A DNA stretch of 64,000 bases from a virus: IMG/VR virus record IMGVR_UViG_3300037258_000590, positions 1 to 64,000 of that record; one strand, given 5' to 3'. Position numbers and translations under genes: made by a program. Positions 1 to 64,000 of the stretch are shown piece after piece; within the stretch, counting starts at the first letter, position 1; each line of letters starts with the position of its first letter. The notes below the pieces were generated by a model, which saw only the letters and a list, made by a program, of their open reading frames with translations, made no database searches and was not told where the DNA came from.

Positions 1-265
1 GAGGACCGTAGCCCTGCCCCTGGGGAGGACCGTAGCCCTGCCCCTGGGGAGGACCGTAGCCCTGCCCCTGGGGAGGACCGTAGCCCTGCCCCTGGGGAGG
101 ACCGTAGCCCTGCCCCTGGGGAGGACCCGGGGGCGGCGCGTATCCCTGCCCCTGGGGAGGACCGTAGCCCTGCCCCTGGGGAGGACCGTAGCCCTGCCCC
201 TGGGGAGGACCGTAGCCCTGCCCCTGGGGAGGACCCGGGGGCGGCGCGTATCCCTGCGCTGGCGG
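1..265 (-). repeat. 24-bp tandem repeat inside a coding region
   Basis: A 24-bp unit (gaggaccgtagc followed by cctgcccctggg) is repeated head to tail. Five perfect copies fill 1-120, a 36-bp variant carrying gggggcggcgcg lies at 121-156, three more perfect copies fill 157-228, and a diverged copy follows. The unit is a multiple of three. Read on the minus strand it encodes the octapeptide QGQGYGPP, so copy-number changes keep the reading frame. No unique spacers separate the copies. The array continues off the left edge. Confidence 0.95.
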
Positions 266-337
266 TCCGTAACCGGGCTGGGCAGGCGCGTAACTCTGGC
301 CGGGCGGCGGGCCGTAGCCCTGCTGCGGGTAGTTCAC
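1..337 (-). CDS. N-terminus of Pro/Gln/Gly/Tyr-rich repeat protein (partial)
   Basis: The start is GTG at 337-335, with AGGAGGAG about five bases upstream on the minus strand (complement of 343-350). The protein begins MNYPQQGYGPPPGQSYAP and soon becomes perfect QGQGYGPP octapeptide repeats. No stop occurs before the left edge, so the C-terminus and any folded domain are outside the window. Such low-complexity Pro/Tyr/Gln N-termini are common in actinobacterial membrane-anchored proteins and in some phage structural proteins, but nothing here decides the function. The gene lies downstream of the nuclease operon, separated from it by a 230-bp gap that contains a hexanucleotide repeat. Confidence 0.75.
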   Translation of the reverse strand, partial: MNYPQQGYGPPPGQSYAPAQPGYGPPAQGYAPPPGPPQGQGYGPPQGQGYGPPQGQGYGPPQGQGYAPPPGPPQGQGYGPPQGQGYGPPQGQGYGPPQGQGYGPPQGQGYGP

Positions 338-354
338 GTGTACTCCTCCTGAGA

Positions 355-462
355 ACTGAGACTGAGACTGAGACTGAGACTGAGACTGAGACTGAGACTG
401 AGACTGAGACTGAGACTGAGACTGAGACTGAGACTGAGACTGAGACTGAGACTGAGACTAAG
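355..462. repeat. Hexanucleotide tandem repeat (ACTGAG)17
   Basis: Seventeen perfect copies of actgag run from 355 to 456, followed by the variant actaag. On the minus strand the tract lies 18 bp upstream of the GTG start of the repeat protein, immediately behind its ribosome-binding site. It therefore sits in the leader or promoter-spacer region and not in the coding frame. The rest of the gap between this gene and the nuclease stop (463-568) shows no gene. On the minus strand CTGAAA and TATCGT lie 16 bp apart around 510-537, a weak promoter candidate. Simple repeats of this kind can change length by slippage and so alter expression. Confidence 0.95.
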
Positions 463-568
463 AAATGACCTCTCCGCGCTCCGGGGTCGCCCGCGGTGCA
501 CGTAGGACCCTAACGATACATCACCGCTGTGTTATTTCAGACTGCGTGGTACAGCGTAGGACTTGACG

Positions 569-3451
569 TCAGCGCTGGACCGGTGAGTGACCAGGGCAGC
601 CCGGGTTGTAGTCCCGGGCAGATTCAGGCCGGAAAAACGGGCAGAAGTAACAAATGTCATCTCCCGGGGCAATCGGGACATTCCCGATGTTGATCTGGCC
701 GGCCAGCACCCGCCGGGCGACCTCGCGCCGGAACGCCGTCTGGTCCAGTACGTCCGCGATCAGCGCGTCATCGCCGGGGCCGCAGTCGTGCGTCCACAGG
801 TACATCGAGTCCAGTGAGGATGCTGTCCGCGGCAGGGCGGCCAGGACGACGCGCCGGACCGGAAACCCGAGGTTGCGGTACCCGGCCGCGTACAGCAGCA
901 GCTGGACCTGGTAATGCCTCGGCGGCCCGGCGGCCGACATGACCTTGGCCATCGATGTCGGGCCGAGGCAGTTGTGCACCGGGATCAGCTGCTCGCCGGC
1001 CAGGTACAGATGGTCCGGGCTGTCGACGTCGATGCACCGGGTCGGCACGGACAGAACTGGCTTGATGTTCCGGACGATCCGGAACCTGGACCGTGCTGAG
1101 CCTTCCGCCCGGACCTGGGCCGCCTTGCGCTGGAGCCGGAACGGGTTCGCTCCGTGCGGCGTGAACTCTACGTAATACCCGGTCACGGGCAGGCCGGATT
1201 CCGTGGACTGGTGCGGGGCGATGTGCGCCTTCCAGCCGAGCGTGGCTGCTAGTTCAGCGACCGAGACGGCCAGGTGCTTGCTCGTTGTGCTGAATACTGC
1301 ACGCTTCCGCGGCTTGTTCCAGTTCCCGTCTGTATCCATCAGCCCTTGCAGCAGGGCCAGCCGTTGCTCGTAAGATCCGCGCAGGTATTCCGGCGGTACC
1401 TGCTTGACCCCGGTCAGGCGTCCGTGGCTGCCAGGCCATGCAGGATCACGCCACTGCAAGCCGGTTACGCGGAGTTGCCCGCTGAGCCCGTAGATGGTGC
1501 GCACGGATTTCCGCTTGCCATGGGGAGGGCTGACTGTGTAGCCGCAGGCCCGGATCTGGCCGGACAGGTCTTCTGCGTCTTTGATGCCGGCACCGATCGT
1601 GCCGCTGTGCACGCTGCCGTCTCCGAGCCAGCAGCCCAGGACGTACGGGTGCACGATCAGGTCCCGGGGAGCCAGCTCAAGCGCGCTGCCGTTGCGGAGC
1701 CGGAGCTGTCGTTGCGGTCTAGCCGTGGCGGACCATACGCGATCAGCCGCGTGTGCCGTGGGCAGCAGCATGACCGGCCATTGCGGCTTCCCGGCGGCCT
1801 CATACGGGATTTCCTGCACGTCATCGGTGATCAGCTCGCTGCCGTCATCGAACGTGATCCGGTAGCAGTCCCGGTACTGGGCGGGGTACGTCCGGGTGAC
1901 CTGGCACGGGCGCCCGTCCGTGCCGAACACGGTGTCCCCGGGCTGGAGCTGCCCCATGGTCGTCCAGCCGTCCGGCGTGGCGACCGGAGTGGAGACGAAA
2001 ATTCCTTTCCAGTCACATACTAGTTCTTCCACCCCGTCGTACAGGTCAGCCGTTCCCGGGTAGAGCGGATGGGGGGAGACGCGCTTCTCGGTGATCCACC
2101 GGTCGTAGCCGTTGAGGCCGTTCTCCAGGGAGAAGTGCTCGGCCAGCCACGCGTGCACCGCGGTCCCGACGATCGACGGCCACGGGTCTGCCACGTGATT
2201 CGTGACCGGCTCGCCCGCGAACTTTCCGACGACCTGGCGATCGCAATTTCCTGTCATCAGGTCGTCGGCCAGAGCGAAGGCTCCGGCTTCTCCGGTTATC
2301 GCGCAATACACGGATTCCGTGCGTCCTGTAGCCCGGACAGACTCCACGATCCAGAAAGGGTCACGTTCAGGGGCGAGCGAGGCGGTCTGGGCACGCTGAG
2401 CGTGCCGCGTTGTCAGGAAGAACCAGTCTGGCAGGTCGCGGCGGCGCAGGCTCAGCTTGTATAGCGGGGTTTCGGCTGTCGCCGGCCTGGTTCCGGAGAT
2501 GCCGAGCCTCATGTTTTCCTGTATCAGGCCGTACCCGATCCCGCAGACCGCCGCCGCCTCCCGGACGAACTCCAGGTGTCCCCGGTACGCTGAGGAGATT
2601 GAGCAGTGCCCGTCGTCGGTGACACACCCGTCCGCGGCAAAGTAGCCTGCGAGCCAGCTCATGAGGAACGATGCGGATTCATCAATGGGCGGAAGCCTCT
2701 TCCAGAAACGCGGCAGCCTCTCCACCATGGAATGTGCATGAGCGTGAGAAGGATCGTGACGCACCTTGTGCTCACCTGGGAAGAATCGCAGCATCGCCTC
2801 ATCCTTACCGTTGTGGTAGAGGATGAGCCTCGCGGCGCGATGCGTGCTGCCATTACTGCCTTTCGTGCCATCTCCGAACACGAAGCCCTGGGCTACGGCG
2901 AAAGACATCATCGTGGCGCTCTTAGGCTTGGCCTGACGTAGCTGCGCCAGGCGGTGACCAGGGCGCAGATCGCGAGTCTCCAGTTTCTGCTGCTTGCGGT
3001 TTTTCTGGCCCTGACCTGACCAGTACGAGCGGTACCAGTGGTGCTCAGCTGTAGCGAACACGATTTTGCTGTCCCTGTTCCGGCGCAGGGTGATCTCGTA
3101 AAGTTCCTGCTCGCCGAAATACTCGACTGGCACTTGGCAGAATTTGCCCCATCGTTTACGGATGTCGCTGCCCTTGTAGCGCAGGGGAACGAGGAGTTCG
3201 GCGCTGCCATTTTTAGCCAGTTCACGGATTGCCCGGATGCCCTGGCGGGTAACTACTTCCGTCTCCCCGCTGAGGCACGCGCTCCCGATCTCGGACGGCC
3301 CGAGGGTGCGCTGCACGCTGCGGGGCATCCGGTGCGCCTGGCGGATGATGATCTCGCGCAGCTCACGGGCGTACCGGGCCCCGAACGCGGTATTGCTGCC
3401 CGCGATGGCCGGAGTGGTACCCATGAACTGCCCTGGTGTCATGGTGGTCAT
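569..3451 (-). CDS. Cas4-like Fe-S PD-(D/E)XK nuclease with two inteins
   Basis: The 960-residue reading frame encodes a host protein of about 271 residues interrupted twice. The extein pieces are residues 1-58, 403-482 and 828-960. Joined, they show the PD-(D/E)XK order of Cas4/RecB-type exonucleases: a GTADL acidic motif near 465-469, then D-W-K at 480-482 as the (D/E)XK element, then a QxxLLYAAG motif (residues 850-858). One cysteine at 403 and a CYFC...C cluster near the C-terminus match the four-Cys iron-sulfur pattern of this family, which acts in DNA end processing and recombination. Intein 1 starts at Cys59 and intein 2 at Gly483. The ATG at 3451 overlaps the upstream stop as ATGA, which makes this the last gene of a four-gene operon. 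Whether intein 2 can splice is uncertain (see its entry), so activity is uncertain too. Confidence 0.85.
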   Translation of the reverse strand: MTTMTPGQFMGTTPAIAGSNTAFGARYARELREIIIRQAHRMPRSVQRTLGPSEIGSACLSGETEVVTRQGIRAIRELAKNGSAELLVPLRYKGSDIRKRWGKFCQVPVEYFGEQELYEITLRRNRDSKIVFATAEHHWYRSYWSGQGQKNRKQQKLETRDLRPGHRLAQLRQAKPKSATMMSFAVAQGFVFGDGTKGSNGSTHRAARLILYHNGKDEAMLRFFPGEHKVRHDPSHAHAHSMVERLPRFWKRLPPIDESASFLMSWLAGYFAADGCVTDDGHCSISSAYRGHLEFVREAAAVCGIGYGLIQENMRLGISGTRPATAETPLYKLSLRRRDLPDWFFLTTRHAQRAQTASLAPERDPFWIVESVRATGRTESVYCAITGEAGAFALADDLMTGNCDRQVVGKFAGEPVTNHVADPWPSIVGTAVHAWLAEHFSLENGLNGYDRWITEKRVSPHPLYPGTADLYDGVEELVCDWKGIFVSTPVATPDGWTTMGQLQPGDTVFGTDGRPCQVTRTYPAQYRDCYRITFDDGSELITDDVQEIPYEAAGKPQWPVMLLPTAHAADRVWSATARPQRQLRLRNGSALELAPRDLIVHPYVLGCWLGDGSVHSGTIGAGIKDAEDLSGQIRACGYTVSPPHGKRKSVRTIYGLSGQLRVTGLQWRDPAWPGSHGRLTGVKQVPPEYLRGSYEQRLALLQGLMDTDGNWNKPRKRAVFSTTSKHLAVSVAELAATLGWKAHIAPHQSTESGLPVTGYYVEFTPHGANPFRLQRKAAQVRAEGSARSRFRIVRNIKPVLSVPTRCIDVDSPDHLYLAGEQLIPVHNCLGPTSMAKVMSAAGPPRHYQVQLLLYAAGYRNLGFPVRRVVLAALPRTASSLDSMYLWTHDCGPGDDALIADVLDQTAFRREVARRVLAGQINIGNVPIAPGDDICYFCPFFRPESARDYNPGCPGHSPVQR
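971..2005 (-). other. Intein 2 (in the nuclease, residues 483-827), atypical N-terminus
   Basis: The element is 345 residues long. Its N-terminal block (TPVATPDGWTTMGQLQPGD) is clearly intein-like, but the first residue is Gly and not Cys or Ser. The block-B position that normally carries TxxH reads TDDVQ. A block-F cysteine (TRCIDVDSPDH) and the C-terminal His-Asn followed by Cys (IPVHN/C) are present. Class 3 inteins lack Cys1 and use a block-F Cys, but they also carry a block-B Trp and a block-G Thr, which I do not see here. LAGLIDADG motifs are intact at LGCWLGDG (604-611) and LLQGLMDTDG (700-709). The insertion point is directly after the catalytic-type Lys482 of the nuclease. Confidence 0.85.
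2246..3277 (-). other. Intein 1 (in the nuclease, residues 59-402)
   Basis: The element is 344 residues long. It starts with Cys (CLSGETEV), has a block-B TAEH motif near residues 134-137, and ends with Asn402 followed by an extein Cys. The penultimate residue is Gly and not the usual His (MTGN/C). Two LAGLIDADG-type motifs are present: QGFVFGDG near 188-195 and SWLAGYFAADG near 265-275, so a homing endonuclease domain looks intact. The insertion point is directly before Cys403, which I infer to be the first iron-sulfur cysteine of the host nuclease. Confidence 0.9.
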
Positions 3452-3675
3452 GAGCTGATCCTGTCATCGGGCAGTGACATTTTCCGGCGGGACCGCCGCA
3501 GCCGCCACGCTCGCGGCCAGTCTTGCGGCCACGCTCGCGGCCAGAGCAGGAGCGGGTGGCGGCGCAGCCCGGCCGCGAAAGCCGGCCAGCCGTGCACGCC
3601 TGGCCACGCGGCCAGGGCGGTGCGTACCGCGACGGGTACCGCGATGACAGCCAGGAGACGCCGCCGGGCCTTCAT
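3448..3675 (-). CDS. Small basic membrane-type protein
   Basis: This is a 75-residue product starting MKARRRLLAVIAVPV. ATG at 3675 overlaps the stop of the upstream gene as ATGA, and its own stop overlaps the nuclease ATG in the same way. There is one hydrophobic stretch near residues 7-23, then a Trp/Arg/Leu-rich segment ending in a basic patch (WRLRRSRRK). A longer frame reaches 3795, but the overlap makes 3675 the likely start. It sits between a zinc-binding-like protein and the nuclease, so it is co-translated with them. I do not recognise a family; membrane association is an inference from composition. Confidence 0.55.
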   Translation of the reverse strand: MKARRRLLAVIAVPVAVRTALAAWPGVHGWPAFAAGLRRHPLLLWPRAWPQDWPRAWRLRRSRRKMSLPDDRISS

Positions 3676-3878
3676 GCGGCTGCCGCCAGGGAGCGCGGCC
3701 TGGCGCGGCACCTGCGCCGGTTGCGTTCTTGCAGCTTGCGGATGGCGTACTCCGACAGGTGCCTGCCCCCCGGGTGCCCGGCTGGGCGCCAGCACACCGG
3801 GAACACGTCCGTGCGTGACTGGCCAGCCAGTTCGCGGTACCTGACCGGATGGCGGCAGCGGGTGTCCGGGTCGATCAT
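3672..3878 (-). CDS. Small Cys/His protein, possible zinc-binding
   Basis: This is a 68-residue product (MIDPDTRCRHPVRYREL) with Cys8, His10, Cys29, His35 and His40, a spacing that could bind one metal ion. The CWRPAGHPGGRH segment recalls small actinophage proteins of unknown function. ATG at 3878 overlaps the stop of the gene before it, and the stop overlaps the next ATG, so it is embedded in the nuclease operon. Metal binding and any role with the nuclease are inference. Confidence 0.6.
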   Translation of the reverse strand: MIDPDTRCRHPVRYRELAGQSRTDVFPVCWRPAGHPGGRHLSEYAIRKLQERNRRRCRARPRSLAAAA

Positions 3879-4243
3879 CCCAGGCCTCCCCGGACCGGGC
3901 TGAGTACCCAGTGACCGCCGAATCTCGCGTATTTCACGTACAGCACCGGGTCCTCGCGTCTCATCAGCCTGGTATCCAGCCGGGCGGTCTCCACCCAGGT
4001 CAGGTGCATCGCGGGCCGGTGCTGGCTGCCCGCGATGTCGAATGCGGCAACGCCCGGATGCGCCTGGGTCAGTTCGGCTTTGATCCGGTCGCCGATGGAT
4101 TTCACCCGTTCTTCGGCTTCGTCGGCGGCGGCCTTGGCTGCTCGCTGCTGGTCCAGCAGCTGTTCGAGCAGCCCTCCCGGCGCCGGCGTGATGGCCATCC
4201 GGATAGGTGCGGGCGCGGTGGCGGTGGCGGGCTGAGCGTCCAT
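3875..4243 (-). CDS. First gene of nuclease operon, coiled-coil protein
   Basis: This is a 122-residue product starting MDAQPATATAPAPIRMAI. ATG at 4243 has AGGAG about eight bases upstream; the longer frame to 4324 lacks such a site. Residues about 24-60 are rich in Glu, Lys, Gln and Ala and look like a coiled coil. The second half carries a W...RLDTRLMRREDPVLYVKY segment typical of small proteins encoded beside phage exonucleases. It is the promoter-proximal gene of the operon that ends in the Fe-S nuclease, so a helper role in DNA processing is a reasonable guess from position only. Confidence 0.65.
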   Translation of the reverse strand: MDAQPATATAPAPIRMAITPAPGGLLEQLLDQQRAAKAAADEAEERVKSIGDRIKAELTQAHPGVAAFDIAGSQHRPAMHLTWVETARLDTRLMRREDPVLYVKYARFGGHWVLSPVRGGLG

Positions 4244-4283
4244 GCGTGTCTCCTGATCGTCGGTCTTGCCCCTCCTCCGGTGA

Positions 4284-4312
4284 GGATAACTCCTCTGCCG
4301 GTACGCTGTCAG
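4284..4312 (-). promoter_or_regulatory. Promoter candidate for nuclease operon
   Basis: On the minus strand CTGACA (complement of 4307-4312) and TTATCC (complement of 4284-4289) are separated by 17 bp and lie about 40 bp upstream of the ATG at 4243. The position in the only divergent gap between the leftward nuclease operon and the rightward early genes supports it. The -10 matches the consensus poorly. Confidence 0.45.
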
Positions 4313-4350
4313 ATGCGGGACCAAGACCAGGAGAGACGGAGAGAGACGAC

Positions 4351-4905
4351 GTGCTGATGCGCATCGAAGACGATTCCGTGGTGTACGAGTTCAGTGGCGT
4401 GAGTATCGCGGGGCCGGTCAGCACCCGGCTGGACCCGAAGCAGCGTCAGCGCGCCCGCTGGATGGAAGCCGAGCTGTACCGGCGGGCGGACGGCGACGGG
4501 TACATGTTTTACCAGGCCAGCATCAGCACGGTATGGCATTTGCCGGCTGGCGCGGCACACGTGCACAAACCGCTGGAGGTGACCCCGGACGGGCTGCCGG
4601 AACGGCCTGTGTACTGCGGGGTACTGCCCGTGCGGCCCGGCCGGGAGCACTGCCCGCTCATGACCCTGGCTGAGGCCCGGGAGATGAAGCTGCCCGCGGT
4701 TATGATCGCCGAGGCGCCGCAGCGCCGGGTCTGGCATTTCCCGGACCGGGATGCGGTCGTGCGGCAGGTTACCGTCGCTACGCACCGCGGCGGTGACCGC
4801 GTGTCCAGTGCGGCGGTCTCCAGCCCGATGCACGAGCTGCTGGCCCAGGCGGCGCGCAACGACCCGGCGTTCCGCGACGGGCCCAAGCCTGTGGTGGCGA
4901 TGTAG
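4351..4905 (+). CDS. Hypothetical protein, first gene of rightward early region
   Basis: This is a 184-residue product from GTG 4351 (VLMRIEDDSVVYEF); ATG 4357 in the same frame is an alternative. The leader is purine-rich (gagagacggagagagacgac), which provides the ribosome-binding site. An open frame extends back to 4207, but that part overlaps the divergent promoter and reads as low-complexity Arg/Ser. The protein has a Trp/Tyr-rich middle (YMFYQASISTVWHLP) and no motif I recognise. It is the first gene of the long plus-strand series. Confidence 0.65.
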   Translation: MLMRIEDDSVVYEFSGVSIAGPVSTRLDPKQRQRARWMEAELYRRADGDGYMFYQASISTVWHLPAGAAHVHKPLEVTPDGLPERPVYCGVLPVRPGREHCPLMTLAEAREMKLPAVMIAEAPQRRVWHFPDRDAVVRQVTVATHRGGDRVSSAAVSSPMHELLAQAARNDPAFRDGPKPVVAM

Positions 4906-5121
4906 GTGGCCCCGGCGCAAGCTGCCCCGGCCGGGACAGGCCGAGCGGAGCGTTCCCTTCCACCGGAACGCCCCGCCAGCACGACCACGGCAAGCAGAGG
5001 TGCTGCCCGCAGGCTACCGGATCCGTGCCCGCAATGCGGCCAGGCGGACCTGCATCCGTACGGCGGCAAGCACCGCTGCCCGGCTTGCGGGTATCTCGCG
5101 CCGTGCTGCGACCCGTGCTGA
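4906..5121 (+). CDS. Zinc-ribbon protein
   Basis: This is a 71-residue product from GTG 4906, directly after the upstream TAG. The C-terminal half holds CPQCG then CPACG about 13 residues later, a classic zinc-ribbon arrangement, and ends CCDPC. The first 35 residues are Pro/Ala/Arg-rich and probably disordered. Zinc binding is inferred from the Cys pairs. The partner (DNA, RNA or protein) cannot be told. Confidence 0.6.
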   Translation: MAPAQAAPAGTGRAERSLPPERPASTTTASRGAARRLPDPCPQCGQADLHPYGGKHRCPACGYLAPCCDPC

Positions 5122-5135
5122 GGAATAACGCCTGC

Positions 5136-5166
5136 CAGTCATGCGTCTTGTATACTCCATAGGACA
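5136..5166 (+). promoter_or_regulatory. Repeated promoter-like element, copy 1
   Basis: A 31-bp stretch containing CATGC, CTTGTATAC and CATAGGACA lies 30 bp upstream of the ATG at 5196. The same stretch recurs at 17142-17172, with the identical core segments at identical spacing. TATACT (5151-5156) would be the -10. No good -35 is seen at 17-18 bp, so an activator or a different sigma factor may be needed. A related sequence (TTGTAGACT...AAGGAC) forms the -10 region of the promoter at 10434. Confidence 0.6.
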
Positions 5167-5195
5167 CGATCAGCTGAAGATCAGGAGCCAGGGAT

Positions 5196-5381
5196 ATGCC
5201 CGACCGAATCGTCAGCCCGCAACTCACGCTGGATGAGGCCAACCTGATCCGCGAGGGGCTGAGTTTGCTGCAGGCCCGCCTGCAGGCACCTGAAGGCGAG
5301 GCGCCGGAGAACGAGCGTGCGCATGCCACCCGGCTGGGTAAGTACAGGCAGGTCCTGCGCTTGCGGGAGGAGCAGTTCTGA
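5196..5381 (+). CDS. Small helical hypothetical protein
   Basis: This is a 61-residue product (MPDRIVSPQLTLDEANLIREG) starting at ATG 5196 with AGGAG upstream. Heptad-like Leu spacing and many Arg/Glu residues suggest a helical hairpin. It is the first gene after promoter-like element copy 1, and its stop overlaps the next ATG (TGATG), so expression of the following genes is coupled to it. No family is recognised. Confidence 0.7.
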   Translation: MPDRIVSPQLTLDEANLIREGLSLLQARLQAPEGEAPENERAHATRLGKYRQVLRLREEQF

Positions 5382-5917
5382 TGACACAGGCCACCAGGAC
5401 CGGGCACGCCCGGATCAGGAACGTAGCCGCGGAGGCGGGGCGGGTCACCGAGCCCGCGGTTACGCCTGCCAGGAGCCACGTGCCCACCCGCAGGATGCTG
5501 ACCGCACGCCTCGGCGCCGCTGTCGTCGCGTACCTGGACGGGCTCTCCCTCGCCCAGCTGGTCTGCCTGGCCTACGGGCATACCTGGCCCGTTCTCATCC
5601 CCGGCCGCGGCAGGCCGGCAGGCTGGCGGGCCAATCTGGCCCCCGAACGGGAAGGCGCGTTCCTGATCACCGAGGAGTGCACCCGTGACGCCGCCGGGTT
5701 CGGCTGCGAGACCCTGCGCACCACGTACACCGCCGAGCATGGCATCTTCATGGATCGCGGCCGGCACCGCCAGTACCGTTACGACAAGAACGCGTGGGAG
5801 GTCCGGCCGGAAGGCGCGCGGATCACCCGGCTGGACGTCACCGATTACATCATGGCCCGGATGGGCGACGAGCTGTTCGCTGAGCCCGCGGCGGCCGAAG
5901 GAGCGCTGCCGGGATGA
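5381..5917 (+). CDS. Hypothetical protein with C-terminal RYRYD-type motif
   Basis: This is a 178-residue product. ATG 5381 overlaps the upstream TGA. The N-terminal 60 residues are Arg/Ala-rich. The C-terminal half (ECTRDAAGFGCETLRTTYT, then RQYRYDKNAW) follows the pattern of small actinophage proteins that pair two cysteines with a closing R-Y-x-Y-x-x-x-Y/W segment, though one of the usual Cys pairs is degenerate here. Function unknown. Confidence 0.7.
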   Translation: MTQATRTGHARIRNVAAEAGRVTEPAVTPARSHVPTRRMLTARLGAAVVAYLDGLSLAQLVCLAYGHTWPVLIPGRGRPAGWRANLAPEREGAFLITEECTRDAAGFGCETLRTTYTAEHGIFMDRGRHRQYRYDKNAWEVRPEGARITRLDVTDYIMARMGDELFAEPAAAEGALPG

Positions 5918-6189
5918 CCGCCGCTGAAGACCTGGCTGCCGTGCTGGACGTGCTCGTGCAGGGAATAGCTGCCGCTGACGGGGAAACCAGCCGTTTGCTG
6001 GCCAGCTGCCAGCGCTGCCGTAACCGCCTGCTGTACCTGCTGGACCATCCGGCCGCCGCAGCCGGCTACCGGATGCTCGTCCAGGCGATCGCCGCGCTGC
6101 GCCTGAACCACGACGTCTGCCGTCGCGGCAGCCAGCACGTCACCGGGCAGGACCGGAACCGCCCGCGGATCAGGAGGGTCATGCCGTGA
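5914..6189 (+). CDS. Hypothetical helical protein
   Basis: This is a 91-residue product (MTAAEDLAAVLDVLVQGI) starting with an ATGA overlap at 5914. It is mostly predicted helix, with a CQRC pair at residues 32-35 and a third Cys near 69. It is the first of three consecutive genes that share a short Leu-Val-Gln-Ala-Ile-Ala motif or similar helical content. No recognised family. Confidence 0.65.
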   Translation: MTAAEDLAAVLDVLVQGIAAADGETSRLLASCQRCRNRLLYLLDHPAAAAGYRMLVQAIAALRLNHDVCRRGSQHVTGQDRNRPRIRRVMP

Positions 6190-6518
6190 ACACTCTCGCC
6201 GAGCTGGAAGCACGTGTCGCGAAGCTGCTGCGCTCGATCATCCCCCGGCCTGAATTCCGCGTCCCGGAAGCCCGGCTGGTAATCACCGAAGCCTGGCAAG
6301 GCGGCCGGGAGGAACTGGCCCGGGAATTCCTGCCATTGCTCAGGAAGGCCCGGGACGGCGATCGCGCGGCCTTGCTTGACGCGACGAGCCTGGCGTATTC
6401 AGTCCTGCCCTCGCCTGTCGGCGGCCCGGCAGCACGCCACGCCGCTAAGCGGGCCCGGTTCGCCGAGCTGCGGGGCGGACCTGCCGCGAATTCAGCGCAG
6501 CCGGACGGGCACCTGTGA
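6186..6518 (+). CDS. Hypothetical protein
   Basis: This is a 110-residue product from GTG 6186, which overlaps the previous stop (GTGA). It begins MNTLAELEARVAKLLRSI and contains ITEAWQGGREELAREFLP. It is charged and probably all-helical, with an Ala/Pro-rich tail. The next gene again overlaps by four bases. No family recognised. Confidence 0.65.
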   Translation: MNTLAELEARVAKLLRSIIPRPEFRVPEARLVITEAWQGGREELAREFLPLLRKARDGDRAALLDATSLAYSVLPSPVGGPAARHAAKRARFAELRGGPAANSAQPDGHL

Positions 6519-6967
6519 CCCCGCCTCCCGTTCCGCTGCCCGCCGACCTGCAGCGCAGGCTGGACACCCTCACCGCCAAGCCGCTGCTGCGCCGTGCCCC
6601 GCTGCTCGTCCAGGCGATCGCCACGCTCATCCGGGATGCCGCGGGCCGCCGCGGGCCGGTCATCCAGGCGGCGCTGTCCCTGGCCGAACGGCACCGCCCG
6701 GTGAACCTGGACGGTATCCAGGAGTGCGTGCGGTGCGCCCAGGACCGCCCGCACTGGCCGTGCCGCGAAGCGGTGATCGCCGCGGAGATCCTGCACGCGC
6801 TCGGGCACAAGCCGCCGTACAAGCTGCCGTGGGCGGGCGGCCCGGCGTACAGCCCGGAGCCGTCCGCCGAAGGTGAAGGCGCGGGCGGCCCGGCGAACTC
6901 GTACAACCAGGCACCGGACTGGGTGAGCGGTCCGCGCGCTCAGGTCAGCGGGAGAGGTGCGCCGTGA
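6515..6967 (+). CDS. Hypothetical protein related to the gene at 5914
   Basis: This is a 150-residue product from GTG 6515 (GTGA overlap). Residues about 28-45 read RAPLLVQAIATLIRDAAG, close to MLVQAIAALRLNHDVC in the product of 5914-6189, which suggests an old duplication. A CVRC pair followed by HWPC (residues 70-82) could bind metal. The tail is Gly/Pro-rich. No known family. Confidence 0.65.
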   Translation: MTPPPVPLPADLQRRLDTLTAKPLLRRAPLLVQAIATLIRDAAGRRGPVIQAALSLAERHRPVNLDGIQECVRCAQDRPHWPCREAVIAAEILHALGHKPPYKLPWAGGPAYSPEPSAEGEGAGGPANSYNQAPDWVSGPRAQVSGRGAP

Positions 6968-7128
6968 GCATCACTGAGTACCTGGATGAGCACCCGGGCG
7001 AAACGCTCACCGAGCAGCAGATCGCGGACGGGACAGGCCAGGGCAGCCAGTTCGTCGGCGCGTTCATGCGCGCGGCGGCTGACCGGGACTGGGCTGAGCG
7101 CGTGCCCGGCGGCTGGCGGCTGCCGTGA
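6964..7128 (+). CDS. 54-residue winged-helix-like protein
   Basis: The frame runs from GTG 6964 to TGA 7128 and encodes MSITEYLDEHPGETLTEQQI followed by a Gly-Gln linker and ending DWAERVPGGWRLP. The pattern of helix, turn, helix and a short beta strand (VPGGWRLP) is that of a minimal winged helix. Both ends overlap neighbours by four bases, which supports a real gene despite its size. DNA binding is inference. Confidence 0.6.
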   Translation: MSITEYLDEHPGETLTEQQIADGTGQGSQFVGAFMRAAADRDWAERVPGGWRLP

Positions 7129-7280
7129 ATGCTGGCCGGGGCCACCGCCTCTTTTCCTGCTCCGCCTGGATCCGGTGCCGGCGTGACGGCAGCCTGCGGG
7201 TGCATCACGGGTACTGGCCGCGGTCAGGCATCGCGGCCTGTACCCGGGTCAGGAAAGTGATTGCGGAGACCGCGCCGTGA
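7125..7280 (+). CDS. 51-residue basic hypothetical protein
   Basis: The frame starts at GTG 7125, inside a GTGA overlap, and stops at 7280, where TGA overlaps the GTG of the Lsr2-like gene. It is Arg-rich (RLFSCSAWIRCRRDGSLRV) and holds three Cys. The exact fit between two four-base overlaps is the main evidence. No function can be assigned. Confidence 0.5.
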   Translation: MNAGRGHRLFSCSAWIRCRRDGSLRVHHGYWPRSGIAACTRVRKVIAETAP

Positions 7281-7777
7281 CCCTGCGCATGCGGCTCATG
7301 ATCACCGATGACCTGGACGAGCGCGAGAAGGACCAGTTCAACGAGGCTACGGTGACCACGGTGGTCTCGCTGGACGGGATCATCCGGGAGCTGCACCTGA
7401 CCCAGGCGCATTACGACGAGCTGGCCCGGCTCATGGGCCGGTACGTCCAGGCAGGCCACGAGCCCGGTGCCGGGCCGGTAACCGATCCGGCACCGGAGTC
7501 TCCGCGCGGCGGCCAGGGCTCCCGGCGGGAGATCCCCGGCACCCGGGAGTTCCTGGCCCGGGTCCGCGCGTACGCCGCGGCGCACGGTATCGAGGTGCCC
7601 ACAGCCGGCGGCAGGCGCGCGACGTACAAATATTCCGCGGAGTTGCAGGTGAGCATCGCTCAGGACCTGAGGCGCCGGGCGGAAGGCGGGGACCCGCAGG
7701 CTGCCGCGGACCTGGTGATGGCGCGCCGGATCAGCTTCTTGCCCGCTGAGCCCGGCGGGGCGCCTCCGGATGCGTGA
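7277..7777 (+). CDS. Lsr2-like nucleoid-associated protein
   Basis: This is a 166-residue product from GTG 7277. The N-terminal half (residues 3-63) matches the Lsr2 dimerisation domain: MITDDLDE, then VVSLDGIIRELHLTQAHYDE (the F-G-L-D-G-x-x-Y-E-I-D-L pattern), then LARLMGRYVQAG. After a Pro/Gly linker the C-terminal part (REFLARVRAYAAAHGIEVP, then AGGRRATYKYSAE) aligns with the Lsr2 DNA-binding domain, with an altered RGR AT-hook-like element. Lsr2 silences AT-rich DNA in actinobacteria, and phages carry homologues. Here it is the last gene of the first early run, upstream of a separate promoter. Confidence 0.8.
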   Translation: MTLRMRLMITDDLDEREKDQFNEATVTTVVSLDGIIRELHLTQAHYDELARLMGRYVQAGHEPGAGPVTDPAPESPRGGQGSRREIPGTREFLARVRAYAAAHGIEVPTAGGRRATYKYSAELQVSIAQDLRRRAEGGDPQAAADLVMARRISFLPAEPGGAPPDA

Positions 7778-7779
7778 TC

Positions 7780-7808
7780 TTGTCTCTGCGCGCCCGGTTC
7801 AGAATACT
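7780..7808 (+). promoter_or_regulatory. Sigma70-type promoter for XRE/alpha-CTD gene
   Basis: TTGTCT (7780-7785) and AATACT (7803-7808) are separated by 17 bp. The -35 lies at the stop codon of the Lsr2-like gene, and about 90 bp of untranslated leader precede the GTG at 7899. Downstream, the sequence ACTGGGACC resembles the start-site region of the other early promoters. Confidence 0.6.
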
Positions 7809-7898
7809 GGGACCAGGATGGTTGTTGATACGCTTGGAGACTAGAGAAGACGCAGGAGCAGTGCCCTCGGGTGCCGTCTCCGGATAACGGAGCGAGAT

Positions 7899-8807
7899 GT
7901 GGCGGAGGAAAGGCAGGAACGGCCCGCGCAGGCGGCTATCAGGCGCCCTGCGTCGGGCATCTCCATCGATCCTGGCCGGCTGGCCTGGTGGCGGGAAAGC
8001 CGTGGATGGTCTCGCCAGGACCTCTCTGATGCGGTCACCGCGCTCAGCCTCACCGATGAAGACGACGCCCCGCTGACCGTGACACGCGATGCGATCGCCA
8101 AGATCGAGAACGGCGAGCGCAAACCCAAGGCGCGCACTGTCCGGGCGCTGTGCGCTGCGCTGAGCAGGGTCCTGGCGCCGCAGTATGATGCTGCCGGCAC
8201 GTACACCGGGGACACCTGGGAACCGGCGCAAGCGCCCGTCAGCCCGCTGGATCTCATGCCGAGCACGACTCCGCTGACCCCGCATGAGGACGCGATGGCC
8301 CGTCGTCTCCGGCTTTCGCACAATCGTGACCTGCGCGCTTTCGCCCGCGAATACGGAATTCAGTACAAGAACCCGGTGTCGCAGCGCGTGTACTACTCCC
8401 GTCCGCTTCGCATCGCGTATAACCTGCTCATCGCCGGGGCGTCAGCAGAAGCGCTGGCCGCTGCCGTAGCGGGCGCTGTGGCGGCCAGCGCGGGCGGCCC
8501 TGCAGCCGGAGACAGCCTGGACCTGGATGACCTGGACGAACGAGACAGCATTACTGAACTGGACCTGTCTGCCCGTACGCATAACGCGCTCATCCGCGGC
8601 GAGCTGCCCGGCGGTCACTGGCAGCCCGTCCGCACGATCGGAGAGCTGACCGTCTGTACCGCCGCCGAGCTGTCCGCCATCCGGAATTTCGGCCTCACCT
8701 CGCTAGCGGAAGTCCGGGAAAACCTGGCCGCCGCCGGGTTCGCGCTCAAAGGCGAGGAACCGGCTAGCCGCGGGACGTCACCGGACCCTGCGCTGCTGGC
8801 CTCGTAA
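7899..8807 (+). CDS. XRE-type HTH regulator fused to RNAP alpha-CTD-like domain
   Basis: This is a 302-residue product from GTG 7899 with GGAG upstream. Residues 27-92 form an XRE/Cro-type helix-turn-helix (LAWWRESRGWSRQDLSDAVT, later IAKIENGERKPKARTVRAL) with a loop of extra residues. Residues about 141-180 (NRDLRAFAREYGIQ, then RVYYSRPLRIAYN) resemble the small DNA-binding fold of Lsr2-like proteins. Residues about 217-284 align with the RNA polymerase alpha C-terminal domain: ITELDLSARTHNALIRG, TIGELTVCTAAELSAIRNFG, then SLAEVRENLAAAGF, matching the alpha-CTD pattern of LxxSxRxxNxL, IGEL and IRNFGxKSLxEVxxxL. The domain calls are by eye. The likely role is transcription control that contacts DNA or RNA polymerase. 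It has its own promoter. Confidence 0.8.
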   Translation: MAEERQERPAQAAIRRPASGISIDPGRLAWWRESRGWSRQDLSDAVTALSLTDEDDAPLTVTRDAIAKIENGERKPKARTVRALCAALSRVLAPQYDAAGTYTGDTWEPAQAPVSPLDLMPSTTPLTPHEDAMARRLRLSHNRDLRAFAREYGIQYKNPVSQRVYYSRPLRIAYNLLIAGASAEALAAAVAGAVAASAGGPAAGDSLDLDDLDERDSITELDLSARTHNALIRGELPGGHWQPVRTIGELTVCTAAELSAIRNFGLTSLAEVRENLAAAGFALKGEEPASRGTSPDPALLAS

Positions 8808-8819
8808 GAGCGGCTTGCG

Positions 8820-10340
8820 ATGGCGGCTGTCATCACCGGAACGCGGTGGCTCATCGCAGGTGCACTCATCGTCATGCTCGTGCTCCGGCTGGCCGGAGGC
8901 CGCGTCAGCGCGATGGCTGGCTGGGCACTGATAATCGCGGCTGCGGCGTGCGCAGCTGCCGGAGAAATCAGGAGGACCTATGGGATTCATCGGAGAGCGT
9001 ACGATCCGGCGTGTGTACGAGCCGCTGCCGGACGAGCGGGATGTGCCAGCGGAGGAGCCGGTTTCTGTTCCTGCGCCATCTGTGCCGGCAGTTCCTGTCT
9101 CAGCTTGACCTACGGGCTCTGGCAGCTGATGCCCAGAACTTTGCTCCAGCCGTCCGCTCCGGTAACAGGCCAGTTTCCGCTGCGTTTCGTGCCTGCGCGC
9201 ATCATGCGCTCTGGTGGCAGCGGGTTCGTCGCAGGAGCTGCCGGCCGTCTGCCGCCCGCCCTCAACCTGGCTGCCGGCGGGGGTTCTGGTGCTGGCAGTT
9301 ACTCCGCAGGGGCTGCTGGCGGGGGTTCTGGTGCCGGCGGCAGTTACTCCGCAGGGGCTGCTGGCGGGGGTTCTGGTGCCGGCGGGTCCGTCGCAGGGGC
9401 TGCCGGCGGCTCAGGAAGCGGGTATGCGTACGGGGGTCTCGTCAACGCCGGCGGGTCAGCGGGTGGCGGCCGTTATCCCGCGGGCAGCGTGAAACAAGGC
9501 CTGAACGACTTCGACGGCGCGGAGTTCGTGGCCGGAACCGTGCGCGGCTACCGGTGGTGGTCGCTGGTTGCCCCGCCGCTGCACCTGAGCCCGGCCAAAG
9601 CGGCGGATAGCTGGTATCCGGGGTTGCTGAACGGCATGCGCGGGCCGTGGCAGCCGGGCCTCAATCACGCGAGGTGCAACAGCGCCCGCCAGCACCAGCC
9701 CGCGGAGATCCCTGCCTCCGGCTGCGGCTGCGGGTGGTGGGCGTACTGGCAGATCCAGCACCACGACCTGAGCCTGTCCGGCGTCCAGATCCCGGTTGTC
9801 GGCGTGATCGAAGGCCGCGGCCAGGTCCTGATCGGGGAGCGGGGCTTCCGCGCGCAGCAAGCCACGGTCGTCGCCCTGCACCTGCCGTTCCGGATCGTCC
9901 CCGACCTGCCCGCGGACTGCGAGCCCGCACGGGACGCAGTACTGCTGAACTTCCGGGAGCAGCCGGAATACGGGCGGCACAATCCGTGGTGGAATCACCC
10001 GCTGTTTACCGGCGCCGTGCATAACCTCAGCACGGGCCGGCCATCAGGGCCCCCCGGCCGGGTGCAGCCACCAGAAGCCGGCCCTCGCAGGCAGCCTACC
10101 GCGGCTGAGGTCATCGGAGCGCAGGACCAGGCTGAAGCATGGATGGCGGTTATCGGGGATTACCTGGACCAGGCGTACCCGGACGCCCGGATGTTCGAGA
10201 CCCTGGACGCCATGCTGGCCGTATTCCCGCCCGCCCCGCAGAGCGTGCCCCGGGAAACGCAATGTTACATGTGCCAGGAATGGTTCCCCGACATACACGA
10301 TCACTACATGTCGTGCGGTAAGTTCCGTTTCGGCGCCTGA
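8820..10340 (+). CDS. Actinophage protein with CGCG-WAYW motif; N-terminal membrane segment in same frame
   Basis: The frame is open from ATG 8820 to TGA 10340 (506 residues). Residues 1-48 look like an independent two-helix membrane protein. The stretch from about 50 to 95 is read in a frame that is poor for coding because gene 8980-9108 overlaps it. TTG 9105, overlapping that gene's stop as TTGA, may be the true start of the main protein (411 residues). That part has a Gly-rich region with three 15-residue repeats (GAAGGGSGAGGSYSA type, 9290-9400), then a conserved domain with YRWWSL, GPWQPGLNHARC, CGCGWWAYW and VIEGRGQVLIGERGFR, seen in many actinophage proteins of unknown function. The C-terminus has CYMCQEWF...H...SCGKF, a zinc-finger-like closing motif. 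A terminator follows directly. Confidence 0.65.
   Translation: MAAVITGTRWLIAGALIVMLVLRLAGGRVSAMAGWALIIAAAACAAAGEIRRTYGIHRRAYDPACVRAAAGRAGCASGGAGFCSCAICAGSSCLSLTYGLWQLMPRTLLQPSAPVTGQFPLRFVPARIMRSGGSGFVAGAAGRLPPALNLAAGGGSGAGSYSAGAAGGGSGAGGSYSAGAAGGGSGAGGSVAGAAGGSGSGYAYGGLVNAGGSAGGGRYPAGSVKQGLNDFDGAEFVAGTVRGYRWWSLVAPPLHLSPAKAADSWYPGLLNGMRGPWQPGLNHARCNSARQHQPAEIPASGCGCGWWAYWQIQHHDLSLSGVQIPVVGVIEGRGQVLIGERGFRAQQATVVALHLPFRIVPDLPADCEPARDAVLLNFREQPEYGRHNPWWNHPLFTGAVHNLSTGRPSGPPGRVQPPEAGPRRQPTAAEVIGAQDQAEAWMAVIGDYLDQAYPDARMFETLDAMLAVFPPAPQSVPRETQCYMCQEWFPDIHDHYMSCGKFRFGA
8980..9108 (+). CDS. 42-residue Pro/Glu-rich small protein
   Basis: ATG 8980 is preceded by a strong AGGAGG. The product starts MGFIGERTIRRVYEPLPDE and continues as a Pro/Val/Glu-rich tail. 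Short proteins of this kind, I-G-E-x-x-I-R-R followed by an acidic Pro-rich tail, are frequent in actinophages. It lies in a different frame from the membrane segment that overlaps it, and its stop overlaps a TTG that could start the next gene. Confidence 0.6.
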   Translation: MGFIGERTIRRVYEPLPDERDVPAEEPVSVPAPSVPAVPVSA

Positions 10341-10343
10341 GCC

Positions 10344-10403
10344 AGCCCGGCCCGCGTCAGCTAGTCTCCGCCCTTAGCCTGACCTGGGCCGGGCTCCTTT
10401 TTA
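10344..10403 (+). terminator. Rho-independent terminator
   Basis: Arms 10344-10360 and 10379-10395 pair over 17 positions with two mismatches (agcccggccc with gggccgggct at the base, then gtcag with ctgac). The loop is 18 nt, and CCTTTTTA follows. It closes the early run just after the stop at 10340. Confidence 0.85.
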
Positions 10404-10433
10404 CCTATATAAAATGTAGCTGCACAGCCAGTT

Positions 10434-10463
10434 TTGACAAATCCTTCAACGTCATTGTAGACT
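10434..10463 (+). promoter_or_regulatory. Promoter of DUF932-like gene
   Basis: A perfect -35 TTGACA (10434-10439) and TAGACT (10458-10463) are separated by 18 bp, in an AT-rich patch just after the terminator and 47 bp upstream of the ATG. The sequence after the -10 (GGTAAGGAC) resembles the CATAGGACA of the 31-bp repeated element. It is the best promoter in the window. Confidence 0.8.
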
Positions 10464-10510
10464 GGTAAGGACGGCAGAGATACACGCGGCACCCACCCGG
10501 AAGGACCTCC

Positions 10511-11833
10511 ATGGGAACCATCACCACCCAGGCTAGGAACGCCGAGCTTCCCGACATCCTCACCATCTTGCAGGAGCAGCGAGCCCGGCGGCTGGATGTC
10601 GTGGTGCGTCACGGCATGATCGATGCTTACGGCGGCCACCTGCTCGTCCGCGAGGGCGACTCCACGCAGTGGATGAGCGACGAAGAAGGCGTCACCTCGG
10701 CAGCCGGGCTCTACGTGCCCACCGCGGTCGGCGACGAAGGACTGGCAGGTCTCCTCGGCGTTGACGGCGGTTTCCTCAAGAAACTGCGCCGGCTCGATCC
10801 CGCACGCACCGACCTGTGGGATGCCCTGATCAACGGGTTCCTGCACGGCGGCAGCGAGACCATCGACGGCGAGACGCTGAACTACCCGCCCTACGACGGC
10901 GCTATCCTGCTGCGCCTGCTCAAGGGCGATGACACCACGGACGGCGTGCTGCGCGCGGCGCTGTCGCCCCGGTACAAGATCATCGACAACCTCGATGTCT
11001 TGCTCGCGGTCATGGACGGGCTCCGCAAGGCCGGCGTCAGCGCCATCCCTGACGTGTCCGACCTGACCGACCGCCGGATGCATGTCCGGTTCTCCGTCCC
11101 TGAGATCGCAGCGCTCGCGCCCGTGCTGCTGGACAGCTACCGGTCCCCGTTCGACGGGCCTGGCGGCGTGCAGCGGGCCGGCCAGGACGGCAGTCCTGGA
11201 ATGCGGCTCGACGTCGGCCGTTTCGGCCAGGGCGCTGAGGGCCTGCAGCGTGTCCTGGCGCTAGCCCGGCGCGAAGGCCAGGAGTACCCGCCTGGCCAGG
11301 AACCGGTGGTCTTCGCGGGCATCAAGGTCACCAACTCTGACGTGGGCGAGGGCGCCCGTTCTATCGCACCAGAGATCGTGGTGCAGATCTGCGGTAACCG
11401 GTTCACGCTCACCGCCGCCGCCGACCGGGCCGTGCATCTCGGCTCTCAGAAGGACGAAGGTGTCATCAAGTGGTCCGCGGAGACCGCGGAGCGCGAACTG
11501 GCACTGATTACCTCTCAGGCCGCCGATGCGGTACGGACTTTCCTCACTCCTGAGTGGTTCACCGGCAAGGTGGCCGAGATCGAGGCCCTGGCCGGCGTAC
11601 CGGTGAGCAAGCCCGAAGCCGTCATCAAGGACGTTTCCAAGGCTGCCGGGTTCACCCAGGGCGAGACTGCTGACATCCTGGCGCACTTCTTCCGGGGGGG
11701 CGCGTTTACCTCTGGTGGCGTGGCCAGCGCAGTCACCTCGGTCAGCCAGACCCTGGACAGCGCCGACCGCGCGGCCGAGCTGGACGCCAAGGCGGTTGAC
11801 GTCATGGCTCACGCGGCACATCTCGCTCGCTGA
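10511..11833 (+). CDS. DUF932-like protein
   Basis: This is a 440-residue product. ATG 10511 has GGAAGGACC upstream. Residues about 155-170 read LRAALSPRYKIIDNLDVL, the signature of DUF932-family phage and plasmid proteins (fRAilS.rYrpidn.dvl). A second conserved block, VFAGIKVTNSDVGEGARSIA, matches the family's s-NSEvG-gal-i segment. The C-terminal third is helical, with IEALAGVPVSKPE and repeated Ala-rich segments. The biochemical function of DUF932 is not established to my knowledge. It stands alone, between a strong terminator plus consensus promoter and a hairpin after its stop, which suggests independent and high expression. Confidence 0.8.
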   Translation: MGTITTQARNAELPDILTILQEQRARRLDVVVRHGMIDAYGGHLLVREGDSTQWMSDEEGVTSAAGLYVPTAVGDEGLAGLLGVDGGFLKKLRRLDPARTDLWDALINGFLHGGSETIDGETLNYPPYDGAILLRLLKGDDTTDGVLRAALSPRYKIIDNLDVLLAVMDGLRKAGVSAIPDVSDLTDRRMHVRFSVPEIAALAPVLLDSYRSPFDGPGGVQRAGQDGSPGMRLDVGRFGQGAEGLQRVLALARREGQEYPPGQEPVVFAGIKVTNSDVGEGARSIAPEIVVQICGNRFTLTAAADRAVHLGSQKDEGVIKWSAETAERELALITSQAADAVRTFLTPEWFTGKVAEIEALAGVPVSKPEAVIKDVSKAAGFTQGETADILAHFFRGGAFTSGGVASAVTSVSQTLDSADRAAELDAKAVDVMAHAAHLAR

Positions 11834-11839
11834 AACGGC

Positions 11840-11874
11840 CCGCCCGGCCCCTGCCTGAACCAGGGGCCGGGCGG
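11840..11874 (+). terminator. Perfect GC hairpin after DUF932-like gene
   Basis: The arms ccgcccggcccctg (11840-11853) and caggggccgggcgg (11861-11874) pair perfectly over 14 bp around a 7-nt loop, seven bases after the stop. No T-run follows (cgctccac), so it may act as an attenuator or mRNA-stabilising hairpin, or as a weak terminator. Confidence 0.6.
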
Positions 11875-11910
11875 CGCTCCACATGCCCTGTAGCGATGAA
11901 AGGAATGCCC

Positions 11911-12165
11911 GTGAATGACAAAGGGCTGCTGACCGGCTGGACCGCGCTCCTGGTCGTGGCCGGGTTCGGGCTGGTTGTAGCAGGCGGAGCGCTGGCCCCG
12001 GATGGCAAGCTGTACGTCTGGCTGCTCATCGGAGCGTGGTGCCTGACGCTGACCGCGTTCAGCAACGTCTACCGGAAGGTCCGGGACAAGGTAACGGAGC
12101 GCGCGATCCGCGACGACGAGCGGCGCCGGCTGAGCGGCCTGCCTGCCCAGGACAAGAGCCCGTGA
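11911..12165 (+). CDS. Two-TM membrane protein
   Basis: The product is MNDKGLLTGWTALLVVAGFG and onward, 84 residues from GTG 11911, which has AAAGGA at a suitable distance; ATG 11896 in frame is an alternative start. Two hydrophobic segments (about residues 9-27 and 34-52) are followed by a strongly charged tail (RKVRDKVTERAIRDDERRR). It is a likely inner-membrane protein. It starts the next coupled run, with GTG of the following gene overlapping its stop. Confidence 0.65.
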   Translation: MNDKGLLTGWTALLVVAGFGLVVAGGALAPDGKLYVWLLIGAWCLTLTAFSNVYRKVRDKVTERAIRDDERRRLSGLPAQDKSP

Positions 12166-12449
12166 GCCGGGGCAGACTCCGGGACCTGGCTGACATCGCG
12201 CATGAGGTGCGCTGGGCCGCCCTGGTCGTCGGCGCCGCCATCCCGCTGGCTGCTCCCGCTGGGCCAGGGCCGTCCGGACACGCGGCTGCTGACCGGACGG
12301 CCCTGCGCGCGGGCGCGTTCAAGCTGGTTCTCGCTGAGCTGATGGACTGCGAGATCATCTGCAGCGCGGCCAGCATGGACGAGTTGCTGGCGGGCCGCCT
12401 GCCTTCCGGGATGAACGAAGCTGACGAGCCCGCCGGACCGGTGACCTGA
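12162..12449 (+). CDS. Hypothetical protein
   Basis: This is a 95-residue product from GTG 12162 (GTGA overlap), starting MSRGRLRDLADIAHEVRWAA. One moderately hydrophobic stretch (residues 19-33) is followed by a Pro/Gly linker and a helical part (AGAFKLVLAELMDCEIICSA). A frame extending further upstream is an artefact of the membrane gene. No family recognised. Confidence 0.6.
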   Translation: MSRGRLRDLADIAHEVRWAALVVGAAIPLAAPAGPGPSGHAAADRTALRAGAFKLVLAELMDCEIICSAASMDELLAGRLPSGMNEADEPAGPVT

Positions 12450-12450
12450 C

Positions 12451-12846
12451 GTGACCGCGCCGAAGGTCGTCAGCACTGCGGCTAAGGCTTACCTGGTGTG
12501 CTCGCTGGACGTGCACGTTGAGCCGGGCAGCGTACCGGACAGGCCTGTGCCGTATGACGTGCACGCCACGTTCCGGCCGGACCGGCTCCGGCTTTCGTTC
12601 CAGGTCAGTGCTGAGCATGACCAGCTGGGCATGCTCAGTGCTGCCGCAGTCAGGCCTGATTTTGCCGCCCGCGGGGAGGCTGCCGCATCCGGGGTCGTCC
12701 TGTACGGCCTGCGGCTGCACGATGACGGGCACCCGGGTGACCGCAAGGTGACCGAGCATTTCCGCGTCCCTGCGGAGCGTGCTCCAGGATGGGTGCAGGA
12801 GATTATCGCGAGCACGCTGGCCGGCCTGACCGGAGGGCCGTCATGA
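12451..12846 (+). CDS. Hypothetical beta-rich protein
   Basis: This is a 131-residue product from GTG 12451, one base after the previous stop. Alternating hydrophobic residues in AYLVCSLDVHVEPG, DVHATFRPDRLRLSFQV and VVLYGLRLHDDG suggest a beta sandwich, followed by WVQEIIASTLAGL at the end. No motif identifies it. Confidence 0.65.
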   Translation: MTAPKVVSTAAKAYLVCSLDVHVEPGSVPDRPVPYDVHATFRPDRLRLSFQVSAEHDQLGMLSAAAVRPDFAARGEAAASGVVLYGLRLHDDGHPGDRKVTEHFRVPAERAPGWVQEIIASTLAGLTGGPS

Positions 12847-13229
12847 GCATCCCGGTCATGGTGACCATGAAGGACGGCACGAAGATCACGCTTTACCGCC
12901 GGGATGGTACGGGAACCATGGAAGGCTTGCGGGAGCCGCTGTTCTTCCGGGCCTGGCAAGCCACCGCGGAGGGCGCCAGCGCATTCGGCACGACCGAAGA
13001 CGCCGCGATCGCCGCCCTGCTGGACAAGCTGTACCTGCTGCGCCCCGCCCTGGCCCCGGAACCGCGGCGTTTCCTGCAGCCGGAGGAGGAAGTCCTGGAG
13101 TGCCCGCAGTGCCCGGCCACGCCCGGCGAGCCATGCGAGAACGTAACCGCGGGCGGGCACAAGCCGCTTGTCCGCCCGCACAAGAGCCGCACCGCTGCCT
13201 GGCAGGCACGAGGGAGCGCTGACCAATGA
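12843..13229 (+). CDS. Protein with C-terminal phage-type zinc finger
   Basis: This is a 128-residue product from ATG 12843 (ATGA overlap). The C-terminus carries CPQCPATPGEPCENV, then H and RPHKSR: the CPxCxAxPGxPC...H...R arrangement of the short zinc finger found in many actinophage and actinobacterial proteins. The N-terminal half (VMVTMKDGTKITLYRRDGTG) is unassigned. It is probably nucleic-acid binding; this is inference from the finger. Confidence 0.65.
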   Translation: MSIPVMVTMKDGTKITLYRRDGTGTMEGLREPLFFRAWQATAEGASAFGTTEDAAIAALLDKLYLLRPALAPEPRRFLQPEEEVLECPQCPATPGEPCENVTAGGHKPLVRPHKSRTAAWQARGSADQ

Positions 13230-13453
13230 CGGCTGATGAGGGGTACTGGTACCTGGTAACCGCTGATAACTCCGCGGACTCGCAGGTCCGGAAGGTGTAC
13301 GACGGCATTGACGGGGCTGACGCCATGGGCGCGCTGAGCCACGCGATCGCTGGCCGGGCCGAGCACGTCATGCTGGAAGCGATGCTCCTGATCCAGCCGG
13401 TGCCCGCACCCGAGCGAGCTGGGCTAGCTGAGACCGAGAGGCAGCAGGCATGA
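13226..13453 (+). CDS. Small hypothetical protein
   Basis: This is a 75-residue product, ATG 13226 with a four-base overlap. It starts MTADEGYWYLVTADNSADS and is acidic with a central Ala-rich helix. No motif recognised. It is translationally coupled to both neighbours. Confidence 0.6.
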   Translation: MTADEGYWYLVTADNSADSQVRKVYDGIDGADAMGALSHAIAGRAEHVMLEAMLLIQPVPAPERAGLAETERQQA

Positions 13454-13644
13454 CTGCCAGCATCGGGCACCTGCAGGACATCCACTCTGGTGACCGGGGG
13501 CTTTTCGATGGAGGCGATTGCCGCAGCACCCACGAGCGTTCCGCGTGGGTGCTGCGGGACGTCATGACCGGCGAGCGCAAGGACCGTGAGTACCCGGGCC
13601 GCCGCCAGTCCCGGTTGATCCGGCCGGGGGCAGGCCAGCTGTGA
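13450..13644 (+). CDS. Small hypothetical protein
   Basis: This is a 64-residue product, ATG 13450 with a four-base overlap, starting MTASIGHLQDIHSGDRGLFD. It is rich in Arg, Asp and Gly in the second half (VLRDVMTGERKDREYPGRR). The next gene begins with GTG in a four-base overlap. No recognised family. Confidence 0.55.
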   Translation: MTASIGHLQDIHSGDRGLFDGGDCRSTHERSAWVLRDVMTGERKDREYPGRRQSRLIRPGAGQL

Positions 13645-14117
13645 ACACTCCGGGCGGGGTCGCGTCAGCTCGTAAGAACCCGTGCGCGAGCTGCCCGTAC
13701 CGGCGTGACTGCCCGTCCGGGGTCTGGCATGCCGATGAGTACGCGATCCTGCTTCATTTCGACGGCCCGGTCGCGCAGCAAGCCCTGTCCGCGCACGGGT
13801 GCGGGATTTTCTACTGCCATCAGTCAGACGGCATGCTCTGCGCGGGCTGGGCCGGGCACCGCGAGCCGTACGACATCCTGGCTATCCGTCTCGGTGTCGC
13901 CAGCGGCCGGGTCAGCCCGTCCGTCCTGGGCTACCGCACCAGCGTGCCGCTGTTCGCCACCGGGGCGCAGGCGGCTGCGCACGGCATGCGCGATTACGTG
14001 CAGCCTCCCCTGGAGACAGTGCGCGCCGTTGCCAAGATCATCCGGGTCCGGGCGCTGTGCGGGAGCCCGGTAGACAGCGACAACCTGGAGGGAGGCGCTC
14101 ATGAGCAGGAGACGTAA
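13641..14117 (+). CDS. DUF6283-like Cys-rich protein
   Basis: This is a 158-residue product from GTG 13641. CASCPYRRDCPSGVWHADEY (residues 15-34) followed by CGIFYCHQ and LCAGWAGH is the DUF6283 signature as I know it: CxxCPyRxDxPsGxW, then fxCH, then CaGW. The six conserved Cys/His could bind metal. Function is not established. The family is common in actinophages and actinobacteria. Confidence 0.8.
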   Translation: MNTPGGVASARKNPCASCPYRRDCPSGVWHADEYAILLHFDGPVAQQALSAHGCGIFYCHQSDGMLCAGWAGHREPYDILAIRLGVASGRVSPSVLGYRTSVPLFATGAQAAAHGMRDYVQPPLETVRAVAKIIRVRALCGSPVDSDNLEGGAHEQET

Positions 14118-16443
14118 GGTCCCGCCTAAGAACCCCGGGCAGCAGCCAGCCCGCGGAGAGCTGCGCACGCCCGCGAGTTTCCCGCTGACGCCTGGCCAGC
14201 AGTCAGCGGTCAATGACGCGCTTTCCCGCCAGGGCGGCCCTGCCTCTGAGTTCAGCGTGCCCGGATTGCCGGGAAAACTGCGTGAACGCGTGCTTGATTC
14301 TGTGGCTCCGCGCCCTGGGCGTCCGCCTGGTAGCCGGGAAGGTTCCTGGCGGTTTCCGCAGCAAGGGAGACCGGGCGATCCTGATGATACCCTCGGAGCC
14401 CGCCTGGAGGCGATCTCCCCGGGACTGGCCGCCAGGCTGCGCGACGGGCTCGGGCCGGAAGAACTGCGCGAGCTGAGCCCGGCGATAGCCAAGGCGATGC
14501 GTGATGCGGGCGCTGCTGCCGGCGCGTACTCATTCAGCCATGGCGATCCGGGATACGGGACGAAGATTCACGTCACGGAGCCTGGTGTGCTGGCGACGGC
14601 GCAAGCCTGTCCAGAAGATTCGCGTTCAGGCCGGGTCACGCCTTCCGGCCAGGTGCCGGCTGCGTTCCGCCGCCCGGGAGGCACAGTGCTGGCTAAGGCT
14701 GTCATCGGAGGTAAGCGCACGGACGGAGGCGAAGGCCTTCCTTACGGCATCCAGCCAGGTGACATCATCGCTGTTGAGCAACCTCTGGACTACGCGGATA
14801 CCGGGATCGCCCTGCCTCCCGAAGACGGCCATGAGCCTGGCTCGAAGGTCTGGCGCCCGGCCGGAGAACAGCTGGAAGGCCTGGATGAGCTGCTGCGCCG
14901 GGGGCGCGCGATGCTGGACAGCGGGATGTCCTCGGAAGATGTCGCCGCGGAGCTGGCCACCGGATATGCGGAGTCAGCTGGCGCAGGTTCCGGCAACGCT
15001 GGAGAAGCGCGCCTGGTAGCCGCCGTCCAGGTCCGGGCAGGCGCGCCGCTTGACGAGACGCGGCTGCACCCGGAACTGCGCGGCACGGATCCCGACACGA
15101 TGATCCCGGTGATCATCAGCAACGCGGAAGACAAGCCGGAAGGCGCCGGCGCGTTTTTTGGCCGCCTGACCCGGGACGTGCATACCGAATCAGGCGCGGT
15201 CTGGCCCGCTGGGGCGCTGGTCTGGCGGGATACCAGCCTGGACGCCGGAGAAATGCCGGCTGACCGGCTCATGTACGACGAGGATAGCGGCCCGGTCATT
15301 GCCCGCGGACGGCCTGCGCGGACGTCGTGGACCGCCGGGGACGTCCTGAACCAGCACGTGCGGCTGGCTGCGCGCTTCGCTGCCGCAGGGCCGGAGATCG
15401 CCAGTTACCTCGCGCACCTGATGAACGCGTCGCTGAAGGATGACGCGGATCAGGCTGGCCGGGGGCACTGGCCGGTGCAAGCCGAGCGCGAGCGCAGCGC
15501 TGAGGACGGGCTGAAAATGACGCGCTTGATCGGCCGCCAGCTGCGTGACGCGCTGACCTACCAGGTGACCGCGCCGATGCTGGAGCGCATGCGCCAGTCT
15601 GAGGAACTGCTGCCTGGCGTCCAGCGGCTCAGCGCCTCAGATCTTCCGGCCGCGACCGGGTTCGCGTGGCTGGAAGACCCGTGGCTGATCCCGGTCGCTG
15701 ACGGGCTGCTGCCGGTACGCGCGCTCGGCTGGGAGAAGATCGCGGTGCCGGCCACGGTATTCATGCCCGGTACCCGGCACGCGACCGCCGACGCGGTGCG
15801 GTTCGTCTTCTGGGTGTACCTGCCCGATATCGTTGCGGCCGGGTACTTCAACGATAAAGACCTGCAATTGCGCAGCATCACCGAAGACCTCGGCGAACTG
15901 ATCGCGCATCACGTGACCGTCTTGCCGTTCCAGTACGCGTTCACCCTCAGGAACACGCACCGGGCCGAGTCGATGTCGATGATCGCGCTCATCCACAGCC
16001 TGTGGACGTACCTGGGGATGGAGCTGTCGGTCTCGCGGAAGGTGCGCCCGGCCAGCGCCGGCCACAGCAAGCGCGTCCTGCGTTCCCTGCGGCACGACGC
16101 GGTGCACGTGGTCACCCTGCGGCACGTCAGCTACATCGGCGACGGCCCCGGCGGCCACCGCGTGGTCAACCGGACCTGCAAATGGTGGGTGGATGACTTC
16201 TACCGGCACCTTGACTCTTACCGGGACGAGGATGAGAACGGCCGCCCGCGCCGCCATTCGGCTGTTCCGTCCGGGCAGGAACGCACTGACCCCGAGCCGG
16301 GGGACTTCGACGTCTGCGGCGTCTGCCTGGCCCGCGGGCAGACGGTCCGCATTACTCAGGTTCACGGCCATCGTCGCGGCCCCGCGCACCTGCCCTGGAG
16401 AGCCCCGGCCAAGGGCCGTACCGTTTACCGGCTAGCCAGGTAG
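14101..16443 (+). CDS. Large uncharacterised actinobacterial/phage protein
   Basis: This is a 780-residue product. ATG 14101 overlaps the previous gene by 17 bases and has AGGGAGG upstream. The N-terminus is basic and disordered (MSRRRKVPPKNPGQQ). The middle is a long mixed alpha/beta region with an acidic segment. The C-terminal 250 residues hold RLIGRQLRDALTYQVT, VRFVFWVYLPDIVAAGYFND, and a closing CGVCLARG...VHGHRRGP...KGRTVYRLAR, similar to endings of uncharacterised actinobacterial plasmid and phage proteins. It is the largest early gene. No catalytic motif is obvious. Confidence 0.7.
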   Translation: MSRRRKVPPKNPGQQPARGELRTPASFPLTPGQQSAVNDALSRQGGPASEFSVPGLPGKLRERVLDSVAPRPGRPPGSREGSWRFPQQGRPGDPDDTLGARLEAISPGLAARLRDGLGPEELRELSPAIAKAMRDAGAAAGAYSFSHGDPGYGTKIHVTEPGVLATAQACPEDSRSGRVTPSGQVPAAFRRPGGTVLAKAVIGGKRTDGGEGLPYGIQPGDIIAVEQPLDYADTGIALPPEDGHEPGSKVWRPAGEQLEGLDELLRRGRAMLDSGMSSEDVAAELATGYAESAGAGSGNAGEARLVAAVQVRAGAPLDETRLHPELRGTDPDTMIPVIISNAEDKPEGAGAFFGRLTRDVHTESGAVWPAGALVWRDTSLDAGEMPADRLMYDEDSGPVIARGRPARTSWTAGDVLNQHVRLAARFAAAGPEIASYLAHLMNASLKDDADQAGRGHWPVQAERERSAEDGLKMTRLIGRQLRDALTYQVTAPMLERMRQSEELLPGVQRLSASDLPAATGFAWLEDPWLIPVADGLLPVRALGWEKIAVPATVFMPGTRHATADAVRFVFWVYLPDIVAAGYFNDKDLQLRSITEDLGELIAHHVTVLPFQYAFTLRNTHRAESMSMIALIHSLWTYLGMELSVSRKVRPASAGHSKRVLRSLRHDAVHVVTLRHVSYIGDGPGGHRVVNRTCKWWVDDFYRHLDSYRDEDENGRPRRHSAVPSGQERTDPEPGDFDVCGVCLARGQTVRITQVHGHRRGPAHLPWRAPAKGRTVYRLAR

Positions 16444-16452
16444 GAGCAGATC

Positions 16453-16707
16453 ATGAGCCGCTGCGATCACGCCATATCCGGTAACCAGCCTGACCATTAT
16501 GACCGCGTGATGAGTTTCCTCGCTGCGCACTCCCCGGCGACGGCTACCGATATCGGCGTTGCTCTCGGGCTCACGCAGGCGCGCGTTTTCCTTGTCCTGC
16601 ACGCCGCCGAGCGGAATGGTGCTGTGCAGCACCAGGACCGGGGCCCGCACACTGTCTATCCGCTGCTGTGGTCGATGACCCCGGCGTACCAACCAGGAGG
16701 TAAATGA
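16453..16707 (+). CDS. Winged-helix DNA-binding protein
   Basis: This is an 84-residue product, ATG 16453 with AGGAGC next to the preceding stop. DRVMSFLAAHSPATATDIGV then LTQARVFLVLHAAERNGAVQ gives the three helices of a MarR/GntR-like winged helix, and QDRGPHTVYPLLW gives the wing. It is small enough to be mainly the DNA-binding domain, so an early regulator is likely. Confidence 0.7.
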   Translation: MSRCDHAISGNQPDHYDRVMSFLAAHSPATATDIGVALGLTQARVFLVLHAAERNGAVQHQDRGPHTVYPLLWSMTPAYQPGGK

Positions 16708-17120
16708 TGCCCGCAACCCCGGCCGCCAAGGCCCGGACCAAGAACGTAGCCGCCGCGAAGCGGTTGCTCAAGCTGATCGAGACGGAAGCTGCCCGCCACG
16801 GGGCCCTGCTCGCCGAGGGCCAGGTACCCGAAGGCAGTTTCCTGGCCAGCGTCATCAAGTACGACCAGGCCCTGTCCGCAGCAGCCCTGCTTGATTCGCT
16901 CAATGGCGAGCCCGCAGCAGACGGCGCGGTACTGGCCGACGATGTACGGCTGGATGACCTGGCCGCTCTTGTCCTGCTCGTCCAGGACATCACAGGTACG
17001 CCGCCGCCAGGTCAGGATATGCCGCTCACCCGGCTGATGGCTTCCGCGTTCCCGGACAGGCTGCCCGCGCCTGTGGCTGCCACTGCTGCCACGCCTGCCG
17101 CCGCCCAGAACGGGGCGTGA
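16704..17120 (+). CDS. Hypothetical helical protein
   Basis: This is a 138-residue product. ATG 16704 or the adjacent ATG 16707 has AGGAGGTAA directly upstream. It has Ala/Lys/Leu-rich helices (KRLLKLIETEAARHGALLAE, later LDDLAALVLLVQDI) and a Pro/Ala tail. It is the last gene before promoter-like element copy 2. No family recognised. Confidence 0.65.
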   Translation: MMPATPAAKARTKNVAAAKRLLKLIETEAARHGALLAEGQVPEGSFLASVIKYDQALSAAALLDSLNGEPAADGAVLADDVRLDDLAALVLLVQDITGTPPPGQDMPLTRLMASAFPDRLPAPVAATAATPAAAQNGA

Positions 17121-17141
17121 CAGCGCCCGGGAATGCCAGGG

Positions 17142-17172
17142 CAGCCATGCAGCTTGTATACCGCATAGGACA
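17142..17172 (+). promoter_or_regulatory. Repeated promoter-like element, copy 2
   Basis: This is the second copy of the 31-bp element seen at 5136-5166, sharing CATGC, CTTGTATAC and CATAGGACA in the same spacing. It lies in the only long gap of this stretch, 25 bp upstream of the start at 17197. TATACC (17157-17162) is the candidate -10. Conservation of a noncoding block between two gene runs argues for promoter or operator function. Confidence 0.6.
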
Positions 17173-17196
17173 ATGAAGGGCAGGGGCGGGAAACGC

Positions 17197-17463
17197 ATGA
17201 ACGTCCAGCCGGTGGAGCACACAGGCGACAGCGCGAACCTCGCCTTCTACACCGAGCGCGGCCAGCCAGCCGGGTACCTGTGGGCTGAGGTGGTCCGCGA
17301 CGATTACCAGCGTGCCGTGCCGCGATTCAGCGTCCGCGTGTACCGGCACCGGGCCGGCATCATCGGCAGGTTTACCTGTGCGCCGCTCTCCTGCTCAGTG
17401 CCCGGCCCGCTGGCCGCGGACACGGTGGCGCAGCTCATCTGGGATCAGGCGGGACTGACGTGA
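17197..17463 (+). CDS. Hypothetical protein
   Basis: This is an 88-residue product from ATG 17197 with AGGGGCGGG upstream; ATG 17173 is in frame but lacks a good site and lies on the promoter element. It starts MNVQPVEHTGDSANLAFYTE. Beta-strand-like segments (AGYLWAEVVRDDYQRAV, FSVRVYRHRAGIIGRF) suggest a small beta domain. It is the first gene of the third early run. No family recognised. Confidence 0.65.
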   Translation: MNVQPVEHTGDSANLAFYTERGQPAGYLWAEVVRDDYQRAVPRFSVRVYRHRAGIIGRFTCAPLSCSVPGPLAADTVAQLIWDQAGLT

Positions 17464-18116
17464 ATACCACCGAGATCCGGGTACGCCAGCGGGTACGCAT
17501 CCTTGCGCCGCCTGGGCACCCGCTGCACCAGGCAGCCGGCGTCGTCATAGGCGTCACGACTGCTGGGCAGTTGTGGTCCAGGCAGCCGCAGCGCATGATG
17601 ACCGAACCGCTGGCGTGGTTGACCGGCCAGGTAGAAGTCCGGCTAGACGAGTGCCCGGCACGAAATGGCCGCGCAGCTTCAGGCTCGTGGCCTCTTGCTG
17701 TCACCGTGCAACCGGGACAGCTGGAAAACGAGCCGGTCATGAGCACGACAAGCCCAGCAGGCCTGGCTCCCCGGAAGCTGGCCAAGCTGGCCGCCCGGCT
17801 GCCCTGGGTGATCCGGCTGGAGGAGACACAGGGCTGCGACGCGCACCGGTACGGGCACATGCCGGGTAAGGCACTGCGTGACCCGGTGCTGTTCGCGACG
17901 TACGCGTGCAAGAACAGCGCTCGCTGGCAGTTCACTGCGTTGCTCGCGAGCGACGGGCTCCGCGGCCCGGGGCTGGCAGCTACATCCGGCGTGTACTGCT
18001 GGACGCACCTGTTCTGCCAGATCCGGGGCTATCCGGCCGAAGAGGAACGATACCGCCGTGAGCTAGCCCGGCTCCGCGAGCCGGACGGGCAGATCCTGGA
18101 GGCGCATGATGGCTGA
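17460..18116 (+). CDS. Hypothetical protein, possible fusion of two small genes
   Basis: This is a 218-residue product from GTG 17460. Residues 1-90 form a small beta-rich part (RVRQRVRILAPPGHPLHQAA). From Met about 95 onward the sequence resembles a separate actinophage protein, with CDAHRYGH, ATYACKNSARWQFTAL and GVYCWTHLFC, i.e. paired Cys/His typical of a zinc-binding fold. No internal ribosome-binding site is clear, so I keep one gene. Confidence 0.6.
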   Translation: MNTTEIRVRQRVRILAPPGHPLHQAAGVVIGVTTAGQLWSRQPQRMMTEPLAWLTGQVEVRLDECPARNGRAASGSWPLAVTVQPGQLENEPVMSTTSPAGLAPRKLAKLAARLPWVIRLEETQGCDAHRYGHMPGKALRDPVLFATYACKNSARWQFTALLASDGLRGPGLAATSGVYCWTHLFCQIRGYPAEEERYRRELARLREPDGQILEAHDG

Positions 18117-18456
18117 CCTGCTGACCGAGGCGCAGCTGACAGCGGTCGCGCTCATCCGCGGTGCCGCGCACCTGAGAGGTAACCCGGGCGGGGAAGCCGG
18201 CACGATCGTGACAGAGTACCTGACCCGGGTGACCGCCCCCGGCGGCCCGTCTGAAGACGCTGACTACGCACTGCCCCTGGGTGCGCTATGCGCGGCGCTG
18301 AGTAACCTGGCCGGCGGCATGGTGCGCGTCTGGCTCGCTCAGCTGCTGGACATAGACGCGGAGGACGTACCTGCCGAGGCTATCGACACGCGGCTGGATT
18401 CACTGGAATTCGGGTTCATGGATACCGGGGAACAGGCAGGAGGCAGCCCGGCATGA
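18106..18456 (+). CDS. Hypothetical helical protein
   Basis: This is a 116-residue product, ATG 18106 or ATG 18109, overlapping the previous gene by 11 bases. It is helical, with LTEAQLTAVALIRGAAHLRG and ALSNLAGGMVRVWLAQLL, and an acidic C-terminal half. No motif. Coupled to the next gene by a four-base overlap. Confidence 0.6.
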   Translation: MMADLLTEAQLTAVALIRGAAHLRGNPGGEAGTIVTEYLTRVTAPGGPSEDADYALPLGALCAALSNLAGGMVRVWLAQLLDIDAEDVPAEAIDTRLDSLEFGFMDTGEQAGGSPA

Positions 18457-19079
18457 TGGAAGCACAACCGCGGTACGTAGCCGGGTTCGGTATCCGGCGC
18501 GGCAAGCTCCGCGGGGTGGCCCGGGAGTTCGCACCGGGCGGCGGCCTGGAGCTGTGGTACTGCGATCACGACCACGCCCCTGGCGTTCGTCGCTGCCCGG
18601 ACCTGACGCCAGCTCAGCGCGCCGGGGCCCAGCAGTGCGCACTGAGCTGGCTGGTCACGCAGATCCAGGACGGCTGGCTGCAGTCGCTGCCGGCACGCAC
18701 CGAAGACGAGGACGAGGCACAGCAGGCTGCTGCAGCTATCGTGCTTCCGCAGCCTGCTGTGCCGCAGGTTGCCGGGGATCCGCCCGCCTGTGCTGCGGTA
18801 ACCGATCAGGACAAGGCCGTTCTTCGCAGGTACAGCGATTCTCACTGGCGGGCGCTCATGGCAGACCTGGTTGCCCTTGACGCGGCCGGCACGCTCGGCG
18901 GGATCCGCGCCGTGGTAGCTGAGCGGCTGCGCCAGGTACGGAGCGGCAAGACAACCCGGGAGCTGACCGAGACCGTGTGGAGCGATCGGCCGCACCCGGC
19001 CGTGGCTCATGCGCGGTCTGCCGCTTTGCTGGCAGCGGAGATCGACTGGTGGAAAGCAAGCGAGGTACCCGGTGACTGA
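18453..19079 (+). CDS. Hypothetical protein
   Basis: This is a 208-residue product from ATG 18453. It has an N-terminal part with YCDHDHAPGVRRCPDLT (Cys/His, possibly metal binding), an acidic Ala/Gln linker (residues 80-110) and a helical C-terminal part (MADLVALDAAGTLGGIRAVV). It overlaps the next gene by eight bases. No family recognised. Confidence 0.6.
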   Translation: MMEAQPRYVAGFGIRRGKLRGVAREFAPGGGLELWYCDHDHAPGVRRCPDLTPAQRAGAQQCALSWLVTQIQDGWLQSLPARTEDEDEAQQAAAAIVLPQPAVPQVAGDPPACAAVTDQDKAVLRRYSDSHWRALMADLVALDAAGTLGGIRAVVAERLRQVRSGKTTRELTETVWSDRPHPAVAHARSAALLAAEIDWWKASEVPGD

Positions 19080-19779
19080 CCAGGACACAGCTGCTCTCCG
19101 CGCGGAAGCGGAGCGCTTGTTCGACCAGAAGTTCCGCGCAGCCGGCTGGACTGACGCGGATTTCCGCTCGTACAGCGGGTGGTCCATCCGGCAGGCGGTT
19201 ACCGGTATCGCGGCCGGCGGGGAAGTAGCCGCTGTGCAGCAGGTCCTTGGCGCATGGCGGCTGCCTCACCGCCCGCCCGGTGCCCTGTTCGACGGGTGCA
19301 TGGCCGTTATCCAGGAAGCCCGGCACGCTCAGTTCCCGGGTAATTCCGGCTGGACCTGGGATGAGAAAAGCAGCCGGTGGACAGCCCGCCGGGGCACTGT
19401 CCTGGTTACCGCCGCGTGGCCGCGCGATCAGATGCCGCCGGTCCGGGCTGATCAGTTCGCTGTTCAGCTGACCGGTACGGACTGGCACGGGGCTGTCACG
19501 CGGGCCATGGAGAATCCTGGCCTCGCGAATCTGCCGTGGGGCAAGCCGGTGCTCGCCGCGATCCCTGAGAGGTTCTGGACCCAGGACTGGTGCTGGGGTG
19601 TCAGGTACAAGATCGTCCTCGGCGGCCTGTGCTCGCACAGCGACCTGTCGCAAAGCCCGGCCTGCATCCAGCCGCGCCGGGAAAGCCAGGCTGAAGGCAT
19701 GGAACCGCCATGCGTCCCGTTTGACCCGGATAACGTGCGGCTCATGCTCCTGGACGGGAAGCTGAGCGATTATGCGTAA
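19072..19779 (+). CDS. Hypothetical protein
   Basis: This is a 235-residue product from GTG 19072. The frame is open upstream, but that part overlaps the previous gene. It starts MTDQDTAALRAEAERLFDQK. Conserved-looking segments include WRLPHRPPGALFDGCMAVIQ and DWCWGVRYKIVLGGLCSHSD. Trp-rich; no catalytic motif visible. The gene is followed by a 45-bp gap. Confidence 0.65.
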   Translation: MTDQDTAALRAEAERLFDQKFRAAGWTDADFRSYSGWSIRQAVTGIAAGGEVAAVQQVLGAWRLPHRPPGALFDGCMAVIQEARHAQFPGNSGWTWDEKSSRWTARRGTVLVTAAWPRDQMPPVRADQFAVQLTGTDWHGAVTRAMENPGLANLPWGKPVLAAIPERFWTQDWCWGVRYKIVLGGLCSHSDLSQSPACIQPRRESQAEGMEPPCVPFDPDNVRLMLLDGKLSDYA

Positions 19780-19824
19780 ATCCTGGTCGCTACCTCCGGA
19801 AACCAGCTGGCAGGATGGTATCAC

Positions 19825-20112
19825 GTGACAACTAGCGCGCAGCTGGCCGACCAGGCCGGGATCACCTACCGGCAGCTGGATCACTGGGCCAGGACCGGGT
19901 GGCTGCACCCGGCCGGCGGAACGGGCAGCGGCCGGGAACGCGACTGGCCCCCGGCGGAGCAAGCCGTGGCCCGCGCCATGGGAGCCTTGTGCCAGTACGG
20001 CATCAGCCCCGCCCTGGCCCATTCGCTGGCCCGGAACCAGCTGGCCAGCGATGTACTGGCTGTGCTGGCCAAGCTGCCGGAAATCCCGAAATCCGCTAAG
20101 GCCGCACCATGA
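19825..20112 (+). CDS. MerR-like helix-turn-helix protein
   Basis: This is a 95-residue product from GTG 19825. Residues 3-45 (SAQLADQAGITYRQLDHWAR, then GWLHPAGG and an Arg-rich wing) match the MerR winged-helix pattern of an HTH followed by D-x-W-x-R-x-G-L-x-P. The remainder (GISPALAHSLARNQLASDVL) is helical. It is probably an early transcription regulator or excisionase-like protein. The four-base overlap with the next gene supports the end. Confidence 0.7.
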   Translation: MTTSAQLADQAGITYRQLDHWARTGWLHPAGGTGSGRERDWPPAEQAVARAMGALCQYGISPALAHSLARNQLASDVLAVLAKLPEIPKSAKAAP

Positions 20113-20294
20113 CCCGCGATGGCTGGCTGGAGCGCTGGCTGGCTGGCTGGACCGGCTTGAGCAGCATCCTGGCCACCGGAGTGCTAGTCGGCGTCATCAC
20201 CTGGCTCATCGCCAGCTCAGCTGCAGCACCGCAGCCGTGCCACCTGGTGCTGGCTCCGGTCGGCCGCGCGCACTACATCAGAATCTGCCCCTGA
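20109..20294 (+). CDS. Single-TM small protein
   Basis: This is a 61-residue product, ATG 20109 with a four-base overlap. Trp-rich start (MTRDGWLERWLAGWTGLSSI), one clear hydrophobic helix (about residues 18-38), then a short outside tail with two Cys. It is likely membrane-anchored. It sits immediately before a lipoprotein gene, so the two may act together at the cell envelope; that is inference. Confidence 0.6.
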   Translation: MTRDGWLERWLAGWTGLSSILATGVLVGVITWLIASSAAAPQPCHLVLAPVGRAHYIRICP

Positions 20295-20320
20295 CCATCC
20301 GGTTCGCATACAGGAGACCC

Positions 20321-20857
20321 ATGATGAGGAAAATCCCCGCCGCCGTGGCCGCGGGCGCAGTACTCGTGCTCATGCTCGTACTCGGCGCGTGCGGCTCCGC
20401 CAGCTCCGGTCACGCCGCCGCTGCGGCTAGCTCAGCCGAGGCCAATCCGGCTGTCAGCGCTGACATCACCCAGGCCAAGGCCGACGTCGCCCGGTGCGTC
20501 ACCGGCACGCCGCTGCAGCAGATCCATACCCTCCGCGTGCTATTCCTGGAGTCCGCGACAGGCAAGAACGGCCTGGAAGTCGCCGCCACCCGGGCCCGCG
20601 TATTCAGCTGCATGGGTGTCGCGCCTGCTCAGCAGACCGCATTCAAGAACGACGCGCTGACCGCTGCCGAGCGCGGCAAGGTCTACACCAAGGCAGGCGC
20701 CCGGACATACCTGGAAGGAACGCTCCCCGCCCTGCTGGCTAAGTACCAGGCTGCTGGCGGCATGTCACCCACGGGAACACCGGGCACCGCCGCCACCGCC
20801 ACCGCTCCGGCGGGCTCTCCTGCGCCGAGCCCGGGCAAGACCGGGACTAACTCATGA
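20321..20857 (+). CDS. Secreted lipoprotein
   Basis: This is a 178-residue product from ATG 20321 with CAGGAGA upstream; the open frame further back is spurious. The N-terminus is a lipoprotein signal: MMRK, a hydrophobic core, then lipobox LGAC with Cys24. The mature part begins with an Ala/Ser linker and holds two further Cys (CVTGTPLQQIHTLRVLFLES and VFSCMGVAP), a helical domain and a Pro/Thr/Ser-rich tail. Phage lipoproteins often act in superinfection exclusion at the cell surface; that role is only a hypothesis here. Confidence 0.75.
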   Translation: MMRKIPAAVAAGAVLVLMLVLGACGSASSGHAAAAASSAEANPAVSADITQAKADVARCVTGTPLQQIHTLRVLFLESATGKNGLEVAATRARVFSCMGVAPAQQTAFKNDALTAAERGKVYTKAGARTYLEGTLPALLAKYQAAGGMSPTGTPGTAATATAPAGSPAPSPGKTGTNS

Positions 20858-21516
20858 CCGCCGCTCAGACCATGCGTGCCCGGTTCCTGGCCGCCGCGGA
20901 AGAAATCGCCGCCGTCTACCGGGACGCCTCCGGTCCGATCTGGTATGACGGCCGCCACCGCATCCGCGACGCGTACAAGGCTCTGCTGGAACTAGCCGCC
21001 TGGATCCCGGACACTGAGCCCGGCTGGCTGCCCTATGGTGATATGCCAGCAGCCGGCATCGCTGCAGCTCGCCGTAACGCGGAGAAGGGACTGGCTTCGC
21101 CGGAAGTCACCTTGCAGCTGATCCGCCAGGTGCAGGCGCTGCGCGAGCAGCTGACCGCGATCGGCGGCGCGCACGGGGTCACCGACTCTGACATCGGGTC
21201 CATGATCGCTGAGGGCTTCGCCACTGCCTGGCGCAAAGCTGTCGACAGCCCCGAATCGGTCGTCATCTGGAAGCTGATCAAGGACATGGACCGTAAAGAG
21301 TGGGGCTCGGTCATCGACTTCGTGGCCGATCCGCTTATCGCCATGCTGCGCGAAGCTGAGCGCCGCCCGGCGGCAGAAGCAGAGGGCCGCCACCACCTGA
21401 CACCAGGTGAGCTGGAGCGCCTGCTCGCCGACCCGGCGGTGCAGGCCCGGCTCCGGGAGCTGTCCGGGCAGCCCGCCGGACTGCCGGCTGAGGCTGGAGA
21501 GGATGTAACGCTATGA
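20854..21516 (+). CDS. Hypothetical helical protein
   Basis: This is a 220-residue product, ATG 20854 with a four-base overlap to the lipoprotein. It is nearly all helical: MRARFLAAAEEIAAVYRDAS, LQLIRQVQALREQLTAIGG, MIAEGFATAWRKAVD, LTPGELERLLADPAVQAR. It has an acidic C-terminus. No family recognised. Coupled to the next membrane protein gene. Confidence 0.65.
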   Translation: MTAAQTMRARFLAAAEEIAAVYRDASGPIWYDGRHRIRDAYKALLELAAWIPDTEPGWLPYGDMPAAGIAAARRNAEKGLASPEVTLQLIRQVQALREQLTAIGGAHGVTDSDIGSMIAEGFATAWRKAVDSPESVVIWKLIKDMDRKEWGSVIDFVADPLIAMLREAERRPAAEAEGRHHLTPGELERLLADPAVQARLRELSGQPAGLPAEAGEDVTL

Positions 21517-22415
21517 CCACCGTAGAACGCGCACCGAGGCATGCCAGCCCGGACATCCCCAAGATCGCCCTGATCTCCTGGCTCGGCCTGGAATCTGTCC
21601 TCTGGTCGGTAGGCATCGGTCACCTGGCCAAATGGGCTGGCAACTTCGCTTACTTCGCTAGCGTCCAGGTTCGCTACGCGGTCGGTTACGGTAACGGGCT
21701 GTGGACAGTCTGGTATCTCAAAGACGCCTGGGACCGGCTGCCCGTGCATATCGGGAACCTGCTCGGCGAGCACTGGTTCGCCAGCCAGGCCGCGCCGGAG
21801 TGGTGGTTCACCTGGCGCCACGATATTCGTGACGTCGGCATCGCGCTGGCTGCCACCATCGCCGTCCAGTTCCTGTTCACCAAGCCGCGGCACCCAGCTG
21901 ATGACCGGCTGACCGTCCGCCAGTACGTCACGGCTGTCCCGGTAGCTCTTGGTGCTGCCCTGATCCCGATCGCGATCATCGGCGTGCTGGCCTGGAAGCT
22001 GCCGTGGCTGCAGCAGCATGGCTGGCAGGTTCCGGCCAGCTTCGGCGCACTTGCGTCTGAGGTTAACGGCTTCATCGCCGCCGGTACCTGGATCACCGCG
22101 GTCATGGGCATCGCGGGTGGTATCGCGGCTAAGCCGTTCATCCGGCGTGTCGCCGACGACATCCAGTGGTTCTTCGCCGAGCGGTCGGCAGGCCGGATCC
22201 GCAGCAGCTCCGCGCTGGGTAAGCTGCGCGGCACGCGGGTGATCGGCACGCCTGCTCACCGGCGCCGGGTGCGCTGGCTGCTCGATAACCGCCCCGGCCT
22301 GCCTGCCCGTAATCCGTGGCTGGTCCGCGGATTGCTTGCCGCCGGGTTCATCGTGCTGGCGTTCGCCGCGGCGGGCGCGTGGCTGACCCTGGCCGGCCCG
22401 GCGGCGGTGCACTGA
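21513..22415 (+). CDS. Multi-pass membrane protein
   Basis: This is a 300-residue product, ATG 21513 with a four-base overlap. Hydrophobic segments occur near residues 110-125, 140-160, 185-210 and 275-295, with a Trp-rich N-terminal part (WSVGIGHLAKWAGNFAYFAS) that may also be membrane-bound. A cytoplasmic loop is Arg-rich (FFAERSAGRIRSSSALGKLR). I do not recognise a transporter signature. Confidence 0.7.
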   Translation: MTTVERAPRHASPDIPKIALISWLGLESVLWSVGIGHLAKWAGNFAYFASVQVRYAVGYGNGLWTVWYLKDAWDRLPVHIGNLLGEHWFASQAAPEWWFTWRHDIRDVGIALAATIAVQFLFTKPRHPADDRLTVRQYVTAVPVALGAALIPIAIIGVLAWKLPWLQQHGWQVPASFGALASEVNGFIAAGTWITAVMGIAGGIAAKPFIRRVADDIQWFFAERSAGRIRSSSALGKLRGTRVIGTPAHRRRVRWLLDNRPGLPARNPWLVRGLLAAGFIVLAFAAAGAWLTLAGPAAVH

Positions 22416-22717
22416 TGACCGGCTTGAACTGGCGGCAGATTCCCGGCGGCGAGCAGGCGCACGGCACCGACTGGACGTACCTCATCACGCATGACGACTG
22501 GATCGCGGTGCTGACCCGGTTCCAGCAGGGGCCTGACTACTGGGAAATCGCCCGGCAGGCCGCGCTGAACGCCATCCAGCTCGGCGGTGGGTACAGAGCG
22601 GTTCCGGAGGTTGCCGCCGATGTTGTCACCCACCTCAAGCAGACCGCGCAGCTGTACGAGGCCGGGACCGGCATCACCGGCTACCCGGCCTGGTGGCCTG
22701 CGGCGGTGCCCAGATGA
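22415..22717 (+). CDS. Hypothetical protein
   Basis: This is a 100-residue product, ATG 22415 overlapping the previous stop as TGATG. It starts MTGLNWRQIPGGEQAHGTDW and contains WIAVLTRFQQGPDYWEIARQ. A longer frame upstream is an artefact of the membrane gene. No family recognised. Its stop overlaps the macro-domain start. Confidence 0.6.
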   Translation: MTGLNWRQIPGGEQAHGTDWTYLITHDDWIAVLTRFQQGPDYWEIARQAALNAIQLGGGYRAVPEVAADVVTHLKQTAQLYEAGTGITGYPAWWPAAVPR

Positions 22718-23178
22718 GCATCGAGCATCGCCGTGGCGACCTGTTCGCTTCCGGACTGCCCGCGCTCGCGCACGGCGTCAACTGCCGCGGGGCGATGGGC
22801 GCCGGTATTGCCCGCGGCTTCCGCGACCGGTGGCCGGACATGTACATGACGTACCGCGAAGCGTGCGCCAAGGGCGCCCTTCAGCCTGGGCAGGTCCTGA
22901 CCTGGGAGGACGAGCGCACCGGAACTGTCATATTCAATCTCGCGACCCAGCGGCTCACCGGCCCGGACGTGCAGCCCTGGGCTATCGTCACGGCTACCGG
23001 CCAGATGATCCTGGCCGCCCGGAACCGGGGCATCAAGCAGGTCGGCATGCCCATGATCGGCTGCGGGATCGGCGGCCTGAGGCCCGGCGTGCTCTGGGCC
23101 TGCCTGGAGCCGTTTTATGGCGCTCCCGTGGACCTGATCGTCTGCGAGTACGTACCCGCGGAGGGGGCCCGGCCATGA
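22714..23178 (+). CDS. Macro domain protein
   Basis: This is a 154-residue product from ATG 22714 (ATGA overlap). It starts MSIEHRRGDLFASG and carries the macro-domain signature: AHGVNCRGAMGAGIARGFRD (ligand-binding N and G-rich loop), then VIFNLATQ, then VGMPMIGCGIGGL. Macro domains bind ADP-ribose, and some remove it from proteins or DNA. The AHGVNCRGAMGAGIA form is closest to the ALC1/TARG1-like and DarG-type subgroup. No DarT-like toxin is adjacent. A role against NAD- or ADP-ribosylation-based host defence is possible but unproven. Confidence 0.8.
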   Translation: MSIEHRRGDLFASGLPALAHGVNCRGAMGAGIARGFRDRWPDMYMTYREACAKGALQPGQVLTWEDERTGTVIFNLATQRLTGPDVQPWAIVTATGQMILAARNRGIKQVGMPMIGCGIGGLRPGVLWACLEPFYGAPVDLIVCEYVPAEGARP

Positions 23179-23513
23179 CCGGCAGCCGCAGTGCTGGCTC
23201 CCTGCTCGTGATCATCGCCGCCATCGTGATCTTCGCGGTCTTGTGGGCCAGCGGCGCGTTCAAAGCGGCGGCCGGCAATATCACCTGCAAGAAACAGGCC
23301 GGCCAGCAGTACGAGCTGTGCATCACCGGGCAGCAGTACCCGGTTTACGTGCCGTACAGCACCTGGCGGGCCGCCCGGGTCGGCGGCTACTACGACGAAA
23401 GTACGCATCACGTGTTCGGCAGCGTCGATGATGACCCGCATGCGCCGCGCGGTGTCTTCGGCGGCGGCGATGACCCGCACGGATTCAGCGGTGGCGGAGA
23501 TGGCGGCCGGTGA
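23175..23513 (+). CDS. Single-TM protein with Cys-containing extracytoplasmic part
   Basis: This is a 112-residue product, ATG 23175 with a four-base overlap. A hydrophobic helix (about residues 8-26) is followed by a region with two Cys (ITCKKQAGQQYELCITGQQY) that could form a disulfide, and by a Gly/Asp/His-rich tail (GGGDDPHGFSGGGDGG). It is likely membrane-anchored with the tail outside. Family unknown. Confidence 0.65.
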   Translation: MTGSRSAGSLLVIIAAIVIFAVLWASGAFKAAAGNITCKKQAGQQYELCITGQQYPVYVPYSTWRAARVGGYYDESTHHVFGSVDDDPHAPRGVFGGGDDPHGFSGGGDGGR

Positions 23514-23722
23514 GCAGCAAAGCTCTCACTGACGAGGAACGCCGGGCCATCGCATCCCTGGAGCGGCTGGCAAAGCGCTGGCCGAAATCGCTCAAGCTGT
23601 TCAGCTGGTCCGGGACGCTGTGCGTTGTGCAGTCGGAGGCAGATCTCCTGGACGGGCCTGATCCGGACGCCGCCGTGATCACGACGATCCAAGGCATCCC
23701 GAACGGCGGAGGAGACCCGTGA
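23510..23722 (+). CDS. Small hypothetical protein
   Basis: This is a 70-residue product from GTG 23510 (GTGA overlap). It starts MSSKALTDEERRAIASLERL, a helix followed by a beta hairpin (SLKLFSWSGTLCVVQSEADL). No motif recognised; the start and stop are fixed by four-base overlaps. Confidence 0.6.
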   Translation: MSSKALTDEERRAIASLERLAKRWPKSLKLFSWSGTLCVVQSEADLLDGPDPDAAVITTIQGIPNGGGDP

Positions 23723-24030
23723 GCAGTGAAGCCGCCTGGTACCAGCCTGTCGCCTCCGCGGTGCAGGCCCGGCAGTGGGACGACCGGACTGATCTTACGG
23801 AAGAACTGGCCGACTGGTGTGATGGCTGGGCGTACACCGGGGACCGCCACGGCCATACCCGGCCGCCCTGGCAGCACCACACGTGCATCACGCCGGGTAC
23901 CCAGGCTGACGGCGGCAAAGGTCATGCTGACCCGGGGGACTGGATTATCCGGATCGCGCCCGGCGTCTACGAGATCCTGGAGCCGCCGGAATTCCAGGCC
24001 CGGTACCGCCGGATCCCGGCACCGTCATGA
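23719..24030 (+). CDS. PGDWIIR-type phage protein
   Basis: This is a 103-residue product from GTG 23719. The C-terminal half (HADPGDWIIRIAPGVYEI, then F-x-x-x-Y) is the common phage motif G-D-W-I-V-x-G-x-x-G-E-x-Y-x-C-x-P-x-x-F-x-x-x-Y, here without the usual Cys. Such proteins are widespread in phages and of unknown function. Confidence 0.7.
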   Translation: MSSEAAWYQPVASAVQARQWDDRTDLTEELADWCDGWAYTGDRHGHTRPPWQHHTCITPGTQADGGKGHADPGDWIIRIAPGVYEILEPPEFQARYRRIPAPS

Positions 24031-24350
24031 TCACCATCGAACGGCACTGGAAACGGCTGCGGCGTCCGGAGAACGGCGACGACGGATTCGAGGCCTGCGT
24101 GGCAATAACCGTACCGGGCCGGCGGCTGCGGCTCGGCGCGTTCTACGGCGAGGCGCCCGGCTCGCACATGGCCGGGAAACACGTTGCTGCCTGGCGTACC
24201 CGGATGGGCAGCTTCCGCGGTATCAATATCCGGTTCGGCTGGTGGCCGCGGCCGTGCGTCACGCTGCTGGCCCATACACGGCCGGAACGCTTCTACGACC
24301 GGCAGGACCCGCGCCTGGTCTGGGCGGAAGCTGTTACTGAGGAGGCATGA
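24027..24350 (+). CDS. Hypothetical protein
   Basis: This is a 107-residue product, ATG 24027 with a four-base overlap. It starts MITIERHWKRLRRPENGDDG and appears beta-rich (VAITVPGRRLRLGAFYGE; GSFRGINIRFGWWPRPCVTL). No recognised family. Confidence 0.6.
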   Translation: MITIERHWKRLRRPENGDDGFEACVAITVPGRRLRLGAFYGEAPGSHMAGKHVAAWRTRMGSFRGINIRFGWWPRPCVTLLAHTRPERFYDRQDPRLVWAEAVTEEA

Positions 24351-24643
24351 TGGCCCAGGAAGACGGAGATGTGCTCAGCGTGCCGTACAGTCCTGGTACG
24401 CGCCGCGCCGCTTCTGGCCTGGGCTACCTGACGTGCGGGCCCTGTGCTGCCGCAGGCGACAGTAACCCGAAAGGGCCGGTGCACCGGCAGAGCCGCGAGC
24501 TGTGGGTACGGCGGCGAGACCGGGCCCTGCACCATAACGGCGTAGATCCGGTGTCCGGGGCTTCGGCGGCCCTGGCCATGTGGCACCTGGACTTGCTCGG
24601 AACACCTGTCGCTGGGCTCAGCCCCGCACCCAGCACGTCATAG
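24347..24643 (+). CDS. Hypothetical protein
   Basis: This is a 98-residue product. ATG 24347 overlaps the previous stop. It has CGPCAAAGDSNPKGPVHR near residue 30 and a C-terminal Ser/Pro tail. It is the last gene of this coupled run; a 107-bp gap with only one tiny reading frame follows. Confidence 0.55.
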   Translation: MMAQEDGDVLSVPYSPGTRRAASGLGYLTCGPCAAAGDSNPKGPVHRQSRELWVRRRDRALHHNGVDPVSGASAALAMWHLDLLGTPVAGLSPAPSTS

Positions 24644-24675
24644 TCAGTCCGGCCGCACGCTCTGCAGAGGACATC

Positions 24676-24747
24676 ATGAACCCTGTTACCAGAGACCTGA
24701 TCGTCCGCGCGGCCGAGGTGACCGCGACGAGCCCGAAGGGGACGTAA
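24676..24747 (+). CDS. 23-residue small open frame
   Basis: ATG 24676 to TAA 24747 encodes MNPVTRDLIVRAAEVTATSP plus three residues, with cagagga upstream. It directly abuts the next start. It may be a real small protein or a leader peptide; evidence is weak. Confidence 0.3.
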   Translation: MNPVTRDLIVRAAEVTATSPKGT

Positions 24748-24750
24748 GTG

Positions 24751-25104
24751 ATGAAGGCCTTCCCCTGCAAGCCCTGCGGCGGCAGCCATGAGACCGACGT
24801 GCCCAAGTCGGCCGCCGACTGGCCCGTTGACGACTGGGGTGCGTTCATGGACGCTCAGTCTGAGCATGTCGCCGCACACGGTCGCACGGCTGACGCAGGC
24901 TCGCACATCAGGAAGCAGATGGCGCCGAGCAAGCGCGGTGATGGCTTCTACAAGGTCAAGTACGGCAGCAGCGAGAACGGCTCGCAGACCTTGTGCGGCG
25001 CGGCGGCGACCGACCGTGACATGGGCTGGGGCGACGCGAGGTTCGCCAAGAACCGCCAGTACGTGACGTGTGAGCGGTGCCTGGAACTGAGGCCGGCGCA
25101 GTGA
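24751..25104 (+). CDS. Zinc-binding-like hypothetical protein
   Basis: This is a 117-residue product from ATG 24751; GTG 24748 is directly before it. N-terminal CKPCGGSHE and C-terminal CGAAATDRDMGWGD then CERCLEL give two Cys pairs. The segment FYKVKYGSSENGSQTLCG recalls phage proteins containing a modified zinc knuckle. From about here to 28.3 kb the genes look stylistically different from those before (many begin MTP or MT and use more GAC/GAG codons), so this could be a cassette of other origin. Confidence 0.6.
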   Translation: MKAFPCKPCGGSHETDVPKSAADWPVDDWGAFMDAQSEHVAAHGRTADAGSHIRKQMAPSKRGDGFYKVKYGSSENGSQTLCGAAATDRDMGWGDARFAKNRQYVTCERCLELRPAQ

Positions 25105-25499
25105 GCGCGGCCCGGCTGACTCAGCGCGAACTGAGAGCCATCAGCGAAGCTCTTGCCGCTCGTCTCGCTGCCGAGATTGAGGACGTCGGCGACCTCACCT
25201 GCGAGGACTACGAGTCGGCCCAGCGGAAGATCGGCGGCCGGGTCAAGTGGCGCGCAGACGAGTTGGAGGACTGGCCCATGACCCCCAAGACCCCCTCAAG
25301 GCGCTGGCGCATCGCCACCGCCGTCAGCGCGGTCGATCTCCGCAGCGAGCGAGAGGCTTACGACGCCCTGAACGATCTCGCCGCGGACAAGACCATCGCC
25401 GGCCCCGGCACGCGCGTCACCGTCCACCACTGGGAAAACGGCCGCTGGGTGCTGTACGAGCGCGTCGTGATCACTGAGAACAGATGGGAACCGGCATGA
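25101..25499 (+). CDS. Hypothetical protein, possible two-part fusion
   Basis: This is a 132-residue product from GTG 25101 (GTGA overlap). Residues 1-60 are helical (LTQRELRAISEALAARLAAE). From Met60 (MTPKTPSRRWRIATA) a beta-rich part begins that ends in VTVHHWENGRWVLYERVVIT. Because the next gene also starts MTPKPKTPAP, the second half may once have been separate. No family known. Confidence 0.55.
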   Translation: MSAARLTQRELRAISEALAARLAAEIEDVGDLTCEDYESAQRKIGGRVKWRADELEDWPMTPKTPSRRWRIATAVSAVDLRSEREAYDALNDLAADKTIAGPGTRVTVHHWENGRWVLYERVVITENRWEPA

Positions 25500-25690
25500 C
25501 CCCCAAGCCCAAGACCCCCGCCCCGACGACCATCAAGTGCGCTTGGTGGGAGAACGCGGAGAGCCGCCGCCTGCGAGCCGGGCGATGGGAGTTCTACCGC
25601 GACCGCCGCGACTGGTGGATCGGCGTGTTCTTCGCGGGCGAGCGAGGGACATACTTCTGCTTCTTGACGCTAGTGGCAAAACGAGGCTGA
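25496..25690 (+). CDS. Small Trp-rich hypothetical protein
   Basis: This is a 64-residue product, ATG 25496 with a four-base overlap. It is basic at the N-terminus (MTPKPKTPAPTTIKCAWWEN), then Trp/Tyr/Phe-rich (WEFYRDRRDWWIGVFFAGER). A ten-residue open frame (MTPTPATGEV, 25694-25726) follows before the next gene and is probably not a gene. Confidence 0.55.
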   Translation: MTPKPKTPAPTTIKCAWWENAESRRLRAGRWEFYRDRRDWWIGVFFAGERGTYFCFLTLVAKRG

Positions 25691-25729
25691 CCCATGACCC
25701 CCACCCCTGCTACCGGAGAGGTGTAAGCG

Positions 25730-26047
25730 ATGAGCCCCACCGGAAACTGCGAAGCCTGCTGGCACCTGTGGTCCGTGCACGGCCCGGACGGATGCACGGG
25801 GAAGGTCTACCCGTCGTACTCGCTGACGGGCGAGCCGTGCACGTGCGAGCACACCGGGGCCGCCGTGGTGACTGGTACCTGCACCGGGTGCGACGGCACC
25901 GGCATGGTCTGGGTCGAGACCTGCACCTGCGGATCGGGCATGGACTTCCCGCACGAGCGCTACTGCGGTGCAGAGCAGTGCCCGAACGGCTGCCCGTTCA
26001 ACCCGCCGTCCCTCCTCGCTGCCAAGAACGGTGACGACGACCGATGA
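25730..26047 (+). CDS. Cys-rich protein with DnaJ-like zinc motifs
   Basis: This is a 105-residue product from ATG 25730 with GGAGAGG upstream. Eleven Cys: CEAC near the start, CTC, then CTGCDGTGMVW (the CxxCxGxG form of DnaJ-type zinc centres), CTCGSG and CGAEQCPNGC. Tight metal binding is likely. The partner is unknown. Confidence 0.65.
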   Translation: MSPTGNCEACWHLWSVHGPDGCTGKVYPSYSLTGEPCTCEHTGAAVVTGTCTGCDGTGMVWVETCTCGSGMDFPHERYCGAEQCPNGCPFNPPSLLAAKNGDDDR

Positions 26048-26172
26048 CCCCCCTAGACGGCCCCTTCATGACCGCAACCCAGCTCACCGACTACAGCGAC
26101 GAGCCGGGATACGCCATCCCCCCGGCCCCGGTTGCTGACGTTGAGCACGCCGACTACGAAGGAGAGGTGTGA
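26044..26172 (+). CDS. 42-residue acidic small protein
   Basis: ATG 26044 (ATGA overlap) to TGA 26172 encodes MTPLDGPFMTATQLTDYSDE and an acidic tail ending HADYEGEV. The final codons (gaaggagag) also form the ribosome-binding site of the gene at 26176. It is real by fit between neighbours. Function unknown. Confidence 0.5.
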   Translation: MTPLDGPFMTATQLTDYSDEPGYAIPPAPVADVEHADYEGEV

Positions 26173-26175
26173 CCG

Positions 26176-26481
26176 GTGCCGATTGACCCGAACCACCCGG
26201 CCGACCCGAACCTGGTTGTTCCGCCCGGCCAGATCAACGAGACCGTCCTCACCTTCAACGAAGGCGGCCAGGACTTCGACATTGACCACCTGGGCATCGG
26301 CTACCCCGACTCGCAGTGGGGCAACTTTGCCGTCTATCGCGGCGCGGAGATGGTGGCCGAGTTCTGCCTGCCCGAGCACGGCCTCAATCCCGAATACCAG
26401 GACCGGTCCCGGTTCTCCGTCACCGATGACGAGTTGGCCGAGCTTGCCCGCGAAGCGGTCGCGGACATGGAACGCGAGTGA
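26176..26481 (+). CDS. Hypothetical acidic protein with degraded paralogue downstream
   Basis: This is a 101-residue product from GTG 26176, preceded by GAAGGAGAGG. It starts MPIDPNHPADPNLVVPPGQI and contains ETVLTFNEGGQDFDIDHLGI. The segment E-T-x-x-T-x-x-x-G-G-Q-x-F-x-I-D-H recurs in the broken gene at 27569. A tiny 18-codon frame (26478-26534) separates it from the next gene. No recognised family. Confidence 0.6.
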   Translation: MPIDPNHPADPNLVVPPGQINETVLTFNEGGQDFDIDHLGIGYPDSQWGNFAVYRGAEMVAEFCLPEHGLNPEYQDRSRFSVTDDELAELAREAVADMERE

Positions 26482-26530
26482 GCGCAATGCCCACCCTGGA
26501 GCGCGCAGACTACGAGGAAGGCCCGAACCG

Positions 26531-26857
26531 ATGACCATCCGCATGATCCGCGACCGCCGCGACAATGACGGCCAGATCCGCTACGTCGTCGCCGGGCCCT
26601 GCGGCGCGGTCGAGTACCACGCGCTCCGCAGCGGCGGCCCGCTGGGTATCGAGTATCACTCCCCGCGCCCCCTGCATGATGAGGACCAGGAGCCGTCCCG
26701 GTGCGACATCCTCGAAGGCCCCTGCTACCCGGGCGGGACCAGCACAGGCGCGTCGGTCCTGCACCGCGAGTTCGAGGCGGCCGGAGGCGACGATGAGGTG
26801 ATCTGGCGCGAGCTGGAAGCCCGCTGCCGGGCCTGGGCGCAGAAGGCAGGACAGTGA
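26531..26857 (+). CDS. Hypothetical protein
   Basis: This is a 108-residue product from ATG 26531 with GAGGAAGG upstream. It starts MTIRMIRDRRDNDGQIRYVV; a beta-rich first half (VEYHALRSGGPLGIEYHSP) with two Cys is followed by a C-terminal helix (VIWRELEARCRAWAQKAG). The longer frame upstream is spurious. Confidence 0.55.
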   Translation: MTIRMIRDRRDNDGQIRYVVAGPCGAVEYHALRSGGPLGIEYHSPRPLHDEDQEPSRCDILEGPCYPGGTSTGASVLHREFEAAGGDDEVIWRELEARCRAWAQKAGQ

Positions 26858-27012
26858 CCGGCAGCGGCGGATTCGTCAGGGTGTCACAGCGCGAAGCCGC
26901 CGCGAGCAGCGTGGCGTGGCTAAGTGACGGCCAGCTCAACCACCTGATCTTCGCCTGCCACCAGCTAGCCGACGCGGCATCTGCCGAACTGAACGGGAGA
27001 CAGCCGCGATGA
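26854..27012 (+). CDS. 52-residue small protein
   Basis: GTG 26854 to TGA 27012, four-base overlaps at both ends. It encodes MTGSGGFVRVSQREAAASSV then a helix (LNHLIFACHQLADAASAEL). No function known. The double overlap is the main support. Confidence 0.5.
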   Translation: MTGSGGFVRVSQREAAASSVAWLSDGQLNHLIFACHQLADAASAELNGRQPR

Positions 27013-27443
27013 CTGAGCGCATCCGCTGGGCCGACGAGATCGTAAACGGCCACCCCGTCACCGCTGGCTACGTCGGCACTCTCACCGAGGCGGCGTTCCG
27101 GCTCTACGGGCCCGAGGGCGCTGACCGTCAGTGGCTCCTCGCGACCCGGCTCATCGCGGGCACTGAATTCCTCCCCGCCGACAAACCGGACGAGCTAAAG
27201 GCCGAGGCCGAACGCTTGCTGGCCGCGCTCGTCTCTTCCCTCGGTGCGATCTTCCCGACCGAGCCCGATGAGTCGACGGCATTCCAGGTGAGCGAGGCTC
27301 GCGACGTGCTGGCCCACTGGGACGCGATGCGCCACGACGACGACGGCAGGATCTACGACCGGGAGCGGGTGCTCGCGGATCAGGTACGCGGACTGCTCGC
27401 CATCATCGACCAGGCCGGCCCGCTCAAGGAGACTGACCGATGA
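27009..27443 (+). CDS. Hypothetical protein
   Basis: This is a 144-residue product, ATG 27009 with a four-base overlap. It starts MTERIRWADEIVNGHPVTAG and contains VGTLTEAAFRLYGPEGADRQ and WLLATRLIAGTEFLPADKPD, then two helices. Segments like W-x-x-x-I-x-G-x-x-A-x-V-G are common in small Streptomyces phage proteins. Function unknown. Confidence 0.6.
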   Translation: MTERIRWADEIVNGHPVTAGYVGTLTEAAFRLYGPEGADRQWLLATRLIAGTEFLPADKPDELKAEAERLLAALVSSLGAIFPTEPDESTAFQVSEARDVLAHWDAMRHDDDGRIYDRERVLADQVRGLLAIIDQAGPLKETDR

Positions 27444-27565
27444 CCGGAACCCGCTTCACCCAGCACCAGGACGTGCGCGAGACGGGGCACCCGGTGGAAG
27501 TCAAGACCATCTCAGCGACGGTGTACGCCTTGGAGCCCGCCCCCACGGCGGCTGGAGAGGAATAG
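27440..27565 (+). CDS. 41-residue small protein
   Basis: ATG 27440 (four-base overlap) to TAG 27565 encodes MTGTRFTQHQDVRETGHPVE then VKTISATVYALEP. Likely a small beta protein; function unknown. GGAGAGGAA at its end could serve the following broken gene. Confidence 0.45.
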   Translation: MTGTRFTQHQDVRETGHPVEVKTISATVYALEPAPTAAGEE

Positions 27566-27568
27566 AGC

Positions 27569-27682
27569 ATGCCTGACGAGACGATCGCCACCTACACCAA
27601 CGGCGGCCAGGCCTTCGAGATCGACCACCAAGGTCCGCGAGGCCATCACCCGCATCCTGACCGGAAAGGGTGGCGACGATGA
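27569..27682 (+). pseudogene. Truncated, frameshifted paralogue of the gene at 26176
   Basis: ATG 27569 opens MPDETIATYTNGGQAFEIDH, which matches E-T-x-x-T-x-x-x-G-G-Q-x-F-x-I-D-H of the 26176 gene. After IDH the frame turns into QGPRGHHPHPDRKGWRR and stops at 27682. In another frame the same bases read KVREAITRILTGKGGDDE, which looks like a normal protein C-terminus. The simplest reading is a deletion that removed the middle and shifted the frame. Confidence 0.55.
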
Positions 27683-27969
27683 GCACTGACGAACCTGCCG
27701 CCATCTTGGCCGGGATCAAGGAACGCTACGCCAAGACCGGGGGCGGCTACTCGTCCAACCCCGGCGATTACATCCGCAGCGCCGAAGACGTGCCGTATCT
27801 CCTCGCTGCCGTTAAGGCCGCGCTGGCTCACCACGTCGAAGCCGTGATCGACGTCGCCCGGCCCAGGTTCCATTACTGCCAGACCTGCTCCGGCCATCCC
27901 GCGTGGCCGTGTCCTGAAGTCCGGGACATCCGGGCGGCACTAGCCGGGGAGGAGGCTGGCGATGCCTAG
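27679..27969 (+). CDS. Hypothetical protein
   Basis: This is a 96-residue product from ATG 27679 (ATGA overlap with the broken gene). It starts MSTDEPAAILAGIKERYAKT; DVPYLLAAVKAALAHHVEAV is a helix of the type found in many short actinobacterial proteins after an I-x-E-R-x-x-x-x-T-x-G start. C-terminal CQTCSGHPAWPC could bind zinc. Confidence 0.6.
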   Translation: MSTDEPAAILAGIKERYAKTGGGYSSNPGDYIRSAEDVPYLLAAVKAALAHHVEAVIDVARPRFHYCQTCSGHPAWPCPEVRDIRAALAGEEAGDA

Positions 27970-28252
27970 ATGGCGCGACAAATTCACCACTGAGGGGATC
28001 CACCTGCGCACCCTCAGCGAGGTGAAGGGCGGCGATCCCGTGATCGTCCGCGATGCAGGGGGCGAGTTCCTTCCCCGTGTCGCCACGACCGGCGTCATCA
28101 GGGGCGGCAGCTTCCTTGTGGTCTGGGTAGCCCGCAGCGAGGAGATAGCCGGGGCGCTGCGCGAGGGGGATGTGCCCGAGCAGGTCCCGTGGCCTGCCAC
28201 TGACGTCTGGGTGCCGGGCGAGGAGCCGAAGAAGGACAGTAGCGATGAGTAA
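27962..28252 (+). CDS. Hypothetical protein, last of early run
   Basis: This is a 96-residue product from ATG 27962, eight-base overlap. It starts MPRWRDKFTTEGIHLRTLSE and is beta-rich (DPVIVRDAGGEFLPRVATTG; GGSFLVVWVARSEEI). Only ten- and sixteen-codon frames follow before the convergent lysis genes. No hairpin terminator is evident in 28253-28302. Confidence 0.55.
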   Translation: MPRWRDKFTTEGIHLRTLSEVKGGDPVIVRDAGGEFLPRVATTGVIRGGSFLVVWVARSEEIAGALREGDVPEQVPWPATDVWVPGEEPKKDSSDE

Positions 28253-28302
28253 GACCGAGGAGGCTGGGGACGGGTGAGCTTCGTCCGGCTCAACGCCCTG
28301 GT

Positions 28303-28890
28303 TCACCAGTTGACGTGCAGGTAGAAACTGGGCGCGGACCAGGCGTCATCATGCCACCCGACCCGCGTACCCGTGTGCTGGGCGCCGAATGTGGTTGCCC
28401 GCCATTTCGTCACGATCTCCACGTGGTAGGGCGCGGATACCGGGCCCCACAACGCCAGGTCGCCGCGCCGCGGGTGATAGGTGATGGTGAACCGGGTGCC
28501 GATCTCGGCTGCGATGTCATAGGTGTCCCGCGGCCAGTTCTTCAGCCCGATCGACGTGGCCGACCAGGCGACCAGGCCCGAGCAGTCAAAATACGACGGG
28601 CCGGCCGCGCCGTAGACGTACCAGTCCCCGGTCCGGGTCTCGGCCCGGTCCAGGATCCGCTGGCCCACCGAGATCGCAGTGGCTTTCGAGTCCGCGGTGG
28701 CCATGGTTTTCGCGCTCATGGCGGCTATGGCCTGCGTACTCGTGGCGGCTATGATCTGCGTACTCGTGGCGGCTATGGTCTGCGTACTCGTAGCGGCCAG
28801 GGCCGGCAGAGCAGACAGCGCTGAGCCAGCGGCGAGCAGTGCGGCCAGGATCACGATGAATGCGCCGAGACGGCGCAAGGCGGCGGCCAT
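28303..28890 (-). CDS. Secreted NlpC/P60 endopeptidase
   Basis: This is a 195-residue product from ATG 28890, which overlaps the upstream stop as TGATG; the longer frame to 29013 is spurious. Residues 1-33 form a signal peptide (basic start, hydrophobic core, ALPALAA). Residues 34-60 are a repetitive Ala/Thr/Ser linker. The catalytic domain shows YFDCSGLVAW with nucleophile Cys103 and PYHVEIVTKW with His156, the NlpC/P60 pattern, preceded by WYVYGAAGPS. The family cleaves peptide stems of peptidoglycan. With the neighbouring transglycosylase it forms a secreted two-enzyme lysis pair. Confidence 0.85.
   Translation of the reverse strand: MAAALRRLGAFIVILAALLAAGSALSALPALAATSTQTIAATSTQIIAATSTQAIAAMSAKTMATADSKATAISVGQRILDRAETRTGDWYVYGAAGPSYFDCSGLVAWSATSIGLKNWPRDTYDIAAEIGTRFTITYHPRRGDLALWGPVSAPYHVEIVTKWRATTFGAQHTGTRVGWHDDAWSAPSFYLHVNW
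28721..28792 (-). repeat. 24-bp tandem repeat in NlpC/P60 linker
   Basis: Three copies of a 24-bp unit (gcggctatg, two variable bases, tgcgtactcgtg) run through 28721-28744, 28745-28768 and 28769-28792. On the minus strand they encode an eight-residue AATSTQxI-type repeat in the linker between signal peptide and catalytic domain. Confidence 0.85.
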
Positions 28891-29765
28891 CACACGCAGT
28901 CGTACTTGGTGGACCACGGATTCCAGTTGGTGCCGTCGCTGCTCATCGCGACTGCGCGGCGCACGTTGGCGTACGGGTTGAGCATCGCGTAGCCGCCCGC
29001 GTGGATCTGCCACAGTCCCCAGTCATCGGTGGGGGAGATCGCCGCCGGGTTCCCGCCCGACTCGTGCTCGGCGATGCAGGCAGCGACCGCTGCGGTTGAC
29101 CGCGAACCGCCCGCGCTCTCCCACAAGGCTTCCAGGCCCGTGTAGGAGAAGACGCCACCGTGGTACGCGGCCGGATTCTCCGACCGGTGGGAAGAACGAG
29201 CAGCGGCGCTCACGTGCGCAGCGAGCTGGACGGCTGGCGCCCGTTTCGGCAGCGGAGCCCGGTCCAGCATCCCGGGCACGTACGCGCACGCGAGGTACAG
29301 ATGCTGTCCGGCGGTCAGGTCGTTCGCGTTCCAGGCCGTCCACCCGCGGGCCCGGCTGGCGGCGTAGATGCCGGTCCAGTCCCGGGATGCCCCGCAGTAG
29401 CGTGCAGCGATCGCGCTGGCCGAATCGCCGGCTCGCACGGTGTAGACCCTGGCCGCGGCAGCTTCCCGGGCCTTCATGACGGTCAGGGCCGTGCGCGCGA
29501 GGACGCTCTTGTCCTGGCTGGCTCCTCCGGTGGCCGCCGAGGCGCCCGCAGCCGCGACCGCGGCGTCCTGGCTGGTCAGCGCAAATGTGAGCGGCTGCGC
29601 TGATGCTGAGGTAAACGCCCCCAGCAATCCCGCCAGCGCGATGGCGACAGCGGCAAGTGCGGTACCCGCGATGACGTAGGACACCCGGCGGGGCCCGGTC
29701 AGGGGCTGTATGTGACGGCCGTGACGGAGGGCGTGCAGAGGGCGTCTAGGAGCGCGATGGCGCAT
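28890..29765 (-). CDS. LysM / lytic transglycosylase-like secreted protein
   Basis: This is a 291-residue product from ATG 29765 with GGGAG upstream; an in-frame start at 29807 lacks a site. It has a basic N-terminus, then a hydrophobic signal/anchor (about residues 30-52). A LysM domain spans 107-161 (RVYTVRAGDSASAIAARYCG, then IYAASR and GQHLYLAC). The C-terminal domain 206-291 (YTGLEALWESAGGS, then CIAEHESGGNPAAISPTDDW and GLWQIHAGGY) is the soluble transglycosylase/resuscitation-factor fold, with Glu235 as likely catalytic acid. LysM binds glycan and the enzyme domain cuts the sugar backbone. Confidence 0.85.
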   Translation of the reverse strand: MRHRAPRRPLHALRHGRHIQPLTGPRRVSYVIAGTALAAVAIALAGLLGAFTSASAQPLTFALTSQDAAVAAAGASAATGGASQDKSVLARTALTVMKAREAAAARVYTVRAGDSASAIAARYCGASRDWTGIYAASRARGWTAWNANDLTAGQHLYLACAYVPGMLDRAPLPKRAPAVQLAAHVSAAARSSHRSENPAAYHGGVFSYTGLEALWESAGGSRSTAAVAACIAEHESGGNPAAISPTDDWGLWQIHAGGYAMLNPYANVRRAVAMSSDGTNWNPWSTKYDCV

Positions 29766-29871
29766 GTGATCTCCCGGCAGTGGCGGCGGACCAGGGAATC
29801 CTGGCATCGCCGGGGATCACCGGACAATAACTGGGGCGCGCCAGTTCCGCTCATGAGCGCGTCACGGCGCG

Positions 29872-30150
29872 TCACCCGCCCCAGGCTTGCGTTGCCATGG
29901 CAGCGGCAATAACGACGGCCGACGCCGTGAGCAGGGTAAACATGACGGCTGTGCTGATGCGGCGCCACCGCGCCGAGATCTCCGCTTCGCTGGCCTCCCG
30001 GAGCCGCCGGAGCACGGTTGACTTGCTCAGACTCAGGAGCTTGGCGATCTCGCCTGTCGCGAAGCCAGCCCTTTTGAGGTAGAGGACGCGCAGCGGCTCG
30101 GTAACCGCTTCAGCGGAAGGGTCGGTACGAGGGTCCGTGGCAGTGGTCAT
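29872..30150 (-). CDS. HTH protein with C-terminal membrane anchor
   Basis: This is a 92-residue product (MTTATDPRTDPSAEAVTEPL) from ATG 30150. Residues about 22-58 (VLYLKRAGFATGEIAKLLSL then SKSTVLRRLREA) form a helix-turn-helix like sigma region 4 or transposase-type HTH, and residues about 68-88 are a hydrophobic helix. No ribosome-binding site is seen. AATACT lies about ten bases upstream of the ATG on the minus strand, which suggests leaderless translation from a nearby start site. A DNA-binding protein tethered to the membrane is the direct reading. Confidence 0.7.
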   Translation of the reverse strand: MTTATDPRTDPSAEAVTEPLRVLYLKRAGFATGEIAKLLSLSKSTVLRRLREASEAEISARWRRISTAVMFTLLTASAVVIAAAMATQAWGG

Positions 30151-30220
30151 GCAGACAGTATTGCCGTACCGCCCGTGAATCTTCCAGCTGTCCGGATTCA
30201 GCCGGGGATGCGCACCGAGG

Positions 30221-30784
30221 TCAGGGCGCCCACAGGTGCTGGTCGTTCCAGGCCCACCAGTCAGCGGGCGTACTGGCCCGTTCGGTGCCTGGGTCAGGGT
30301 GCGGCCAGCCGGCGTTCTCGTACTGCCAGGCGGCCAGCGAACTGCACACCATCTCACCGGGCATCTGCCCGTGAGCAGCAGGCCACGCGTAGATGAGGTT
30401 CAGCGCGTCAGACAGATCGCGCAGGTGAAGGGTGCTGGCGGCGTCTTCGGCGATGCCTGCCCAGTCATAGCCGACGCCGATTGACTTCGCGCAGCTGGCC
30501 AGGAAAGTACTCATGGCCAGCTGGCCGCCTGGCCGCGGCTGAGCGTAATTCCCGCGGGTCCACGGGTTCGCCAGGTACGGGGTGCAGTCCGCGAGACCGA
30601 CGCCGCCAGGCTGCCCCTGGATGCCGGTCCACCGCCCGCGGCTGTCCTGGTGCGTGATGATGATCACATGGTTGGCGACCGCTTCCTGGCCTTCCAGCGC
30701 TTCTCCGGCCCGGATCAGGTTCCCTATCCAGGCTGGCCCGGCCCGGACCGCCAGCACGACTCCAGGTGCGGCTTGCACGATCAT
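30221..30784 (-). CDS. Permuted NlpC/P60 (YiiX/LRAT-like) papain-fold enzyme
   Basis: This is a 187-residue product from ATG 30784 (ATGA overlap). An N-terminal RAGEALEGQEAVANHVIIIT holds His39, and EMVCSSLAAW holds Cys147: the His-before-Cys order of circularly permuted NlpC/P60 proteins (YiiX, LRAT-like). The family includes amidases, thioesterases and acyltransferases. No signal peptide is seen. Position beside cell-wall enzymes suggests a lysis or virion role, but substrate is unknown. Confidence 0.7.
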   Translation of the reverse strand: MIVQAAPGVVLAVRAGPAWIGNLIRAGEALEGQEAVANHVIIITHQDSRGRWTGIQGQPGGVGLADCTPYLANPWTRGNYAQPRPGGQLAMSTFLASCAKSIGVGYDWAGIAEDAASTLHLRDLSDALNLIYAWPAAHGQMPGEMVCSSLAAWQYENAGWPHPDPGTERASTPADWWAWNDQHLWAP

Positions 30785-30975
30785 GACGCCTCTGCTTCCA
30801 GGATCAGCGCGACAGGCAATACTGCCATCCGGGCCAGGTTGCCTGCCTCGTTCAGCGCGCCGTTATCCGTGTTCCGCAGCGGCCCGGCAGGATCCTCGCA
30901 GGGATCGCACGACGCCCGCTGGGCCCGGGTTCTTGCGCGTGATGAACGCCTGGCCGCCCTGCGGTCACCGGCCAC
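30781..30975 (-). CDS. Small protein upstream of permuted NlpC enzyme
   Basis: This is a 64-residue product from GTG 30975, with GCAGGAGC just upstream on the minus strand. An Arg-rich start is followed by ASCDPCEDPAGPLRNTDNGA and a hydrophobic C-terminus (MAVLPVALILEAEA). Its stop overlaps the next ATG. Function unknown. Confidence 0.55.
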   Translation of the reverse strand: MAGDRRAARRSSRARTRAQRASCDPCEDPAGPLRNTDNGALNEAGNLARMAVLPVALILEAEAS

Positions 30976-31327
30976 GCTCCTGCCATCAGTGCCGGGCCAG
31001 GCCAGCGCCGCCCCCGCCGCCGCGAGCCATTGGGAGAGCTGGGGCAGCGGGGGCGGGCGCCGCCGCCGGGCGAGGGGACACCCGTGCGGCAGTCAGGCGG
31101 CCCGGCCAGCGGAAGGCGCCCGGGAGATGACGGGCTGGCTGCGGAGCACCGCTGCGGCGCGCTGTCACGCATGCGGTCACCGTGATTCCCTCCCCTGGAA
31201 CTCCAGGCTCTCACCTGGTTCCCGATCATACGCCAGGTCCCCGCGGTTATGCTGGAACTACGGAGCGCCCTGGTTTCCCGGAGCGGGGAGACGTGCGGCC
31301 GGCCACCCAGGTCTCGTACCAGAGGCG
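30976..31327. other. 352-bp stretch without a clear gene
   Basis: This lies between the leftward small gene at 30975 and the rightward holin-region gene at 31328. A minus-strand frame 30986-31180 exists but is Pro/Ala/Arg low-complexity. Plus-strand frames are equally unconvincing. The segment 31200-31260 (ccccgcggttatgctggaact) contains TATGCT, a possible -10 for the rightward genes. The region probably carries divergent promoters; no tRNA is recognised. Confidence 0.45.
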
Positions 31328-31627
31328 GTGAAGGTGGGGCGGTGGCGTTGGACCGGCGTCGCGGCGTTCCTCGATCAGTGGATCATAATCAAGGACATCA
31401 TCCTCACCGCGGGCGGCCTGACCCTGATCATGGTCGAGGTTTTCGCGATTCAGGAACCATCGGACGCGGTTATTATCACCGGGCTCGCTATGAGCGGAAT
31501 TGGCGCAAGCTTTCACGTGGGCGCAATTCTTGGCGGGTTTATTGGGAAATCTTCTGGATCTTCTCCGCCACATGGATCTGGGGCATCGCAGCCTTCTACT
31601 TCGCAGGAGCATTCCGGTGACAGATGA
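31328..31627 (+). CDS. Holin-like two-TM protein with Ser/Pro tail
   Basis: This is a 99-residue product from GTG 31328 (MKVGRWRWTGVAAFLDQW). Two hydrophobic segments, IIIKDIILTAGGLTLIMVEV and AVIITGLAMSGIGASFHVGA, are followed by a Ser/Gly/His/Pro-rich tail. Size, topology and location beside peptidoglycan hydrolases fit a holin or holin-associated protein. Codons in the last 120 bases are less biased than those in another frame over the same bases, so the true C-terminus is uncertain. Confidence 0.6.
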   Translation: MKVGRWRWTGVAAFLDQWIIIKDIILTAGGLTLIMVEVFAIQEPSDAVIITGLAMSGIGASFHVGAILGGFIGKSSGSSPPHGSGASQPSTSQEHSGDR

Positions 31628-32084
31628 GGTGGAGAGCAGCGATGCGGCACCACAGGATACCAGAAGTGCTGCGCCCAGGCCTGCGGTTACGGATGGTGCG
31701 CGCCAGGCTATCCGCCGGGTTCTCGGGGCTCTTGTCGTGCTGTTCGTCGTCAGTTTCGCGATTGGCGCCGGCAACGTGCTGTTCACGACGAGCCAGGTCC
31801 ACCAGGCCGGGCAGAACACCCTGGGCGTTCAGCGAGCTAATGCCCGGCTGCAGATGATCATCGCCCGGCAGGAGCAGCAGATCCGCGCGGACTGCGATTT
31901 CTACGGGGACCTGGCTGGCCTGCCGCTGGCTGACGCCGCGAACGGGTATCCGTCAGAACTCGGGGTCAAGATCATCTCTGACACCCGGGCGGCCTGGCAC
32001 GGTCATGGCTGCGCGGGAAAACTGGCGCCGCCCGATCCGACCTTCGTTGCCGGAGCGCACCATTACCGCTTGCCGGTGAACTGA
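31617..32084 (+). CDS. Single-TM lysis-region protein
   Basis: This is a 155-residue product from GTG 31617 with GCAGGAG upstream; the frame open to 31500 precedes the ribosome-binding site. The N-terminal 40 residues are polar, then a TM helix (LGALVVLFVVSFAIGAGN), then a coiled-coil part (QRANARLQMIIARQEQQIRA) and a domain with two Cys (DCDFYGDLAGL and HGCAGKL). Proteins of this layout follow holins in many actinophages. The role may be in lysis, but this is not established. Confidence 0.65.
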   Translation: MTDEVESSDAAPQDTRSAAPRPAVTDGARQAIRRVLGALVVLFVVSFAIGAGNVLFTTSQVHQAGQNTLGVQRANARLQMIIARQEQQIRADCDFYGDLAGLPLADAANGYPSELGVKIISDTRAAWHGHGCAGKLAPPDPTFVAGAHHYRLPVN

Positions 32085-32134
32085 GCTGCCCGCTGGGCTT
32101 ATACCGTGAATTCTAACGGCAACACACAGCTTAG

Positions 32135-32593
32135 CTACCAACTAGAAGCGTTTACTCCGACCGAGCCCGTAGCGAACTGTACCGTGTCGCCGTTAGCCAC
32201 CCCGGTGATGCTGGACGTGAGCGCGCCCTGCAGGCGGCGCAGCGGGGTCCCGGCGGTGTCCCAGATCTCGATTGCGGTGATGGTGGCCCAGTTTCCGGTG
32301 GCGCTCCAGCTGACCGCGTTGGTATTGGTCTGCTGACCGCCAGACGGGGCGCCGCAGAACTGCGAGCCGAGCGAGGAGCCGCCCGCGGTGTACCCGGGGC
32401 AGTTCCCGGACGTCGCCTCGGTGCCATTGGAGGTATTACTGCCCTGGCTGGTCATCAGCCGCAGGTGATACGGCGGCGTGAACGCGAACGCCGAGCCGCC
32501 GGAAGTCCCCGGCGTGACGGTGAATGTGGTGGTAGAGGAGAACATGGCCTGCAGCAGCGCGTTAACCAGGTTCTGGTCCGTCATGTTCGCCAT
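32135..32593 (-). CDS. Tail-fibre-type structural protein (cassette copy A)
   Basis: This is a 152-residue product from ATG 32593 (MANMTDQNLVNALLQAMFSS). It aligns over its length with the product of 62716-63153: an N-terminal helix, a GTSGGSAFAF-type segment, G-Y-T-A/T-G-G, a Cys near the middle, SW-x-x-x-x-x-W-x-x-I-x-x-x-E-I-x-D and a final V-x-x-G-x-x-x-x-x-A. Such proteins are found at the end of actinophage tail operons and are usually called minor tail or fibre proteins. The last codons (32135-32160) are AT-rich compared with the rest. Confidence 0.65.
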   Translation of the reverse strand: MANMTDQNLVNALLQAMFSSTTTFTVTPGTSGGSAFAFTPPYHLRLMTSQGSNTSNGTEATSGNCPGYTAGGSSLGSQFCGAPSGGQQTNTNAVSWSATGNWATITAIEIWDTAGTPLRRLQGALTSSITGVANGDTVQFATGSVGVNASSW

Positions 32594-32594
32594 G

Positions 32595-32855
32595 TCAGTT
32601 CAGCCCTGACAGCGCGGCCGGGATGACGAAAGTGATGTTGCCGAGGAAGGTAACCGGCCGGCAGACCGTGCAGCCCGGCGGTTTCGGCCGCGGCGGCCCG
32701 GTCCAGCAGGGCTCGTCGTGCTCGCGCAGGCACGTGTTGGCGTTCTCGCCGTGGTGATGGTCCCCGTCGCAGCACCGGCACCGCAGGGCGGAGTGCGGGT
32801 CCTGGCCTTCCGGGACGTCCAGCATGAGCTGGCACTGGTTGCACCTGACGACCAT
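32595..32855 (-). CDS. Cys/His-rich protein (cassette copy A)
   Basis: This is an 86-residue product from ATG 32855 (MVVRCNQCQLMLDVPEGQDP). Cys pairs CNQC, CRCC, a DGDHHHGENANTC segment, C, and CTVCRPVTFLGNITF at the end. It matches the product of 63159-63605 in order of Cys/His motifs and in the CTVCRP ending. Multi-site metal binding is likely. Its stop abuts the fibre gene, so the two form a cassette. Confidence 0.65.
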   Translation of the reverse strand: MVVRCNQCQLMLDVPEGQDPHSALRCRCCDGDHHHGENANTCLREHDEPCWTGPPRPKPPGCTVCRPVTFLGNITFVIPAALSGLN

Positions 32856-32856
32856 C

Positions 32857-32945
32857 AGCGCGAGGCCTTCCGGGAGAATTCCTCCCGGCTCATCCGCTCA
32901 GCTCGCGCGCCTGGATGCCTCGGCTACGGTCAAGATTACCCTGCA
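32857..32945 (-). promoter_or_regulatory. Conserved leader with hairpin (cassette copy A)
   Basis: The bases upstream of the Cys-rich gene closely match those upstream of the second copy near 63610-63680. CCGGGAG (32870-32876) and CTCCCGG (32882-32888) form a perfect seven-pair hairpin with a five-base loop, directly beside the GGAAGG that precedes the ATG. The tagccgaggca segment further up is also shared. It could control translation by occluding the ribosome-binding site. Confidence 0.5.
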
Positions 32946-32950
32946 CCCGG

Positions 32951-33442
32951 TCACAAGATGCTGGCTGAGACCAGTGCGGCGTGCATGGTGTTGCACTGAC
33001 TGGCCAGGCTGTTGAACTGGGCGACGAAGTTGTTGTAGTCGCCGGACACCTGGCTGAAATGGAAGTGCGCCTGCAGGTTGTGCTGGTGGTTGTTCAGGCC
33101 GTGCGTGTGCGCGGTGCCGGCACTGGCGGGCCCGGTCGTGTTGTTGTTCGGGTCCCCGGTTGAGTCAGGCTGCGGGCTGCCGGTCTGGGTCTGGGACAAG
33201 TTGCTCGCGGACTGGGAGAAGGGGGCTGTCGTGCCCTGCTGGCTTTGCATCTTGCCGGCCCGGGTCTCCAGGTTGGCGGTGCGCTTCTCGGTGGAGTACG
33301 CCTTGGATGTATTCGCCGCGCTGACCGCGAGGGCCTGGAGCAGCGTGGTGAACAGCTCCAGCGTGCGGGCTTCGCGGCGTAGTGCCCGGGGCAGCAGCCG
33401 GATGGCGGCCAGCGCGATGAGGACCAGGATTACCCTGCGCAT
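32951..33442 (-). CDS. Tail-operon protein with N-terminal TM and His-rich tail
   Basis: This is a 163-residue product from ATG 33442. It begins MRRVILVLIALAAIRLLPRA, a hydrophobic signal or anchor, then a helical Ala-rich part, a Ser/Gln/Thr/Pro/Asn-rich linker and GTAHTHGLNNHQHNLQAHFH. A final helix contains one Cys. The His-rich stretch could bind metal. It lies in the tail operon, so it is likely a minor virion component, but no family is recognised. Confidence 0.6.
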   Translation of the reverse strand: MRRVILVLIALAAIRLLPRALRREARTLELFTTLLQALAVSAANTSKAYSTEKRTANLETRAGKMQSQQGTTAPFSQSASNLSQTQTGSPQPDSTGDPNNNTTGPASAGTAHTHGLNNHQHNLQAHFHFSQVSGDYNNFVAQFNSLASQCNTMHAALVSASIL

Positions 33443-33454
33443 GTCAGTGGCTCC

Positions 33455-35608
33455 TTACTGCTGCGTGGTGATGGGGGTGAGCAGCGTGCTTTCCAGGCTG
33501 AGCAAGCCCGACAGGCTCTGGTTCAGGGTCTGGTACGGGGTGATGGATGCCTTCTGGGCGAAGTCGTCCCAGGAGTACGCCCCGGCAATGAAGGTCAGCG
33601 GGAACTGCGGGGTGACCTCGCCGCCGTAGCCGTAGTCGGTCAGGATCGGCCGGATGACGGTGCCGGCCTGGTCCGTGCCCGGGTCGATGGGCACGCCGCC
33701 GGCGTTGAGCAGCTGCCCGTACGCGGCGGATAGCGCGCCGGTGAATGACGCCCGCTGGTAGATGGCCAGGATGTAGTTCCCGACCGCCTGCGCCTGTGCC
33801 AGGCTCATCACGTCGGCGCTGGTCAGGTCGATGTAGGTTTCCAGTGGCCCGTGCAGTGCCACTGAGGCCGCGTCGGTGACGCTGGTGGTGCCGTAGGTTG
33901 CGGGCGCTCCGCTGCCGCTGCTGCTGGCGTCGGTGATCTGGTAGCGGATCCAGATGATGTTGAGGTCGCCGCCGAGCGTGCGGGCTACCGGGTCGGTGAC
34001 GATCAGCAGCCGGTTCACCGCGGTCGGCAGCGGGGCGACGGACAGGTCGGTGCCTAGTGAGCCGCCGGGCTGGCTGTTGGCGTACCAGCCTAGGCCGCCG
34101 CGGGTGCAGGCCAGGTTGAGCAGGTCGGAGATGGCCAGGCTGCCGGAGTCCTGCGGCTGGCCGAGCCAGATCCCCGAGGGCGTGCCTATACCCGGATTCG
34201 TCCAGGGCAGCCCGCGGGCAATGGCGGCATTGACGGACTCGTCGGGTTCCCCGGCGGGCCAGGTGCTGGTGTAGATAGCGCGGAAGTCCTGGCCGCGGTT
34301 ACCGTCGCCGACCGCGGTGACCTGGTAACCCGCGGAGGACGGGACCGGCTCGTCCATTTTCCCGGACCAGCACACGTGGCCGCCGCGGATCACCCGGACC
34401 TGCCACCCGGGGTTGAGAACCTGCGTCCGGTACGTCGCCGGGATCATCACGGTGGCCGTCAGCTGGTCCGCGCCGCCGGGATAGATGAAACTGTAGGTCA
34501 GGGCGGTGACGATTCCGAGCGTGCCAAGATACTGCCAGGACTTCGACCCCGGGGGTGCGGTCTGCACCTGGCTGCTGCCCGGATACGCGTACGGGCTGCC
34601 TATGCCGGCCGACCCCTGGACGGTGCCCCCGGTTCCGATGATCGACAAGGTGCCGGATCCGGACAGCGCCGCAGGCACCTTGAGGATGTAACCGGGGATG
34701 ATGAGGCTGCCCGTGCCTGACAGCGCTACTGACCTGAACCGCGTCGTAGTCCTGGCGCCGGTCAGGGTGCCCTCGCCGTCCAGGGTGGCGGATTCGCTGA
34801 TCGTGCCGATGACGCTGCCGGTCAGGATGCCGGTGCCCGACAGGACCGTAGCCTTGATGATCCGCGAGCCGGACCAGATCAGTGATCCGGATCCGGACAG
34901 GATGACGGCGCCGGCGAACGCCCCGGTTGCGGTGAGCGAGCCAGTTCCGCTCAGGGTCGCGGTACCGCTGTGCGTGGTGCTCGCCGTATACGTGAGGATG
35001 ATCTGGCCGGGGCCGCCGTTGCCCCCGATGTGGTTGACGGAACCGCCGGAGCCGCCGCCGCCGCCGCCGGAACCCGGTGAGCTGCCGTTGCTGCCCGAGG
35101 CCAGGCTGGTGCCGCCTGCTGCGCCAGTCGCTCCGTCCGGTGACCCGGCGGTGCCCCCCGTCGCGCCGCTGCCCGCGCCGCCCGCTCCCCCGCTGCCCGC
35201 TGACCCGCCGCCGCCGCCGCCCGCGACAGACGAACCGCCGCTGCCCGATGCGCCGGCGCCCCCGTTGAAATGCACGGCATTCGAGCTGCCCGTGCCGCCA
35301 GTCCCGCCGCTCTGGCCGGCGACGTCCTGGCCCGCATGCGCAGTGACAGACTGCGTGTCCCCGGTGAAGATCGATGCTGTACCCGTACCGCCGGCGCCGA
35401 TGCTGAATACGTAGTTGCTGCCGCCGGTCACCCCGACCGCTGTTTCCTGGGCGAACTCACCGCCCCCGCCGCCGCCGCCAGAATGCGAACCATGCTGGGA
35501 AGACCCGCCGCCGCCGCCTTCACCCCAGCATTGCACCTGAACGGAGGTGACGCCGGCTGGCGCGGTCCACGGGCTGGTGCTGGCCGGAGTGAGGGTGACG
35601 GTAGTCAT
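33455..35608 (-). CDS. Minor tail protein with glycine-rich adhesin-like N-terminus
   Basis: This is a 717-residue product from ATG 35608. Residues 1-215 form a glycine-rich domain: W-x-x-P-A-G-V-T start (SPWTAPAGVTSVQVQCWGEG), then runs of Gly/Ser. Residues about 215-335 contain LSGTGSL-type repeats of roughly 18 residues, like those in the giant fibre at 57310. Residues about 340-717 (GWQVRVIRGGHVCWSGKMDE, later VGNYILAIYQRASFTGAL) match siphovirus minor tail/tail-associated proteins (Gp37 type). It lies after the distal tail gene in the order expected of a baseplate hub or tip protein. Confidence 0.75.
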   Translation of the reverse strand: MTTVTLTPASTSPWTAPAGVTSVQVQCWGEGGGGGSSQHGSHSGGGGGGGEFAQETAVGVTGGSNYVFSIGAGGTGTASIFTGDTQSVTAHAGQDVAGQSGGTGGTGSSNAVHFNGGAGASGSGGSSVAGGGGGGSAGSGGAGGAGSGATGGTAGSPDGATGAAGGTSLASGSNGSSPGSGGGGGGSGGSVNHIGGNGGPGQIILTYTASTTHSGTATLSGTGSLTATGAFAGAVILSGSGSLIWSGSRIIKATVLSGTGILTGSVIGTISESATLDGEGTLTGARTTTRFRSVALSGTGSLIIPGYILKVPAALSGSGTLSIIGTGGTVQGSAGIGSPYAYPGSSQVQTAPPGSKSWQYLGTLGIVTALTYSFIYPGGADQLTATVMIPATYRTQVLNPGWQVRVIRGGHVCWSGKMDEPVPSSAGYQVTAVGDGNRGQDFRAIYTSTWPAGEPDESVNAAIARGLPWTNPGIGTPSGIWLGQPQDSGSLAISDLLNLACTRGGLGWYANSQPGGSLGTDLSVAPLPTAVNRLLIVTDPVARTLGGDLNIIWIRYQITDASSSGSGAPATYGTTSVTDAASVALHGPLETYIDLTSADVMSLAQAQAVGNYILAIYQRASFTGALSAAYGQLLNAGGVPIDPGTDQAGTVIRPILTDYGYGGEVTPQFPLTFIAGAYSWDDFAQKASITPYQTLNQSLSGLLSLESTLLTPITTQQ

Positions 35609-35655
35609 CAGGGGCGCCCTGCAGGCAGTTCATGATCGTCTTCTAGGCTCTGGGC

Positions 35656-35901
35656 ATGAATGACCTGGACCGGCTGGAGGCGCTGCTTGAACGCCGGGGT
35701 GTCTTGCTCGGGGCGGCCACCGGGTTGCTGCGGGCGGCGATACGAGATGGCCGGCCGTTCACCCGCCGTGAGCAGGAAGCCTGGGATTACGCTTGCGGCA
35801 AGATTGACGAGCTGGGGCGCCAGTTCAGCGTGCTGGCGGCCGGTCTTGCTGCACGCAGGTACTGCCCGCGTCCTTCGTTCACTGAGCGCGCGCCCCGGTG
35901 A
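35656..35901 (+). CDS. Orphan small protein opposite to tail operon
   Basis: This is an 81-residue product from ATG 35656 (MNDLDRLEALLERRGVLLGA). Helical, charged, with FTRREQEAWDYACGKIDELG. It is the only plus-strand gene within the tail operon and sits in the only gap wide enough (35609-35990). Codon use is normal for the genome, which supports it. The rest of the gap (35902-35990) is AT-rich and contains a possible remnant tail-gene end. Confidence 0.5.
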   Translation: MNDLDRLEALLERRGVLLGAATGLLRAAIRDGRPFTRREQEAWDYACGKIDELGRQFSVLAAGLAARRYCPRPSFTERAPR

Positions 35902-35990
35902 CCTGCTAGGCGAAGCGATCATAGAACCGCAGTCGGCGAGTACGCGTATCTGGGCGTAGACCTAGTTCAAGCTTTCGAATTATGGGCTGC

Positions 35991-38900
35991 CTACTGGAAT
36001 CTATCATAAAACCATCTTGGATAGTAGCTGACGGCGATGACCGGGGCGCTGCCGTCCGCCGAGTAAGCGAACAGCTGGTTGTCGCCGTCCGCAGGCTCGA
36101 CCGCCAACGGGCCGCCAGAGACCAGCGAGTTGTCCAGCACGCTGATCGCGTCCGGACGGCCGCCGTTGCTGCCGAGGATGTAACCCAGGGACAGGTTGGG
36201 CTGCGGCTCGTCAATGAAGTAATTGATGTAGCCGGTCGTCGGTTCGTTCACCACGACCGTCTGACCCTGCGTGTCCAGGAAAACACAATCGGAAAATCGG
36301 TCTGACGTGCTGGTATCTAGTGGAGTAACTGTATAGTAGCTACCGGTGTTATCGGGAGCGACGGCCTTGACCGGGAGCGTGAGGACGCCCGCGGTGATCA
36401 CGCCGTTGGTGATCTGGGCTGGCGTGACCGTGACCGGGAGCGTGCTGACGCTGTATTTCGGGCCGCCGCTGTACTCGTACTGGTTGACGGTGAGGGTGAT
36501 CGTCCGCGTTCCGCTGCCTGAAAGCGAGGACGCGATCAGGTAGATGGTGTAGGTGCCGCCGAAGTCGGCGTTGAGCCCCGTCACCGGCTGCGGCATCCGG
36601 TACTCGTGCGTGCCGTCCGGAGCGTCGCTGCCGCCGCCGACACTGACCAGCGGCTGGAAGGTCTTGACCGCGCCGAGCGGCGGCCGGTGCGCGATGAGGT
36701 TCTTGAACGGCGCGGACGCGAACGGGGTGATGATGATCTGCCCGGCGCCGCCCGCCCCGCCCGCCTGGGAGACGGTGCTCATGTCCGCGCCGCCGCCGCC
36801 GCCGCCCGGCTGCGAGCCGGCTGAACCGGTCGTGTTCCCCGATGCGCCGCCCGCGCCGCCCGCGCCGCCTCCTGCTACCGCCGCCGCGCCGTTGTTGGTC
36901 GGCGACCCGCCCGGGTAGGTCAGGCGTACCCGGCCGGCTGCCCCCGCGCCGCTGTCGACCGAGGAGAACGTGCCGCCGCCGCCGCCGCCCGGGGCCTGCC
37001 CGGCGGTGCCGGCCGAGCTGCTGACCCCTGATCCGGCGCCGCCGCCGCCGCCGTCTGCCGGGGGTGAGCCGGGCGACCCGTAACCGTTGCCGGCGTTACC
37101 GCGGGTGGCTGACCCGGCCGACGAGCCGCCGCCGCCGCTGTACGGGTAGGCTGAGCCGCCTTGGCCGCCATCGAAGTGCGTGCTCGATGAGCTGCCTGTA
37201 CCGCCGGCGCCGTTGCCGCCGGAGAACGCGGCGTGCCCGGCCTGGCCGCCGTGCGCGGTGACCGTTACGCTGTCCCCGGCGAACACGGAGCTGGCGCCCG
37301 CGTTCCCGCTGGAGTTTCCCGATGACGTGCCCGCCCCGCCGGCGCCGACGACCGGTGCGTAGGTGTTCCCGGGCGTGACCGCGACGAGCGCCGCCGCGTA
37401 CTCGCCGCCGCCGCCGCCCGCGCCGTTGGTGGAGACCCCGCCGGATCCTCCTGAGCCGCCTGCGCCCCAGCATTCGGCGAGGACCTGGGTGACCCCGGCC
37501 GGGCACACCCAGCTATCGGTGCCAGCCGCGGTGAACAGGACCGCCGCGGTGCCCATGGGTGACTGGCCAGGGCTGCCCGTGCCGCCGGAGGAGCCGCCCC
37601 CGCCGCCGACCGAGCCTGAGGCAGTCCGCCCGGCACCGCCCGGATTGGACACGCTGTTCACGCTTCCGCCGCCGGCGGCGCCGCCCGTGATGCTGTTCTG
37701 GGCCGCCGACTTGCCGCCGTTGGCCTGCACCACCAGGGAGCCGGCCGGACCCGGGCCGAAGGTAGTGCCGCCGCCGTCTGCGGGTGCCGCCCCGGGCGTG
37801 CCGCCAGGCCCGACGTTGTACGGGACGACCTGGCCGGCCTGCGCCGGGAAGATGTCCTCACGGGCGTACTCGCCGCCGCCCCCGCCCCCGCCGTCGCCCG
37901 CGGTGGTCCGGGACGCTCCGGCCCCCCCTGCGCCCCAGGTCTCTACCTTGAGCCACGCGGTGGCGGCCGGGACGGTGTAGTTCCCGGCTCCGGTCGCGGT
38001 GATCGTGGTCGGCGTGCCAGGGCTGGGCGGCTGCTGGAAGGACATGCTGACCGGGGCCCGCGCGGTACCGAGCAGCCCGTACAAGGTGTACAGGTTCCCC
38101 CGGGTAACCGGCGTGACGGTCTGGGTGGACGGCTGTGCGGTCAGCGAGTCGAGGTAGGCCGTCACCCAGGACAGCCGCGAGATCCCGCGGTCCTGCCGGT
38201 TGGTGATGGTCAGCGTGTAGCTGGCGACCGCGTTGTATGAGAACAGCGGGTTGAACGCCGGGAACGGGACGCTGATCCGGCTGAATACCGGGGCTTGCGC
38301 GACCGGGGTGACCGACATGCGCAGGTAATCCCGCGACAGTGAGAGCGTGGCGCCGCTGGTGTCGGTCAGGGTGATCGCGATGCCGGTGCCGTGGATCCGG
38401 CCGGGGTATTCCAGCTGCGGGTAATACCGGCTGCCGAGGCCGAACCAGAATTGCAGCGAGGCCATCGAGGCCAGGTTCAGCGGGGTGGTGAACTTGGCGG
38501 TGTAGCTCAGCGGGGTGACCTGGCCGCCGGGATCCCCGAAGCTGTCCGGGTCCCACAAGGCGGTGAACGGCCCGACGACGCACTGCGTAGACTGGCTGAA
38601 CTGCGGCCCGGAGATGGTGGCGTAGGTGTCCAGGGTGACCGGTGCGGGCGGCGGCGGCGGGGTCGGAGTCTGCGGTACGGCCCCGGTGAACGCGGGCGTG
38701 AACTGGGTGTCGCTGCGCCCGTAGGGCAGCGCGGGGATCGTCAGCGTGATGCGCATGACGCCGCCGTGCTGCTCGCTGAGCGGGTCATAGACCGGCTTGC
38801 TCGGCTGGGCCCGGAAGCAGTCCAGCAGCAGCGGCAGCCGGGTTCCCGCACCCGGGTCGCGAGTCCAGGTCAGTGTCCACACGTCCTGGTCGATGACCTG

Positions 38901-39194
38901 GGCGAGAACTTCTCGCGCCGCGGCCAGCAGCTGACGCTGAGCGGTCCCCGCCACGCCTGGCGTGGTAATCTGCACGGGTAGAACTACAGTTCGATTTGAG
39001 GCCCTGCGCCCGAAAGGCCTCTCTCCGTCCAACAGTAGTGACGCTACGTAATCAGAGGTGGGCTGCCCGGCTCCCAGGTCCATCCCGGGGGCGTAGTCGA
39101 TCTTGAACATCGCCCCGGCGCACGCGGGGATCTGCGAGATGACACCGCCGCCCATCAGTTCAATGAGGTTGCCGAGTACGAGAGAATCGGCCAT
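35991..39194 (-). CDS. Distal tail protein with carbohydrate-binding-like and Gly-rich domains
   Basis: This is a 1067-residue product, ATG 39194 overlapping the tape-measure stop. Residues about 1-175 match siphovirus distal tail (Dit) proteins: LPVQITTPGVAGTAQRQLLA, then WTLTWTRDPGAGTRLPLLLD. A beta-sandwich region follows (about 190-375). Two glycine-rich domains (about 395-545 and 550-830) start with GNYTVPAATAWLKVETWGAG and DSWVCPAGVTQVLAECWGAG, the same form as the N-terminus of the next protein. The C-terminal 220 residues form a beta-rich domain ending PRWFYDRFQ. Evolved Dit proteins with extra receptor-binding modules are known, so a host-binding role is likely. Confidence 0.75.
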   Translation of the reverse strand: MADSLVLGNLIELMGGGVISQIPACAGAMFKIDYAPGMDLGAGQPTSDYVASLLLDGERPFGRRASNRTVVLPVQITTPGVAGTAQRQLLAAAREVLAQVIDQDVWTLTWTRDPGAGTRLPLLLDCFRAQPSKPVYDPLSEQHGGVMRITLTIPALPYGRSDTQFTPAFTGAVPQTPTPPPPPAPVTLDTYATISGPQFSQSTQCVVGPFTALWDPDSFGDPGGQVTPLSYTAKFTTPLNLASMASLQFWFGLGSRYYPQLEYPGRIHGTGIAITLTDTSGATLSLSRDYLRMSVTPVAQAPVFSRISVPFPAFNPLFSYNAVASYTLTITNRQDRGISRLSWVTAYLDSLTAQPSTQTVTPVTRGNLYTLYGLLGTARAPVSMSFQQPPSPGTPTTITATGAGNYTVPAATAWLKVETWGAGGAGASRTTAGDGGGGGGGEYAREDIFPAQAGQVVPYNVGPGGTPGAAPADGGGTTFGPGPAGSLVVQANGGKSAAQNSITGGAAGGGSVNSVSNPGGAGRTASGSVGGGGGSSGGTGSPGQSPMGTAAVLFTAAGTDSWVCPAGVTQVLAECWGAGGSGGSGGVSTNGAGGGGGEYAAALVAVTPGNTYAPVVGAGGAGTSSGNSSGNAGASSVFAGDSVTVTAHGGQAGHAAFSGGNGAGGTGSSSSTHFDGGQGGSAYPYSGGGGSSAGSATRGNAGNGYGSPGSPPADGGGGGAGSGVSSSAGTAGQAPGGGGGGTFSSVDSGAGAAGRVRLTYPGGSPTNNGAAAVAGGGAGGAGGASGNTTGSAGSQPGGGGGGADMSTVSQAGGAGGAGQIIITPFASAPFKNLIAHRPPLGAVKTFQPLVSVGGGSDAPDGTHEYRMPQPVTGLNADFGGTYTIYLIASSLSGSGTRTITLTVNQYEYSGGPKYSVSTLPVTVTPAQITNGVITAGVLTLPVKAVAPDNTGSYYTVTPLDTSTSDRFSDCVFLDTQGQTVVVNEPTTGYINYFIDEPQPNLSLGYILGSNGGRPDAISVLDNSLVSGGPLAVEPADGDNQLFAYSADGSAPVIAVSYYPRWFYDRFQ

Positions 39195-42100
39195 CAGAAG
39201 CCGCCTCGCGGGTAGCGCGCCCGGAACGACGCGCCGGCGGCAGCCCCGTTTACCGCTTCGGCGACGTGCGCCCCGGTCCGGGCCGGGCCCGCGGCAGTGA
39301 CGTTGGTCAGGTTGCTCAGCTGGCTGCGCAGGGCGCGCAGCTCGGCCACGATGTCCGCGGAACCTGCGGCGGTGCTGTCCTTGATAGCAGGGCCGACCGG
39401 CTCAGGGCGCCCGGTGCCGTTCCAGATCGGCGGGTTCCAGCCGGGCGCCAGGTATCCGCCCCGGTCCATGACCAGGCCGCCTTGAGCCTTTGACAGGCTG
39501 GCCAGCGTGTTGAGCTTGCTTACCAGCGTGCTGACCGGGACGGGTTCGCCCTTGGTCAGCGCCTGATCGTGGGCGGTCACCAGCTCCTGGCGGACCTTCG
39601 TATTCAGCTTGGACTTGTTCGCGCTGGTCAGGCTGCCTGCGGCCACGTGATACGAAGCCACTTCAGCCGCCTGGCGCGCCGCGAGCGTGCTCAGTTCACC
39701 GGTGATCGACGTCTTGTCGTTGGCCAGGAAGCTGCCTTTGGCCGGATTGGCCAGTGCTGACTTGTAGATCCTGGTCAGCGTGCTGTACGCGTTCACCATG
39801 CTGGCTTGTGCGGCAGCCAGGGTGCGCGCGCTGCCGGACCCCGCTCCTGATCCGGCTCCTGATCCGGATCCGCCGGAGCTGCCGCTGCCCGACGTGGCGC
39901 CCGCGAGATCTGCTGCGGTGATCGAGAAGTTCCGGACGCCGAGCTGCTTGAGCAGGGTCTCGGTAGCCGCGATGTCGGTGGTGTCCTTGGCCTTCTGGTA
40001 CGTCAGCAGCAGCTGGTCCAGGTGCGTGATCGTGCCTAGCCGGGAGGTCCAGGAGTTGTCACCCCAGTGCGTGAGCAGTGAGTTCGCCTGAGTAGCTGTC
40101 GCCATGCTGTTCTTGGTGACATAGGTCTTCATCAGCTGCTCGACCTTGGTGCGGGCCGCGGCGCGGGCAGAATCGCCCTTGGCCGCGGTCTGGACCTTCC
40201 ATTCTTTGACCCCGTAGTGCGACAGCAGTTTCTCGGCCGCCTTCTCGCCCGGCTTGTCCTTTTTCTTCTGTGCCGTGACCAGCAGGTTGTCCAGGAACAT
40301 GATCTGGCTCAGCGTGCTGTCGTATGATTTGTCGCCGAGGTAGTCCAAGGTGGTGACGGCCTGCCCCATCTGCACCAGGTCGTTGTGCGCGATGTAGCTG
40401 CGCATCAGCCGTTCCACGACAGCCGCCGCGGCCTTCTGCACGACATTCGGCCCGGCTGGCTTGGCGGGCGCCGTCGTGCCGGTCCCGGTACCCGTGCCGG
40501 ACCCGGCACCGGAAGTGCCCGTGTCTGAGGTGCCCGCGCTCGTGCCGGATGTGTCGATGGTGGCGGGCAGCCCCAGGTCGGACCGGGTGAGCCCGAAACC
40601 TCCGCCGGATGGCTGCAGGCTGCCTGTGCTGCCGGTGCCGCCTGCGCCAGCGGTTCCCAGGAGCTGGGTGAGCAGCTGCTGGAGCCAGCCTGTTCCGCCC
40701 AGCAGGAGGAAGGACAGCAGGTTCTCCCATGAGAAACCCCCGGCGCCCGGGAAGCTGCTGGCAGGACCTTGCGTGTTGCCGCCTCCGTGGTCTGACGGCG
40801 GCCCTGGTACCGGGCCGGAACCAGGAGGGCCCGGCACCGGTCCGCCGTACGGCTGCATCATTCCGGCCGGGAAGCCCAGCCCTCGGGTGACCGGCCCGAT
40901 CAGGCCGCCGTCGCGGTACCAGCCGTAAGCCTGCTCGTGCTGCTCAGCAGCGATCGGATCCCCGTATCTCGCGGCGATGTAGTTGCACATGGCCGTGGCC
41001 TGGCCGGCGTAGGTATCAGCGCTGCCGCCCCATTGCGCGTACTCGCTCGCCCCTTGGATGAATTGCGCCATGCCATAGGCCCCTGAACTGGGGTTTGTCG
41101 CCGTCAGGCTGTAACCGGCCTCACGTAGTTCGACAGCGTTCAGCGCGTTCCACTCCGCGGTGCTGGTCCAGCCGTGCTTCGCCGCCGCCGCCTTCAGCGC
41201 TGCCACGCCGCTGGCGTTCGACACTCCGGCGGCTGTTGCCGCTGCTGCGGACGCCGCTGCGGAGGATTCCGCTGATTTCAGCGCTGACTTCATGGCTGTG
41301 GTCATGGCTGTGGTCATGGCGGACTGGAACTGGTTATAGGAACTGACGGCGTACTGGCCGGACAGCACCGAGGTGTCCCCGGCCTGGACCAGGCCCCCGC
41401 TTGCGAACCCGGGCATCCCGCCCGCGGCGAACGCGCCGGCGTTGATCCGGTCCAGGACCGGCTTGCCGTACTTGGCCACCGAACTGGCTTTGACGATGTA
41501 CTCGCCTCGGGAGACCATCACCGGCACATCGTCAGCAGTCCCGGACGTCCCGCTGGATATCATGCCGCCGGCCGCGTTGCCGGGCCGGCCGCCGGTCGGG
41601 GTGCCGCCCGCATGCCCGGAAGTCCCCTGGGTGATGGTGAACGACCCGGTGCCCTCCATCACGATTTCCAGGGCGGCCTTGGCCGGGATGCCCGCGACCT
41701 TGGCGATCATCGCGGCGATCTGGCTGGTGGTGTCCCCGGCGGCCCGGCCGGTCTGGATCAGGTCGTTGATAAGCGTCGTCCGGGCAGCCTGGGCGTTATC
41801 AGAATCACGGCCGGACTGAGCGATGGCGTTACCGTAATTGGTAGCCGCGGTCTGGACGTTGCTGTATTTCAGGATGGCCTGGTTGATGTCACCGATCAGG
41901 GTGCTGGAAATGTAATCGCCCTGAGCGTGCATCGCCCCGGTCAGCAGCGCTTCCTGGGTGGTGGCGTCGTTGGTGACGTTCTTGACCCCCTGGATGGCGT
42001 TCTTGGTGTTACCCAGCCAGCCGACCAGGGCCTTCATCGAGACCGGCCCCTGGTAGCCGGCCTGCTCAGCGAGCGCGACCAGCTGGGCGGTGGCCTCCTG

Positions 42101-45100
42101 GGACCCGGCGGCGTACTTGGTCAGCGGCGCGATCGAGTCCTTGACCCCTTGCGTGAACTCGTTTCCGGCGATGCCCGCGGTGCGCCAGGTCTCGTACAGC
42201 GCGCTGGTGTTGGAGACCTGCTGCGTGAAGGCCTGGTTCAGGTTGAGCCCGCTCACGGACAGGGAGTCGATCGCGGCCTTGACCTGAGTGCCCTTGACGG
42301 ACAGGTCACCCAGCCGCAGGGTAAATTTGGCGCCGTCCGTGCCCAGGGTCTGCAGTCCCTGATCGAAGGTGTCGAAAGCGCCCTGGCTGCCCGTGACGTC
42401 GGAGATGAACTGGCTCCACGCCGTGTTCAGTTTCTGCGTCGCGGAGTACTGCGCTGTCTCGGTGCGGCCGAGCGCGTCCAGGTCATTGCCGAGCGTCCCG
42501 GTCTGGCTGCCCAGCAGCCTGTAAGCCTGGGTCGTGGCGCTGACCTGGATCAGGGTCGTCGCCCAGTGCTGGCTGTTCGTGTCCAGCAGCTGGGCGGTCG
42601 TGATCCCGGCTGCGTTGAGGGCACCCAGCGCCGCGGTGTTGCTGCCGTAAGTCTGAGCGAGCCCGGCGATCCGGTCACTGACCATCTGGGCCTGAGTATT
42701 GAGCTTCTGCTGTCCGGTCGTGTACTGCGCGACATTACTGGTGGCGGACTGCAGAGCCTGGCTGGTAACCGCGATACCTCGCTGGTAAGTCACGGTCATC
42801 GACGTGCCCTGGTTCGTCACCTGATTGAGCTTCGCCTGCGCTGTAGCCAGCTGAGCAGCGGTAGCGGCCTGGGACTTCTGGATAGTGGTGGCGACATTGG
42901 ACAGCTGAGCATTAGCAATGGTTTGCTGCATGCTCGCGTTGAACTGCTGCGCCGCACTCCTGGAAGAATTAAGCCAGTACACGAGAGCGCCGAGAGCAAT
43001 CGCGGCAGCTCCGACCCATACAAGCGGGTCAATAGCCGCCAGCGGGGCTACCGCCGCCCCGAAGGTCGCCGCGGCTCCGTCCGCAGCCAGCATTGATTCC
43101 GCCCACGCAGCGATAGCCAGCCCGATGTCAGCCAGCTTGGACCCGAATTTGGATAGCGCGCCCAAAGCGCCGACCAGAGAGCTGGTGCCGAACGTGATAA
43201 AAGCCTTGCCGAGATTGATGACCCCGGCGGCTAGCCCGATCATGGCCGACACGGCCAGCCCGGAATACAGGATGGCACCGTGCAGTTTCAGGCCGAAGTT
43301 GATGATCGGCTCTGCGGCCTGAGTGAACACTTCGATAACGTGCAGGATGCTGTCACCGACAGACAGCAGGATCTGCGCGTACCCGGGGACGGCCTTGAGC
43401 AGGTTACCGAGAATGCCGAAGAAATTGCCGACTGAATCACCCAGCTTGGCGAAATCAGGGGCCAGTCCCTGGGCGAACTTTGAGATTCCCTGACCCTGGG
43501 TGGTGGCGTAGACGAACCGCGCGCCGAGCTGGTCCAGCGCGGCACCGGTTGCCTTTGCTACGACCTGGAAAGCTCCGGTGTTGTGTTCCATTTCCACCAG
43601 GCCCTCACCGAACAGCTGGAATACCTCCGGCTTGACGGCGGCTTCCAGCTGCTGGAAATCGTTAGTCAGCGGGGCAATGGACTGCCCGGTGGCGTGGCTG
43701 ACGATCTCGATATTCTGGAATTGCGTGGCGATCTGCTTGGCCGTGACCGCCGCCGCCAGCCCGAAAGCACTCAGCGCGATGGCTGCCGGGATCCAGACCG
43801 CAGCGATCTCGATGCCCGCATCGGCCAGGACGTGCAGCGCGCCGACCTCAGCCAGGGCTTTGGGCAAGATACCGTCCAGCGCGCCGCCGAACAGCCGGAT
43901 GTTACCGGTCAGCAGCCCGTATACGCCGGCGTAGTTCCGCTCGCCCCGGGCGAACAGGCTGAAAGCATCGTCAGCGTTCCTGGCGGCGGGGACCAGGTTT
44001 TTCGTTGCGGCTTCCAGGCCCAGCAGTTGCGCTTCGGCGGTCGCAACCCCGGCGGTGCTGACGTTGACCCGCAGCCGGCTCAGGGACGCGTTCAGCCTGG
44101 CCGCGCTGGCCTGCAGGGCCGCTATTTTCGCTACTGCGTCAGCGGTGTCCGCGTTAGCCCGCATGGAACTGAGCCGCCCGGCCAGCGCGGCGACCTGATC
44201 TCGCAGGTAGGCCAGCTGCAGCAGTGCCTCGCGGTCATCCGCGGAAACCGGGATCGTAACGGGGGTCCTGGTCAGTTTCTCCGTTGCGGCCGCTACCCCG
44301 AGAAACTGTGCCTCGGCACGTGCAACGCCAGAGGAATCTATGTTGACCTGAAGATTGGCCATCATCTTGGCCAGCGCGGCCATCCGGGCTTGCAGTGCGG
44401 CTACGCTTGCCTGCGCGGCTGTGGTATTCGCATTCGCGCGCAAGTTTCTCAGCGTCGCGGACAAGGCACCTGCGCTTACCTGCAGCCTGGCCAGATCGGC
44501 TAGTGCCGCCTGGTCCCCCGCGGAAACCGGAACCTTGACCTGGGCAGCGTTCAGCCTCTCGGTCACTGCTTCCAGGCCGAGCAGCTGCGCGTCAGCAGCG
44601 GCCAGTTTCGCCAGGTCGACACCAGAACCGAGCTTGATGTCGGAAGCCTGCTGTTTCAAGGCGGCCAGTCTTGCGATAGACGCATCGATCGCGGCATTGA
44701 ACGCCTTAGAATCAGCGGCCAGCTTGACCGCCTGCGCATTGCTGCCCAGGACTTTGAGCTGTGCCTCGATTGCGTAAATCTTGGTCAGGGCGGCCGTTAT
44801 ATCGACATCCGCGTCAAGCGTGTCCAGCCGGACGTACAGATCTGCCGCTTGCTTCTGCAGGCCGGCGATCCTGGCAGCGGCGGCCGTGGTGTCAGCGTCG
44901 GCCTGCAGGCTGGACATGCGCTGCCGCAACGTAGTCAGCTTGGCGTTCTCGGCGGCGATCGCCGCGTCCAGCTGGCTGGTATCCGCGTTCATCCGCACCG
45001 ATGCGCTGCTGCGGGCCAGCGCAGTCAGCTTGGCCTGCAGCCGGGCAACAGCCGCTTCAGCAGCTTTGTCGTCAGCCCCGAACCGCAGCTTCGACAGGGT

Positions 45101-45289
45101 GTCAGACAGGATCTTCATCCGGGCCTGGAATGCAGAAACAGCTGCGTCCGCGTCTTTGGTGTCCGCACCGACGCGTACTTTGGGATTCAGGCCGCTGATT
45201 GCCTTGCGGACCTGGACATCAGTCAGCGGGCCGAACCCGCTGGTCTCCGGGCTGATGACGATGAACGCGTCGCCGAGCATGCGGGGCAT
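39194..45289 (-). CDS. Tape measure protein with internal transglycosylase domain
   Basis: This is a 2031-residue product from ATG 45289, the largest gene here. The N-terminal 420 residues are a coiled coil of repeated units, with three long repeats of about 90 residues each containing AEAQLLGLEAAT-like and VPVSAGDQAALADLARL-like segments. Three hydrophobic segments lie in the 490-800 range (IPAAIALSAFGLAAAV, YSGLAVSAMIGLAAGV, WVGAAAIALGALVYWL). The GGMPGFASGGLV motif of tape measures occurs near 1330. A transglycosylase-like domain lies near 1375-1445 (LREAGYSLTATNPSSGAYGM then AQF). Two related helical repeats follow near 1630-1780. At about 0.15 nm per residue the tail would be near 300 nm. 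Confidence 0.9.
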   Translation of the reverse strand: MPRMLGDAFIVISPETSGFGPLTDVQVRKAISGLNPKVRVGADTKDADAAVSAFQARMKILSDTLSKLRFGADDKAAEAAVARLQAKLTALARSSASVRMNADTSQLDAAIAAENAKLTTLRQRMSSLQADADTTAAAARIAGLQKQAADLYVRLDTLDADVDITAALTKIYAIEAQLKVLGSNAQAVKLAADSKAFNAAIDASIARLAALKQQASDIKLGSGVDLAKLAAADAQLLGLEAVTERLNAAQVKVPVSAGDQAALADLARLQVSAGALSATLRNLRANANTTAAQASVAALQARMAALAKMMANLQVNIDSSGVARAEAQFLGVAAATEKLTRTPVTIPVSADDREALLQLAYLRDQVAALAGRLSSMRANADTADAVAKIAALQASAARLNASLSRLRVNVSTAGVATAEAQLLGLEAATKNLVPAARNADDAFSLFARGERNYAGVYGLLTGNIRLFGGALDGILPKALAEVGALHVLADAGIEIAAVWIPAAIALSAFGLAAAVTAKQIATQFQNIEIVSHATGQSIAPLTNDFQQLEAAVKPEVFQLFGEGLVEMEHNTGAFQVVAKATGAALDQLGARFVYATTQGQGISKFAQGLAPDFAKLGDSVGNFFGILGNLLKAVPGYAQILLSVGDSILHVIEVFTQAAEPIINFGLKLHGAILYSGLAVSAMIGLAAGVINLGKAFITFGTSSLVGALGALSKFGSKLADIGLAIAAWAESMLAADGAAATFGAAVAPLAAIDPLVWVGAAAIALGALVYWLNSSRSAAQQFNASMQQTIANAQLSNVATTIQKSQAATAAQLATAQAKLNQVTNQGTSMTVTYQRGIAVTSQALQSATSNVAQYTTGQQKLNTQAQMVSDRIAGLAQTYGSNTAALGALNAAGITTAQLLDTNSQHWATTLIQVSATTQAYRLLGSQTGTLGNDLDALGRTETAQYSATQKLNTAWSQFISDVTGSQGAFDTFDQGLQTLGTDGAKFTLRLGDLSVKGTQVKAAIDSLSVSGLNLNQAFTQQVSNTSALYETWRTAGIAGNEFTQGVKDSIAPLTKYAAGSQEATAQLVALAEQAGYQGPVSMKALVGWLGNTKNAIQGVKNVTNDATTQEALLTGAMHAQGDYISSTLIGDINQAILKYSNVQTAATNYGNAIAQSGRDSDNAQAARTTLINDLIQTGRAAGDTTSQIAAMIAKVAGIPAKAALEIVMEGTGSFTITQGTSGHAGGTPTGGRPGNAAGGMISSGTSGTADDVPVMVSRGEYIVKASSVAKYGKPVLDRINAGAFAAGGMPGFASGGLVQAGDTSVLSGQYAVSSYNQFQSAMTTAMTTAMKSALKSAESSAAASAAAATAAGVSNASGVAALKAAAAKHGWTSTAEWNALNAVELREAGYSLTATNPSSGAYGMAQFIQGASEYAQWGGSADTYAGQATAMCNYIAARYGDPIAAEQHEQAYGWYRDGGLIGPVTRGLGFPAGMMQPYGGPVPGPPGSGPVPGPPSDHGGGNTQGPASSFPGAGGFSWENLLSFLLLGGTGWLQQLLTQLLGTAGAGGTGSTGSLQPSGGGFGLTRSDLGLPATIDTSGTSAGTSDTGTSGAGSGTGTGTGTTAPAKPAGPNVVQKAAAAVVERLMRSYIAHNDLVQMGQAVTTLDYLGDKSYDSTLSQIMFLDNLLVTAQKKKDKPGEKAAEKLLSHYGVKEWKVQTAAKGDSARAAARTKVEQLMKTYVTKNSMATATQANSLLTHWGDNSWTSRLGTITHLDQLLLTYQKAKDTTDIAATETLLKQLGVRNFSITAADLAGATSGSGSSGGSGSGAGSGAGSGSARTLAAAQASMVNAYSTLTRIYKSALANPAKGSFLANDKTSITGELSTLAARQAAEVASYHVAAGSLTSANKSKLNTKVRQELVTAHDQALTKGEPVPVSTLVSKLNTLASLSKAQGGLVMDRGGYLAPGWNPPIWNGTGRPEPVGPAIKDSTAAGSADIVAELRALRSQLSNLTNVTAAGPARTGAHVAEAVNGAAAGASFRARYPRGGF

Positions 45290-45315
45290 CTACGTCTCGC
45301 CCTCGACCAGTGACG

Positions 45316-45693
45316 TCATAACAGCTCACCTGCCAGCGACTCCAGGCCGGTGGTCAGGAACGGGTACGAGCGGTCCATCTGCTCGGCCGGGTACTCCAGG
45401 AAGACCGTGGGGTCGGCAGCCGCGTTGACGCCGCCGTACACACCGCCGAGCGATCCGCGCAACGGTCCGTGCACGTGAATGCTGGCCTTGGTGAACCCGG
45501 GCGGCCGGGCGTTGCTAGTGCGTCCGGCCCGGCGCCTGCGATCCCGCACTGATCCGTCGCGTACCGGCACCACCGTGCGGGCCACGGCCGCCGCCTGGGC
45601 GCTCAGTTCGGCGACCATCTGCCCGACCGGGCCGTCGACCGAGTTCAGCAGGTCATCGATCGCTGCGTGGTCCCAGTCGATGTGCGTGCTCAC
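45316..45693 (-). CDS. HK97 gp10-like tail completion/head-tail joining protein
   Basis: This is a 125-residue product from GTG 45693 (MSTHIDWDHAAIDDLLNSVD). The layout fits the gp10-like family: an N-terminal helix, VARTVVPVRDGS, an Arg-rich loop, SIHVHG, then VFLEYPAEQMDRSYPFLTTG before a final helix. The family links neck and tail. Its place between the assembly chaperone and the tape measure is unusual for that family, so the call is tentative. Confidence 0.5.
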   Translation of the reverse strand: MSTHIDWDHAAIDDLLNSVDGPVGQMVAELSAQAAAVARTVVPVRDGSVRDRRRRAGRTSNARPPGFTKASIHVHGPLRGSLGGVYGGVNAAADPTVFLEYPAEQMDRSYPFLTTGLESLAGELL

Positions 45694-46031
45694 CGGAACT
45701 CCTCGTCCGGGCCGTAACCGGGCATCGCGGGTACGGGAGCGCCGGGCTGCTCGAATGTCATCCCCAGCTCCTCCTGGTGCTTGCGCAGCGCGGTCAGCGC
45801 GATCTCCTGCGGGTCATCGATCATGCCGATCTGGATGTCCAGCTCCTCCAGGTCTTCGTCGGTCTTGCAGTGCTCGGCCAAGAACGCGTACGCGACGTTG
45901 CAGCACTGCCGCGGGGTCAGTGCCTCGATCCCCTGGCCCGCCGTGCGGAGGAGCGTGCCATCGACCCGTCCCGCGTAGCGCGCCGTCCAGCGGAGGAGGT
46001 AGGAGGCGGCTCGGTAGGGCGTGCTGAGATC
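45690..46031 (-). CDS. Tail assembly chaperone extension (frameshift product)
   Basis: This is the open frame -1 to the gene at 45917-46558. Read from within the overlap it gives STPYRAASYLLRWTARYAGR, then LLRTAGQGIEALTPRQCCNV and AYAFLAEHC, and continues to an acidic C-terminus ending 45690. There is no good start codon (TTG 45881 is internal to conserved sequence), as expected for the T part of a G-GT chaperone pair made by -1 frameshifting. I see no canonical X-XXY-YYZ heptamer; CTCTCCAAG upstream is the nearest candidate. Confidence 0.6.
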   Translation of the reverse strand, partial: DLSTPYRAASYLLRWTARYAGRVDGTLLRTAGQGIEALTPRQCCNVAYAFLAEHCKTDEDLEELDIQIGMIDDPQEIALTALRKHQEELGMTFEQPGAPVPAMPGYGPDEEFR

Positions 46032-46558
46032 AGCTCGATCGTCTTGGAGAGCACATCCATCAGGTCGTCGGCGTCAGCCTTGGTGTCGATGGCGTGGTCT
46101 TCGAAGGCCTGCCAGTCACCGCGGTCGTACTGCGCGCACCGGGTCTCGTCGGCCGGATTCACCTGGCAGGACGGTTTGAGGTCATCGTCCTCGGTAATCG
46201 CTGCGCGTTCGCAGGCCCGGCAGTCGCCGCACCGCCCTGGAGCGCAGTGCTCGCACTCCCCGCAACCCGGCTGCCCGGGATGGATGCAGTCGCGGAGCAT
46301 GGCGTACATGGCGCCGAGTGCCCGCGGGTCCTGCACGTCAAGGTTGGCGAATGCGGAGAACTTGAGCAGGGGCATCAAGCCGATCCGGTCGGCGATCCGG
46401 AACCGGGCCCCCAGGAACTCCACCGTGCGCGAGCTGGTGATCACCTTCCCGGCCACCACGAGCTGCGCAGGTTCAGGTGCGGGCAGGCCGGCGGCCGTGC
46501 CCTGGATCGAGGCCAGCTCCTGGTCGAAATCGATGTCGATCCCTGCGTCGTCGGGCAT
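45917..46558 (-). CDS. Tail assembly chaperone
   Basis: This is a 213-residue product from ATG 46558 with AAGGAG upstream; the in-frame start at 46621 lacks a site. It lies between tail tube and tape measure, the standard position. FLGARFRIADRIGLMPLLKF is typical for this family. A Cys-rich insert (CGECEHCAPGRCGDCRACE) near residues 96-114 is unusual for a chaperone and may bind zinc. The last 30 residues are Ser/Arg-rich, as expected when the zero-frame tail is not conserved and the frameshifted product is the important one. Confidence 0.75.
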   Translation of the reverse strand: MPDDAGIDIDFDQELASIQGTAAGLPAPEPAQLVVAGKVITSSRTVEFLGARFRIADRIGLMPLLKFSAFANLDVQDPRALGAMYAMLRDCIHPGQPGCGECEHCAPGRCGDCRACERAAITEDDDLKPSCQVNPADETRCAQYDRGDWQAFEDHAIDTKADADDLMDVLSKTIELISARPTEPPPTSSAGRRATRDGSMARSSARRARGSRH

Positions 46559-46665
46559 GGCTGACTCCTTCTGGAGAATCGGAGGCAGCTCCCGTGACGG
46601 CGGGCCGTGCGCAGCGGGCAAAACCCGGGACGCCGGTGGTTTTCGTCAGGCGTCCCGGGCCCGGA

Positions 46666-47112
46666 TCAGGTACCCGGCAGCCCGTACGTCGGGTACCTGG
46701 AGATGCGGCTGGCCGCGTTCCAGGTGCTCTTGAGCGATACCGCCGCGGTAACGCCGCCGGTCAGGGCGTAGTCAGGCAGGATCGTACCGAAGAAGTACTG
46801 CGGGATCGGCGTGATCTGCGCGCCCAGGTTGGACGGGTACAGGTAGAAGTTCCGGGCCAGCCCGTCTGTGGCGGCAACGTACGTCTGCGCCGTGGCAGTG
46901 TCATAGAAACCGGTGAAGTCTCCTGATGCATCTGGGAGACCTGCGACGTAGATGAGGTTAGTATCACCCATGGCGGTCACGTCAACTTTGGCCACCGTGA
47001 AGTTGATGGACCAGTCTGACAGGAAGGCCATGGGGGAGGCGGCCGGGTTGGCGCCGCCCACGCCGTCGACCGCGACATAGGCGACACCGTTGCGGCCATG
47101 AATTCGTGACAC
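46666..47112 (-). CDS. Major tail (tube) protein
   Basis: This is a 148-residue product from GTG 47112, with GTAAGGATG upstream. It begins MSRIHGRNGVAYVAVDGV; ASPMAFLSDWSINFTVAKVD, VTAMGDTNLIYVAGLPDASG and DFTGFYDTATAQTYVAATDG follow the actinophage tail-tube pattern closely. It is the first gene of the leftward tail operon segment. A 90-bp leader to 47205 is AT-rich (CTATATACAC on the minus strand) and probably carries its promoter, back to back with that of the endonuclease VII gene. Confidence 0.85.
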   Translation of the reverse strand: MSRIHGRNGVAYVAVDGVGGANPAASPMAFLSDWSINFTVAKVDVTAMGDTNLIYVAGLPDASGDFTGFYDTATAQTYVAATDGLARNFYLYPSNLGAQITPIPQYFFGTILPDYALTGGVTAAVSLKSTWNAASRISRYPTYGLPGT

Positions 47113-47205
47113 TGCGTAACCACATCCTTACAATTTTAGTGGCCGTCGCATGCCAGGATGCATGGTTTCGGTCCGTGTATATAGGTTTTGGTGTACACTA
47201 GAAAT

Positions 47206-48117
47206 ATGACAGTCGTGCGCGCCATATGCCCAGTCGGGGACCACCCGTTTGAGTTCACGGTCAAGCAAGGTAAACGGCCGATGTACTGCACTCCGGAACA
47301 CGCGTGGAAGGCTGGCGCTGAGCGAGCGAAGATCCGTAACACAGCATTGGACCGGAGAACATGCTCGCGATGCGGAGTGGAGAAGCCGAGTAGTGAGTTC
47401 GGCAGCCCCACAGCGCCTTACTGCCGTCCGTGCCATACCGAATATGAACGAGAGCGCAGGTGCACCCGGGGCAAGCAGGACCCGGCCTACACCAGGATGC
47501 TCAACCTGCGCCGGTACGGCCTGACCCCGGAACAGTTCGCCGACCTGCTGACAGCTCAAGGCAGTCAGTGCGCGATCTGCCGGACACAGACGCCTGGGGG
47601 TCAGGGCTGGCATGTCGATCACGATCATTCGTGCTGCAACACCAGGAAGCAGAGCTGCGGAAAGTGCTTTCGAGGAATCCTGTGCTCGCGGTGCGATATC
47701 GCGATCTGGAATCTGCGCGATGACCCGGTGATCATCCAGGCTGCGCTCAGGTACGTGCTGACGCACCTGAAAAAGCAGTCGGGTACCGAGGGGCTCCTGG
47801 CTTACTTCGGAATGCCGGATAACCGGGGCGAAGGCAGCTCCAGTGCGAAGATGACTGCTGAGATCGTCGCAAGCTGCCGGCGCCGTTTCGTAACGGGGGA
47901 GACTCAGGCTGCCCTCGCCGCTGAGTGCGGGGTGACTACCGGCGCGATGAGTAACGCGATCCGCGGCAAGACCTGGCCAGGGGAGGTAAACGGGGTAGCG
48001 CCCGTCTCGCGGAACCTGAAGCCCAGCCAGGGAACGAACGAGTTCCGGGCGCAGATGGTTGCGGCTGGCCGCAAAGGTGCTGCCGCGCGCTGGCATCCGG
48101 AGTCCTCGCAGATTTAG
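47206..48117 (+). CDS. Endonuclease VII-family HNH nuclease
   Basis: This is a 303-residue product from ATG 47206. Residues about 100-170 carry the T4 endonuclease VII (recombination endonuclease) signature: YGLTPEQFADLLTAQGSQCA, CAIC (122-125), HVDHDH (136-141) and RGILCSRCDIAIWNLRDDP. The four Cys bind structural zinc and the DHDH motif is the His-Me finger. The N-terminal region has two more Cys pairs, and the C-terminal 100 residues include an HTH (GETQAALAAECGVTTGAMSN). TACACT about ten bases before the ATG suggests a leaderless message. It is inserted on the opposite strand within structural genes. Confidence 0.85.
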   Translation: MTVVRAICPVGDHPFEFTVKQGKRPMYCTPEHAWKAGAERAKIRNTALDRRTCSRCGVEKPSSEFGSPTAPYCRPCHTEYERERRCTRGKQDPAYTRMLNLRRYGLTPEQFADLLTAQGSQCAICRTQTPGGQGWHVDHDHSCCNTRKQSCGKCFRGILCSRCDIAIWNLRDDPVIIQAALRYVLTHLKKQSGTEGLLAYFGMPDNRGEGSSSAKMTAEIVASCRRRFVTGETQAALAAECGVTTGAMSNAIRGKTWPGEVNGVAPVSRNLKPSQGTNEFRAQMVAAGRKGAAARWHPESSQI

Positions 48118-48235
48118 CGGGAGCCGGCTCCATCCGTGCGCCCGGTCAGGCGGCTACGGCCACGGCAACGTCAAGGACCAGGTTACAGCGTTAGCGTATG
48201 AACTAGGGCTATCCTGGAAGTCACAGGCCCGGCCC

Positions 48236-48580
48236 GTGCTGGAGCGGCGACACTCAATTCGCAGCCGCACGGTACGGGCTTTGTGCACGGATGAGGAACG
48301 CTGGCTTCCGGTACCCGGGTATGCCGGGTTCTATGAGGTGTCCTGCTGCGGGAACGTGTACTCGCTGCCGCGGGCGGCCACAGCCGGGGGCCTGCTGGCG
48401 CCGCAGCTGAACTCCCGCGGGTACCGCGTCGTGATCCTGAGCAAGTACGGGCGCCGCTGGACCGTCCCGGTAGCCCGGCTCGTGCTAGGCGCGTTCCGCG
48501 GCCCGGCAGCTGGCCGGAGAGCCAGGCACGGACCTGGCGGCAAGCGTGATGACCGCCTGGTGAACCTATGCTGGAAATGA
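48236..48580 (+). CDS. NUMOD4-type HNH homing endonuclease
   Basis: This is a 114-residue product from GTG 48236, or 99 residues from TTG 48281; the true start is uncertain. ERWLPVPGYAGFYEVSCCGN then VYSLPRAA is the NUMOD4 motif (W-x-x-I-x-G-Y-x-x-x-Y-E-V-S-x-x-G-x-V-x-S). SRGYRVVILSKYGRRWTVPV ARLVLGAF and ARHGPGGKRDDRLVNLCW are the following HNH core, with the first His position occupied by Ala-Arg in ARLV. It is therefore perhaps inactive. Freestanding HNH genes of this type are mobile. The 118 bases before it hold no gene. Confidence 0.7.
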   Translation: MLERRHSIRSRTVRALCTDEERWLPVPGYAGFYEVSCCGNVYSLPRAATAGGLLAPQLNSRGYRVVILSKYGRRWTVPVARLVLGAFRGPAAGRRARHGPGGKRDDRLVNLCWK

Positions 48581-48626
48581 GCGCGGGGGAGGCGATCAGC
48601 ATGGCCGTTACGCGAAAGCAGGACAC

Positions 48627-48911
48627 GTGGACCTAGACCCCGGTGGCCGGGTCCCGCTGCGGGTCGTCCTGGACCCGATCGCACTGCCGCCTGATCCTGG
48701 CCAGGAGCGGGTAATGCTGCAGCTGGGTACCACGCGCTTGATCATGACAGCAGCGGCTGCGCACGAACTGGGGCGGCTTTTCAGCGAGCTGACTGCGCCG
48801 ATGGGCACGCTCAGCACCTACCTCGACGCCGACGATATCAGCACCTTGTGCCTGCAGGCCGGGAATACGCTCCAGATAGCCGGCGGCACGATCCAGGTGT
48901 CAGCCTGGTGA
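48627..48911 (+). CDS. Hypothetical protein, tandem paralogue 1
   Basis: This is a 94-residue product from GTG 48627 (MDLDPGGRVPLRVVLDPIAL). It shares VPLRVVLDPIALPP with the next gene, also at DNA level. The remainder (VMLQLGTTRLIMTAAAAHEL then GGTIQVSAW) looks like a small beta-alpha domain. A 19-codon frame (48580-48650 area) precedes it. Function unknown. Confidence 0.6.
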   Translation: MDLDPGGRVPLRVVLDPIALPPDPGQERVMLQLGTTRLIMTAAAAHELGRLFSELTAPMGTLSTYLDADDISTLCLQAGNTLQIAGGTIQVSAW

Positions 48912-49093
48912 CTGCGGTACCGCTGCGAGTTGTCCTGGACCCGATCGCGCTGCCGCCGGAACCGGTCATGCCCGTGATGGTCACGTGCAGCCGCAGAACC
49001 GGGCGCCGCCGCCAGCAGGAGCTGTGGCTGCCAGGCCAGTTGCGGACGGGAATCCCGGTACGGCTGGCCGTGCCGTCATTGACCGCACCCTAG
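48908..49093 (+). CDS. Hypothetical protein, tandem paralogue 2
   Basis: This is a 61-residue product from GTG 48908 (GTGA overlap), starting MTAVPLRVVLDPIALPPEPV. The first 17 residues repeat those of the preceding gene; the rest is Arg/Gln-rich and unrelated in length, so this may be a truncated or diverged duplicate. Function unknown. Confidence 0.55.
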   Translation: MTAVPLRVVLDPIALPPEPVMPVMVTCSRRTGRRRQQELWLPGQLRTGIPVRLAVPSLTAP

Positions 49094-49343
49094 CTGTCAG
49101 GTACCGGACATCCGGGCGTCATGTTTTTGCCGGATCTTCCTGGCCCGGACCCGGCTGCACGCGGTATACGCTTGCCCCGTGGATAACGCCACTGCCAGGT
49201 CCGTCTCGCTGCTCGCGGCTGTCATCGCCCGGATAGGCACCGGTACTGCCCCGGCGCAGCTGATGGCTGAAGCCGCACAGTACGTCCCGTGGATCACGCG
49301 GCCCCCGGCGCACATGTCTCTCGCCATCAAAGGAGATCTTCCC

Positions 49344-49703
49344 ATGCCCCTCAACGTCGACTCTCTCAACGCTGTCGCCGTCCTGTCGTTCACCGATGAC
49401 CACGAGGATGCTGTCGCCCCCCCGGACGGCACGCTCTCCACGGCTGTCTCCGACAACACTGACGTCCTCATGGTCGGCCCCGCCACGGCAGGCACGGACG
49501 CGAATGGCGTGCCGGTCATCACGTTCGCGCTGACTGAGGGCATCGCCGGTGCGGCCAATCTTTCGGTGACGTCGACTGACGCCAACGGCAACGCGCTGCT
49601 CGGCCCGGACGGGGTTACCCCGATCCCGGATCCGTCGCCGGTTGCCGTCACCGTCAATCCTGGTGCGGCGGCAGCCGAGAAGTTCACCGTCGCGGGTAAC
49701 TGA
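49344..49703 (+). CDS. Ig-like/decoration-type protein
   Basis: This is a 119-residue product from ATG 49344, preceded by AAAGGAGA at optimal distance. It starts MPLNVDSLNAVAVLSFTDDH; TALTEGIAG-like and NLSVTSTDANGNAL segments with Asp/Asn/Gly turns indicate an Ig-like beta sandwich. The same frame is open and well biased back to GTG 49179 (MDNATARSVSLLAAVIARIG), so a 174-residue form is possible. A strong RBS and a strong terminator suggest abundant expression, as for a virion decoration protein; that role is inference. Confidence 0.65.
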   Translation: MPLNVDSLNAVAVLSFTDDHEDAVAPPDGTLSTAVSDNTDVLMVGPATAGTDANGVPVITFALTEGIAGAANLSVTSTDANGNALLGPDGVTPIPDPSPVAVTVNPGAAAAEKFTVAGN

Positions 49704-49716
49704 CCCGCGGCAGCGG

Positions 49717-49763
49717 GAGAACCCGCCAGCAACGTTGGTCCTTGCTGGCGGGTTCTCTGTTTT
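49717..49763 (+). terminator. Strong Rho-independent terminator
   Basis: The arms gagaacccgccagcaa (49717-49732) and ttgctggcgggttctc (49742-49757) are perfectly complementary over 16 bp with a nine-base loop, followed by TGTTTTCC. It lies 14 bp after the Ig-like gene and just before the end of the convergent glycosyltransferase gene, so it ends the rightward transcript. Confidence 0.9.
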
Positions 49764-49773
49764 CCCCCGGCGG

Positions 49774-50697
49774 CTAAATCCGTTCCAGCAGTTTAAGGAA
49801 CCGCTTGGCGTTGTTCTCGAAGGTCCGGTCTGCTACAGCTAGCCGTGCCTTCTCGGCGGCAGCCTCACGTTCCTGATCATGCTTGAGCCACCACCGCAGC
49901 TTCTCGCTGGCGTCTCCGGGCCCGGCAAATGCTGGCAGCATCGGGAACAGCTCGTCCCCTTCGGGCCGGGGATCACGCAGGAAGAACAGCCCGCAGGCGG
50001 CCATCTCCACTTCGCGCGGGCCAAGGGCCGAACCGTGCCAGGAGCCCCCGTCCTCGGTCTCGCGCCGGTAGAAATTCAGGCCCGCCCGAGCGTTCCGGTA
50101 GACCTCGGCGGCTTCGTCGTTGTTCACGCAGTCGGGGTTGCCGAGCCCGGTCCCGACGAACCCGGCCAGCGGTGAGCCCGGCGGTACCGAGCCCCAGTCG
50201 TTGCCGCCGAGCAGCACGTCAAGCCCGTGCAGGTCCATCGCCTCGAAGAACTCGACCCTGCTCTTGAACGCGGTGCCGATGAACGCCAGGTCGGCGGCTA
50301 GCTCCTGGTTCAGCGGCCCGGTCCGCGGGTGGTGGACGGCTGGCCGGTAGGCGTGCGGCATGTACTCACTGACCGCGTACTGCCGGAACCGGTCCAGGTT
50401 GGCCGGATCGTTGAGCAGGTTCAGGTGCGCGAGCTGGCCGCGGGTCAGCTGCTCCTCGTCTTGGTAGGGCGATTCCGTGTGCAAGATGACGATCGTGTGC
50501 CGCCGGTCGCGCAGCAGCTGCATGGTCCCGGCGTTAAGGAAGAACCCCGAGATGAACAAGATGACGTCCGGCCAGAACGTGTAGCACGCATGGCTCAGCC
50601 CTTGCATGGCCGCCGCGAACGCCTGCTGCGGGGTCATCGCCGCCCGGCAGATCGGGTGCCCGGCTTCGTCCTTTTCACCGGTATCAATCATGGCCAT
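49774..50697 (-). CDS. CgeB-like glycosyltransferase, C-terminal part
   Basis: This is a 307-residue product from ATG 50697. The family features are FWPDVILFISGFFLNAGTMQ, VILHTESPYQDEEQL, and near the end LGPREVEMAACGLFFLRDPR then DELFPMLPAF, the donor-binding motif of CgeB/GT family 1-like enzymes. The normal N-terminal Rossmann segment is missing. It is found in another frame directly upstream (50699-50836), and the sequence just before ATG 50697 in this frame still reads YDRLIFYN, which fits the family. The gene is therefore most likely one glycosyltransferase interrupted by a one-base change. It could glycosylate virion or cell-surface targets. Confidence 0.75.
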   Translation of the reverse strand: MAMIDTGEKDEAGHPICRAAMTPQQAFAAAMQGLSHACYTFWPDVILFISGFFLNAGTMQLLRDRRHTIVILHTESPYQDEEQLTRGQLAHLNLLNDPANLDRFRQYAVSEYMPHAYRPAVHHPRTGPLNQELAADLAFIGTAFKSRVEFFEAMDLHGLDVLLGGNDWGSVPPGSPLAGFVGTGLGNPDCVNNDEAAEVYRNARAGLNFYRRETEDGGSWHGSALGPREVEMAACGLFFLRDPRPEGDELFPMLPAFAGPGDASEKLRWWLKHDQEREAAAEKARLAVADRTFENNAKRFLKLLERI

Positions 50698-50698
50698 G

Positions 50699-50836
50699 TT
50701 ATAGAAAATAAGCCGGTCGTAAATTCAGGTTGTACACGGCAACTTCACAGCCCAGATCGTTCAGTGCCTCCGTCCAACCCGCGTATACGTCATGTACGGA
50801 AAAGTCCGGGCCAGGGTGCACGACTAGAATACGCAT
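50699..50836 (-). pseudogene. Frameshifted N-terminal part of the CgeB-like glycosyltransferase
   Basis: ATG 50836 to TAA 50699 encodes 45 residues: MRILVVHPGPDFSVHDVYAG, WTEALNDLGCEVAVYNLN, then a terminal LRPAYFL. The first 38 residues are the expected N-terminal Rossmann fold of a glycosyltransferase. Removing one T from the TTT in aatttacgac (around 50721) would join it in frame to the downstream part. A sequencing error or a real inactivating mutation would look the same. Confidence 0.7.
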
Positions 50837-50973
50837 TCAAGCATCACCCCCTCCGCGGTCAGCCAGATAGATTCGTGCTTGTACTTTACCGTTGCAGCTG
50901 AGTGCTCGTTGACGTCCCCGCCCGGGCAGAACGCGACGCGCCAACAGCTGCCCGTCCCTTCTGGTGCCGCAAT
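50824..50973 (-). pseudogene. Small coding frame lacking a normal start
   Basis: A frame that ends at TAG 50824 reads SCWRVAFCPGGDVNEHSAAT then VKYKHESIWLTAEGVMLECV F. It overlaps the glycosyltransferase start by 13 bases. The only in-frame start-like codon is ATT 50973. An upstream frame, -1 or +1 to it, reads STPLIDGFTGQIPQHCGTRR with good codon bias. The two may be halves of one gene split by a small indel. No function recognised. Confidence 0.4.
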
Positions 50974-51033
50974 GCTGCGGGATCTGGCCGGTAAAGCCGT
51001 CGATCAGCGGAGTAGAACCGCAGCTCTACCATA

Positions 51034-51049
51034 GGTTTCACGTGAAACC
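51034..51049. promoter_or_regulatory. Perfect parS-like palindrome
   Basis: GGTTTCACGTGAAACC is a perfect 16-bp palindrome. Its inner 14 bases, GTTTCACGTGAAAC (51035-51048), equal the bacterial parS core bound by ParB, including that of Streptomyces. It spans the stop codon of the intein-containing peptidase gene (TGA at 51038-51040 on the minus strand). I found no second perfect copy and no parA or parB gene in the window. A chance 14-base match in 64 kb is improbable. Confidence 0.75.
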
Positions 51050-52906
51050 CTTGGCGCTTTGCCACGCAGCCAGCGCCCTGGCCACGCGCTCGTTCGCGCC
51101 GACGTGACCTCGTTCCGGCCAGTCTCCTATCACGGCGTTGAGCGCCTGGTCCGCAGGGTCCGCTACCGGGCCCGGGGGTGCCGGCACTGGTGCTGGTGGT
51201 ACCGGAACCGGCACCGGAGCGGGTGCCGGTGCTGGCGGTACCGGAACCGGGAACGGCTTTCCGGTGATCGCCTGGAACTCCGCGGCGAACGCGGTCAGGT
51301 CGACGCCCGCCTGGAATTCGGCGGTATTAAGCTGCTCCTCCCAGACCGGGAACCACAGTTCCTCCGCCTCGTGCGCCCAGAATGCGTCGGTGAAGCTGGT
51401 CTCCTCCGAATTGTGGGAGGCAAGACCCTCAGCAAAGAATGTCCTTGTGTCGGTCTGCAAGGCAATTACTTCCTGCTCGCCAACGAAAACTTTGCTAGTC
51501 AGCTGTACAGTGCGACTAATGTTGAGTCGTCCGAGAAGTTCTGGGTGGAACTTGTCGAGCAGCCGGGCGGGCCGCACAGAACCGAGGAATCGCAGAATCT
51601 CTGGCTTACGATAGATGTGCAGGCGGTGGATGTCCTTCCGCCCGGGGTGGCGGACCCCCTTAGAGGCTGCCCGTGAATCAACGTAATGTTTCGGGTTGAA
51701 TTCAAGTTCTTTCAGGCAGCGCTCTGTCTCGGCGAGCATGGCATTATTCGCCTGCGTAAATCCCAGCGTGGACGCAACAATGCCCTTTGCCTTGCCGCTG
51801 AGGTCCTGCTGCCGGAAATCCCCTTTACCGTCGAACGCGGCAGCGAGATAACCAGCTTCCCGGGATGTTCCGGTATCCCACACGTCAAGCGGCTTAATGA
51901 TCCGGGAAGCCCGCTTGCCAGTAAGCCGCAGATCCTCAGTTGCTAGCCAGTAGACTCTGTTTCCGAGGGTATGAACCAGCCATTTGTGCTCAGCCGAGCA
52001 TCGCACTTTCGTACCGTCGTTAAACTCCAGGTCATAGCAGGGCCTGACGATTTTCTGTGCAGATTCCACGCATGCTCGCCGGTAAAGCCGGCCACCCGAT
52101 CTGCCCCTGTAATTTTCTTCATCAAAGGCAAGAAGCCCGTCGCCTTCCTGAAGATCCCCCGCTGGAATCCAGTGCAAGTTAGATGTGAGTATGCGCATAC
52201 TTGAGTCTACGCACCAGGTGACGAACTTCTCATCACCGGCCATGGCCGGAGAGCCGCCCGCCACCTCGGCACCGTAGCCGCCGCACACGATCGAATGGCC
52301 GCCTTCGACCGGGCTGCCTTTCACGTAGTCCCACGGCCGCCCGGCGTCGAACTGGCTCTCCTGGACTTCCTGCACGTTGATGCCGAGCCACAGCACGCCG
52401 CCAGCAGCGATCGCCGCCTGAACCTCCCTGGCGTTCGCATGGTCGACCGCGGCGAACCCGACGAGCTTGCTGCCATCCGGGCCCGGGTTCTTGACCAGGT
52501 ATTCCAGCAGCGTCTGAATATCCATGCCGTTGTCCGCAGGCGACCCGGGTCCGGTTGTACCGGGGTCCCCAGAGGGATCGAATTGCGGGTTCTGTGTCCG
52601 GTATATTGCTAGTACGTCCGCCCAGCCCGGATAGACCTCATGCCCGCCGATCGCCTTAGAAATGACCCGGCGGATGTTCGCGAAAGTCACGGCAACACAA
52701 TCGCCGCATCCCGGAAAGCCTGGGTGAACACTATCATCGGGGCCGTTTCCGAGCATGAGCCAGCCGCCGTTCATGGCAGTAAGATAATCGACAGCCGCCG
52801 GGACAGCGAGAGCTGAGTGGCGGATGGCCGAGAACCGGATAGCCGGAGCACGCTTGGGCGGACGGCGGCCGTACGTGCCAGCGATGCGGGGAGCGGGCAT
52901 GGTCAT
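51038..52906 (-). CDS. Papain-like cysteine peptidase with intein
   Basis: This is a 622-residue product. ATG 52906 overlaps the previous stop (TGATG); an open frame further back is spurious. The host protein (residues 1-231 and 500-622) has GCGDC with likely nucleophile Cys70, GGHSIVCGGYG with His204, and a VTW / SEETSFTDAFW segment, consistent with a papain or C39-like fold. The intein splits this last conserved segment. The C-terminal 120 residues include a long Pro/Val/Ala linker and a helical end. Such peptidases occur among actinophage structural genes; the substrate is unknown. A basic N-terminus lacks a signal peptide. Confidence 0.75.
   Translation of the reverse strand: MTMPAPRIAGTYGRRPPKRAPAIRFSAIRHSALAVPAAVDYLTAMNGGWLMLGNGPDDSVHPGFPGCGDCVAVTFANIRRVISKAIGGHEVYPGWADVLAIYRTQNPQFDPSGDPGTTGPGSPADNGMDIQTLLEYLVKNPGPDGSKLVGFAAVDHANAREVQAAIAAGGVLWLGINVQEVQESQFDAGRPWDYVKGSPVEGGHSIVCGGYGAEVAGGSPAMAGDEKFVTWCVDSSMRILTSNLHWIPAGDLQEGDGLLAFDEENYRGRSGGRLYRRACVESAQKIVRPCYDLEFNDGTKVRCSAEHKWLVHTLGNRVYWLATEDLRLTGKRASRIIKPLDVWDTGTSREAGYLAAAFDGKGDFRQQDLSGKAKGIVASTLGFTQANNAMLAETERCLKELEFNPKHYVDSRAASKGVRHPGRKDIHRLHIYRKPEILRFLGSVRPARLLDKFHPELLGRLNISRTVQLTSKVFVGEQEVIALQTDTRTFFAEGLASHNSEETSFTDAFWAHEAEELWFPVWEEQLNTAEFQAGVDLTAFAAEFQAITGKPFPVPVPPAPAPAPVPVPVPPAPVPAPPGPVADPADQALNAVIGDWPERGHVGANERVARALAAWQSAKGFT
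51410..52213 (-). other. Intein 3 (in the peptidase, residues 232-499)
   Basis: The element is 268 residues, class 1 in appearance: Cys232 start (CVDSSMRILTSNLHWIPAGD), block B with CSAEHKW around 303-309, block F VIALQTDTRTFFAEG, and a His-Asn end (LASHN) followed by Ser500. One LAGLIDADG-like motif (GYLAAAFDGKGDF, residues 352-364) is clear; a second is weak, so the homing endonuclease may be single-motif or degenerate. The insertion site is in the conserved TW-S segment after the catalytic His. Confidence 0.88.
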
Positions 52907-53325
52907 CAGGTAGCTCCTACCGTGAGGTTCAGCCGGGCACCGAAGTACGTGACGCCCGCGTATTCGATCCGGCTGTAGTTTCCTGCCGAGACCGGTTCGC
53001 AGAAATCTACTGCGCCGCCGAGCGTGGGGTCGATCATGATGCCGCCCGGGACAGACTGCCCCTCGCCATCGCCGACGCCGAGATACGTATCCAGGGCGCG
53101 CTGGGTTTTCTCGGCCGGAGCCGCGTCGGAGATGATGATCAAGACGATCAAGCTCAGGTTCACCGCGCCGTCCATGGTGACCCCGTAGGTGATGAGCGGC
53201 TGGCCGGGCAGCACGACCGAGCACGGCGGTGACACCTGGTCCCGGGCCTGAGCGTCGCAGCGCAGCCCGGTCTGCGCGGTGATCTGCGTGGCCAGCGCGT
53301 TGCGGATCGCGGTCAGGTTAGCCAT
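52906..53325 (-). CDS. Tail terminator-like protein
   Basis: This is a 139-residue product from ATG 53325 with GGTGA upstream. It starts MANLTAIRNALATQITAQTG; beta strands GAVNLSLIVLIIISDAAPAE and a closing EYAGVTYFGARLNLTVGA fit siphovirus tail terminator or completion proteins. It lies upstream of the tail tube in the leftward order, as expected. The peptidase and other genes have been inserted between it and the tube gene. Confidence 0.65.
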   Translation of the reverse strand: MANLTAIRNALATQITAQTGLRCDAQARDQVSPPCSVVLPGQPLITYGVTMDGAVNLSLIVLIIISDAAPAEKTQRALDTYLGVGDGEGQSVPGGIMIDPTLGGAVDFCEPVSAGNYSRIEYAGVTYFGARLNLTVGAT

Positions 53326-53329
53326 GAAG

Positions 53330-53488
53330 TCACCACATCCCGCATATTTTCCACAACCAGACAGCCGCCGTACAGTGATCATGGCAGACGAGCGCGTACG
53401 CCGCGTCATCTACGCAGCTGGTGAACCATAGCCGCAAGCGGGTCCGGCGGGGCAGCGCAGTGCGCAGGCGTACGAGATGGTCAGCCAT
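53330..53488 (-). CDS. 52-residue hypothetical protein
   Basis: ATG 53488 to the stop at 53330, eight-base overlap with the gene upstream. It encodes MADHLVRLRTALPRRTRLRL, then a Cys/Trp-rich C-terminus (VCHDHCTAAVWLWKICGMW). It fits exactly between neighbours. No function recognised. Confidence 0.45.
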   Translation of the reverse strand: MADHLVRLRTALPRRTRLRLWFTSCVDDAAYALVCHDHCTAAVWLWKICGMW

Positions 53489-53708
53489 GCGCATCATCCA
53501 GGCGGACCTTGACCCGCAGCTGCCTTGCGATACCGGTGAGCACCCGTTCCCGGTCCTCGTTCCGGACAGCGTGATCGCAGCCTTCACCGTCGAATCCGGC
53601 GCAAGTCCACGTATCACAGGCGAAGTTCTCATGCATCTGGCCGTGCACCGGGCAGTGCGGTTCCGGGAAGATCCCGGCTGGCCCTGAGCCGAGCAGCAGG
53701 TCAGCCAC
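53481..53708 (-). CDS. Cys/His-rich small protein
   Basis: This is a 75-residue product from GTG 53708, close to the stop of the upstream gene. CPVHGQMHENFACDTWTCAG followed by C-x-H is likely to bind zinc. The second half is charged and helical (RNEDRERVLTGIARQLRVKV). Unknown function; in the neck gene region. Confidence 0.55.
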   Translation of the reverse strand: MADLLLGSGPAGIFPEPHCPVHGQMHENFACDTWTCAGFDGEGCDHAVRNEDRERVLTGIARQLRVKVRLDDAHG

Positions 53709-54096
53709 GGGTGTTCCCGGCAGCCTGCCATCCGGCTGCGATCTCCTGAGCACGCGCCAGGCTGACCGGTTCGCCGTTGAACGTGCATACGGTCAGCCCG
53801 GGAATGTACTTGACACCAGGTCCGGTGCTGCCCGGGACGACCTGCTCCGCGCACTGGCGGCATGCCAGGTGGGCCTCTTCGTGTTCATCGTTACAGCTCC
53901 CGCACCAGTACGCCTCATCGGTGACCCGGATCAGGGTGGGGTAGTGGTCAGCGGCCTCGTATTCGCAATGGTGCCGGTGCCCGGCCGCGTCAGTGTACGT
54001 CCAGTGCGCGTCGATATCGCTCAGGTAGTGCACCGCGATCATCTCGCGCTCGATCTCCAGCACGCCGCGCGACCCGGACAGTACAGTCTTAGCCAT
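53701..54096 (-). CDS. Zinc-binding-like hypothetical protein
   Basis: This is a 131-residue product from ATG 54096 with AAGGA upstream. It starts MAKTVLSGSRGVLEIEREMI; a beta-rich N-terminal part (AHWTYTDAAGHRHHCEYEAA) is followed by CGSCNDEHEEAHLACRQC, a clear two-pair zinc motif. The tail has another Cys. It may be a regulator or a minor structural protein. Confidence 0.65.
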   Translation of the reverse strand: MAKTVLSGSRGVLEIEREMIAVHYLSDIDAHWTYTDAAGHRHHCEYEAADHYPTLIRVTDEAYWCGSCNDEHEEAHLACRQCAEQVVPGSTGPGVKYIPGLTVCTFNGEPVSLARAQEIAAGWQAAGNTRG

Positions 54097-54099
54097 CGG

Positions 54100-54288
54100 T
54101 CAGTCCTTCCACCTGCGCGCTGGCCGCTGGACGTGCGGCGGGGGCGCGCTTACCCACTGGCCCTGCGGCTTGCCGGCATTCGGGCAGAACCCGCCATGGC
54201 CGCCGCCGCCGCGAGCGTAACAGCACGGGCATTCCGGGATCGAGGAGTCCCAGCCGTCACCGCCATGGCCCATGAAGATGCTAGCCAC
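54100..54288 (-). CDS. Small Gly/Cys-rich protein
   Basis: This is a 62-residue product from the start at 54288, overlapping the previous gene by eight bases. CPCCYARGGGGHGGFCPN near the centre looks like a metal-binding knuckle. The tail is Pro/Arg-rich. No family recognised. Confidence 0.55.
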   Translation of the reverse strand: MASIFMGHGGDGWDSSIPECPCCYARGGGGHGGFCPNAGKPQGQWVSAPPPHVQRPARRWKD

Positions 54289-54745
54289 CTGACGCCTCCG
54301 GATTGTTCTTCGCCTGAACCTGCTCCAGTGGTATTTCAGGCGGCAGCTGCATTCCCGAAGCCGCCATTGCTGAACTCATGGCGCCATAGTCCGTGCTGAA
54401 GTTCGCGTATATGCTGTAGATAAGCGTGATGAAAATTCCCAGCTTGAGCCACAGCGCCGGCTCGGTGAAGAACAGCAGCGTGATCAGCGGGAAGTTGACC
54501 AGCCAGTAAACAGCGCCGTACAGGTGCACTTTGTACTGGGTCTTCGGGTTCGTTTCCAGGTCCTTGACGACATACTTGAGCCAGCCATGCCGGACTGGGA
54601 GCGAGGTCATCCGCCGCAGGTGCAGGTGCACAAGCTGGGTCTGCAGCCGGGAGTCTGTGACCAGCTGTTTCAGTGCTTGGATCTCGGCGCGGAGCTGGCG
54701 CAGCTCGGCATCAGTCCGGGACGGAGGTGACGTGGGCACGGGCAC
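54281..54745 (-). CDS. Coiled-coil plus two-TM membrane protein
   Basis: This is a 154-residue product. GTG 54745 and GTG 54739 are both possible starts. Residues about 10-45 form a coiled coil (AELRQLRAEIQALKQLVTDS). Two hydrophobic helices follow (VYWLVNFPLITLLFF and LKLGIFITLIYSIYANF), then an Ala/Met/Glu tail. A membrane protein in the middle of neck genes is unusual; possibly a virion membrane-interacting or lysis-related factor. Confidence 0.65.
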   Translation of the reverse strand: MPVPTSPPSRTDAELRQLRAEIQALKQLVTDSRLQTQLVHLHLRRMTSLPVRHGWLKYVVKDLETNPKTQYKVHLYGAVYWLVNFPLITLLFFTEPALWLKLGIFITLIYSIYANFSTDYGAMSSAMAASGMQLPPEIPLEQVQAKNNPEASGG

Positions 54746-55187
54746 GCGAGAACTCCGCTATCTCGCGCCCTGGGGCCGGGCCGTCCGTCCCGCTGCCTAG
54801 CCAGGATAACTCCAGTGCGTGCAAGCCGCCGCTCGATACGGCAACCAGGATGCGGACCAGCTCGAAGCACTGGCTGTCGGTGAACTCACCGGTCTCGCGC
54901 CAGGCCCGGTGCCAGCGTGCATGGATCTCCGCCATGGTGCCGACCAGCTCCTCGCCGGCGGCATCGATACCCTGAACCTGGCTGAGCAGCTGTTCCAGGT
55001 CTGGCAGCCCGGAATCCGGCGGCTCGGCATCCGGCCGCGGAGTGTCTGGGCCTGCCTGCGCATCCGGCCGCGGAGTGCCTGGGCCTGCCTGTGCATCCGG
55101 CCGCGGAGTGCCTGGGCCTGCCTGCGCATCCGGCGGGCGCCATGAGCGCGGCTCAGGCTCATACTCAGGCTCAGGGGCGCCATTCAC
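54711..55187 (-). CDS. Hypothetical protein with Pro-rich repeat N-terminus
   Basis: This is a 158-residue product from GTG 55187, overlapping the previous stop; longer frames lack a site. The first 55 residues are acidic and Pro-rich and contain an 11-residue repeat (DAQAGPGTPRP) in about four copies. The rest is a helical domain with one Cys (LEQLLSQVQGIDAAGEELVG then SQCFELVRILVAVSSGGLHA). It overlaps the following gene by 35 bases. Function unknown. Confidence 0.6.
   Translation of the reverse strand: MNGAPEPEYEPEPRSWRPPDAQAGPGTPRPDAQAGPGTPRPDAQAGPDTPRPDAEPPDSGLPDLEQLLSQVQGIDAAGEELVGTMAEIHARWHRAWRETGEFTDSQCFELVRILVAVSSGGLHALELSWLGSGTDGPAPGREIAEFSRARAHVTSVPD
55027..55133 (-). repeat. 33-bp tandem repeat in coding region
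   Basis: Three copies of a 33-bp unit (gcatccggccgcggagtg, one variable base, ctgggcctgcct plus two) lie at 55027-55059, 55060-55092 and 55093-55125, with a partial fourth. They encode the DAQAGPGTPRP repeat on the minus strand. Confidence 0.9.
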
Positions 55188-55846
55188 CTCAGGTCCTCCC
55201 ATTCCAGGTGCCACGCTTCGGCTGGCGCGCCCGGCCAGGGCATGACCATGCCCCACGTGAGCACCCCGGCTGGATGCGCCAGGACCGCATGGTATCCCGC
55301 GGGCGTCTGCAGTCCGCACAGCATCCCCGGCAACGCCCGTTCCGGGTCACACCGCTGGAAGATCTTCAGCCGGTGCCCGGAAAACCCTTCCACGGCAGCG
55401 TATTCCAGCAGATCGCCAATAGGGCCACGCTGGACTAGCTTGTACCAGGCCGCGACGTCCTCGTCTGGCAGCCAGAGCCCGGTGAACGCGTGCAGGTGGG
55501 CCGCCAGCGCAACCGGGACGCAGGCGGGCAGAAAGTGCAATGGAATAGCCGTTTTACCTGGTAGTTCACCCGTAACGCTCAAGTTCGCTTGAGGGATCCC
55601 AGCCGTGGCCGCCTTGGGCTTGACCGGGGTCTTGCCTGCGCGCGTAGCGGCCTGGGCGGCCCGGCCGGCCGCAGCCCACGCTTTTGACGCGGCGGCCTGT
55701 TTCTTGGACCGCGGCGGCGGCTTGCCCGTCTTGGCAATCGCCGCGGCCCGGGTTGCCTTCTGCACCGCGCGGCCTTTCGCGGCTGAAGCCTGATCGGCCT
55801 TGAGCTGCTTGGCGGTAACCCTCGGGTGTTTCGGCGCAGCGGCCAT
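55184..55846 (-). CDS. Protein with histone H1-like basic N-terminus
   Basis: This is a 220-residue product from ATG 55846. Residues 1-85 are Ala/Lys/Arg-rich (KGRAVQKATRAAAIAKTGKP then SKKQAAASKAWAAAGRAAQA), like histone H1 or HU C-terminal tails and likely to bind DNA. The second part (LHFLPACVPVALAAHLHAFT, then LLEYAAVEGFSGHRLKIFQR and GYHAVLAHPAGVLTWG) is a folded domain with a Cys and conserved-looking His, perhaps papain-like, but the motif is not certain. It may package with the genome. Confidence 0.6.
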   Translation of the reverse strand: MAAAPKHPRVTAKQLKADQASAAKGRAVQKATRAAAIAKTGKPPPRSKKQAAASKAWAAAGRAAQAATRAGKTPVKPKAATAGIPQANLSVTGELPGKTAIPLHFLPACVPVALAAHLHAFTGLWLPDEDVAAWYKLVQRGPIGDLLEYAAVEGFSGHRLKIFQRCDPERALPGMLCGLQTPAGYHAVLAHPAGVLTWGMVMPWPGAPAEAWHLEWEDLR

Positions 55847-55848
55847 CG

Positions 55849-56064
55849 TCAGCCGCCGTCGCGTGCCTTGATCACCGGGGCGAAGCCGAACGGGTGGTGC
55901 ACGCCATCATCGGCTTGCGTGATGTGCGCCGCGGTGGTCGAATGCGTGTCGTAAGCCGGCGGCGGTGGCGGTGACGCTGGTGCCGCCGGGCTGCTGGTAT
56001 GCAGCGGGACCAGCAGCTCCAGGTCCATGAGCTTGCGGCCCCAGCCCTCGATGACGACCCTCAC
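55849..56064 (-). CDS. Small hypothetical structural-region protein
   Basis: This is a 71-residue product from GTG 56064 (GTGA overlap). MRVVIEGWGRKLMDLELLVP, a Pro-rich stretch, then HITQADDGVHHPFGFAPVIK. No family recognised. Position after the head-tail connector suggests a neck-associated role. Confidence 0.5.
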   Translation of the reverse strand: MRVVIEGWGRKLMDLELLVPLHTSSPAAPASPPPPPAYDTHSTTAAHITQADDGVHHPFGFAPVIKARDGG

Positions 56065-56177
56065 CGGCCACGGCTTCCGTGACCTGTACCGCCGCGAGCG
56101 CCGGCACCCGCTTTGGGGATGACGGCCGGTACCAGGCTGCTGCAGTTAACTGTCGTGAGCACGTTTCTTACGGTCAT
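56061..56177 (-). CDS. 38-residue small protein
   Basis: ATG 56177 (overlapping the previous stop) to TGA 56061, which overlaps the next GTG. MTVRNVLTTVNCSSLVPAVI then a Gly/Arg-rich tail. Support comes only from the precise overlaps on both sides. Confidence 0.35.
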   Translation of the reverse strand: MTVRNVLTTVNCSSLVPAVIPKAGAGARGGTGHGSRGR

Positions 56178-56320
56178 CAGACTTCCCCTTTCAACCGGAT
56201 GACCACGCCGGGCAGGTGCAGCCATGCACTGTGGTCTTTGACCCAGAACAAGCCGAAGCGCAAGTCATGAGAATCGACCAGGATCCGGCGCGTGCGTGAG
56301 TGTTTCCGGATATGCCTCAT
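56177..56320 (-). CDS. 47-residue small protein
   Basis: ATG 56320 overlaps the connector stop (ATGA). MRHIRKHSRTRRILVDSHDL then FGLFWVKDHSAWLHLPGVVI. A basic start and beta-strand-like remainder. Unknown, in the neck operon. Confidence 0.5.
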   Translation of the reverse strand: MRHIRKHSRTRRILVDSHDLRFGLFWVKDHSAWLHLPGVVIRLKGEV

Positions 56321-57258
56321 ACGCCTACCTTTTTCCGCCCGCGGATAAACGGCCGCAGCAATTCTACCAGCCACGGGTTACTTTGTATTCTTGCGATGCC
56401 GATATCGGAAACCCCGGCCACGCCGAACGGGGCATCCTTGGATTTGAACACGTCGGCGGACAGGATCCGGCAGGCTTCGGGTACCTGCCAGGGCACCGCG
56501 GGCCAGCCCCATGTAGCGGCTATCTGCACCCTGTTAACCGGTGCGAGCGGCCACAGGTACGGGAACGTGACCCCGGAGTTGATGACCCGGACGTGCTCAT
56601 ACGGCCGGGGCTGCCCGGTAGACCCGGTGTTGAACGTGTCTTTTCCCAGGTAAAGCTGATAGTCAGTGTTCTGCACCCAGGGCTGCTCATAAGTTCCGTC
56701 ACCGTCGAAGTCGACCTTGAACGTGCTGACCGACACGACGTCATCGATCCGCAGTTCGTAGATGTCCTGAGGTACGAAAGTCCGGGTTTCGGTGATCCGG
56801 TTGAAATGGCGTCCGCAATATGAGTTCAGCCACCCGCTGGATGCCGCAATGGCGAACTGCATGTTGCTGTTGTCCGTGGCGTCAGTAATCCCGAGCCGGT
56901 CGTTCATCTCCTCCAGGCCGACGTACCACAGCTGGGAAGCGGCTGCCGGGAGAACCCGCCAGGTACCCGGCTGGACGTCGGAGACGGCTCCGGTGCCGAC
57001 CCACGCGAAACCCCACAGCCCGTCCGCTCCTGGTACGGACGGGGAGCACGCCACGGACAGCGTGTACTTGCCGGTGCCTACCTTGATGACATCAGCCGGA
57101 GAGAGCCCGGCGTAAGTGTGCGTAACCGCGACGTTAGCCGGGTCGGTGATGATGCATGAAACCGCTGTGGGGTCAGCAGGAACGCCGCCGGCATCGGTGA
57201 ACGTATTGGAGATCAGCGCGATTTCGTTTACGTCATCGTAGAAAACCGTGGCCGTCAT
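56317..57258 (-). CDS. Head-tail connector protein
   Basis: This is a 313-residue product from ATG 57258 with GAGGAG upstream; an in-frame start at 57288 is less likely. Residues 1-110 are an extra beta domain (AVSCIITDPANVAVTHTYAG). From about 125 the sequence fits gp6-like head-tail adaptors: YVGLEEMNDRLGITDATDNS, AIAASSGWLNSYCGRHFN, TYEQPWVQNTDYQLY, and ATWGWPAVPWQVPEACRILS near the end. Such proteins form the ring below the portal. The N-terminal fusion is longer than usual. Confidence 0.7.
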   Translation of the reverse strand: MTATVFYDDVNEIALISNTFTDAGGVPADPTAVSCIITDPANVAVTHTYAGLSPADVIKVGTGKYTLSVACSPSVPGADGLWGFAWVGTGAVSDVQPGTWRVLPAAASQLWYVGLEEMNDRLGITDATDNSNMQFAIAASSGWLNSYCGRHFNRITETRTFVPQDIYELRIDDVVSVSTFKVDFDGDGTYEQPWVQNTDYQLYLGKDTFNTGSTGQPRPYEHVRVINSGVTFPYLWPLAPVNRVQIAATWGWPAVPWQVPEACRILSADVFKSKDAPFGVAGVSDIGIARIQSNPWLVELLRPFIRGRKKVGV

Positions 57259-57309
57259 CCGGGGCTCCTCACGTCGGAGACCCCGCACGCCCGGTGGCTG
57301 GCCTGGTCT

Positions 57310-60300
57310 TCAGGATACGCCGGGGAAGGTCTGGAACGGCTGGGTCACGCCAGCTACCGCGGTGCCGCGTGCGGTAACTGAAGCCGCTGACACAGAAATC
57401 TTCGTGACACCGTAAGCGGTGCTGAAGCCCTTCACCTGCGGCGGATGAGTCAGGCCCGTCGCGGTCAGCCTCGCGGTGCCGGCCAGTGCTCCGGCGCCTT
57501 GCTGCGCAGCCAGCGTAATCAGGGCTGCGATCCCGCCCAGAGCTGCCGCAGATCGCAGTACAGTGCCGGAGCCGAGTGACCCGGCAGCCCCGAGCACGGC
57601 TCCGGCACCGCCGGCGGCAGCCCCGGCCGCGGTCAGCGCTCCGGCTGCACCGAGCAGGCCGGCGCCCGCGATGCCGCCTCCGGATGCGAGCGAAGCTGTC
57701 GCGCTCAACGAGGTAACCGCCCCGGGCACGGCAGCGCTCGCGAGCGATCCCGCGGCAGCAAGCGCCGACCCGCTGGACGGGATCGCCCCGAGCGATCCTG
57801 CGGCGCCGATCGTCGTAACGACGCCGAGGGCGGCTGCGCTCGCGAGCGATCCCGCACTGCTGAGGATTCCACCCGGGCCCTGAACGGAAACGCTGCCAAG
57901 CGATCCGGCCGCGGCCAAGGCCGCCGGAGCTGCGATCGCGGATACCGCTGCCAGCGAGCCAGCGGCAGCCAGGCCGGAACCGCTGGCCGGATTGGCGCTG
58001 AGCGACCCGGCTGCAGTCAGTGTCGTGATAGCACTGAGCACCGCCGCCGCGGTCAGCGAGCCCGCTGCGGCTAGAGCAGCCGGGGCCGCCACGGCTGAGG
58101 AAGCAGCCAGGAGCCCGGCCGCGGCCAGCACAGCGGGTACCCCGGCGATTACCGCGGGCGCGGCCAGCGAGCCAGCCCCGCTGAGCACCGCGCCGCCCGC
58201 CGGGGTTCCGGTCAGTGACCCGGCCGCGGCCAGGGCGGTAATCGCGCCGAGGACACCGGCGGCCGACAGCGCTCCCGCACCCCCGAGCGAACCAGCTGCG
58301 CCCTGTGTCGCGACGTCACCCAGAGAACCTGTCGCGCTCAGCGTGACAAGCGCTGCCTGGACCGCCATGACGCCCAGTGATGCCGCACCGCCGAGCGTGA
58401 CACCAGCGCTCAGGATAACCGCGGTACTCAGTGATCCGGCTGCCGCCAAGGCTGCAGGCGCGGCCAGAGCCGCTGCGGTACCCAGCGAACCCCCGCCGCT
58501 GAGCACGGAACCCATGACCGAAGCTGCCGCCAGCGATCCCGCGGCCCCGGTCGTTGCCCCCGCGCCCTGGCCGGCGCCGTTGCCCGCAGACCCTGCCGCC
58601 ATCAGGACCGCAGGCGCGCTGAGGACGCCCGCTGTAGCCAGCATCCCCGCCGCGCCGAGCGTGCCGCCCGCACCCTGGATCGTGACCGTACCGAGCGACC
58701 CAGCCGCGCCGAGCGTGCCGCCCGCACCCTGGATCGTGACCGTACCGAGCGACCCAGCCGCGCCGAGCGTAACGCCTGCACCCTGGATCGTGACAGCATT
58801 CAGCGATCCCGTCGCGCTGAGCGTGACAATTGCGTTCTGGGCTGCCGTGGCTGCCAGTGAGCCAGCCGCGCCAAGCGTGACGCCCGCACTCTGGGCTGCT
58901 GCGGCGGCCAGTGATCCGGCAGCCGCCAGTCCTGCGGGCGCGCCGAGCATTTCTGCGCTGGCTAGTGACCCGGCCGCGCCCAGGGCAGTGATCGCGCCGA
59001 GCATTTCTGTGCTGGCTAGTGACCCGGCCGCGGCCAGGGCGGTAACGGCGCCCTGCAGGGCAGCCGGGGCTAGCGATCCAGCGCCGCCGAGCAGGCCTCC
59101 GGCATCCTGGACGGCGGCATTACCAAGCGAAGCTGCCGCACCGAAGGCCGTGCCCGCACCCTGGGTGGCGGCTGTGGCAGCCGATCCGGCGGCGCTGAGA
59201 GCCGCGCCCGCGCTCTGAGTGGCTGCCGTGGCAACCGACCCCCGGGCGGGCAGCGTGGCGATGCCCTGCAGGGCAGTCGGGGCAGCGAGGATGAGCACCC
59301 AGTCCGGGTCGCCCTGGCTGTTGTTTCCCCAGGTGCTGGAGTTGTACGACGAACCGGCCGTGACTGAGGTTTTCGCCCCGGTGATCGGGTCCCCCCGGTA
59401 CGCCTGGTATCCGGAGACCATCTTGGCCTGGTCAATGCCGATGGTCGTGGCGTGCGACAGGTAGATCAGTGCCAGGCTGGAACCCGAGCCGCTGTCCGGG
59501 GTCCGGCTCGCGGTGACGAACGAATCGGTCGTCGCGGCTTCGTACTGGCCGGAACCGCCGCCCGAGACGAACGTGGCCGCCCGCGAGCCCCGGCCGCTGG
59601 TGACCAGCGCCGATGCGGTGTCCGGCATCAGGGCCTGCCAGCCGGGCAGCGATTCGACCAGCGTGCGGATGTTCGCGGCGTTGTTGGCGTAGAACCAGTC
59701 GGTAGAGGAAGCAGCCAGCGCGGTAGCGGCCCATTGCCAGGTTGACTCAGAACCTTGCACGACACCGCGGGCGCCCGACGTGATCGCGTGCCAGGCGTCC
59801 TGCCTGAAAGCCCGGTCAAAAGCTGTAGAACCAGTGCCGCCTGCGTAAAGCGGGCCGCCCTGGTAAAAATACCCGTCGAGCTGGATAACCGGAATAGGAT
59901 CAGGCTCGCCCCAGGCGTCCTCTATACCTAGGTACGTGAGGTTATATGTGTAATTCCCGTTAAAGGCGGCATGGTTATTCCCCCAGTACTGGACCGTGCC
60001 GGTGGTACCCGTACCGAGGTCTTCACGGGAATCAGATTCCGCGTAATTGTGGATGCTGATGATGTGCGTATCGCCGCCGCCGCGCAGCCCGGTCAGCAGC
60101 GATTCATATAGCGTGTCCGTTGCTCCGGGGCTTCCGCCCCCGCTTCCGAGCGTGCCGCCAGAATTGCCGAAATAGTCATTCCCGACCATCCAGATTATGT
60201 TCTTGGTGGTCGCGTACCGGGCAGCGAGAGCGGCGCCGTACTGGCCGAACTGGGTTGCGGTCAGTGAGGTTAGCGCTCCGCCCGTGGCGAAATCTCCGGG

Positions 60301-62640
60301 GCCGTTGTAGCCGATATTGAGCATGGCCGTCATGCCGTTACGTGCGCATGCGGTCAGGAAGTAATCGACCCTGGCCCAGAATGTGCTGTTCAGCCCGATC
60401 GCCGCCGAGCCCGCTACCCCGGCGGTCGTGGCTGCAGTGCCGTTGACCGTGAACGGGAACACGCCGTCCCAGGTGCGGCCGTCCGCGAAAGCGCCGCCGT
60501 TTTCTGAGTTGCCGAGCGGGTCAAGGTAGATGGCGGTGAAACCCTGACCGCCGCGGGCGTTGCAGTACGTGTCGATGTCGGTCTGGTACGTGCCCGCCCA
60601 CCGGCCCGCGTTGGGGATCAGCCCCCACGGGTTGTCGCCCAGCAAGAACCGCGGGCTGCCGTTCTGGTCAGCGAAATACCCGGTGCCGCCGCCAGCGAGG
60701 CCGGTGATGACCAGCGGGCCTTGCGTGGCGGTCAGTGACCCGGCCGCGGTCAGGGTCGCGCCCGCTGCTTGAGCCGCGGCGGTACTCAGCGATGCGGTTC
60801 CGGCGATAGCCGCGCCTGCGCCGGTCACTGCCACGCCCTGGATGGCGATGATGAGGCCCGCGCCTAGAGCGGTGCCCTGCGTTGACCAGTGCCCGGCATC
60901 GGCAAGCGCGGCGGGCCCGGCTGAGGCCTGGCTGTTGGACTGGGTGAACAGGACAGCTGCTCCGGAGGCGGGCAGCTTGCCCTGGCTTGTCCATCCAGAG
61001 CCGGTCTCAGTCCAGGTGAGCGTGGCGCTAGCGCGTTCCTGGGCGAAGACGGAAACCGCGAACTCGCCGTAGGCACCCAGGATTCCGGTGGTGATAGAGA
61101 ACGCGACGGTTCCCGTGCCGCTGCCGGTCTGCTGAACGGCAGAGACGTCAAGCGGAGACGTCAGGTTCGCGCCGGCCAGTTCATACATGAAGCAGGTCAG
61201 TACCGGGGTACCGGAGAGCGTCTGGGTGAACGTGGGCGCGGCATCGCTCCCTGCGGCGGTCTTGACCCAGGCGTCAACTACAGCCTTGGACGTGCCGGAC
61301 GGATTGTTCCCGACGCTGCCTGAAATGAGCCGGGACCAGCCTGTAGCGCTGGTGGAGATATTCGGCGTCTCCGCAGTCGTTGACCCGGCTGAGACGATAG
61401 CCAGCAGCAAGCTGCCTGCGGTCGGGGCCTGGCCGTAGACGGCGGTAAGCGGGCTCGACGTACCGCTGGCTTTGCCGGCACTGCCGACCAGTGTCACCGG
61501 CAGGTGCACAGCCAGGGTAAGCGGCTGGGTAGCCGTGGCCGCCACGCTGTCGGTCACTTCGACGGTGAACGCAGAGCCGCCTTGGCCGGAGGACGGGGTG
61601 CCGGTGACGGCTCCAGTCGATGAGTTTAGCGATGCCCAGGACGGCAGTGCCCCGGACGATACCGACCAGGTGTACGGGGGGGCCCCGCCGGAAGCGGCCA
61701 GCGTCTGGGAGTAGGTGATGCTCGTGGCTGCCGCGGGGAGCGCCGTAGTGGCTACGGCCAGCGCTGACGGAGCCTGGACTTCGAAAGCGATAGCGCCGTA
61801 GAAGTCGTTGGCCTGGGTCCAGACCAGGCTGGTGGTGCCAGCCGAGGAAGGGTTGGTGCCGGCGGCGGTGTTGCCGGCGGCGGAGTTCGTGCCGGCGTCC
61901 TTTTCGTACCGTTTGGTGCCGGTGGTGAACGCGACGCCGCCCGCTCCGCATGTCATGAACGCCAGGCACAGGTTCCCTGACGTAGTGCTGGGCACGGTGA
62001 TCGTCGCGCCGGCGACGAACTGAGCGAAGCCGGTGACGGTGGCGCTTTCTCCGCCAGACCCGGTGACGGACACCGACCCGCCGGTGATCACGTCAAACGT
62101 GGCGCCGGTCACGGTGATCGTGACGGTCTGCGCACCGGCCGCCGGGGCGTCGATCCTGAAGACTTCAACGAACCCGGCGGTGCCGGTCAGCCCGGTGAAC
62201 CCGCTGGACTGCTTGCCCATCGAGGTCATCGCCGTGCCGCCGTACGTGGCGGCTGTGGCATAGGCGGTGTCGGCAGCGCCTCCGTTGTTGCTGACGGCGA
62301 GGCCCGCGTATACCGCTGACGGCGTTCCGGCGGGGGTATGGGTCCACGTCAGCGGACTGGTGGCGCTGGAGGTGCCCGCTGAGGACGGCCCGGCGGCGTC
62401 GAACGCGACGCCTGCGCCGCCGGCGATAAGCCGGACCGGGCGCCCGGAGCGCAAATATCCGATGATCATGCCAGGGTGGCGTTCGCCGCGCCCCCAGGTC
62501 TTCAGGTAACGCCGGGTCAGCACCCAGGGAAGGACAGCAGGCGGCGGTGGCGGCCGGAACCGCCGCGGGCACGCCAAAGCCAGCATGAGGGCCAGCGAGA
62601 AGCGAAGGAGAACCCAGGCGGCTCGCGCCGGAGCAGCCAT
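57310..62640 (-). CDS. Giant tail fibre with DUF4038 glycosidase-like domain and 18-residue repeats
   Basis: This is a 1776-residue product. Residues 1-57 (hydrophobic, then Pro-rich and basic) may be a signal or may precede the true start at Met58 (MIIGYLRSGRPVRLI). Domains in order: beta-rich module(s) to about 300; a putative Ig domain at about 303-383 (YSQTLAASGGAPPYTWSVSS); another beta module; a DUF4038/GH140-like barrel at about 660-1020 (FLLGDNPWGL, AIYLDPLGNSENGGAF, IIWMVGNDYFG, VIQLDGYFYQG, WHAITSGARGVVQGS); then about 30 repeats of 18 residues (LGAAGSLGTVTIQGAGGT type) at about 1127-1720. GH140 enzymes cut apiose-containing glycans, so this may be a receptor-degrading fibre. It is placed upstream of the connector, an odd position. 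Confidence 0.75.
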   Translation of the reverse strand: MAAPARAAWVLLRFSLALMLALACPRRFRPPPPPAVLPWVLTRRYLKTWGRGERHPGMIIGYLRSGRPVRLIAGGAGVAFDAAGPSSAGTSSATSPLTWTHTPAGTPSAVYAGLAVSNNGGAADTAYATAATYGGTAMTSMGKQSSGFTGLTGTAGFVEVFRIDAPAAGAQTVTITVTGATFDVITGGSVSVTGSGGESATVTGFAQFVAGATITVPSTTSGNLCLAFMTCGAGGVAFTTGTKRYEKDAGTNSAAGNTAAGTNPSSAGTTSLVWTQANDFYGAIAFEVQAPSALAVATTALPAAATSITYSQTLAASGGAPPYTWSVSSGALPSWASLNSSTGAVTGTPSSGQGGSAFTVEVTDSVAATATQPLTLAVHLPVTLVGSAGKASGTSSPLTAVYGQAPTAGSLLLAIVSAGSTTAETPNISTSATGWSRLISGSVGNNPSGTSKAVVDAWVKTAAGSDAAPTFTQTLSGTPVLTCFMYELAGANLTSPLDVSAVQQTGSGTGTVAFSITTGILGAYGEFAVSVFAQERASATLTWTETGSGWTSQGKLPASGAAVLFTQSNSQASAGPAALADAGHWSTQGTALGAGLIIAIQGVAVTGAGAAIAGTASLSTAAAQAAGATLTAAGSLTATQGPLVITGLAGGGTGYFADQNGSPRFLLGDNPWGLIPNAGRWAGTYQTDIDTYCNARGGQGFTAIYLDPLGNSENGGAFADGRTWDGVFPFTVNGTAATTAGVAGSAAIGLNSTFWARVDYFLTACARNGMTAMLNIGYNGPGDFATGGALTSLTATQFGQYGAALAARYATTKNIIWMVGNDYFGNSGGTLGSGGGSPGATDTLYESLLTGLRGGGDTHIISIHNYAESDSREDLGTGTTGTVQYWGNNHAAFNGNYTYNLTYLGIEDAWGEPDPIPVIQLDGYFYQGGPLYAGGTGSTAFDRAFRQDAWHAITSGARGVVQGSESTWQWAATALAASSTDWFYANNAANIRTLVESLPGWQALMPDTASALVTSGRGSRAATFVSGGGSGQYEAATTDSFVTASRTPDSGSGSSLALIYLSHATTIGIDQAKMVSGYQAYRGDPITGAKTSVTAGSSYNSSTWGNNSQGDPDWVLILAAPTALQGIATLPARGSVATAATQSAGAALSAAGSAATAATQGAGTAFGAAASLGNAAVQDAGGLLGGAGSLAPAALQGAVTALAAAGSLASTEMLGAITALGAAGSLASAEMLGAPAGLAAAGSLAAAAAQSAGVTLGAAGSLAATAAQNAIVTLSATGSLNAVTIQGAGVTLGAAGSLGTVTIQGAGGTLGAAGSLGTVTIQGAGGTLGAAGMLATAGVLSAPAVLMAAGSAGNGAGQGAGATTGAAGSLAAASVMGSVLSGGGSLGTAAALAAPAALAAAGSLSTAVILSAGVTLGGAASLGVMAVQAALVTLSATGSLGDVATQGAAGSLGGAGALSAAGVLGAITALAAAGSLTGTPAGGAVLSGAGSLAAPAVIAGVPAVLAAAGLLAASSAVAAPAALAAAGSLTAAAVLSAITTLTAAGSLSANPASGSGLAAAGSLAAVSAIAAPAALAAAGSLGSVSVQGPGGILSSAGSLASAAALGVVTTIGAAGSLGAIPSSGSALAAAGSLASAAVPGAVTSLSATASLASGGGIAGAGLLGAAGALTAAGAAAGGAGAVLGAAGSLGSGTVLRSAAALGGIAALITLAAQQGAGALAGTARLTATGLTHPPQVKGFSTAYGVTKISVSAASVTARGTAVAGVTQPFQTFPGVS
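57480..59260 (-). repeat. Array of 54-bp / 18-residue repeats
   Basis: A 54-bp unit is repeated about 30 times, mostly diverged. Two adjacent copies near 58670-58777 are nearly identical (cgcgccgagcgtgccgcccg, caccctggatcgtgaccgta, ccgagcgacccagc), showing recent duplication. Each unit encodes A-A-G-S-L-x-x-x-x-x-x-G-A-x-x-x-L-x. The regular Gly and Leu spacing suggests a beta-roll or beta-helix stalk. Confidence 0.85.
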
Positions 62641-62715
62641 TGACTTACCTCCGGTCCCGGGCAGCCTCCTGGCTAATCAAGGTCGGCGCCATCAGCCAGC
62701 TAGCCACTGCCCCGG

Positions 62716-63153
62716 TCACATACCGCCAGCAGAAATCGCCTCAGCCGCCACCTGGAATGTGTTGCCGTTGGCCACGGTGATCGGCTGTCCGTTCCAGGCG
62801 CCGAACCAGACCCGCAGCGGGGTGGAGTCCACGATCTCCAGTGACACGATGGTCCACGAGGACCCGGAGCCGTTGGTCCAGGAGATGGCGGTGGTGTGCG
62901 GGCACGTGACGTTCGACCCGGCTGAGCTGGCTGCCGACTGGGTGGAGAAGGCGGTGCCGCCTGTGGTGTACCCGGTGCCGGTCAGCTCGGTGCCTGCCGA
63001 GGAGCCGGTACTGGCCGTGGAGAACAGCTTCAGCTTCATCGCCGAGCCGCCGAGAGCGGCGAATGAGGTGCCAGGCACGCCCGAGGCGCCGGTCGGCAGG
63101 GTGGCGTTGAGGATCTTGGTCGACATGGCCGCATCCCAGGCTGTCTGCGCCAT
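62716..63153 (-). CDS. Tail-fibre-type structural protein (cassette copy B)
   Basis: This is a 145-residue product from ATG 63153 (MAQTAWDAAMSTKILNATLP). It aligns with the protein of 32135-32593 in layout and in SW-x-x-x-x-x-x-W-x-I-V-S-L-E-I-V-D. It lies directly after the Cys-rich gene and before the giant fibre, so it may be an adaptor or a small fibre. The two copies are clearly diverged. Confidence 0.65.
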   Translation of the reverse strand: MAQTAWDAAMSTKILNATLPTGASGVPGTSFAALGGSAMKLKLFSTASTGSSAGTELTGTGYTTGGTAFSTQSAASSAGSNVTCPHTTAISWTNGSGSSWTIVSLEIVDSTPLRVWFGAWNGQPITVANGNTFQVAAEAISAGGM

Positions 63154-63158
63154 CTAGA

Positions 63159-63605
63159 TCACGCCCCCGCCGGCTGGATCACGGTACTGCCGCGCATGAC
63201 GGTGATGATCAGCGGCCTGCAGACGGTGCAGTTCCTGACGCCCTTGGCGCAGTGCGCACCTGGGCAGTCCGGCACCGTCGCGCCGGAGAACAGCGGGTGG
63301 GTGCCGGGTTCGAACAGCGGGTGATGCGCGTCGGCGGTGGCGCCCTGCCAGGTCCGGCAGCTGCCCGGTTCCGGGCACGGCTCGTCATCATGCGCGCCGG
63401 AGCAGGCGTTCGCCGCCGCGGCGTGATCATGGTCCTGGTGGCAGCAGCCGGGGTTCGTGCTGGCCGGATTGCAGGTGATGGCGGCGTCGATGCCAGCATG
63501 CGAGCAGCCGTCTTGGTGCTGGCCCGCGACGGCGAGGTAATCCGGCGGGCATGTGCACTCCAGGAATGCCTGGGTCATGCAGCCGGCACACTGAACGTGA
63601 AGCAC
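63159..63605 (-). CDS. Cys/His-rich protein (cassette copy B)
   Basis: This is a 148-residue product from GTG 63605 with GGAAGG upstream. It has sixteen or more Cys and many His: CAGC, CTCP, CSHAGID, CCHQDHDHAAAANAC, CPEPGSC, CPGAHC and the closing CTVCRPLIITVMRGSTVI. It is longer than copy A because of inserted Cys/His blocks. Multi-metal binding is likely. Role unknown; always upstream of the fibre-type gene in the two copies seen here. Confidence 0.65.
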   Translation of the reverse strand: MLHVQCAGCMTQAFLECTCPPDYLAVAGQHQDGCSHAGIDAAITCNPASTNPGCCHQDHDHAAAANACSGAHDDEPCPEPGSCRTWQGATADAHHPLFEPGTHPLFSGATVPDCPGAHCAKGVRNCTVCRPLIITVMRGSTVIQPAGA

Positions 63606-63690
63606 GAGAGCGGGCCTTCCGGGGGGTGGATACCTCCCGGCTCACCCGCTCGACATGCGCCAGGGTGCCTCGGCTAGCACCAGGTTACCG
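63606..63690 (-). promoter_or_regulatory. Conserved leader with hairpin (cassette copy B)
   Basis: The sequence matches the leader at 32857-32945 (ggccttccggg, ctcccggctca, ccgctc, tgcctcggcta in the same order). Arms 63619-63626 and 63633-63640 pair with one mismatch, again next to GGAAGG. The loop differs between copies while the stem is kept, which argues for an RNA structure with a function. Confidence 0.5.
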
Positions 63691-63694
63691 CAGG

Positions 63695-63773
63695 CCGGGC
63701 ACGGACGTCAGGCCACGCCAGCGATAGATCCCGGGCAGTGGGCGGGACCATCTCCGGTTCCGTCCGTGCCCGG
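63695..63773. repeat. 13-bp inverted repeat in intergenic gap
   Basis: ccgggcacggacg (63695-63707) and cgtccgtgcccgg (63761-63773) are perfectly complementary, 53 bp apart, in the 200-bp gap between the right-edge gene and the Cys-rich gene. It may be a regulator site pair or a long-loop terminator; no T-run is seen. The rest of the gap holds no convincing gene. Confidence 0.6.
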
Positions 63774-63806
63774 TAAGGCAGCTACGTCCTGGCTGCGGCC
63801 AGGCTA

Positions 63807-64000
63807 TCAGCTGGCGCCGGGCCCGAACGGCTTCTGCCAGATCCCGTGCCGCTCGGAACTCCAGGCGTCCAGGATCGGGTACCACCCCATCGGCGGCCGG
63901 CATTCCAGGTTCGCGCACATGATCACCGCGCCCGGGTCAGCGGTGTTCCAGACCAGGGCCTCCAGCTTCGCCTGCAATGCTGTGTCGCGGAACGCGCGGT
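63807..64000 (-). CDS. C-terminus of an unidentified protein (partial)
   Basis: The minus-strand frame entering from the right edge reads AFRDTALQAKLEALVWNTAD then PGAVIMCANLECRPPMGWYP and ends WQKPFGPGAS with TGA at 63807. Codon bias is good. The N-terminus is outside the window. No family recognised. It belongs to the same leftward operon direction as the fibre genes. Confidence 0.6.
   Translation of the reverse strand, partial: RAFRDTALQAKLEALVWNTADPGAVIMCANLECRPPMGWYPILDAWSSERHGIWQKPFGPGAS

Follow-up and report, generated by a model that had tools for sequence, protein, structure and literature searches.

An orphan parS-type site in a large actinophage-like virus as a candidate binding site for host ParB

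Phages that live as plasmid prophages, such as P1, N15 and the extrachromosomal mycobacteriophages, encode their own ParA and ParB together with their own sites. At parS, ParB loads as a CTP-dependent clamp, slides away from its loading site, activates ParA and recruits SMC (PMC12704722; PMC10197239). A single chromosomal parS, when accompanied by a par operon, stabilises plasmids, and among the listed chromosomal sites, that of Mycobacterium smegmatis is identical to the 14-bp core GTTTCACGTGAAAC (PMC7022226). The same core occurs in the DNA described here, a window of 64 kb that forms the beginning of a 210,383-base virus record. Its features around the site are as follows (dots mark features to which no strand is assigned).

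51034..51049 (.): orphan parS-type site, a 16-bp perfect palindrome, GGTTTCACGTGAAACC
51035..51048 (.): 14-bp parS core, GTTTCACGTGAAAC, an exact match
51038..52906 (minus strand): accessory protein of 622 aa, with a papain-like-looking extein split by an intein, and a Pro-rich linker
51410..52213 (minus strand): intein of 268 aa with a weak LAGLIDADG match, splitting the peptidase-like extein
52906..53325 (minus strand): tail terminator gene (phrog_17840, E 1.6e-17), upstream of the accessory gene
49774..50697 (minus strand): glycosyltransferase-like gene (PF13524), downstream of the parS-type site
50698..51033 (.): stretch of about 340 bp without a called gene, separating the parS-type site from the glycosyltransferase frame and holding an out-of-frame remnant of the glycosyltransferase 5' end

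The initial annotation had reported an exact parS core within a perfect 16-bp palindrome spanning a stop codon, and both observations hold: the core is found at 51035-51048, and the palindrome includes the TGA stop (51038-51040) of the minus-strand ORF. The core is an exact instance of chromosomal-type parS (GTTNCACGTGAAAC or GTTTCACGTGAAAC), and the site departs from the extended consensus just outside it, where G...C replaces T...A. Under Markov models of order 0-3, between 1.3e-4 and 3.9e-4 copies of the 16-mer are expected by chance in the 210-kb record, next to which the estimate first made for 64 kb, of the order of 1 in 4000, was fair and slightly cautious. Perfect palindromes of at least 16 bp are not rare in this record (about a dozen, the longest of 20 bp), and it is therefore its sequence, not its symmetry, that makes the window site special. 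The parS observation is thus correct and is no trivial artefact. A scan for further parS sites, which had been suggested as a check, returned none elsewhere in the 210,383 bases at ≤1 mismatch, and the 64-kb window contains no second copy at ≤2 mismatches. A stoperator array is ruled out, the site being single in 210 kb, and no known RNA element was matched in the window with Rfam.

The gene that carries the site had been taken for a structural gene, a description that did not survive closer analysis. It encodes the 622-aa accessory protein, which matches no Pfam family above its cut-off and has no PDB relative by sequence; by eye, its extein looks like a papain-like cysteine peptidase in two conserved-looking parts. 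Its C-terminal segment is common to genes occupying the same slot in relatives. The intein is missing from the homologue in one relative (L131), and a diverged intein is present in the homologous slot of another (L144). The parS-type site, present once, lies within a leftward late gene cluster, on the margin of this variable accessory slot. On its other side, over 50698-50836, the glycosyltransferase start that relatives also conserve (ATG at 50836-50834) lies in another frame than the main ORF, possibly through a frameshift, phase variation or an assembly error; in relative L134, too, the gene seems to be broken close to this start.

By sequence comparison, the virus resembles an actinophage: for the primase, helicase, exonuclease and head-tail adaptor, the nearest proteins, at low identity, come from phages of Gordonia, Mycobacterium, Streptomyces, Rhodococcus and other actinobacteria. 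It has no DNA-level relatives among GenBank phages. The scan for parA and parB that had been proposed found neither gene in the record, a result that fits the use of host ParB. No ParB_N match (PF02195) was detected in the 210,383 bases, with 10 of 14 control genomes positive, nor any ParA match (PF13614, AAA_31) at E 0.1, with all 14 control genomes positive. The virus thus combines an exact parS with a record in which no ParB was detected. A tyrosine integrase (PF00589) was likewise not matched in the record. Within the scope of these searches for ParB_N, AAA_31 and tyrosine integrase domains, the virus is best regarded as a large and probably lytic actinophage in which no partition cassette can be recognised.

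Several other genes deserve mention. The record carries a PurZ-type adenylosuccinate synthetase (111112-112173 of the virus record, minus strand), and the phage may hence replace adenine by 2-aminoadenine, which could alter ParB binding and is a reservation about recognition of the site by host ParB. One window protein matches the dimerization domain of Lsr2, a nucleoid-silencing family of actinobacteria. At 569-3451 of the window lies a protein of 960 aa, exonuclease or Cas4/RecB-like, that shows LAGLIDADG and Hint matches and probably contains another intein; the same stretch is also matched by several terminase large-subunit profiles.

The actinobacterial character of the core, also part of the initial annotation, is confirmed for the whole 16-mer. 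Among 80 listed genome loci with the G...C-flanked 16-mer, about half belong to Actinomycetota, mostly Streptomyces, and in Catellatospora, Arthrobacter and Brevibacterium it is one of several parS sites. The G...C-flanked form is a natural chromosomal parS variant. The outermost G...C in place of the commoner T...A counts against recognition by host ParB, but the T...A flank of parS is common and not obligatory, G...C forms being present on actinobacterial chromosomes. Captured host origin DNA was considered as a source and rejected: when the 2 kb around the site were compared with 120 chromosomal 16-mer loci, only short chance stretches matched beyond the palindrome. The phage flanks thus match none of these 120 loci, and host origin DNA did not bring the site in.

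On balance, we read the window site as an orphan host-type parS that host ParB would recognise, the likeliest of the interpretations considered and, in our judgement, slightly better than even. During infection, host chromosomal ParB would bind the site, close there as a CTP-dependent clamp and slide onto the adjoining phage DNA; loaded at 51 kb, it would spread into the late genes. Clamped ParB could link the phage genome to the host ParA gradient and to SMC loading. The most likely benefit would be that a large phage genome is held, positioned or partitioned beside the host origin region, in replication or in a carrier state. Next in likelihood would come a local influence on the expression of late genes, and SMC loading may be another alternative. 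Such a reading had been advanced in the initial annotation, where segregation as a plasmid-like prophage, nucleoid localisation and a roadblock to transcription were named as candidate roles, all of which may apply. It is supported in part, by the actinobacterial parS core, the lack of parA and parB, and the enrichment in viruses and conservation in another phage family described below. No support was found for a structural gene, for further parS sites or for presence in relatives.

The last of these points needs attention, as presence in relatives was the comparison by which the site was to be judged. At ≤2 mismatches, it is absent from all 11 related records (about 409 kb in total, including records of 164 kb and 109 kb), whose tail terminator and glycosyltransferase are 65-70% and 62-70% identical, respectively, to those of the window. 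It is also absent at ≤2 mismatches from Streptomyces phage Frankenweenie, and the sole near-identical contig does not reach the site position. The gap between tail terminator and glycosyltransferase varies among relatives: it is about 200 bp in one group (that of L141) and holds other peptidase-like genes in L134 and L144, where the homologous protein ends are similar and lack the site. Absence in relatives weakens the case without refuting it, because these relatives are distant and their slot holds different genes. With no relative carrying the site and a variable slot, local evidence therefore cannot show selection, and the claim is weaker for the window locus, since its relatives are without the site.

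The main rival is accordingly a chance or neutral match: the 16-mer would be without function, having come about within the 3' end of an accessory gene. The absence of the site from all 11 related records speaks for it, as does the similar protein end that relatives encode at the same place without it; moreover, scanning many windows for hundreds of known motifs will sometimes yield a match. The small expectation for this record (1-4e-4 copies) stands against it, and so does the frequency of the same site in other viruses. In an exact scan of IMG/VR, GGTTTCACGTGAAACC was found in 83 contigs (L145-L227), representing 52 sequence clusters. Three palindromes of the same base composition were not entirely absent, a point in favour of chance, but they occurred in only 2, 1 and 5 contigs. 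The parS 16-mer is thus about 30-fold above its matched controls, from which roughly 3-5% of such matches are expected by chance. Judged by this comparison of sequences, most parS-type sites on viral contigs are not due to chance, and we regard a chance origin of the window site as unlikely, if still to be taken seriously.

For those sites whose surroundings were scanned, the sequences at or beside them are phage genes, including those for terminase, portal, head protease, major head protein and head-tail adaptor, as well as tail fibre assembly, helicase and exonuclease. Of the 52 viral sites, 19 are intergenic, 4 lie at a gene edge and 29 are within coding sequence, in DNA that is 89% coding. 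T...A flanks, which were not part of the query, are found in 69 of the 120 viral 14-mer matches listed and correspond to the extended parS consensus. A ParB_N match is present in at least 10 of the 83 records with the 16-mer (7 above cut-off) and, among the matches listed, in at least 3 of 50 records from the 14-mer scan; these counts are lower bounds, many records being fragmentary.

One terminase family, that of contig L193, provides the evidence of conservation that the window locus lacks. Conservation judged from contigs fetched by the motif itself was set aside as circular, and the comparison was redone with 80 loci (L236-L315) fetched by homology to the L193 terminase, 69 of which had enough upstream sequence. 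In 39 of these 69 members, parS is found at ≤2 mismatches within 320 bp upstream of the terminase (18 exact), while two unrelated control palindromes, GTCTTACGTAAGAC and TTTGCACGTGCAAA, are found upstream of the terminase in none of the 69 loci at the same threshold; two other control patterns differ from parS by 2 mismatches and are not independent in this test. Among 23 dereplicated members, core columns are 95% conserved, versus 61% for the left flank and 56% for the right one, a contrast somewhat favoured, though not to the extent seen, by the choice of members on their best match 80-130 bp upstream of the terminase. Variation within the core of these 23 members is concentrated at known degenerate parS positions, including the GTTCCACGTGGAAC form. 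A core conserved over its flanks is thus observed in this family and not among the relatives of the window phage. In 12 larger records of the family, no ParB was found; a lone site is present in eight of them, a pair in one and a close cluster of three in two, and the remaining record lacks it.

Isolated phages provide further examples. Pelagibacter phage HTVC027P carries an exact parS (MN698241, 16413-16426) in an intergenic gap adjoining genes that include the terminase small subunit, and Alcaligenes phage vB_Af_QDWS535 carries GTTCCACGTGGAAC near its terminase (OK172329, 47935-47948); no ParB was found in either phage. Other cultured relatives are without the site, which is therefore not universal. 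We propose, tentatively and with a confidence that falls a little short of even, that tailed phages of several phyla keep an orphan host centromere site, often beside terminase or portal genes, by which host ParB, and via it ParA and SMC, would position, partition or compact the phage genome or mark it for packaging, the window actinophage being one instance. Recognition by host ParB is thus plausible at the window locus and is supported, on sequence grounds, at the level of a phage class.

Host ParB could also be recruited for another purpose, namely local regulation, its sliding clamps silencing or insulating the surrounding late genes instead of moving the genome. There is precedent for such effects, as ParB on an introduced parS lowers adjacent gene expression in Pseudomonas aeruginosa, and the centromeres of P1 and F silence the genes beside them (PMC7022226). 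The location of the phage site within the leftward late gene cluster would suit this role. However, no promoter was identified near the site, late genes need strong expression, and a single clamp-loading site may not stop phage transcription. We consider this explanation improbable.

Slightly less probable still is a role in RNA, as a hairpin or a terminator of transcription where the accessory gene ends, with a coincidental likeness to parS. The palindrome overlaps the stop codon, folding of the minus-strand transcript yields -16.1 kcal/mol (z -2.4), and some viral parS sites lie within longer, terminator-like hairpins. Yet the stem is weak and is followed by no T-run, and it does not qualify as an intrinsic terminator. 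A genuine strong hairpin is available for comparison 1.3 kb away, at 49717-49757, where a perfect GC-rich 16-bp inverted repeat with a 9-nt loop lies between convergent genes (-42 kcal/mol, z -5.8) and is a probable bidirectional terminator. Furthermore, viral contigs show no enrichment of control palindromes with equal fold potential, and pairing outside the 16-mer is near background in the 52 viral sites. Finally, an operator for another dimeric regulator of phage or host, with an incidental parS match, is very improbable: a loop-free palindrome would suit a dimeric binder and HTH proteins are encoded in the record, but there is only one copy in 210 kb, and the phage-wide enrichment follows the extended T...A consensus and the known degenerate positions of parS.

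We therefore return to an orphan parS read by host ParB as the preferred interpretation of the window site. If it is true, displaying a host centromere would give a phage cheap access, through host ParB, to segregation and condensin machinery, and would explain how phages without partition genes could be positioned or held in cells. Because it is only 14 bp long, an orphan parS is invisible to gene-based annotation. In the literature searched, which excluded preprints and most subscription papers, we found no phage described as using host ParB via a host-type parS, and an earlier description is possible. The enrichment of orphan host-type parS in phages without ParB, and its conservation in one family, merit more attention than the window site itself. 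With a conserved core upstream of the terminase and an exact site in HTVC027P, the idea is directly testable.

Comparison with known systems helps to delimit what would be new. The closest counterpart in sequence is chromosomal ParABS (parS tGTTNCACGTGAAACa), with which the phage site shares an identical 14-bp core and, on actinobacterial chromosomes, the same 16-mer; however, the phage site is single, lies away from any origin or parAB and is unaccompanied by a ParA or ParB of its own. Corynebacterium prophage CGP3 (PMC4446434) is likewise reported to be an actinobacterial phage that positions viral DNA, by means of a filament system, but its AlpC is a phage-encoded actin-like protein, whereas the window site would be a borrowed host centromere. 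The dual ParABS of Streptomyces plasmid SCP1 (PMC13245405) also serves a low-copy actinobacterial element relying on parS-type sites, but the ParBs of SCP1 recognise sites of their own and do not bind chromosomal parS (PMC13245405), while the phage site is of the chromosomal type. Plasmid-prophage partition, as in P1, N15 and the extrachromosomal mycobacteriophages (PMC7157519), resembles the present case in placing a centromere-like site on a phage genome, and differs in that here neither ParA nor ParB was found in the record and the site is that of the host. Phages of plasmid lifestyle are thus known to bring their own partition genes, and a strategy based on the site alone would, if true, set the phages described here apart from them.
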